DNA of 22,573 bases from a virus. This document shows positions 1 through 22,573 of the stretch, piece by piece. Position 1 is the first letter of the stretch; every line of letters begins with the position of its first letter. The notes under the pieces are model-generated. The model saw only the letters and a program-made list of their open reading frames with translations, made no database searches and was not told where the DNA came from. The position numbers and the translations under genes are program-made. The stretch covers positions 1-22,573 of the IMG/VR virus record IMGVR_UViG_3300029448_000479. One strand, given 5' to 3'.

Positions 1-2
1 AA

Positions 3-50
3 ACTGGCACACTACCAGAAAGCCAGAAGTTGATGGAAGCCTACGCATAA
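3..50 (+). CDS. C-terminal end of an upstream gene (partial)
   Basis: The first bases read open in this frame and end at a TAA at 48-50, giving 15 residues that finish in LMEAYA. A strong rho-independent terminator begins 13 bases after the stop, which supports a real gene end here. The tail is too short to identify. A competing frame starting at base 2 stays open to about base 62 but would run up to the terminator stem, so it is less likely. Confidence 0.5.
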   Translation, partial: TGTLPESQKLMEAYA

Positions 51-62
51 TAATTAATTATT

Positions 63-95
63 AAAAGGGCGGCTATTAATTTGTTCGCCCTTTTT
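63..95 (+). terminator. Rho-independent terminator
   Basis: A 9-bp perfect stem (63-71 with 86-94, GC-rich at its top: GGGCG/CGCCC) encloses a 14-nt loop and runs into a T tract. It closes the upstream transcription unit just before the late-promoter-like octamer at 102-109. A near-copy of the whole terminator-plus-promoter arrangement occurs at 8713-8761. Confidence 0.85.
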
Positions 96-101
96 CTATG
101 A

Positions 102-109
102 CTTAAATA
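102..109 (+). promoter_or_regulatory. T4-late-like promoter CTTAAATA
   Basis: This octamer matches the T4 late consensus TATAAATA at six of eight positions. Its last base is 6 nt before the ATG at 115, so with T4 geometry (-10 box at about -13 to -6) transcription would start at or beside the A of the start codon. It follows directly after a terminator, where a new promoter is expected. Confidence 0.6.
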
Positions 110-114
110 TCGTT

Positions 115-972
115 ATGGAACATAGCAACGACTATTCAAAAAATGTTTTAAAGAAAATTGATGAGGATTTGCAAGACTCTGATCAAGCAATTAAAAATCT
201 TAAGGCACAAACAGAAGTAAACGCAATCAAGACTGGTAAGAAGTTAGAGTATGGCAAAAGTCGTTGGGACTTTGAAAAAAAGAGAGCTTTAGATAGAGGA
301 GCATATCATTTTGACTGGAGCAAGAAAGACAACATAGAGGATGTGTTGATGTTTCATGGCAACATTGATATGGACTGTAATTACTTTATAGATACTTACG
401 GCGACAAAGCACAGGACAACGCAGTGCATTGGGCAACAAGGAATAAAAGTGTTGGGGAGAACTATGGTATAGACCAAGAAGTATATGACATAGTGAGATC
501 AGGTGGAGACCCTGAGGGAAAGATATATGGCAGAGCAAATATGTTTACTGATCCTAAAGCAGTGTCGTTGGCAGAAGGCCTGCTTGGTCTTTACGATTAT
601 GAATTAAAATTACACAGTCAAGTATGCGGACAACTGTTACATATGCACATGGACAACTTTGCCGCAAGACTAGACAGACAAAACAGTTTTGATGAATTAG
701 ATTATGACGTGGATCCAAAGAAAGTACACAGGTTTGTGGTATTTCTAAATGATTGGAGCATGGGTCAAATTTGGCAACAAGGCACAGCGGTACACACACA
801 TTGGAAAGCAGGTGATGTTATCAGTTGGCATTGGCAAGACTTTCCACATGGCACAGCAAATCTTGGGTGGGATACTAGATATATCTTGCAATTCACAGGT
901 AGAACTACAGACAAGACCTGGAAATTTATAGAAAGCACAGATAAAAATTCAAAACATAAAATAATCTGGTAA
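115..972 (+). CDS. 2OG-Fe(II) oxygenase-like protein
   Basis: This 285-residue protein looks like a non-haem iron 2-oxoglutarate dioxygenase. Its C-terminal half has the hallmarks of the double-stranded beta-helix core. An HxD pair lies at H178-M-D180. A strand with W-x-A-G-D follows at about 230-234. A distal histidine sits at H245 in PHGTANLG, with arginines R255 and R263 available to hold the 2-oxoglutarate carboxylate. The first 100 residues are charged and helical and were not recognised. There is no signal peptide. The substrate is unknown; such phage enzymes may hydroxylate or otherwise modify proteins, nucleic acids or small molecules. It leads a forward-strand accessory cassette behind a terminator and late-type promoter and has no Shine-Dalgarno. 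The assignment rests on motif spacing, so a cupin-fold relative without 2OG chemistry is possible. Confidence 0.6.
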   Translation: MEHSNDYSKNVLKKIDEDLQDSDQAIKNLKAQTEVNAIKTGKKLEYGKSRWDFEKKRALDRGAYHFDWSKKDNIEDVLMFHGNIDMDCNYFIDTYGDKAQDNAVHWATRNKSVGENYGIDQEVYDIVRSGGDPEGKIYGRANMFTDPKAVSLAEGLLGLYDYELKLHSQVCGQLLHMHMDNFAARLDRQNSFDELDYDVDPKKVHRFVVFLNDWSMGQIWQQGTAVHTHWKAGDVISWHWQDFPHGTANLGWDTRYILQFTGRTTDKTWKFIESTDKNSKHKIIW

Positions 973-978
973 CAGATA

Positions 979-1662
979 ATGAAAACTTTATTATTAAATG
1001 GTTGCAGTTTTACTCACCGTTGGAATCCTTCAAAATTGTTTGTCAGCGAAGTAGGTTGTGAGAAAGTAGAAAACATTTCAAAAGTAGCAACAAGTTTTCA
1101 GAGAACATGCCGTACCACAATTGAATGGATAGCGGTTAACGGCAACCCTAGTTTTGTTATGATACCTATCACTTTTAGACATAGGTGGGAACTCGCAATA
1201 GCAGAGAAACAAGAAGATTATGGCCCGTGGTTTCCAATGCAGAACAGAGAACATTTATTCTCTACAAAACAGAAGTTAAGGGATGATGTAAGCAAGGACA
1301 AAATTGCAGAACTTGTGGATCTTTACTATGGTTGTATACCTATAAGTGTAACCTATGACAGCAAGATATTCACAGAGATTATCATGCTATCAGCCTTTTT
1401 AGAAAGTAGAAATATAAAGCATTTGTTTTTTGATATGTGTAATGAGTTCAGCAGAGAACACATTGAAAAATATGATGGATTTGGAAAGATTAAATTAATT
1501 GAAAATAACCCTAGTGTAATAGATCTGTTCTCATTTTGTGGTAATAGATACATGCACAACACCATGCCTAACAAGGAAACATTCTATTTTAACAGCCACC
1601 ATGCCCCAGAACAATATCTTGAGCTAGAAAAATACCTGTTAAACTACTTAGATCAGCGATAA
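979..1662 (+). CDS. SGNH/GDSL-hydrolase-like protein
   Basis: This 227-residue protein begins with a buried strand running into NGCSFT (S10), which resembles block I of SGNH hydrolases (GDS), where the serine is the nucleophile. Near the end, NSHHAPEQY (H207/H208) resembles the block V histidine region. A hydrophobic strand followed by P-I-T-F (about 59-66) may be a middle block, but a clear block III Asn was not found. If active it would be an esterase or O-acyl hydrolase; the acceptor is unknown. It starts 6 nt after the oxygenase stop and shares that transcript. The sequence is divergent, so only the fold is suggested. It may act on carbohydrate or on the product of the neighbouring enzymes. 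Confidence 0.45.
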   Translation: MKTLLLNGCSFTHRWNPSKLFVSEVGCEKVENISKVATSFQRTCRTTIEWIAVNGNPSFVMIPITFRHRWELAIAEKQEDYGPWFPMQNREHLFSTKQKLRDDVSKDKIAELVDLYYGCIPISVTYDSKIFTEIIMLSAFLESRNIKHLFFDMCNEFSREHIEKYDGFGKIKLIENNPSVIDLFSFCGNRYMHNTMPNKETFYFNSHHAPEQYLELEKYLLNYLDQR

Positions 1663-1698
1663 CCACTAGACTTTTGCTTTAATTGTGTTACAATAAAG

Positions 1699-1706
1699 TG
1701 TAAATA
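1699..1706 (+). promoter_or_regulatory. T4-late-like promoter TGTAAATA
   Basis: The octamer matches TATAAATA at seven of eight positions and ends 7 nt before the ATG at 1713. It lies in the 50-nt gap after the SGNH-like gene, the longest gap in this cassette. The predicted start of transcription falls one base before the ATG. Confidence 0.55.
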
Positions 1707-1712
1707 CCTACA

Positions 1713-2012
1713 ATGCAAAAGCACACCAGAAGTTTATTAGAAGAATTAAGTTCAATGCCCCTTAAAAGGGACAAGGAGGAAGTTGTGGAGAGCCGTGCCT
1801 CACACATTCTTGAGTCAGCAATCAGACTAATGACATATATTAGAGAGAACTTTGATCAAGATACAGCATTCAAACTAGAGAAAAAATTCAACTCTGCAAT
1901 CAAAAACATGGACGCATCTAAGTTTAGCAAAGGTGTCGCACGTATTAAAGAGAATCGAGACGTAAAAGAAAACGTGCTTAAAATCAAAGACGGTGAATAC
2001 AAAGAGGATTAA
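1713..2012 (+). CDS. Small conserved phage-type protein, function unknown
   Basis: This soluble, highly charged protein of 99 residues is predicted to be mostly helical. It opens with QKHTRSLLEELSSM and has a central helix around residues 28-48 (SRASHILESAIRLMTYIREN). No catalytic motif or membrane segment is visible. It has the look of small proteins carried among structural genes in T4-like marine phages, but no function can be named. Its stop overlaps the ATG of the amidinotransferase by one base (TAATG), which indicates translational coupling. The sequence AAAGAGG just before that junction probably serves as ribosome binding site for the next gene. Confidence 0.75.
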   Translation: MQKHTRSLLEELSSMPLKRDKEEVVESRASHILESAIRLMTYIRENFDQDTAFKLEKKFNSAIKNMDASKFSKGVARIKENRDVKENVLKIKDGEYKED

Positions 2013-3040
2013 TGTCTGACAAGATCAGAATATCCACGCACACACCCTTTCAACCATTAGAAGCAGTCTTAGTAGGACAAGGAGTAAGTGCTAACTTCTT
2101 TGACTGGGTGAAAGACGACAAGATCCGTACACCACTCAACAGGATAGTGCAAGAAACACACGAGGATCTCGAATTTATAAAAAAAACAATAGAAGATTTT
2201 GGAGCCGAGGTGTATCAAGATAAGCCATTAGAATTCGAGCATCAATTGTTCGAAAACAAGATGGCTATTCCTGTTCCACCAATACAACCTAGAGATGTGC
2301 ATTTGACTTTAGGAGACAAGGTATATTGCACTAGCACACAAAAAGTATGGAGATACATCTACGACATCGTAGAACAGGACTCAATAGTTGACTTGTTCAC
2401 CCTGTCGTACGATTCAGGCAAAACTTACGAAGGTGGAGATATGATAAGTGGTGCCAATTGCCTAAAAGTTGGTGATAGGATTATCATACCATCGGTCGTT
2501 GGTGCAAATATGAAAAAGTTCTGTACAGATTTTTTTACGGAAAAAGGTTATGAAATAGTAGCAACCAAAGATTATGCACACACAGATGGAATGATGAGTG
2601 TGCTGAAACCGGGAGTGATAATCTCGTTACAAGATGTTATCAACTACAAAGAAACTTTCCCAGGCTGGGAGGTATTGCACTGTAAAAATCAAAGTTGGAA
2701 CAAAGTAGCGGGTTGGATGCAGTTCAAAAATAAAAGCAAAGGCAGATGGTGGGTGCCTGGTGAGGAATCCAATGAACATTTACAGCAATTCGTTGATACA
2801 TGGTTAGGAAAATGGGTAGGATTTGTAGAAGAAACGGTGTTCGATGTCAATATGTTTAGCCTGTCAGAAGAATGTGTGCTGGTTAACAACTATAATAAAG
2901 ATGTGTTTGAATTTCTAAAGAAACATAAAATAGAGCCAATCATTTGTCCAATGAGGCACAGATATTTTTGGGACGGTGGATTACACTGCTTCACAGTAGA
3001 TTTAAAAAGAAAAGGAAACAGAGAAAATTACTTCAAATGA
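2012..3040 (+). CDS. Amidinotransferase (glycine amidinotransferase-like)
   Basis: A 342-residue member of the guanidino-modifying pentein superfamily, closest in motif pattern to L-arginine:glycine amidinotransferase (AGAT) and related bacterial enzymes. Visible motifs are PRDVH at 93-97, EGGD with D143, HTDG with H190, and the C-terminal GGLHCFTVD with C326. These correspond to the family's Asp-His-Cys catalytic arrangement, where the cysteine forms the amidino-enzyme intermediate. Known family members move the amidino group of arginine to an amine acceptor; the acceptor here is unknown. It is cytosolic and somewhat shorter than vertebrate AGAT. It is translationally coupled at both ends: TAATG with the gene before and ATGA with the gene after. 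A dihydrolase relative is possible but the HC-x-T-x-D ending favours amidinotransferase. Confidence 0.85.
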   Translation: MSDKIRISTHTPFQPLEAVLVGQGVSANFFDWVKDDKIRTPLNRIVQETHEDLEFIKKTIEDFGAEVYQDKPLEFEHQLFENKMAIPVPPIQPRDVHLTLGDKVYCTSTQKVWRYIYDIVEQDSIVDLFTLSYDSGKTYEGGDMISGANCLKVGDRIIIPSVVGANMKKFCTDFFTEKGYEIVATKDYAHTDGMMSVLKPGVIISLQDVINYKETFPGWEVLHCKNQSWNKVAGWMQFKNKSKGRWWVPGEESNEHLQQFVDTWLGKWVGFVEETVFDVNMFSLSEECVLVNNYNKDVFEFLKKHKIEPIICPMRHRYFWDGGLHCFTVDLKRKGNRENYFK

Positions 3041-3744
3041 AAAATAAAGTAATGATATTATCCCCTGTGGGCGGAAACGGAAACTACATAGCACTGATCC
3101 TACTGAAGTTGCTAGTAAAAGATCAATTTTGTTATCACACACAAGGCACACATGGTCAGTATTCAAACAAAATTGCACACATTCACAACTGGAGTCAAAA
3201 CGCTGAACATTATCTAAATCATAGTGAATACATCACTCTGCAGAATATATTTGATGAGAACTTTTGGTTTGTAATTATAAATTGGTGGGAGAAGAATTAT
3301 GTTAATCCCAATCCTGCTGATAGGTTGTTCAAAGACTTTGGTAAGGAGTGGATTGAGTCACAGGGAAAAATATGGAGTGGCTATGAACATCCTATTGTAA
3401 GGGCCATACTACATTGGTTTTATGCTTATCTAAACAAAGAACATCCTGAATGCAAGAGGATTGATACGATACAATCAACATTCCGATTTGGGGCATTCTA
3501 CAAAGATCATTCTGCACTGGCAGTGGAGTTCAAAAAATTTGGAATAGACTATTCTCAAAAAGCCTATGACAAATGGAAGCACAGCCAGTCTGCTGTATTT
3601 GAAAGTTATGATAAGATAGTGAATGCGGAATATAAAGACCTAGAATTTGATTACCAAAAAGCCATAAAGATGGGACTACGTGGAATGCAGGAAAAACTAG
3701 ATCAGCAGGCTTGTTGGGAAAAATATAAAAAATATATAGATTAA
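3037..3744 (+). CDS. Unknown protein, weakly sulfotransferase-like N-terminus
   Basis: The start at 3037 is chosen because its ATG overlaps the preceding TGA (ATGA). An upstream in-frame ATG at 2944 would lie inside the amidinotransferase. The product has 235 residues. It begins with a hydrophobic strand and a glycine-rich turn (ILSPVGGNGNY at residues 7-17). This is reminiscent of the phosphosulfate-binding loop of sulfotransferases, but no matching second motif was found, so this is only a hint. The rest is rich in Trp and Tyr. The coupling suggests that it works with the amidinotransferase, perhaps on the same product. Function unknown. Confidence 0.7.
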   Translation: MKNKVMILSPVGGNGNYIALILLKLLVKDQFCYHTQGTHGQYSNKIAHIHNWSQNAEHYLNHSEYITLQNIFDENFWFVIINWWEKNYVNPNPADRLFKDFGKEWIESQGKIWSGYEHPIVRAILHWFYAYLNKEHPECKRIDTIQSTFRFGAFYKDHSALAVEFKKFGIDYSQKAYDKWKHSQSAVFESYDKIVNAEYKDLEFDYQKAIKMGLRGMQEKLDQQACWEKYKKYID

Positions 3745-3747
3745 ATA
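3740..3747 (+). promoter_or_regulatory. T4-late-like promoter ATTAAATA
   Basis: The octamer overlaps the TAA stop of the preceding gene and ends 5 nt before the ATG at 3752. It matches TATAAATA at six of eight positions. Expected transcription start is at the ATG itself, within a base or so. Confidence 0.5.
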
Positions 3748-3751
3748 CAGT

Positions 3752-4966
3752 ATGCTTATAGAAGATATATTAAACGAATTTAAAAGAACACACCTAGAAC
3801 ACATCGAAGACATAGTGATCACCGACGGTTACGAAGGCGGCAAAGCGGTTGTTGAATACTTCAGAGGCCTGTTGCTGACATTAAAAGGCACCAGCTCGGA
3901 GGCTATGAGTGTGTCTGTTAAGTGGGACGGTGCTCCTGCCGTTGTGTGTGGAACTAATCCAGATAATGGAAGATTTTTTGTTGGAACAAAGTCTGTGTTT
4001 GCAAAGTCTCCAAAAATAAATTACACAAAGAAAGATATAGCAAACAACCACGGCACAGACGAGCTAGGGCAAAAGTTATTAAAATGTCTTGTGCATATCA
4101 AAAAATTAAACATAGGGGGTGTAGTTCAAGGAGATTTATTGTTTACAGACGAAGACATTACCAGGAAGAACATCGAAGGCAAGCCACATCTGATTTTCAC
4201 ACCAAACACCATTACCTATGCTGTACCAGAAGGTGGCGACCTAGGAAAACAAATAGACAGGGCAAAAGTTGGAATAATATTCCATACAACTTATGTGGGC
4301 GACTCTCTGTCCGAGATGAACGCACAAGGTGGAGCAGACGTAAGTTCTTTTACAAAAAGCAGTGATGTGTTCTTTGACAACGCAACCTATAAGGATGTGT
4401 CTGGCAGTGCCAAGTTTACTGACGCAGAAACAAAACAGTTCTACAACGGCATTGAAAAGCTCGAGGGACTGCTTAACAATGTGCCAAGGAATCTTTCGGC
4501 GGTGCTTGGACAAAACCAAGACTTCATTCCAATGTTCCAGATGTACATTAACGCAATGGTCAAACAAGGACAACTTCCTAGTGATGCAAATAAATTTCTA
4601 CAAGGATTCAGAAAATTCTATGCTGACAGGATGCAAAAGCAGATAGCAGGCCTCAAAGCACAGAAGGCACTTCAACTAAGACAGGACAAAATGAAACAGA
4701 TGCCTGTTTTTCTTAACAGAGCAAAGAAACCACTCCAGGCCATGCTAACATTTTATAAGGCAGTGCAGACCATGAAAGCATTTGTTTTGAAAAAAATGAA
4801 TCAAGCAATGGCGATAGGTTCATTCTCGCAGACAGATAGTGGATTGGAAGTCACTGAACCGGAAGGTTTTGTTGCTGTTGATAAGTCAGGCAATGCTGTT
4901 AAACTTGTAGACAGATTAGGATTCTCAAGACGTAATTTGACTGCTGTCAGCAAATTCAAGAAATAG
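3752..4966 (+). CDS. Nucleotidyltransferase/ligase-like protein with KWDG motif
   Basis: This 404-residue protein carries the order of motifs expected of covalent nucleotidyltransferases (DNA/RNA ligases and capping enzymes). K57-W-D-G60 resembles motif I (KxDG), where the lysine becomes adenylylated. GGVVQGDLLFT (122-132) is a possible motif III. EGFVAVDKSG (371-380) followed by VKLVDR (383-388) resembles motifs IV and V. The region between about 225 and 350 is helical and Lys/Gln-rich and may be an insertion. I infer a ligase-like fold that could seal or bind nucleic acid; activity is unproven because motifs III and IV are imperfect. Its last 42 bases overlap tail-to-tail with the minus-strand glycosyltransferase-like gene. 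Cyanomyoviruses carry proteins with a similar motif I, from memory. Confidence 0.6.
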   Translation: MLIEDILNEFKRTHLEHIEDIVITDGYEGGKAVVEYFRGLLLTLKGTSSEAMSVSVKWDGAPAVVCGTNPDNGRFFVGTKSVFAKSPKINYTKKDIANNHGTDELGQKLLKCLVHIKKLNIGGVVQGDLLFTDEDITRKNIEGKPHLIFTPNTITYAVPEGGDLGKQIDRAKVGIIFHTTYVGDSLSEMNAQGGADVSSFTKSSDVFFDNATYKDVSGSAKFTDAETKQFYNGIEKLEGLLNNVPRNLSAVLGQNQDFIPMFQMYINAMVKQGQLPSDANKFLQGFRKFYADRMQKQIAGLKAQKALQLRQDKMKQMPVFLNRAKKPLQAMLTFYKAVQTMKAFVLKKMNQAMAIGSFSQTDSGLEVTEPEGFVAVDKSGNAVKLVDRLGFSRRNLTAVSKFKK

Positions 4967-5962
4967 GTTCAAAGTTTTATTGATCTCAAGGCTTAATTTT
5001 TCTTTATTAAAAAAATTATCGTAGTTGTATTGTCTAAGTGCTTTCGTTTGTAGATATATGTCCTGCCATGGTGCATCACGTAACCTATCGCACACGTCAG
5101 CAATGGTGTTAATCCTTATAGTAGGATCTCTATCTAAATCATAGACCTCTTCAAAATAATTATTGAATGTCCGGAATCCCATTTCTCGTAGTCGCTGTAG
5201 ATATAGATAATTGCCATGCACGATGAAAATGTGTTGTGCTATGATTGGTTTCCAAATCTTTTCAGTCATGAAAATTTCTGTGTCGTTGTCATTGGTTTCG
5301 GACACGATGCTACAAGCAGTGTCGTTGTATGGCCTTTCATAGATGTCTTGATCCATGCCGTACCGAGGATACTCTTGGGCCCATGGTAATTCGTATTCCC
5401 TTGGGAGTTTTTTGTCAGGCCAATATGTATACAAACTTTTTTGCAACGTGCCTGTGTTTGAAAGTTTTTCAAACATTTTTACCCTGTGCCTCCTAGGATT
5501 TTTATTTAGGTACAGGAAGTCATACTTCTTCTGTGTATGATCAAAAGTATATTTTTTGTCTTTGTGTTTGTGATACATGTGGGACCAGAACCATGATACG
5601 CCACCTGTCCATTTAACATGATTAATTTTTAGACTAGGATACAGTTCGGTCTGTGCAATATTGTCTTCTGATTCCCATGGCGTAGCAGATATAAACACAA
5701 AGCCTTGGCTATGAAGCAGTTTACATCTCCTTTCAAATTCTATTCGAAACTCTTGATTGTCTTTAAGCCTGTAGTTGTCGTGGCGGACATCAACAATCGC
5801 TAATCGCCTGTCGTAGCTCTCAAGATCATAGCTATGAAGACGGTAGTATTCATATTCTAAGTCAAAAGTCTGATCTTGTAGGCTGTGTGAACTGATGAAC
5901 TGATCAACCTCCACATGCTTACCAGTTTTCATTAGATCTGTGAGAATAAAATTTCGTTGCAT
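4925..5962 (-). CDS. Glycosyltransferase-like protein, only reverse-strand gene
   Basis: A 345-residue protein whose C-terminal half resembles fucosyltransferase-type (GT10-like) enzymes: FMTEKIWKPI (231-240) followed by a strand and HGN (249-251), then YLQRLREMGFRTF. The TEK-x-x-x-P pattern is the nucleotide-sugar-binding signature of that group. A segment YDFLYLNKNPRRHRV (147-161) precedes it, as in related phage proteins I recall. It probably transfers a sugar to a host or virion acceptor. It is the only minus-strand gene; its 3' end overlaps the ligase-like gene by 42 nt, and its start lies 20 nt from the start of the divergent gene at 5982. No clear promoter was found for it; a weak AGGGTAG precedes the ATG. 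The orientation suggests a separately acquired cargo gene. Confidence 0.6.
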   Translation of the reverse strand: MQRNFILTDLMKTGKHVEVDQFISSHSLQDQTFDLEYEYYRLHSYDLESYDRRLAIVDVRHDNYRLKDNQEFRIEFERRCKLLHSQGFVFISATPWESEDNIAQTELYPSLKINHVKWTGGVSWFWSHMYHKHKDKKYTFDHTQKKYDFLYLNKNPRRHRVKMFEKLSNTGTLQKSLYTYWPDKKLPREYELPWAQEYPRYGMDQDIYERPYNDTACSIVSETNDNDTEIFMTEKIWKPIIAQHIFIVHGNYLYLQRLREMGFRTFNNYFEEVYDLDRDPTIRINTIADVCDRLRDAPWQDIYLQTKALRQYNYDNFFNKEKLSLEINKTLNLFLEFADSSQITS

Positions 5963-5968
5963 CTACCC

Positions 5969-5976
5969 TATAAATA
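5969..5976 (+). promoter_or_regulatory. Perfect T4 late promoter TATAAATA
   Basis: This is an exact match to the T4 late consensus, 6 nt before the ATG at 5982. With T4 geometry the first transcribed base is the A of the ATG, predicting a leaderless message. It lies in the divergent intergenic space and drives only the forward gene. Confidence 0.75.
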
Positions 5977-5981
5977 CCTGT

Positions 5982-6542
5982 ATGTTAACACCTTTTTTAA
6001 AGTATGTATCAGAAGGCAAAGTGATAAGGAAATTTAGTGACCTGCAAAGGTTTACTTTCCCTGAGGTCTCAGAGAGAATATATCTTAGTTTTTTAGCATT
6101 AGCACTCATGAGCCAAAGTAAAGATACTTTACCATTCGTGAAGTCCTACGCTGATCAAACCATGGCTAAAGGCACCTTTGATCAAGTAAGGATGATAAAC
6201 AATGATCTTGCAAACATGTTGGCCATCGTGTCCGGCGATCCTGAGATAACAAAAAAATTAAAAAACAAAAATCAAGCACAGGCAATGAGGCAAAGACAAC
6301 CAGTGCCTGTAATGGCATTGAGAAGATATCTGAGAAGTTGGGAGGATCACTACAAAAATCTTACACAATTGGAAAGAGCATTGAATATAACTGATGCCAA
6401 CTATAAAAATGTAAGAAGAGCGGTGGCTGATTACAGCCGATTGAATTCAAGTACGCAAACACAAACGGTTAACAAACTTAAACAGATGTTGCAGTCGAAA
6501 CTACCTAACACTGACATTCATAAAAAATTCAAGGACTTTTAA
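5982..6542 (+). CDS. Conserved phage-type protein, function unknown
   Basis: The ATG at 5982 (186 residues) is preferred over an in-frame ATG at 5940. The longer version would overlap the divergent gene's start and begin upstream of the perfect late promoter at 5969-5976. The protein is basic and helical with no membrane segment. It has a hydrophobic helix around SERIYLSFLALALM and a Gln/Arg stretch (QAMRQRQPVPVM). I do not recognise a domain. Its stop overlaps the ATG of the FkbM methyltransferase by one base (TAATG), so the two are translationally coupled. It may be a structural or assembly protein, by analogy with similar genes in T4-like phages. Confidence 0.75.
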   Translation: MLTPFLKYVSEGKVIRKFSDLQRFTFPEVSERIYLSFLALALMSQSKDTLPFVKSYADQTMAKGTFDQVRMINNDLANMLAIVSGDPEITKKLKNKNQAQAMRQRQPVPVMALRRYLRSWEDHYKNLTQLERALNITDANYKNVRRAVADYSRLNSSTQTQTVNKLKQMLQSKLPNTDIHKKFKDF

Positions 6543-7156
6543 TGGACAACAATTATTGGGTGCTGTACGCCTCACATGATGAGCCAAAGTATTTGAAGGA
6601 CGCAGGGGGTGGACAAAGGGCACAAAGAGAGGCCAGTCTAAGATTTGTAAGTTCACATAGGAATGCATTAGATATAGGAAGCAACATAGGACAATGGACC
6701 AGACCACTTGCTAAAATTTTCGACAACGTGATATGCTTTGAACCAAACCCTAACTTTCGAGAATGTTTTTCAAGAAACATCAATGAGCCTAATGTGATCC
6801 TACATCCTTATGCATTGAGTAGTCATGAACATACTGCCGAACAAGGCAAAACAGATACACACTTGAATCATAGAGTGGGTGACACAAATCCGCGTGATGG
6901 TGATATAGAATGTAAATCTTTGGATAGTTTCAATTTTGCAGAAATAGATTATGTAAAGATTGACGTGGACGGATTTGAAATACCTTTATTGGAAGGTGCC
7001 AAGGAAACATTAACTCGTAATTCTCCGGTGATCAATATTGAAATGAAAAGGGCGAAACGTCCTGTGATTACACGCAGGGCAACTGCTATTTTAAATGATC
7101 TTGGGTATCAGTACGTAAAGACCACTAAAAGTGATGAGATCTGGATCAAATCGTAA
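6542..7156 (+). CDS. FkbM-family SAM-dependent methyltransferase
   Basis: A 204-residue class I methyltransferase. The SAM-binding motif ALDIGSNIGQWT (42-53) is followed by the acidic end of strand 2 in VICFEPNP (E67). The FkbM signature IDYVKIDVDGFE lies at 135-146, and a closing strand VINIEM follows. FkbM proteins usually O-methylate sugars or polyketide hydroxyls, so a role in capping a glycan is plausible, perhaps the one made by the nearby glycosyltransferase-like protein; that link is inference. It is translationally coupled to the gene before it and is followed by a 99-nt gap with a late promoter for the structural block. Soluble and complete compared with the usual length of the family's core domain. 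Confidence 0.85.
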   Translation: MDNNYWVLYASHDEPKYLKDAGGGQRAQREASLRFVSSHRNALDIGSNIGQWTRPLAKIFDNVICFEPNPNFRECFSRNINEPNVILHPYALSSHEHTAEQGKTDTHLNHRVGDTNPRDGDIECKSLDSFNFAEIDYVKIDVDGFEIPLLEGAKETLTRNSPVINIEMKRAKRPVITRRATAILNDLGYQYVKTTKSDEIWIKS

Positions 7157-7184
7157 TATTATCGCATAATTTACCAACTTTACC

Positions 7185-7192
7185 AATAAATA
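7185..7192 (+). promoter_or_regulatory. T4-late-like promoter AATAAATA for the structural block
   Basis: Seven of eight bases match TATAAATA. Here the ATG (7256) is 64 nt from the end of the octamer, so there is a true 5' leader of about 58 nt. It holds a hairpin (7201-7221) and a strong Shine-Dalgarno. The expected transcript start is near 7198. Confidence 0.65.
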
Positions 7193-7200
7193 CTTGCAAC

Positions 7201-7221
7201 TTGATTCCTGAGCGGAATCAA
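7201..7221 (+). promoter_or_regulatory. 5'-leader hairpin of the structural operon
   Basis: An 8-bp perfect stem (7201-7208 TTGATTCC with 7214-7221 GGAATCAA) closes a 5-nt loop TGAGC. With the predicted transcript start near 7198 the hairpin would sit three bases from the 5' end. There is no T tract, so it is not a terminator. Its position suggests mRNA protection or translational control for a highly expressed gene. Confidence 0.55.
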
Positions 7222-7243
7222 AGTCATTTAAATCAGATAAAAA

Positions 7244-7248
7244 GGAGG
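7244..7248 (+). promoter_or_regulatory. Strong Shine-Dalgarno GGAGG
   Basis: The purine run AAAAAGGAGG lies 7 nt before the ATG at 7256. It fixes this start and contrasts with most genes here, which lack any Shine-Dalgarno. Confidence 0.85.
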
Positions 7249-7255
7249 ATTAAAA

Positions 7256-7675
7256 ATGGCATACGACGGAACAATCCCAGCGGGTGGACCAGGCAATTTT
7301 CAAACACCAAATTTAGCTCATGAGGGCGAAGGTGTAAGAGTTGACTTCATCACGGTGGACTATATCAATGCAATGAATGGTGAAGTAACACATTCAACTG
7401 CATCAGCAAACACGGCTGGTCTTAAATTATCTATGGAAGCTATCCAGAACCAAGGTGTTAACATCTTAGCTCACGGTGCTCTAGGTAACTCAAACACAGA
7501 GCAAACTTACATGGTAAGAGCAGATGCTCTAGACACGATCAGCTCAACAACAACAGTTGCGGCAATCCAAGCGGCTATAAGAGGATTAAACGCATTAACA
7601 CCTGACAAAGTAACAGCAAATATCTCATCTGCAACAGCAGGCGACAGAGACTTGTCTGATACACAGGTAGCATAA
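7256..7675 (+). CDS. Probable virion structural protein, copy 1
   Basis: A 139-residue protein, Thr/Ser/Ala-rich with few Cys or Lys, typical of an abundant capsid or tail protein. It is clearly paralogous to the next gene. Both begin MAYDG-x-x-x-A-GG-x-GNF, both have a TVD(Y/F)I strand and TAGLK/Q, and both share the block QG-x-x-ILA-x-G-x-L-x-x-SNT followed by TYMVR-x-D and TTT-x-AA-x-QA. No enzyme motif is visible. Strong expression signals (late promoter, leader hairpin, AAGGAGG) support a major virion component. Which part of the virion it builds cannot be told from sequence; candidates are a decoration protein, a tail tube-like protein or a fibre base. Confidence 0.75.
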   Translation: MAYDGTIPAGGPGNFQTPNLAHEGEGVRVDFITVDYINAMNGEVTHSTASANTAGLKLSMEAIQNQGVNILAHGALGNSNTEQTYMVRADALDTISSTTTVAAIQAAIRGLNALTPDKVTANISSATAGDRDLSDTQVA

Positions 7676-7684
7676 TAACATTTT

Positions 7685-7690
7685 AGGAGG
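7685..7690 (+). promoter_or_regulatory. Strong Shine-Dalgarno AGGAGG
   Basis: A perfect anti-16S match lies 8 nt before the ATG at 7699 in the 23-nt gap between the two paralogous structural genes. Confidence 0.85.
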
Positions 7691-7698
7691 AAAATAAA

Positions 7699-8130
7699 AT
7701 GGCTTATGACGGAAGTAAAGTAGCAGGTGGAAAAGGAAACTTCTCACTGAACCAAAACTTCGATGTAGAAGGTGTTGACATAACATTGTTAACAGTTGAC
7801 TTCATCGTTGACATGTCGGCAGAGACAGGAGACTTAACTACAGGCTCAACAACAGCAGGTCTACAAATGACTAGACATGCTTTCGAACACCAAGGACTAA
7901 GAATATTAGCAGAAGGTCCATTGGTTGACTCGAACACACAAAAAACGTACATGGTAAGAACTGACCAATTGGACAGTCTATCAGGTACAACAACAAAAGC
8001 GGCTTTACAGGCTTACATTAGAACGTTAGATCAATCTAGTTCTTCTTTCCCTGGAATCGCGGCTGACGTAACAGGTGCAACAGTAACAGAAACCAAAATT
8101 GGTATCTTAACTGCGAACGCTGTTAGTTAA
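7699..8130 (+). CDS. Probable virion structural protein, copy 2
   Basis: A 143-residue paralogue of the gene at 7256, sharing its start MAYDG, the GNF turn, TTAGLQM, the ILAEGPLVDSNT block, TYMVRTDQLD and TTTKAALQAYIRTLD. The last 30 residues diverge. The shared block covers most of the protein, so this is a tandem duplication that has drifted rather than a repeat within one gene. It is transcribed with its neighbours and has its own strong Shine-Dalgarno. It is probably a virion surface or tail component that may form mixed assemblies with copy 1. No catalytic residues or membrane segments are visible. Confidence 0.75.
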   Translation: MAYDGSKVAGGKGNFSLNQNFDVEGVDITLLTVDFIVDMSAETGDLTTGSTTAGLQMTRHAFEHQGLRILAEGPLVDSNTQKTYMVRTDQLDSLSGTTTKAALQAYIRTLDQSSSSFPGIAADVTGATVTETKIGILTANAVS

Positions 8131-8135
8131 TAGTT

Positions 8136-8142
8136 AAAGGAG
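8136..8142 (+). promoter_or_regulatory. Shine-Dalgarno AAAGGAG
   Basis: It lies 8 nt before the ATG at 8151, supporting that start for the third structural gene. Confidence 0.75.
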
Positions 8143-8150
8143 AAATATAA

Positions 8151-8696
8151 ATGCCAATAACAAGTAACGCAACAGCAAACATGAGTAGAAGACAGTCTTT
8201 CAATGGTAAAGGTTTAACTTTCATTGAAATGATGTTCGATGACGAAGTAACGACTACTGCAACTACTCCTGACACCAAAGACTCAGTGTTCAATGACATG
8301 AGTAAATTAGTTGGTACTTTTGGTACCATCATAGCTCAATCATACACACTGGCGGCTAAAGCGACTGAAAAAGATGCGGCTCTTGCCACTTCTATTGTTG
8401 AGGACGAACTATGTGACTATTACACTTTTATAGTGGAAGGCACACCAGGTCAATTCAACAAAGCAGACTCAACAGGAGACATTAACTTGGATCCAGGTCA
8501 AAATGAAACTTCTGACCCAGGAGTCATCGCAGACGCAGAAGCAGACATCGAAGCAGAAATCCTAGACAGAATCTCAGGATCTTCTGACTCAGCGGAAGGA
8601 GTACACGTTGACGTGAGATTCCTACCATCTGACGGTGTTGTATCAACAGGTGTTGACGAAGTATACGGTGTAAACTCAGCTAGAGTAAACGCATAA
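8151..8696 (+). CDS. Probable virion structural protein, third of the block
   Basis: A 181-residue acidic protein. The opening (PITSNATANMSRRQSFNGKG, then LTFIEMMFDD) and the helix NDMSKLVGTFGTIIAQSYTL suggest a compact structural domain. The second half is Asp/Glu/Ser-rich and ends in strands around HVDVRFLPSDGVV. It could be a distant relative of copies 1 and 2 (similar size, Thr-rich composition, same operon), but I see no convincing shared block, so it is better treated as a separate family. It has a strong Shine-Dalgarno and is followed by a strong terminator that ends the structural operon. Confidence 0.7.
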   Translation: MPITSNATANMSRRQSFNGKGLTFIEMMFDDEVTTTATTPDTKDSVFNDMSKLVGTFGTIIAQSYTLAAKATEKDAALATSIVEDELCDYYTFIVEGTPGQFNKADSTGDINLDPGQNETSDPGVIADAEADIEAEILDRISGSSDSAEGVHVDVRFLPSDGVVSTGVDEVYGVNSARVNA

Positions 8697-8712
8697 TACT
8701 TTTTAAATTACC

Positions 8713-8749
8713 AAAGGGCGGATTCTTTTATAGGCTCCGCCCTTTTTTT
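8713..8749 (+). terminator. Strong rho-independent terminator
   Basis: A perfect 10-bp stem (8713-8722 AAAGGGCGGA with 8736-8745) encloses a 13-nt loop and continues into a seven-T tract at 8743-8749. It ends the structural operon. The GGGCG/CGCCC core and the bases that follow repeat the arrangement at 63-109. Confidence 0.9.
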
Positions 8750-8753
8750 ATGG

Positions 8754-8761
8754 CTTAAATA
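8754..8761 (+). promoter_or_regulatory. T4-late-like promoter CTTAAATA
   Basis: The same octamer as at 102-109, again immediately after a terminator. The ATG at 8779 is 18 nt away. The predicted transcript start near 8767 leaves a short leader holding AAAGGAG. Confidence 0.6.
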
Positions 8762-8778
8762 TCAAAAAGGAGAATTTA

Positions 8779-9057
8779 ATGATAGATAAATTCACGTTAG
8801 AGATCAAAGTTGGAGACAAGGTAGAAACTGGTAGATTCCATTTAGCCAATCAAGAAATCAAAGCAATAGAAATAGACAAGTGGGGTCATCCTGTACTTAC
8901 TTTAGAAAGCGGCAGGAAGAAAGGTGTGTTTGCCATACGGTTTAAAAAATTGATTCCTGAGGATGTGGTCAGAAAACAACAGCCAGCAGACATCATGCTG
9001 ACCAAAGAACAGTGGGCAGAAGCAGAGAAAAAAATATCAGAAGCACGATCAAAATAA
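8779..9057 (+). CDS. Small protein, function unknown
   Basis: This 92-residue soluble protein is charged, with a predicted small beta domain (residues 5-60, including a strand pair around WGHPVLTLESGRKKGVFAIRFKKL) and a C-terminal helix. The beta core recalls small SH3- or barrel-like domains, but no family is recognised. A strong Shine-Dalgarno (AAAAAGGAG at 8764-8772) precedes the ATG and fixes the start. It is the first gene after the structural-operon terminator. Function unknown. Confidence 0.75.
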   Translation: MIDKFTLEIKVGDKVETGRFHLANQEIKAIEIDKWGHPVLTLESGRKKGVFAIRFKKLIPEDVVRKQQPADIMLTKEQWAEAEKKISEARSK

Positions 9058-9064
9058 ACTGATT

Positions 9065-9072
9065 GCTAAATT
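9065..9072 (+). promoter_or_regulatory. Degenerate late-promoter octamer GCTAAATT
   Basis: Five of eight bases match TATAAATA, with the TAAAT core kept, and the octamer ends 4 nt before the ATG at 9076. The gap to the previous gene is only 18 nt. Listed for its spacing; weak by itself. Confidence 0.3.
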
Positions 9073-9075
9073 TCG

Positions 9076-9591
9076 ATGCACGAGTACAGACTACATACAC
9101 TGATAGACATTACAGAGACAGGCAATCTTAAACAGGCGTTCCCTTTTAAGACCAAGCAAGGAGAAGTGATAGACGATAAACACACCTTGGCCATTGCACG
9201 TAATCAAAATGCAAACTTTAACACTATTCTACAATTACTTCAGCTACGTGGTAACATTACATGGGAACATCCGCCACAAAGAGTAGAACTAGTGTCTCTT
9301 GGCAACCATAACTTTGGTTCATATTACGAAGGCGGGCATTCCACATGGCACTTTCAGTTCTTTACTGAGCAGACTGATATTTTTGGAGACCAAACAGATC
9401 CTACAGAGAATCTAGTGGACGATTTCAATCTTGTGCCTATCATTGCGGAATGTAGCAACACTGCACATTTTCCTATACAAACTTTTATTACTAAAGATCT
9501 TACCGGCACAGAACAGCAAAAGGTCATATCTGCACTTGCAGGTGGTGTCAAAAACACCTACTTTTCATACGCTGGATATCAAGATAAATAA
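9076..9591 (+). CDS. Conserved phage-type protein, function unknown
   Basis: This 171-residue protein starts HEYRLHTLIDITETGNLKQ and has an aromatic- and His-rich middle (GNHNFGSYYEGGHSTWHFQF). The N-terminal ITETG and the two-part layout remind me of conserved hypotheticals in T4-like marine phages, but no domain name can be given. No signal peptide or transmembrane helix. The stop overlaps the late-promoter-like GATAAATA at 9583-9590, which serves the next gene. A structural or assembly role is a guess from its neighbours. Confidence 0.75.
   Translation: MHEYRLHTLIDITETGNLKQAFPFKTKQGEVIDDKHTLAIARNQNANFNTILQLLQLRGNITWEHPPQRVELVSLGNHNFGSYYEGGHSTWHFQFFTEQTDIFGDQTDPTENLVDDFNLVPIIAECSNTAHFPIQTFITKDLTGTEQQKVISALAGGVKNTYFSYAGYQDK
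9583..9590 (+). promoter_or_regulatory. T4-late-like promoter GATAAATA
   Basis: Seven of eight bases match TATAAATA. It overlaps the end of the preceding gene; the next ATG is at 9641, so a leader of about 45 nt is predicted. Confidence 0.5.
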
Positions 9592-9640
9592 TACTATATT
9601 TTAGGCTCAAACCGAACACGCACAAAGGCACACATAGGCA

Positions 9641-9946
9641 ATGACCCAGGCTCATTTACAGGCTCTACTGATGGAGATAAAACTCCTTAAAATGGAAATA
9701 GAAAAATTTATGAGTACAACAGACTTAGAAAAACAAAACCTAGAAGCACACGTGGACCTTTGTTCAGAGAGATACAAAGGCTTACACGATAGATTGAGTG
9801 CTATCGAAGTTCGTCTAGGCAGAATGAATGAAGAGATGACAGCAGGTCATAAATCACAGACAAAGACAATCATAGCAACAGCAGGCACAGTGGTCGCAGG
9901 TTTACTATCAACAGTGGTGGTTATCCTGATGAAGATGCCAGGCTAA
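9641..9946 (+). CDS. Coiled-coil protein with C-terminal membrane anchor
   Basis: This 101-residue protein has a long amphipathic helix with heptad-like Leu/Ile spacing (about residues 7-66). A single hydrophobic segment follows at about 77-97 (IIATAGTVVAGLLSTVVVIL) with a short basic tail. The layout matches XhlA/hemolysin-type and other small phage membrane-associated proteins, so a role in lysis or membrane attachment is possible. No endolysin or second holin is visible next to it, which weakens a lysis call. The start at 9641 is uncertain because no good Shine-Dalgarno is present; an internal ATG at 9671 would shorten the coiled coil by ten residues and leave the anchor intact. Confidence 0.7.
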   Translation: MTQAHLQALLMEIKLLKMEIEKFMSTTDLEKQNLEAHVDLCSERYKGLHDRLSAIEVRLGRMNEEMTAGHKSQTKTIIATAGTVVAGLLSTVVVILMKMPG

Positions 9947-9958
9947 ACTTACCAATTA

Positions 9959-10231
9959 ATGTTCATACAGATAGCACCTAAGGCCCGTGTGTACGTCACA
10001 GACGAAGATGTTGAGTTCATTAGACAGCACTCGACTGGTTCTTTCAAAAGCAGTGATCTTACTTCACACGAGGCCGACAGAGCAAAAAAGTTGGCAGACA
10101 AGGCAGTCTTTGTTCGCAAAAAACTTGACGCTGGTATGCAGTATGCTTTAAATAGGAAGATAAGGATAATCGATGAGCATAAACAATTTAGCAAAACGCA
10201 CATATCAACCGATAGGATGGAAAAAAGATAA
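9959..10231 (+). CDS. Small protein, function unknown
   Basis: A 90-residue basic protein with a short beta start (FIQIAPKARVYVTDEDVEFI) and a Lys-rich helix (about 35-60). No motif is recognised. Its last 59 bases overlap the start of the nitroreductase-like gene in another frame, unusually long for this window. Either the overlap is genuine or the true end of function lies upstream of it. It starts 12 nt after the preceding stop with no Shine-Dalgarno. Confidence 0.65.
   Translation: MFIQIAPKARVYVTDEDVEFIRQHSTGSFKSSDLTSHEADRAKKLADKAVFVRKKLDAGMQYALNRKIRIIDEHKQFSKTHISTDRMEKR
10147..10154 (+). promoter_or_regulatory. T4-late-like octamer TTTAAATA inside a coding region
   Basis: Six of eight bases match TATAAATA, within the 3' part of the preceding gene and 19 nt before the ATG at 10173. 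It is a possible internal late promoter for the nitroreductase-like gene; chance occurrence in AT-rich DNA is equally plausible. Confidence 0.3.
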
Positions 10232-11216
10232 TAAACCAATACCTGAAGATCATTTAACTGACATTGTTGAATGTGCCCTCAATATGCCTTGTGCTATGCT
10301 TACGGCAACAGAACATTGTAATTATAAGCCTTATGAATTATGGATACCACATAGGGAATCAGAACTTGAAAACGCCCTTGGTTGTGCATCGGTATGGGCT
10401 TCAGATCAATGCCAGGACCACACATTCAATAACGTGTCTACAGCATTAGTTTATATTCTGAAAGAGCCCGAACACGTAGCGGACAAAGTGCTATCTAAAA
10501 CTGATTATGAATTTGACGCTAATCAATCACATTTAGGTACAGACAAGGTCATGGATTTACGCATAGCCAAAGATTGGGATAGCACTCAAAAACTTTTGAA
10601 AACCAAATTGACGGAAGAGCTTGTTAGAAAAAAGTCGATGACATACAGCGATTCTCCTTTTTTCATAAGCCCATTCGCGATGTGGAACGCGGAGCACCTC
10701 GTTGGACTCAATCTTACTGTAGGTTTGGCAATGGGCGCCGTGTCATTAAGGTGCAGAGAACTAGGATATTACTGTCAAAATTACACGGCCTATCGTCAAA
10801 CACTAACGTGGCACTCTAAATTTGAAAATAAATTCCATAGCTCGGGAAAATGGTTTCCTTATATGATACAGTTGCTAGGAACCCATCCAGAAGCAGTCAA
10901 GATTTCTGAAGCAAGAGAGTTCCGAAAAGCTCAAAGTAATAGTGAAAACATCTTTGATCCTAACGACATCCATGTAGACAACATGGCAGACACGGACAAT
11001 GGAGGTTTGGAAAGGCTGGAAGGACAAGATTATAGAAACAAGTACATAGAAAATTTTCCTAGGGAGATTCCAGACTATCAAATAAAATTTTTTATGGAAA
11101 ATTATGGTAGGTACAGTTCTGATCCAAAGAAACTTTTCAAACTTGCCTATTCAGGTAGAGTGAAAGAATGGGAATATTTTTTTAATGAATGGATGGCAAA
11201 TGACACTAAAAAATAG
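10173..11216 (+). CDS. Nitroreductase-like flavoprotein, divergent
   Basis: A 347-residue protein with two segments that look like the nitroreductase (FMN-binding) fold. The N-terminal segment reads KRTYQPIGWKKDNKP, then a helix DHLTDIVECALNMPCAM and a strand YKPYELWI. This mirrors the R-x-x-R/helix/aaPS/strand order at the start of these enzymes. The second segment, GLNLTVGLAMGAVSLRCRELGYYCQNY (178-204), matches the A-x-x-N-x-x-LAA-x-x-x-GL helix. The usual Ser in the aPS turn is Cys (P39-C40), and the C-terminal 130 residues have no recognised match. The start at 10173 keeps the KRTYQP box. The natural substrate of phage members is unknown; flavin- or cofactor-related redox work is possible. 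Its end overlaps the next gene. Confidence 0.55.
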   Translation: MSINNLAKRTYQPIGWKKDNKPIPEDHLTDIVECALNMPCAMLTATEHCNYKPYELWIPHRESELENALGCASVWASDQCQDHTFNNVSTALVYILKEPEHVADKVLSKTDYEFDANQSHLGTDKVMDLRIAKDWDSTQKLLKTKLTEELVRKKSMTYSDSPFFISPFAMWNAEHLVGLNLTVGLAMGAVSLRCRELGYYCQNYTAYRQTLTWHSKFENKFHSSGKWFPYMIQLLGTHPEAVKISEAREFRKAQSNSENIFDPNDIHVDNMADTDNGGLERLEGQDYRNKYIENFPREIPDYQIKFFMENYGRYSSDPKKLFKLAYSGRVKEWEYFFNEWMANDTKK

Positions 11217-11703
11217 ATCAGAACTGGTAAAACAGATTGAGGCCTATGGTCTAAAGAACAAACTTGCTGACCTTGTTAAAAAGGAAGAAGCAAGGCGTCC
11301 TTTTCGTCATTTACCCAAGCAGTTCTCAAAAGGCATATTAATCGGCAATATAGCGATCGTACCCAAGAAGTCCACAGGCACTAGATACGTTTATGTAATC
11401 GCGGACATGCTAGAAGCCAAAGTGCTACATGAAGATATTAACTTGAAACAAACAGCAATTCTTGTGGCCCATCACCTGGCAGATCAAAAGTCTTTGCCTG
11501 TTAATATACTAGAATTAGACACCAAGTTTGCTTCACAACTGTTTGACATACAAAGTGCTAAACGTATGATAAAGGAAGCTCAAAAGAACAAGGATGAGTT
11601 ATCGGAAAATGTGTACTGGGACCGTCTAGACACTGCAAACCACCTAGCGGACGAATGCAAGGGCAGAATACAGCATATTTTCAACGACACGTTCGGAGGA
11701 TAG
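11200..11703 (+). CDS. Conserved phage-type protein, function unknown
   Basis: The start at 11200 (167 residues, beginning MTLKNRSELVKQ) is preferred over an in-frame ATG at 11185, which adds five residues of deeper overlap. Either way the gene overlaps the end of the nitroreductase-like gene. The protein is basic and alpha/beta. It has a beta stretch around GILIGNIAIVPKKSTGTRYVYVIADM and a C-terminal helical region rich in Lys and Glu with LADECKGRIQHIF. No catalytic motif is recognised. Together with the next two genes it forms a run of probable structural or assembly proteins of the kind conserved among T4-like marine phages. Confidence 0.75.
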   Translation: MTLKNRSELVKQIEAYGLKNKLADLVKKEEARRPFRHLPKQFSKGILIGNIAIVPKKSTGTRYVYVIADMLEAKVLHEDINLKQTAILVAHHLADQKSLPVNILELDTKFASQLFDIQSAKRMIKEAQKNKDELSENVYWDRLDTANHLADECKGRIQHIFNDTFGG

Positions 11704-11705
11704 AT

Positions 11706-11713
11706 AATAAATA
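11706..11713 (+). promoter_or_regulatory. T4-late-like promoter AATAAATA
   Basis: Seven of eight bases match TATAAATA, ending 8 nt before the ATG at 11721. The predicted transcript start (about 11719) leaves essentially no leader, and there is no Shine-Dalgarno. Confidence 0.6.
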
Positions 11714-11720
11714 AACACAT

Positions 11721-12584
11721 ATGAAGAGTTTAGACCTTACAAAACCAGTTACTACAGAATCTTTGTTGGCAGAATTCGAATCAAGATTCAATCAAACCAT
11801 GGATCTTTCAAAATTCACTAAGGAAGAACTAGAAGACACAGCAAATCATGTGAGAACTAAGATCCACGAGATCACACAGAACACACATTTCGGACAAGAA
11901 TTAAAAGATGATTCATATCAAAAGAATCAAATGATGTTAGACATTATCAACCAAGCCATCACAGAAAGAAAACTTGCTGAATATGGAGGAAGCATGGCGA
12001 GTGACCCTCAAGTCAAAGCGGGTGCAACGGCCATTAGTGCAAAGTCTAAACTAGATAAAGGACAAAGTTTATCACCTGATGAGAAAAAACAAGTAAGCAA
12101 AATGCTACAGACAGAGGGTGTAGAAGAACAATCAGAATTAATATTAGCGGCCAAGGACATGATGGACAAAGTCACAGGTTACTTGGAAGATCTAGCATCA
12201 ATGAAAACAGAAGGCATGTTAGAACTAGCAGACAGAATCAGAGACGAGATGGGAGCAGACAAGGCAGATGCTTTCATGCAAAAAATCCAACCAGCGATTG
12301 AACAGGCGGAATCAACTTTAACGGCAACTAGACAAGAGCTAGACAACGGTGTAAGAATATTGACCGGAGAAGAAGTTGCTTCAGAACCCATGGGCGCCGA
12401 TGACACGATGGACATGGACACAGATCTAGACTCACTGGACCCAGACACAGATACGGAGACAGATGAGTTTGGAGCCTCTGACGCAGAAGCAGGTGGCACA
12501 GAACCAGAAGGCAGAGAGCAAAGAGAATCCAAAGAAGTGTTTGAAGCATCAAACAGAATGTTAAGCAAACTAGCAGGGAAGTAA
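11721..12584 (+). CDS. Probable virion structural protein with acidic C-terminal tract
   Basis: A 287-residue, strongly acidic, helical protein. Residues 1-95 are helical with a TKEELEDTANHVRTKIHEI segment. A second helical domain follows around 130-215, from EEQSELILAAKDMMDK to RQELDNGVRI. Then comes a low-complexity Asp/Thr/Glu tract (about 222-265, including DTMDMDTDLDSLDPDTD) and a short C-terminal helix (EVFEASNRMLSKLAGK). The pattern is familiar from virion proteins of cyanomyovirus-like phages, from memory, but the exact role is unknown. The acidic tract may be a flexible linker or DNA mimic. It has its own late promoter and is followed 5 nt later by the next gene. Confidence 0.7.
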   Translation: MKSLDLTKPVTTESLLAEFESRFNQTMDLSKFTKEELEDTANHVRTKIHEITQNTHFGQELKDDSYQKNQMMLDIINQAITERKLAEYGGSMASDPQVKAGATAISAKSKLDKGQSLSPDEKKQVSKMLQTEGVEEQSELILAAKDMMDKVTGYLEDLASMKTEGMLELADRIRDEMGADKADAFMQKIQPAIEQAESTLTATRQELDNGVRILTGEEVASEPMGADDTMDMDTDLDSLDPDTDTETDEFGASDAEAGGTEPEGREQRESKEVFEASNRMLSKLAGK

Positions 12585-12589
12585 TTCCT

Positions 12590-12946
12590 GTGAGATTTTC
12601 CGAATTCAACAAAAGCGATACAGACCTAGAGTCGGCATTGATCAATGTCCTACTCAATATGAAGGGCGATGCAGACGAACAGGACAAAGCCACAGACATA
12701 AGCATGGATGCAGTCAAACAGATAATGAGCAACACAGGTTATCCAGCATTCAATTATGATGTGTTCAAAAAAATATACGATCAAGACGGTGACCTTAAAA
12801 ATGTCGTTGCAGACTTTGACAACGAAAAAATAGTTGTAAAGACAAACCAAGAAGCAGAAAAAGAACCTGCAATGGATTACGACGATCAAGGTTCTACTGA
12901 CGTGGTTAAGAAGATGGCCAAGTCAGCAATGAAACGTAGACAGTAA
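12590..12946 (+). CDS. Small conserved protein, GTG start
   Basis: A 118-residue acidic protein that starts with GTG at 12590, five bases after the preceding stop, in frame with no earlier ATG. It begins RFSEFNKSDTDLESALINVL, contains an FNYDVFKKIYDQD helix, and ends with a basic tail (VVKKMAKSAMKRRQ). The charge split, acidic body then basic tail, suggests a binding partner such as nucleic acid or an acidic protein like its neighbour. Function is not recognised. It is probably co-transcribed with the acidic structural protein before it. Confidence 0.75.
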   Translation: MRFSEFNKSDTDLESALINVLLNMKGDADEQDKATDISMDAVKQIMSNTGYPAFNYDVFKKIYDQDGDLKNVVADFDNEKIVVKTNQEAEKEPAMDYDDQGSTDVVKKMAKSAMKRRQ

Positions 12947-12964
12947 TTTCAAATAATTAATAGT

Positions 12965-14255
12965 ATGTCTGACAGTAAGTCATATTGTGCATATCCTCCA
13001 ACATCAGTATGTTCACATGTCCGGATCAATAAGGTTGTGCTGTGCCACAATGGATAACGCCACAGACAAAAAAGGCAACAGGCTACACATAAACAACGAT
13101 TCTTTACAGAAAGCATGGAATAGCGATTACATGAAAGATGCCAGATTGAAGATGGCAAACGGCGAAGTCCTTAAGGCATGTAGCAAATGTGTACAGCAAG
13201 AGGCACGTGGGTACAAGTCAATGAGATTACACGAGAACAAAGACATCAATCTTGCAAATGTAAAGGCAGATGGCTCCATGGACTTCATGCCTTATTCAAT
13301 GGAGTTACACTTTGGAAATGTTTGTAATTTAAAGTGCAAGATGTGTGGACAGGACTACTCAAATCAAATCGGTAAAGAAATATTAGAAATAGGTGAGCAG
13401 GATAAAGATTTTCTCAGCTGGGTATACAATCAAAGTGGCAATGTAAACAATTGGACAAACAATCTTTCTGTTGAATACACATGGTTCCGCAACAAAAAAA
13501 CTAAACAGAGGCTGATGGATTACGTAAGCCGACATATAACTAGATTAACAATAATTGGTGGCGAGCCAACAATCATTCCCGAGTTTTATGAACTATTAGA
13601 CCATTGTAACAAAAACAATACCCTGCAAGAGAAAGACATAACAGTCGTAACAAATCTTACAAACACAAATCCAAAAATGACGCAATGGCTTCCTAAGATG
13701 AAATCGTGGACTGTTTGGGCTAGTCTTGATGGTATTGGAGAGGTTACTGAATATATTCGATACCCAAGCAACTTTAAAAAAATAACTGAAAATTTAAATT
13801 TCTACAAACAACTATTAGATAGGCATGGCAATGGAAAAATTACCTTCAGTCCTGCTATACAGTTATTGAATATACATCAACTTGACGACATGCTAAAATG
13901 GTTCATAAAATTTTCAGATGGCAACTGGGGTAACACAATTAACATCTCGTGGATGTCTCAAGTTTGGTATCCAAAAATTTGCAACTATGACACTGCTCCA
14001 AGGAGTTATAGATTATGGGTAGCAGACAAGTTAGAGAAGAGTGCAGATTACTTCACGCAATATGCCGGCATATCATACTTCTACGACAAGCAAATTGAAA
14101 ATTTAAGGACCGACACATTAGACAAAGAAACAGAACATCATCTACAAAATTCTTTTGTGAGGTACAATGACACACAAGACAGACACAGAAAACGTAATAC
14201 ATGGCGTGAACTTTTACCATTACTGGAACAGGCTTTGACAAATAACCTAAAGTAA
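12965..14255 (+). CDS. Twitch-type radical SAM protein 1, apparent +1 frameshift near 13019-13024
   Basis: A radical SAM enzyme of about 430 residues. The cluster motif FGNVCNLKCKMC (codons 13317-13346) is CxxxCxxC, and GGEPT follows near 13560. Upstream lie LCCAT and ACSKC, auxiliary cysteines resembling those of the second copy at 14987. The reading frame that encodes these has no ATG before 13017, only GTG at 12987. The conserved N-terminal start MSDSKSYCAYPPTSV is encoded from ATG 12965 in another frame, which stops at 13055. Skipping one base around 13019-13024 (GTC C GGA) joins it to GSIRLCC, giving the same layout as copy 2. A sequencing or assembly error, a decayed gene, or programmed +1 frameshifting could explain it. 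Substrate unknown; twitch proteins modify peptides or small molecules. Confidence 0.65.
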
Positions 14256-14263
14256 TATACAAT

Positions 14264-14977
14264 ATGTCTATGAAAATACCTGAAGATGTGATCCAAAGCA
14301 AAGGTATCACATACCTGCAAAAATATCCTTATGGCGAATTAGCAAGAGTAACAAAGGATAAGAAAAGGCATTATGAAACTCCAGACGGGAGACAGGTACC
14401 TAGCGTGACCACTGTGCTGTCTGCAACAAAAGATATGACACATCTACACGCATGGCGTAAGAGAGTGGGAGTGGAGAAGGCACAACAGATAACAACTGAG
14501 TCAGCAAACATCGGAACAGTGATGCACCGTAGCCTTGAGAAGCATGTCAAGGGCGAGGATCGTACACCAGGATCAAACCTTATACAACAGAAGGCACACG
14601 GCATGGCTAACGTAATTATTGACAACGGACTAAACGATGTTACCGAAGTGTGGGGCTCAGAGGTATCGCTTTATTATCCAGAACTATACGCAGGAACCAC
14701 AGACTTGGTCGGGGTATACAAAGGGCAACCTGCCATTATGGATTTCAAACAGGCAAGAAAATTAAAAAAGAAAGAATGGGTTGAAGATTATTATCTTCAA
14801 CTGGTGGCATATGCTGAAGCACACAACAAGCAGTATGATACACAAATTAAAAATGGACGTATCTTTATCTGCACACAGGCCAACGAATATCAAACGTTCG
14901 AAATTGACAACTACGATCACTGGGTTGGTAAATGGTATGGCAAACTAGAAGAATACTACAAAAAAATTCTCGATTAA
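14264..14977 (+). CDS. PD-(D/E)XK nuclease, RecB/Cas4-like
   Basis: A 237-residue nuclease of the RecB/Cas4-like exonuclease group. It shows GTVMH (H88), TTDLVG with D147, IMDFK with D160 and K162 (the D-x-K core of the PD-(D/E)XK site), and LQLVAYAEA with Q179 (motif QxxxY). An N-terminal segment VPSVTTVLSATKD is the substrate-side region common in phage members. It has no Fe-S cysteine set of the Cas4 kind, so a Cas4 role is unlikely. Expected to degrade or process DNA ends, perhaps recombination intermediates or host DNA. It lies 8 nt after the first radical SAM gene and 9 nt before the second, and no promoter box is close. Confidence 0.85.
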   Translation: MSMKIPEDVIQSKGITYLQKYPYGELARVTKDKKRHYETPDGRQVPSVTTVLSATKDMTHLHAWRKRVGVEKAQQITTESANIGTVMHRSLEKHVKGEDRTPGSNLIQQKAHGMANVIIDNGLNDVTEVWGSEVSLYYPELYAGTTDLVGVYKGQPAIMDFKQARKLKKKEWVEDYYLQLVAYAEAHNKQYDTQIKNGRIFICTQANEYQTFEIDNYDHWVGKWYGKLEEYYKKILD

Positions 14978-14980
14978 ATA
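14973..14980 (+). promoter_or_regulatory. T4-late-like promoter ATTAAATA
   Basis: Six of eight bases match TATAAATA. The octamer overlaps the nuclease's stop codon and ends 7 nt before the ATG at 14987, the same geometry as at 3740. Confidence 0.5.
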
Positions 14981-14986
14981 AGTTTA

Positions 14987-16111
14987 ATGAAAACAGAACC
15001 AGATAAGTTCTGTAAGGCTCCATTCAGAAGTCTTGCAGTCGACAATGATGGCACTTTGATGCCTTGTTGCGAATTCATCAGAGATGAATCTACACTACCA
15101 CAATATAAAATATGGGAGTTCGACAAATATAAAGCAGACACCACTTTAAGACAAAAAATGCTTAATGGTCAGATAGATGGTGGATGTGCCTACTGTGTGA
15201 AAAGGGAAAGTAATGGCGTGAACAGAAGAGAATGGCATAACAGTCTCTTCGAAGAAAATTATGAATCATTTAAAGCTGACAGTATTGATCTTGGATTACT
15301 TGAACTACGTCTTGGTAATTTTTGCAACCTAAAATGCACCATGTGTGGACCATATGCCAGTTCACAATGGAATACTGAGGCAAAGAAAAATAAAGAAAAG
15401 TTTTCGGAGTTTAATATTGGGACTCTAAAAACAGACCACGATTGGATACATAATGAAGATACAAAGACACTCATAAAAGATATTTTAAGAAATTGTTCAA
15501 AAGTAAACTTTGGTGGAGGAGAACCTTTTATTAATCCTTTTATAAATGACTTTCTTAAAGAAATTAAGTTAGAAACAGCACTCGCATTCAGCACCAATGG
15601 TACTAGAATTCACGACAGCACTTTGGAACTTTTAAAAGACAGGCCAAACGTAATGGTTAATATCAGTATTGACGGAGTAGGTGAACATAACAATTACATC
15701 AGAAGCGGAAGTTCGTGGAGTGACATTGAGCAAACGATGGACAAACTTAAAGAAAAAAATATAAAGTTTATTATATATTACATACTCCAACACACTTCCT
15801 TGTTTACTTTCAAACAAGTATATGAATATTGCATAGCCAATGATATTGAACTAGAAATAGGTGAAATATATAAAGGATCAGTTGATGGTTCTGGACATCT
15901 TACCTTGTGTAGTGCCAACAAACTAGACGTAGAAAAATTCAAAAGATGGTTATCAACAATCAACACGCCCAAGGTTAAAGTGGTACATAATTGGTTGAAA
16001 AACTATGAATTTGATAAAAATTTACACACAAGGTTCAAGCAATATTTCACAATGCTTGACGATGTAAGAGGCACAGATTTCGTTAAAACGTTCAATCCTT
16101 CCTGGACATAA
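14987..16111 (+). CDS. Twitch-type radical SAM protein 2
   Basis: A complete 374-residue radical SAM protein. The cluster motif is LGNFCNLKCTMC (C113, C117, C120), and NFGGGEPFINPF supplies the GGE turn that binds SAM. The N-terminus has C9 in KFCKAPF, the pair C27-C28 in LMPCCEF and C67/C70 in CAYC, consistent with an auxiliary twitch/SPASM-like iron-sulfur cluster region. NISIDGVGEHN and YYILQHTS lie in the barrel. It is the intact counterpart of the frameshifted copy at 12965. Family members often modify ribosomal or peptide substrates, but the target here is unknown. No precursor peptide gene was recognised nearby. The late-type octamer before it fits late expression with virion proteins. 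Confidence 0.85.
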   Translation: MKTEPDKFCKAPFRSLAVDNDGTLMPCCEFIRDESTLPQYKIWEFDKYKADTTLRQKMLNGQIDGGCAYCVKRESNGVNRREWHNSLFEENYESFKADSIDLGLLELRLGNFCNLKCTMCGPYASSQWNTEAKKNKEKFSEFNIGTLKTDHDWIHNEDTKTLIKDILRNCSKVNFGGGEPFINPFINDFLKEIKLETALAFSTNGTRIHDSTLELLKDRPNVMVNISIDGVGEHNNYIRSGSSWSDIEQTMDKLKEKNIKFIIYYILQHTSLFTFKQVYEYCIANDIELEIGEIYKGSVDGSGHLTLCSANKLDVEKFKRWLSTINTPKVKVVHNWLKNYEFDKNLHTRFKQYFTMLDDVRGTDFVKTFNPSWT

Positions 16112-16114
16112 ATA
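16107..16114 (+). promoter_or_regulatory. T4-late-like promoter CATAAATA
   Basis: Seven of eight bases match TATAAATA, ending 8 nt before the ATG at 16122. It overlaps the end of the radical SAM gene and drives the tail fibre. Confidence 0.6.
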
Positions 16115-16121
16115 ACAACAT

Positions 16122-17714
16122 ATGCCGATAGTACAGATATCAAGAATACAGCACAGACGTGGAAAACGTACGGATCTGCCACAATTAGCGGCGGGAGAAC
16201 TAGGTTGGGTAATCGATGAACAGAGATTGTTCATAGGTAATGGAACCGTGTCCGATGGTGCACCGGCTGTGGGAAACACTGAAATTGTAACTGAAGGAAG
16301 TTCAGCATTTACAACTGCTCTCAGTTACACCTACAAAGGCTACCTAGGTGATTCAACGCCCATCACAACATCTCAACAGAGGACCTTACAAAACAGATTA
16401 GACGAATATGTTTCTGTCAGAGATTTTGGTGCAAAGGGTGATGACTCTACATCAGACCTTACTGCGATACAAAATGCAATCGACGAGCTGTACATTGACA
16501 CGGACAAAGACGATACTAGGGCAAGGAGAGTATTATTTTTCCCAGCAGGCACATACAAAATTAGTTCGGCACTCAAAATTCCACCATTCGCTCACCTAGT
16601 GGGTGAAGGTCCAGACAAAACGATAATCAAGAATTCAGGAAACAATGCTGTAATTGTGATGCAAGATGACGAAGGCAACGTTGGATCAAACATAGGAAAC
16701 TCCAGTGCTACAACACCAACTCAGATACAGATAACAAACATGACTTTAAGACAATCTGTAGCCTACGGAGGTGTTTCATTAGACAGGGTTACTAACGCAT
16801 ATTTTAATAATGTCAAATTCCAAGGAACATTTGCTTCTGGAGGAACTGATGCCTCTACATCCAAAGGCGTGACTGTAACTAATTCAACAGCAACATTTTC
16901 GACATCCAACATTGTATTCAACCAATGCCAATTCACAAAATTTGCAAGGCTAGTTGATTTAAGTTTTAATTGCACTAACATCAAATTCCATGCCTGTGAT
17001 TTCAAAACAGCATTCTATGGAGCACTCATTGGTGCAGAGATGGACGGTAGTACAACAGGACTTGATGATGGACCACGAGATGTCCAATTTACCAGTTCAA
17101 GTTGGAGTGACATAGGACAGCAGGCAATTTTAGTAGCGCCGGCGACAGGTACAACAGATGATGCCGGACCAAGACATATAGTTTCACACGCCAACTTTTA
17201 CGCTAAGACTGTTGCTAACAACTTCGAAGGTGTTGGCTCGATCAGAGAAGTACCAATTATTCAATTCGACAATGATGAGTGTTCATCTGTCCAAGACTTT
17301 TTTGAGAGGACCGATGCGAGAAGATCGGATGGTAGTACAAACGCGGCACCGGAAGTACAAGGTATAGGTGTCACAACCAAATTAATTAAATCACAGACTT
17401 TACCTGACAACACATCGTCGGCCACTACGATAAACGAATTTCCAGCACTTGCAAGTAAAGGAATATCAATTAAGTATAAAATTACAAGAGGTACTCTTGA
17501 TAGAACAGGTGAATTCATAATAAGTGCATCAACGAATGGTATTAGTTTCGATGACACATTCACAGAAAGCGGTGCTACCGCTGGTGTCACATTGACAGCC
17601 ACACTGGACAATAAAGATTCAACTGCAGGCAGTGAAACAGTTTCATTTAGGTTTACAACTACCAGTACAGGTACGGCGGCAATAATAGATTACCAAACAA
17701 CCATCCTAGCATAA
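16122..17714 (+). CDS. Tail fibre or tailspike with pectate-lyase-type beta helix
   Basis: A 530-residue virion fibre protein. The N-terminal 45 residues carry ISRIQHRRGKRTDLPQ and AAGELGWVIDEQRLFIGNG, the small repeat found at the base of many phage fibres (major tropism determinant/hyaluronate-lyase-repeat type). From residue 96, YVSVRDFGAKGDDSTSDL followed by AIQNAID is the start of the pectate-lyase-3 beta-helix domain. Thr/Ser/Gly/Asn-rich repeats run to about 380, and a final beta-rich domain completes the protein. The fold suggests binding to, or cleavage of, a surface polysaccharide and so host recognition. Catalytic residues of the helix cannot be assigned. No chaperone gene follows; a 141-nt gap separates it from nrdA. 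Likely expressed late from the octamer at 16107. Confidence 0.85.
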   Translation: MPIVQISRIQHRRGKRTDLPQLAAGELGWVIDEQRLFIGNGTVSDGAPAVGNTEIVTEGSSAFTTALSYTYKGYLGDSTPITTSQQRTLQNRLDEYVSVRDFGAKGDDSTSDLTAIQNAIDELYIDTDKDDTRARRVLFFPAGTYKISSALKIPPFAHLVGEGPDKTIIKNSGNNAVIVMQDDEGNVGSNIGNSSATTPTQIQITNMTLRQSVAYGGVSLDRVTNAYFNNVKFQGTFASGGTDASTSKGVTVTNSTATFSTSNIVFNQCQFTKFARLVDLSFNCTNIKFHACDFKTAFYGALIGAEMDGSTTGLDDGPRDVQFTSSSWSDIGQQAILVAPATGTTDDAGPRHIVSHANFYAKTVANNFEGVGSIREVPIIQFDNDECSSVQDFFERTDARRSDGSTNAAPEVQGIGVTTKLIKSQTLPDNTSSATTINEFPALASKGISIKYKITRGTLDRTGEFIISASTNGISFDDTFTESGATAGVTLTATLDNKDSTAGSETVSFRFTTTSTGTAAIIDYQTTILA

Positions 17715-17730
17715 AATCAATTATCTTATA

Positions 17731-17750
17731 GACAAAAAACTTTTTTTGTC
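17731..17750 (+). repeat. AT-rich inverted repeat downstream of the fibre gene
   Basis: A 9-bp inverted repeat (17731-17739 with 17742-17750) has a two-base gap. As RNA the innermost pairs would open to form a loop. It lies 17 nt after the fibre's stop. It could be a weak terminator separating the late fibre gene from nrdA, but the stem is nearly all A-T and the T run is inside the arm. The first arm is repeated in direct orientation at 17821. Confidence 0.4.
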
Positions 17751-17848
17751 ATAATATTAGTACATTATAAAATTACATAACGACGCAGTAATTTTAGTCA
17801 AACGACAGGTGACATAAAGAGACAAAAAAAGTTATAAACACGGATTTA

Positions 17849-17856
17849 GATAAATA
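17849..17856 (+). promoter_or_regulatory. T4-late-like octamer GATAAATA overlapping the nrdA ATG
   Basis: Seven of eight bases match TATAAATA. The last A is the first base of the ATG at 17856, so a transcript from this box would begin near 17862 and use the next in-frame ATG, at 17904. Confidence 0.45.
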
Positions 17857-20270
17857 TGGATACAACAAAAACAAAAATCAAAAATAAAAATTATAAAAAC
17901 TTAATGCCGAACACCAACTCTAGTACGATCAAAGTTCAAAAAAGAGATGGTAGGCTAGAGCCGCTTGATATCAATAAGATTCATTTCGTCGTTGAAGAAG
18001 CCTGCGAAGGATTAACTGGTGTCAGTTCTTCTCAAATTGAAATGAATGCAAACATTCAGTTCTATGACGGCATGACTACCAAGGACATCCAAAATGTTTT
18101 GGTTCGTTCAGCCAACGATCTTATAAGTTTAGATTATCCGAACTATCAGTATGCCGCGGCAAGGCTCCTATCCTATGACGTTAGAAAAGAAGCACATGGA
18201 CAATACGAATATATTCCATTGTTAAAATTAATATTAAGAAACATCAGACTAGGAGTGTATGATAAAGGCATCCTAGACAAGTATTCAAAAACAGAAATTA
18301 AAAAATTTAACACATGGATTAAGAGAGACAGAGATTTAAAATTCACATATGCAGGGTTAAGACAGATATGCGACAAGTATCTTGTACAGGACAGAAGCTC
18401 GGGACAGATATATGAAACTCCACAAGACATGTACATGATGATTGCGGCAACTTTGTTTGCCGACTATCCAACAAAAACAAGAATGTCATACGTAAAAAAA
18501 TACTATGACGCAATATCACAACACAAAATAAACATTCCAACTCCTGTCATGGCAGGAGTGAGAACACCTATCAGACAGTTTGCTTCTTGCGTCCTAGTGG
18601 ACAGTGATGACACATTGCCAAGTATCTTTTCAAGTGATATGGCGATAGGTCTATACGTTGCCAGAAGGGCAGGTATAGGAATCAATGCAGGACGTATCAG
18701 AGGCATAAATTCTAAAATCAGAGGAGGAGAGGTTCAACACACAGGAGTCATTCCATTCCTAAAAAAATTCGAATCAACTGTGAGATGTTGTACACAGAAT
18801 GGTGTGCGTGGTGGAAACGCAACTGTACACTTTCCTATATGGCACCCAGAAATTGAAGACATACTTGTACTTAAAAATAATAAAGGCACAGAAGACAACA
18901 GAGTGAGACGTATGGATTATTCTATACAAATATCTAAAATGTTCTATGAGAGATTCATGAACGAAGAAGATATCACTCTAATCTCTCCACACATGGCTCC
19001 AGGACTTTATGAAGCATTCGGTACAGAAGACTTTGACGATCTTTATTTGAAATACGAAGCGGATAAAACAATTCCAAAGAAAACAGTACCGGCACAAGAC
19101 TTGTTCTTTGATCTTTTAAAAGAAAGAGCTGAGACAGGTAGGATCTATATAATGAATTTAGACCACTGTAATTCACACAGTTCTTTCAAAGACAAAGTGT
19201 CAATGAGTAACCTTTGTCAAGAGATAACACTTCCTACAACTCCAATTCAACACATCGATGATGCAGAAGGAGAGATAGCACTTTGTATCCTTTCCGCAGT
19301 AAATGTTGGTGCATTGAATGATCTAGGAGAATTAGAAAATGTTTGTGACCTCAGTGTGAGAGCACTTGAGCAAATCATAGACTATCAAGATTACCCAGTG
19401 AGGGCCGCCGAAGTCAGCACAAAGAAAAGAAGAAGCCTAGGTATAGGCTATATTGGACTAGCACATTACCTGGCCAAGAATGGTGTTAAGTATTCTGATC
19501 CTGAAGCATGGACACTTGTTGACAGACTAACAGAAGCATTCCAATATCATCTACTAAGGTCAAGTTGTGACATAGCAATGGAAAAAGGTAAGTGTGAAGG
19601 TTTCGAGAGAACAAAATATGCAGATGGCTTACTACCAATCGACCACTACAAAAAAGAAGTCGACGAAATAGTTCCGCACAAACAAAGAATGGCTTGGGAA
19701 AGTTTAAGAAAAGATATCGCCAAATACGGATTAAGACACAGCACACTATCAGCACAAATGCCATCAGAAAGTTCTTCCGTTGTTAGTAATGAAACAAACG
19801 GCATTGAACCACCTAGAGCATTGATGTCAATCAAGAAAAGTAAAAAAGGTCCATTGAAACAGATCGCACCTGGTTTCCCTAAATTAAAAAATGACTACAC
19901 ATTACTATGGGATATGCCTAGCAATGAAGGATACATTAACGTGGTTGCAATGATGCAGAAATACTTTGATCAGGCCATATCAGGAAACTGGAGTTACAAT
20001 CCATTGCAGTTTGAAAATAATGAAGTTCCTTTATCAGCCATGGCTCAAGACATGCTGACGGCTTACAAGTATGGATGGAAAACAAGTTATTATCAGAACA
20101 CCTATGATTTCAAGGGAGAAGAGGAAGACGTACAACCAGCGGGTATTTCCGCACAGCAAGAGGATGATGGAGAAGATGTGATACTTGAACCTGAAGACGC
20201 CGTAAATGGCCATGATCAGATAAGTACATCCGCGGGCGAAGATGGTGAGTGTGAAGCCTGCACAATCTAA
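17856..20270 (+). CDS. nrdA: Class Ia ribonucleotide reductase, large subunit
   Basis: An 804-residue alpha subunit that reduces ribonucleoside diphosphates for phage DNA synthesis and aligns through its length with E. coli NrdA. Residues 24-115 form an intact ATP-cone allosteric domain (VQKRDGRLEPLD, IQFYDG). Catalytic residues are present: C245 in FASCVL and C477 in ALCILS (redox pair), N452-C454-E456 in SNLCQE (thiyl radical), and Y745/Y746 in SYYQNT (radical relay). The C-terminal tail ends CEACTI, a CxxC shuttle for thioredoxin or glutaredoxin. A roughly 20-residue N-terminal extension is unlike E. coli and may be untranslated: the ATG at 17904 is an alternative start. The acidic stretch 755-795 is longer than in E. 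coli. nrdB follows 14 nt later. Confidence 0.97.
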   Translation: MDTTKTKIKNKNYKNLMPNTNSSTIKVQKRDGRLEPLDINKIHFVVEEACEGLTGVSSSQIEMNANIQFYDGMTTKDIQNVLVRSANDLISLDYPNYQYAAARLLSYDVRKEAHGQYEYIPLLKLILRNIRLGVYDKGILDKYSKTEIKKFNTWIKRDRDLKFTYAGLRQICDKYLVQDRSSGQIYETPQDMYMMIAATLFADYPTKTRMSYVKKYYDAISQHKINIPTPVMAGVRTPIRQFASCVLVDSDDTLPSIFSSDMAIGLYVARRAGIGINAGRIRGINSKIRGGEVQHTGVIPFLKKFESTVRCCTQNGVRGGNATVHFPIWHPEIEDILVLKNNKGTEDNRVRRMDYSIQISKMFYERFMNEEDITLISPHMAPGLYEAFGTEDFDDLYLKYEADKTIPKKTVPAQDLFFDLLKERAETGRIYIMNLDHCNSHSSFKDKVSMSNLCQEITLPTTPIQHIDDAEGEIALCILSAVNVGALNDLGELENVCDLSVRALEQIIDYQDYPVRAAEVSTKKRRSLGIGYIGLAHYLAKNGVKYSDPEAWTLVDRLTEAFQYHLLRSSCDIAMEKGKCEGFERTKYADGLLPIDHYKKEVDEIVPHKQRMAWESLRKDIAKYGLRHSTLSAQMPSESSSVVSNETNGIEPPRALMSIKKSKKGPLKQIAPGFPKLKNDYTLLWDMPSNEGYINVVAMMQKYFDQAISGNWSYNPLQFENNEVPLSAMAQDMLTAYKYGWKTSYYQNTYDFKGEEEDVQPAGISAQQEDDGEDVILEPEDAVNGHDQISTSAGEDGECEACTI

Positions 20271-20273
20271 CAT

Positions 20274-20281
20274 TATAAATT
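20274..20281 (+). promoter_or_regulatory. Degenerate late-promoter octamer TATAAATT
   Basis: Seven of eight bases match TATAAATA. The octamer lies in the 14-nt gap between nrdA and nrdB and ends 4 nt before the nrdB ATG at 20285. Confidence 0.4.
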
Positions 20282-20284
20282 ATT

Positions 20285-21385
20285 ATGACAAAAACAGTTT
20301 TTAACCAGAGAGATATTGACTTTACTAAACAGCCTATGTTCTTTGGTGAGGACGGTGGAGTGCAGAGATATGACGAGTTTAAGTATCCACAGTTCGACAA
20401 ACTGAACCAAACTATGATCGGATACTTTTGGAGACCAGAAGAAGTGTCATTGCAGAAGGACAGAGCGGACTTCCAGAACTTCAGACCAGAGCAGAAGCAC
20501 ATATTCACAAGTAATTTAAAATATCAAACTCTTTTGGACAGTGTGCAAGGTAGAGGTCCAAGTTTGATGTTCCTGCCTTATGTGTCCAATCCAGAACTGG
20601 AAGGTTGCATTGTGACTTGGGACTTCTTTGAAACTATACACTCAAGATCATACACGCACATTATGAAGAACATTTATCCAGATCCAACGGAAGTGTTTAA
20701 CACAATCGTAAATGACAAAGAAATATTGAAAAGAGCAAAAAGTGTTACAGGAGAATATGATAAGTTTGGAAACATGGCACTTGAACATGCGGTAGGTAAA
20801 AAAGTCGACATGTTGGCACTGAAAAAACAATTATATCTTGCAATGAACACTGTGAACTTGCTAGAAGGATTGAGATTCTATGTATCATTCGCTTGTACAT
20901 TCGCATTTGGTGAACTTAAACTTATGGAAGGTTCAGCGAAAATATTATCTTTGATCGCGAGAGACGAGGCGACACACTTGAACCTATCAACACACGTATT
21001 AAAAGCATGGCACAAGGGTGATGACCCTGAAATGACAAAAGCGATCAAGGGCACTGAAAAAACAGTTATCCAGATGTTCAAAGACTGTGTTGAAGAAGAG
21101 AAAGCATGGGCAAGATATTTGTTCAAAGACGGATCCATCATAGGACTAAATGAAAAATTACTTGGCAAGTACGTTGAATTTATTGCCAACAAAAGATTAA
21201 GAGCACTTGGATATGACCCACTATATGATGTGTCAGCAACACAGAATCCATTACCATGGACACAACACTGGCTGTCAAGTAAAGGTATGCAGGTAGCACC
21301 GCAAGAAACAGAAGTTGAGTCATACATTGTTGGTGGTATCAAGCAAGACGTTAAAAAAGGCCAGTTTAGCAAATTTAAACTTTAA
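20285..21385 (+). CDS. nrdB: Class Ia ribonucleotide reductase, small subunit
   Basis: A 366-residue beta subunit that makes the tyrosyl radical used by NrdA. All di-iron ligands are in place by comparison with E. coli NrdB: D85 (LLDSVQGR), E116 and H119 (FFETIHSRSY), E194 (LLEGLRFYVS), E228 and H231 (ARDEATHL). The radical tyrosine is Y123, so this is class Ia, not a Tyr-less variant. The tail keeps VAPQETEVESYIVG with Y347 at the position of the interface tyrosine. Compared with E. coli a loop of about ten residues is missing after residue 160. The gene lies 14 nt after nrdA and 12 nt before cytochrome b, so the three look like one transcription unit. Confidence 0.97.
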   Translation: MTKTVFNQRDIDFTKQPMFFGEDGGVQRYDEFKYPQFDKLNQTMIGYFWRPEEVSLQKDRADFQNFRPEQKHIFTSNLKYQTLLDSVQGRGPSLMFLPYVSNPELEGCIVTWDFFETIHSRSYTHIMKNIYPDPTEVFNTIVNDKEILKRAKSVTGEYDKFGNMALEHAVGKKVDMLALKKQLYLAMNTVNLLEGLRFYVSFACTFAFGELKLMEGSAKILSLIARDEATHLNLSTHVLKAWHKGDDPEMTKAIKGTEKTVIQMFKDCVEEEKAWARYLFKDGSIIGLNEKLLGKYVEFIANKRLRALGYDPLYDVSATQNPLPWTQHWLSSKGMQVAPQETEVESYIVGGIKQDVKKGQFSKFKL

Positions 21386-21386
21386 T

Positions 21387-21394
21387 TATAAACG
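21387..21394 (+). promoter_or_regulatory. Degenerate late-promoter octamer TATAAACG before cytochrome b
   Basis: Six of eight bases match TATAAATA. It sits 4 nt before the ATG at 21398 in the 12-nt gap after nrdB. The placement copies that of other genes here, suggesting the cytochrome gene has been fitted to phage expression; alone the match is weak. Confidence 0.3.
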
Positions 21395-21397
21395 CAT

Positions 21398-22573
21398 ATG
21401 GATAATAAGGATTACAAACCTGTTCATACCAATAAGGTAAAAGACAACACCTCTCCTTTCACAGGAGTCCTTGGGTGGCTGGACAACAGATTGCCTATCT
21501 TTAGAATGTTCAAACATGAGTACTTGGACTTCCAGGTGCCAAAAAATTTAAACTATTTTTGGAGTTTTGGAGGCATACTTACATTTACTTTGCTAGGTTT
21601 AATTGCTACCGGACTTGTTCTTGGAATGCATTACAAACCAAGTGTCGCAGAGGCCTTCAGCAGTGTGGAACACATCATGAGAGATGTCAACGGCGGATGG
21701 TTGTTGCGATATGCTCACATGAACCTGGCATCATTCTTTTTCATCGCAGTGTACATACACATGTTCCGCGGATTATACTTTGGATCATACAAAGAACCAA
21801 GACAGCTGATGTGGATATTCGGAATAATAATTTATTTTTTAATGATGGCCACTGCTTTCCTAGGATATGTTCTGCCATGGGGGCAAATGAGCTATTGGGG
21901 TGCCACGGTGATAACCAGCCTGTTTGGCGCCATACCTTTAGTAGGAGATTCTATTGTGACCTTGTTATGGGGCGACTATGCAGTTGGCGATGCATTTCTA
22001 AACAGAGCTTTCGTACTACACTGGCTTATTGCATTCATAATTGTTGCAGTGGTTGTGTTCCATGTTATTGCTCTACACATGACAGGCTCCAACAATCCAA
22101 CAGGTGTTGAGCCAAAGGATACCAGAGATACAGTATCATTCCATCCGTACATTACAATCAAAGACATGTATGCTTTCCTTGTCTTTATTTTAATTTTCAT
22201 GTTTTTCTTGTTTAACTTTCCTAACATACTCGGACACCCAGACAACTACATAGAAGCCAACCCGTTGGTGACTCCGGCACACATTGTACCTGAATGGTAC
22301 TTCTTGCCTTGGTACGCAGTCTTGAGGGCAATACCAGACAAACTGGGTGGTGTAATTGCAATGGTGTCAGCTATTGGTGTCATGGGCTTATTGCCATGGT
22401 TGGACACATCCAAAATAAGATCTTCAATCTACAGACCCATATGGAAACAGTTCACATGGTTCCTAGTAGGGGACTTCTTCTTGCTAATGTACGTAGGTGC
22501 CATGCCGGCAGAAGGGCTTTGGATTCTTTTGGGTAGGATAGGAACAGCATATTGGTTCCTATATTTCCTAGTA
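21398..22573 (+). CDS. petB: Cytochrome b of the bc1 complex (partial, open at window end)
   Basis: 392 codons are visible without a stop. This is the membrane subunit that oxidises quinol in the cytochrome bc1 complex. Helix B carries H107 and H121, helix D H208 and H222. Both pairs are 14 apart, the spacing of bc1-type rather than b6-type cytochromes, and would hold haems bL and bH. The Qo-site PEWY is at 298-301, and [19 protein letters not shown] lies at 156-174. Qi-side residues H227 ([11 protein letters not shown]) and D256 are present. At least eight hydrophobic segments are visible. One change stands out: HMNLAS at 107-112, where I expect H-x-N-G-A-S. The start is supported by alignment of the N-terminus ([21 protein letters not shown]). 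No Rieske gene precedes it. Phage genes run up to 12 nt away, so an auxiliary metabolic gene is inferred; an assembly join is the alternative. Confidence 0.95.

What the first reader, a model, noticed from the sequence alone, without database searches (positions are those of the whole stretch)
12965..16111. Two twitch-type radical SAM proteins flank a RecB-like nuclease
Seen: CxxxCxxC and GGE motifs in both radical SAM genes plus auxiliary cysteines, with a PD-(D/E)XK nuclease between them, gaps of 8-9 nt, next to virion and fibre genes. Known: such proteins install post-translational or small-molecule modifications. Inference: a modification module whose target may be a virion protein, nucleic acid or host factor; the nuclease could be co-opted or just a neighbour. 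No precursor peptide was recognised.
Basis: partly seen in the sequence, partly recalled or inferred. Interest (0 to 1): 0.55.

Follow-up and report, generated by a model that had tools for sequence, protein, structure and literature searches.

The report
Swappable radical-SAM genes in marine phage
Two radical-SAM enzyme genes sit on either side of an ordinary phage nuclease gene in an uncultured marine phage; relatives show that they are exchangeable cargo in two variable slots, probably for chemical decoration late in infection, rather than one three-gene machine.

Summary
The window encodes two N-terminal-auxiliary-cluster radical SAM proteins (NF033640, both over cut-off) around a RecB/MGME1-like exonuclease, with gaps of 8 and 9 nt. 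One correction: rSAM1 is frame-broken near 12998 in this record. Its ORF reads from GTG 12987; a near-identical sibling is intact from the ATG equivalent to 12965.

The trio is not an obligate unit. Among 59 non-redundant marine viral loci found by the nuclease, the order scaffold-like, g12590, [slot A], nuclease, [slot B], tailspike is kept. Slot A holds rSAM genes in 48, slot B in 5; 9 have both slots empty. Number, strand and type vary. Between the window and relative L009 the segment from about 12.9 to 16.05 kb is 68-85% identical while flanks are 91-99%: it was swapped as a block. Slot rSAMs lack the late-promoter motif that the tailspike and scaffold genes carry.

So: exchangeable cargo under purifying selection, probably expressed late, plausibly for surface modification; the substrate is unknown. 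rSAM cassettes in marine T4-like phages are already published. New here, in relatives: 18 of 18 other plus-strand rSAM1 relatives are paired with, or fused to, a glutathione-peroxidase-like protein that the window's own branch lacks.

The parts
12965..14255 (+). rSAM1: N-terminal auxiliary-cluster (twitch) radical SAM gene; readable ORF 12987-14255 (422 aa), start by homology ATG 12965, frame broken near 12998 in this record
14264..14977 (+). RecB/MGME1-like PD-(D/E)XK exonuclease, conserved core gene and not part of the cargo
14987..16111 (+). rSAM2: second N-terminal auxiliary-cluster radical SAM gene (374 aa)
12947..14263 (.). Slot A: variable cargo slot between g12590 and the exonuclease, 1317 bp here (about 30-57 bp in eight of nine relatives with both slots empty, 182 bp in the ninth)
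14978..16121 (.). Slot B: variable cargo slot between the exonuclease and the tailspike, 1144 bp here (about 13-34 bp in the nine relatives with both slots empty)
11707..11713 (+). Late-promoter-like motif ATAAATA before the scaffold-like gene; proposed source of the transcript that covers slots A and B
   Evidence: found at this gene in 46 of 65 relatives
11721..12584 (+). Virion/scaffold-like protein (PHROG 14154, virion structural; 'scaffold' is my reading), upstream core gene
12590..12946 (+). g12590, small conserved core gene that forms the left border of slot A
16108..16114 (+). Late-promoter-like motif ATAAATA before the tailspike, overlapping the end of rSAM2
   Evidence: 60 of 64 relatives
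16122..17714 (+). Tailspike (Mtd_N plus pectate-lyase-like), right border of slot B

Best explanation
The two radical SAM genes are exchangeable cargo in two adjacent variable slots of an uncultured marine T4-like phage lineage whose nearest phage records are Pelagibacter phage HTVC008M and cyanomyophages. The slots flank a conserved core exonuclease that is not part of the cargo (shown). The cargo turns over by exchange between relatives, in one case carrying the exonuclease along (shown for window versus L009; that it happens by homologous recombination through the conserved neighbours is inferred). Slot rSAMs carry no late-promoter motif and the plus-strand ones are most likely read through from the late promoter of the scaffold-like gene (inferred from motif positions). 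The products most likely bind the SAM [4Fe-4S] cluster plus an N-terminal auxiliary Fe-S cluster (inferred from invariant cysteines and family). Most likely (inferred) they make a radical-based change late in infection to a surface component, either a sugar that decorates the virion or host envelope or the tail-fibre protein itself, and are swapped for the reason that tailspikes are: host range, phage competition or receptor change.
For: Conserved order with variable slots in 59 full non-redundant loci: A rSAM 48, B rSAM 5, no rSAM 11, both empty 9. Block exchange: window versus L009 68-85% over about 12.9-16.05 kb, against 91-96% just upstream and 92-99% in the tailspike. rSAM1 distances do not follow nrdA (rho 0.09, p 0.25) while NUC-nrdA (0.52) and g12590-TSP (0.70) do (22 loci). 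Near relatives with different content, e.g. L072 versus empty L076, flanks 90.5% and 92.0%; a decayed rSAM1 remnant in L096. Late motif at tailspike 60/64, scaffold 46/65, nrdA 48/57, but 0/57 plus-strand and 0/36 minus-strand slot rSAMs and 0/69 nucleases; random 145/3450. Low dN/dS. In print: radical SAM cassettes that differ between close pelagimyophages in the island named host-recognition cluster (PMC7029224, passages).
Against: No substrate is shown. Sugar enzymes in the slots are few: of nine non-rSAM slot proteins scanned with Pfam only one, an NDP-sugar epimerase in L069, is a clear one, and g4925-type genes have no Pfam hit. Amidinotransferase relatives occur in 13 of 50 records, two of which have no N_Twi match, so that gene is not tied to the rSAMs. 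Of 150 association tests no other gene family survives correction. Read-through rests on a 7-base motif whose count in the window is at chance (6 seen, 6.9 expected), and 28 sigma-70-like matches were found against 17.5 (sd 4.4) in shuffles, one of 11/12 ending at 14263 just before the nuclease, so promoters inside the block are possible. Fold matches include both peptide and sugar/nucleoside enzymes. The survey covers the 80 nuclease matches closest to the window of 223.
Confidence: 0.45

Rival explanations
1. Protein or peptide maturation: the rSAMs install thioether, cyclophane or epimer changes in a virion protein (fibre, scaffold) or in a peptide encoded elsewhere in the phage.
For: Closest folds include the RiPP maturases SkfB (Z 13.6 for rSAM2, 11.0 for rSAM1), SuiB (12.6 for rSAM2) and the sulfatase maturase anSMEcpe (11.1 for rSAM1); SkfB is also the best PDB match by sequence profile for both; cargo lies between the scaffold-like gene and the tailspike.
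Against: No precursor gene fits in the block (gaps 40, 8, 9, 10 nt); no gene family tracks the rSAM types after correction; loci with both slots empty keep the border virion genes; the fold matches are not specific.
Confidence: 0.25
2. Small-molecule or nucleoside chemistry, for example an aminocyclitol, guanidino sugar or modified nucleotide that helps in host competition.
For: The rSAM2 family's N-terminal domain matches the C-terminal part of BtrN (6e-8), which I recall as an aminocyclitol dehydrogenase with a twitch domain; BlsE and DesII are among the fold matches; the window and slot A of L016 and L079 carry an amidinotransferase-like gene; long rSAM arrays in other viruses sit near NDP-sugar dehydrogenases and epimerases and a carbamoyltransferase.
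Against: Only the auxiliary domain is shared with BtrN; the amidinotransferase also occurs in records without N_Twi rSAM.
Confidence: 0.2
3. A three-gene nucleic-acid system in which the rSAMs modify DNA or RNA and the nuclease cuts the unmodified form.
For: The three genes are adjacent with tiny gaps and the block moved as one between the window and L009.
Against: The nuclease is present without any slot rSAM in 11 of 59 loci. It has relatives in 948 of 50,697 phage records, rSAM1 and rSAM2 in only 2 and 33.
Confidence: 0.04
4. Viperin-like or Cas4-like defence or counter-defence genes.
For: Weak hits to pVip and Cas4 models.
Against: Viperin model scores 30.8 and 37.6 against a cut-off of 180; Cas4 24.6 against 65, and the nuclease has one cysteine, where Cas4, as I recall, needs four.
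Confidence: 0.03

Closest known systems
NCBIfam NF033640 twitch domain-containing radical SAM protein (N_Twi_rSAM)
   Same: Both genes exceed its cut-off over nearly full length; N-terminal cysteines and CxxxCxxC conserved in relatives.
   Different: It is a subfamily model whose name gives no reaction.
Radical SAM cassettes in the pelagimyophage host-recognition cluster (PMC7029224; passages read)
   Same: Marine T4-like phages related to HTVC008M; rSAM cassettes differ between two close genomes, in an island with fibre genes and glycosyltransferases.
   Different: That island lies between VrlC and gp14; here the slots lie between a scaffold-like gene and the tailspike, around an exonuclease. 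The passages read do not describe these slots ('exonuclease' does not occur in the text).
Interchangeable module of five radical SAM genes plus a putative glycine amidinotransferase in Campylobacter phages CP220 and CPt10 (PMC2853527; passages read)
   Same: Swappable rSAM block in virulent phages, with an amidinotransferase in the same genome neighbourhood here (window 2012-3040).
   Different: Five rSAM genes per block there, two here; the amidinotransferase here is about 10 kb away and not tied to the rSAMs.
T4-like marine genome TARA_ERS488813_N000010 with 12 radical SAM genes and a cas4 (PMC5332604; passages read)
   Same: T4-like ocean virus rich in rSAM genes and with a Cas4-annotated gene.
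   Different: Gene order and domain class were not compared here.
BtrN, SkfB, SuiB, anSMEcpe
   Same: Radical SAM core and an auxiliary-cluster domain (the domain names are recalled).
   Different: The match to BtrN is to its C-terminal part (residues 166-258); here that domain is N-terminal.
MGME1 and PHROG 298 exonucleases
   Same: The nuclease matches both.
   Different: No nuclease activity was tested.

Membership tests
NF033640 N_Twi_rSAM | Full-protein score at or above the curated cut-off of 170 bits | tested here: met
   280.3 (rSAM1 ORF) and 218 (rSAM2)
NF033640 N_Twi_rSAM | N-terminal auxiliary cysteines before the SAM-cluster motif | tested here: met
   Five invariant N-terminal cysteines in each family alignment; in the window's own rSAM1 the first one lies before the frame break
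Radical SAM superfamily (PF04055) | CxxxCxxC cluster motif and PF04055 above gathering score | tested here: met
RiPP maturase system | Precursor peptide gene adjacent to the maturase | tested here: not met
   No gap over 40 nt between 12946 and 16122; a precursor elsewhere is not excluded
Viperin (NF038283) | Score at or above cut-off 180 | tested here: not met
   30.8 and 37.6 bits
Cas4 | TIGR00372 cut-off 65 and four Fe-S cysteines (the latter recalled) | tested here: not met
   24.6 bits; one cysteine in the translated ORF
PHROG 298 phage exonuclease | Profile match over most of the protein | tested here: met
   6e-54 over residues 22-234
MGME1-type nuclease | Exonuclease activity and catalytic residues | not testable with these tools
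   Sequence match only, 1.8e-7
Pelagimyophage host-recognition cluster (PMC7029224) | Location between VrlC and gp14 | not tested
   Neither gene was looked for; the window is a 22.6-kb fragment
Exchangeable phage radical SAM cassette | Presence/absence and replacement between relatives with conserved flanks | tested here: met

The most novel reading that the evidence does not exclude
The slots hold a rapidly exchanged repertoire of radical SAM 'decorators' that act as a variable surface-chemistry system for the phage, analogous to swapping a fibre but at the level of chemical modification. The plus-strand family to which rSAM1 belongs originally worked through a dedicated partner: a glutathione-peroxidase-like protein encoded immediately upstream or fused, often without the cysteine of the peroxidase motif, and so probably presenting the substrate rather than acting as a peroxidase. 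The window's own branch has lost that partner, in many members in favour of a second, C-terminal-SPASM radical SAM protein.
Probability: 0.25. Interest if true: 0.65.

Novelty: new member of a known kind. Interest (0 to 1): 0.4.

Why it matters
Radical SAM genes are frequent unexplained cargo of marine viruses: up to 10 in tandem in one fetched locus, 16 matches in one 352-kb record, and no substrate is given in the passages read. The empty, single and double versions of the same two slots in related phages are a natural knock-out series that makes the substrate question testable. The peroxidase-like partner gives a concrete handle for one part of the family.

Tried and rejected
Trio as an obligate unit: rejected; nuclease-only and rSAM1-only loci are common. 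Amidinotransferase as partner: suggested by the Campylobacter phages and the SxtG match, not supported by distribution. Search for any partner gene across 68 loci, 150 tests: nothing survives correction; clusters labelled rSAM were skipped, and these include the peroxidase-like gene because the fusions join it to them. Defence reading (viperin, Cas4): scores far below cut-offs. Function from fold: models are good (pLDDT 89.4 and 87.5), but the matches are generic; no enzyme family is excluded by absence from those lists. Cellular neighbours: 65 genome loci, 47 with titles of Bdellovibrionota-type bacteria by my count (several loci come from one genome); 13 loci were skipped, 176 neighbours were listed and 95 of them scanned; the commonest family is in 4 of 95. 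Array neighbours: 39 of 93 cluster representatives were scanned. Rfam and tRNA scans of the window found nothing. HTVC008M shares DUF6267, nrdA and nrdB with the window; the slot genes, g12590, nuclease and tailspike were not found in the 22-kb stretch examined. The S-CAM9 stretch was fetched but not compared gene by gene. Literature: searches; no listed title or passage describes the peroxidase-like/rSAM pairing, and search 79 for four terms together gave zero papers; that is the only basis for calling it unreported. Papers: only find-passages of PMC7029224, PMC5332604, PMC7150976, PMC9301287 and PMC2853527 were read; all others were seen as listings. Odds: the best explanation was lowered from 0.50 to 0.45 in checking, because sugar enzymes among the slot cargo are fewer than first written and promoter-like matches exceed chance.
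Full report
What is there. The window is a 22.6-kb linear viral record. In the region named, three plus-strand ORFs lie head to tail: rSAM1 12987-14255, a PD-(D/E)XK nuclease 14264-14977, and rSAM2 14987-16111, with gaps of 8 and 9 nt, then 10 nt to a tailspike at 16122. Both rSAM proteins exceed the cut-off of NF033640, the twitch-domain radical SAM subfamily (280.3 and 218 bits; cut-off 170) and of PF04055. In the tool's 14 control genomes matches exist but none passes the NF033640 cut-off. Alignments of relatives keep the SAM-cluster CxxxCxxC, the GGEP motif and five N-terminal cysteines invariant (36 sequences; 24 sequences). The nuclease matches PHROG 298 and MGME1; it has a single cysteine in the translated ORF, so it does not look like a Cas4.

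A correction to rSAM1. Homologues start with a stretch that contains the first auxiliary cysteine. In the window that stretch is in the frame of ATG 12965, which stops at 13055-13057, while the rest of the protein is in another frame and reads from GTG 12987. The break lies near 12998. A sibling contig, L025, is 99.98% identical over 8201 nt and is intact at this point. Whether this is an assembly error or a real mutation cannot be told; L025 ends inside rSAM1. I used the intact relative L006 for the model.

Related loci. Searches of IMG/VR gave 1 locus with rSAM2, 55 with rSAM1 and the best 80 of 223 with the nuclease. At E <= 1e-5 rSAM1 and rSAM2 have only distant relatives in 2 and 33 of 50,697 phage records, all Vibrio phages, at 21-25% identity; the nuclease has relatives in 948. 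The top-ranked phage record for NrdB and DUF6267 is Pelagibacter phage HTVC008M (65.7% and 43.1%), with cyanomyophages close behind (64.5-64.8% and 40.8-41.8% among the ten rows shown). HTVC008M is classed in Kyanoviridae.

The slots. 102 loci with the nuclease collapse to 69 non-redundant ones, 64 with both borders present. To avoid the bias of loci found through rSAM1, I counted those that the nuclease search returned: 63 non-redundant, 59 with both borders. The order scaffold-like, g12590, [A], nuclease, [B], tailspike is kept. rSAM genes are in slot A in 48 of 59, in slot B in 5 (all of which also have one in A), in neither in 11; both slots are fully empty in 9. Loci carry 0, 1, 2 or 3 rSAM genes (11, 28, 12, 8 loci), 45 genes on the plus and 31 on the minus strand. 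In the nine empty loci slot A is 30-57 bp in eight and 182 bp in L118, and slot B is 13-34 bp. Two loci without rSAM hold other cargo (L084, L135). Other cargo includes g4925-type genes of unknown family, an amidinotransferase, one NDP-sugar epimerase, a GIY-YIG nuclease (slot B of L011; lookalikes in L016 and L130 recognised by eye) and an HtrA-like protease. These 80 loci are the closest of 223, so frequencies apply to near relatives only. L096 keeps only a remnant of about 64 residues of rSAM1.

How the cargo moves. Between the window and L009, nrdA and the tailspike differ little (dS 0.065 and 0.117) while synonymous sites of rSAM1, nuclease and rSAM2 are near saturation (pS 0.83, 0.74, 0.68). 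In 250-nt steps identity is 96.4 and 91.2% up to 12.8 kb, 82.0% in the step 12.8-13.05 kb, 68-85% to about 16.05 kb, and 91.6-99.2% beyond. The whole segment, nuclease included, was exchanged. L009 also has an extra rSAM gene of about 334 residues in slot A that the window lacks. The two slots also move apart: L004 and L088 share rSAM2 in slot B but differ in slot A, with flanks 92.6 and 95.9% alike. In 22 loci, protein distances of rSAM1 relatives do not track nrdA (rho 0.09, p 0.25) or g12590 (0.13, p 0.15) and track the nuclease and tailspike weakly (0.27 and 0.24, p 0.04 each), against 0.70 for g12590-tailspike and 0.52 for nuclease-nrdA. A GIY-YIG gene in slot B is one possible driver; this was not tested.

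Expression. The T4-type late motif ATAAATA (its role is recalled knowledge, not from a call) lies within -80 to +30 of the ORF start for the tailspike in 60 of 64 loci, the scaffold-like gene in 46 of 65 and nrdA in 48 of 57, but for g12590 in 0 of 67, the nuclease in 0 of 69, and for slot rSAMs (-80 to +60) in 0 of 57 plus-strand and 0 of 36 minus-strand genes; random windows 145 of 3450. In the window the motif is at 11707, 16108 and 17850 among six places, and its total there is at chance. No plus-strand terminator-like site was found between 11600 and 18000. Against pure read-through: 28 sigma-70-like matches were found in that stretch, against 17.5 (sd 4.4) in shuffles, and one of 11 in 12 ends at 14263 just before the nuclease. 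I infer read-through of plus-strand cargo from the scaffold-like gene's late promoter; minus-strand cargo needs another promoter and is unexplained.

Types of cargo rSAM. Among 68 loci (all but L043 of the 69): rSAM1-type at 55% identity or more in 22, one of them the L096 remnant; other plus-strand rSAM1 relatives at 37-48% in 18; minus-strand types of about 390-450 residues; a type of about 330-360 residues with C-terminal SPASM domain in the one member tested, L063; and rSAM2 in 7, partial loci counted. The plus-strand short type occurs in 12 loci and always directly before an rSAM1-type gene. The 18 other rSAM1 relatives are all coupled to a glutathione-peroxidase-like protein of 125-139 residues (PF00255, 3e-17 for L066): 16 encoded directly upstream with overlapping ORFs and 2 fused (L075, L136); a profile of the 16 finds these 18 among all slot proteins and no others. 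In a FastTree tree rooted on 8 minus-strand slot rSAMs the 21 rSAM1-type proteins (remnant left out) form one clade (support 0.98) nested among three peroxidase-coupled lineages, which do not form a clade of their own. So the partner is probably ancestral and was lost in the window's branch; the rooting support is moderate (0.77). Seven of the 16 free proteins keep the cysteine in the SASxCG motif; nine and the two fusions lack it. L109, one that lacks it, has no Pfam hit, so its membership rests on the profile. This suggests a binding or presenting role. It is not a feature of the window.

Wider family. Contigs L026-L058 carry 3 to 10 of these rSAM genes in the fetched stretch, mostly in tandem, and one 352-kb record has 16 matches. 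Of 39 array-neighbour representatives scanned (of 93), two match UDP-glucose/GDP-mannose dehydrogenase; other families, such as carbamoyltransferase, NDP-sugar epimerase, redoxin and methyltransferases, match one each. Among one genome for each of 84,980 cellular species the profile search finds 65 loci, 47 of them by title from Bdellovibrionota-type bacteria.

Mechanism. The models are confident (rSAM1 relative L006 pLDDT 89.4, pTM 0.88; rSAM2 87.5, 0.87). Best fold matches are radical SAM enzymes of several chemistries: for rSAM1 anSMEcpe 11.1, SkfB 11.0, DesII 10.7, BlsE 10.4, which are tied; for rSAM2 SkfB 13.6, SuiB 12.6, BlsE 12.3, MoaA 12.1. The rSAM2 family's N-terminal part matches the C-terminal part of BtrN (6e-8), so the auxiliary domain has changed ends. 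These results fit a radical reaction on a peptide or a sugar but do not choose between them. I give late surface modification the largest share because of the tailspike neighbour, the inferred late expression, the rapid exchange and the published view of a comparable island in pelagimyophages as host recognition (PMC7029224, passages). The target step is inference.

What is known. rSAM cassettes that differ between close pelagimyophages (PMC7029224), an interchangeable five-rSAM plus amidinotransferase module in Campylobacter phages (PMC2853527) and a T4-like ocean genome with 12 rSAM genes (PMC5332604) are in print. The window is therefore a new member of a known kind. The slot anatomy around the exonuclease, the block exchange and the peroxidase-like partner were not described in the passages read or visible in the listings of my searches.

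Noticed in passing
L066:6306-6722, L109:4401-4781, fused in L075:6334-7992 and L136:6331-7989: Glutathione-peroxidase-like protein encoded directly upstream of, or fused to, all 18 plus-strand slot rSAM1 relatives outside the window's own branch; the motif cysteine is lost in 11 of the 18.
   Followed up: partly
L026-L058, e.g. L048:2782-16672: Runs of up to 10 different radical SAM genes in other viral contigs, a few with sugar-nucleotide enzymes or a carbamoyltransferase nearby.
   Followed up: partly
window 2012-3040: Amidinotransferase-like gene (SxtG, HsvA and inosamine-phosphate amidinotransferase matches in its C-terminal part); relatives sit inside slot A of L016 and L079.
   Followed up: partly
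L139-L203: Cellular homologues of these rSAM proteins are concentrated in Bdellovibrionota-type bacteria (47 of 65 loci by title), often two or more rSAM genes per locus.
   Followed up: partly
L011:6297-6974 (also lookalikes in L016:10018-10695 and L130:4310-4990): GIY-YIG nuclease gene in slot B beside the exonuclease, a possible driver of cargo exchange; only L011 was checked against Pfam.
   Followed up: no
L135:6861-7961: HtrA-like protease (trypsin plus PDZ) as the only occupant of slot A.
   Followed up: no
slot A minus-strand rSAM genes, e.g. L078, L097, L067: Sets of three minus-strand rSAM genes between plus-strand late genes, with no late motif; their promoter is unexplained.
   Followed up: no
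window 6542-7156: FkbM-type methyltransferase (PF05050, 4e-14).
   Followed up: no
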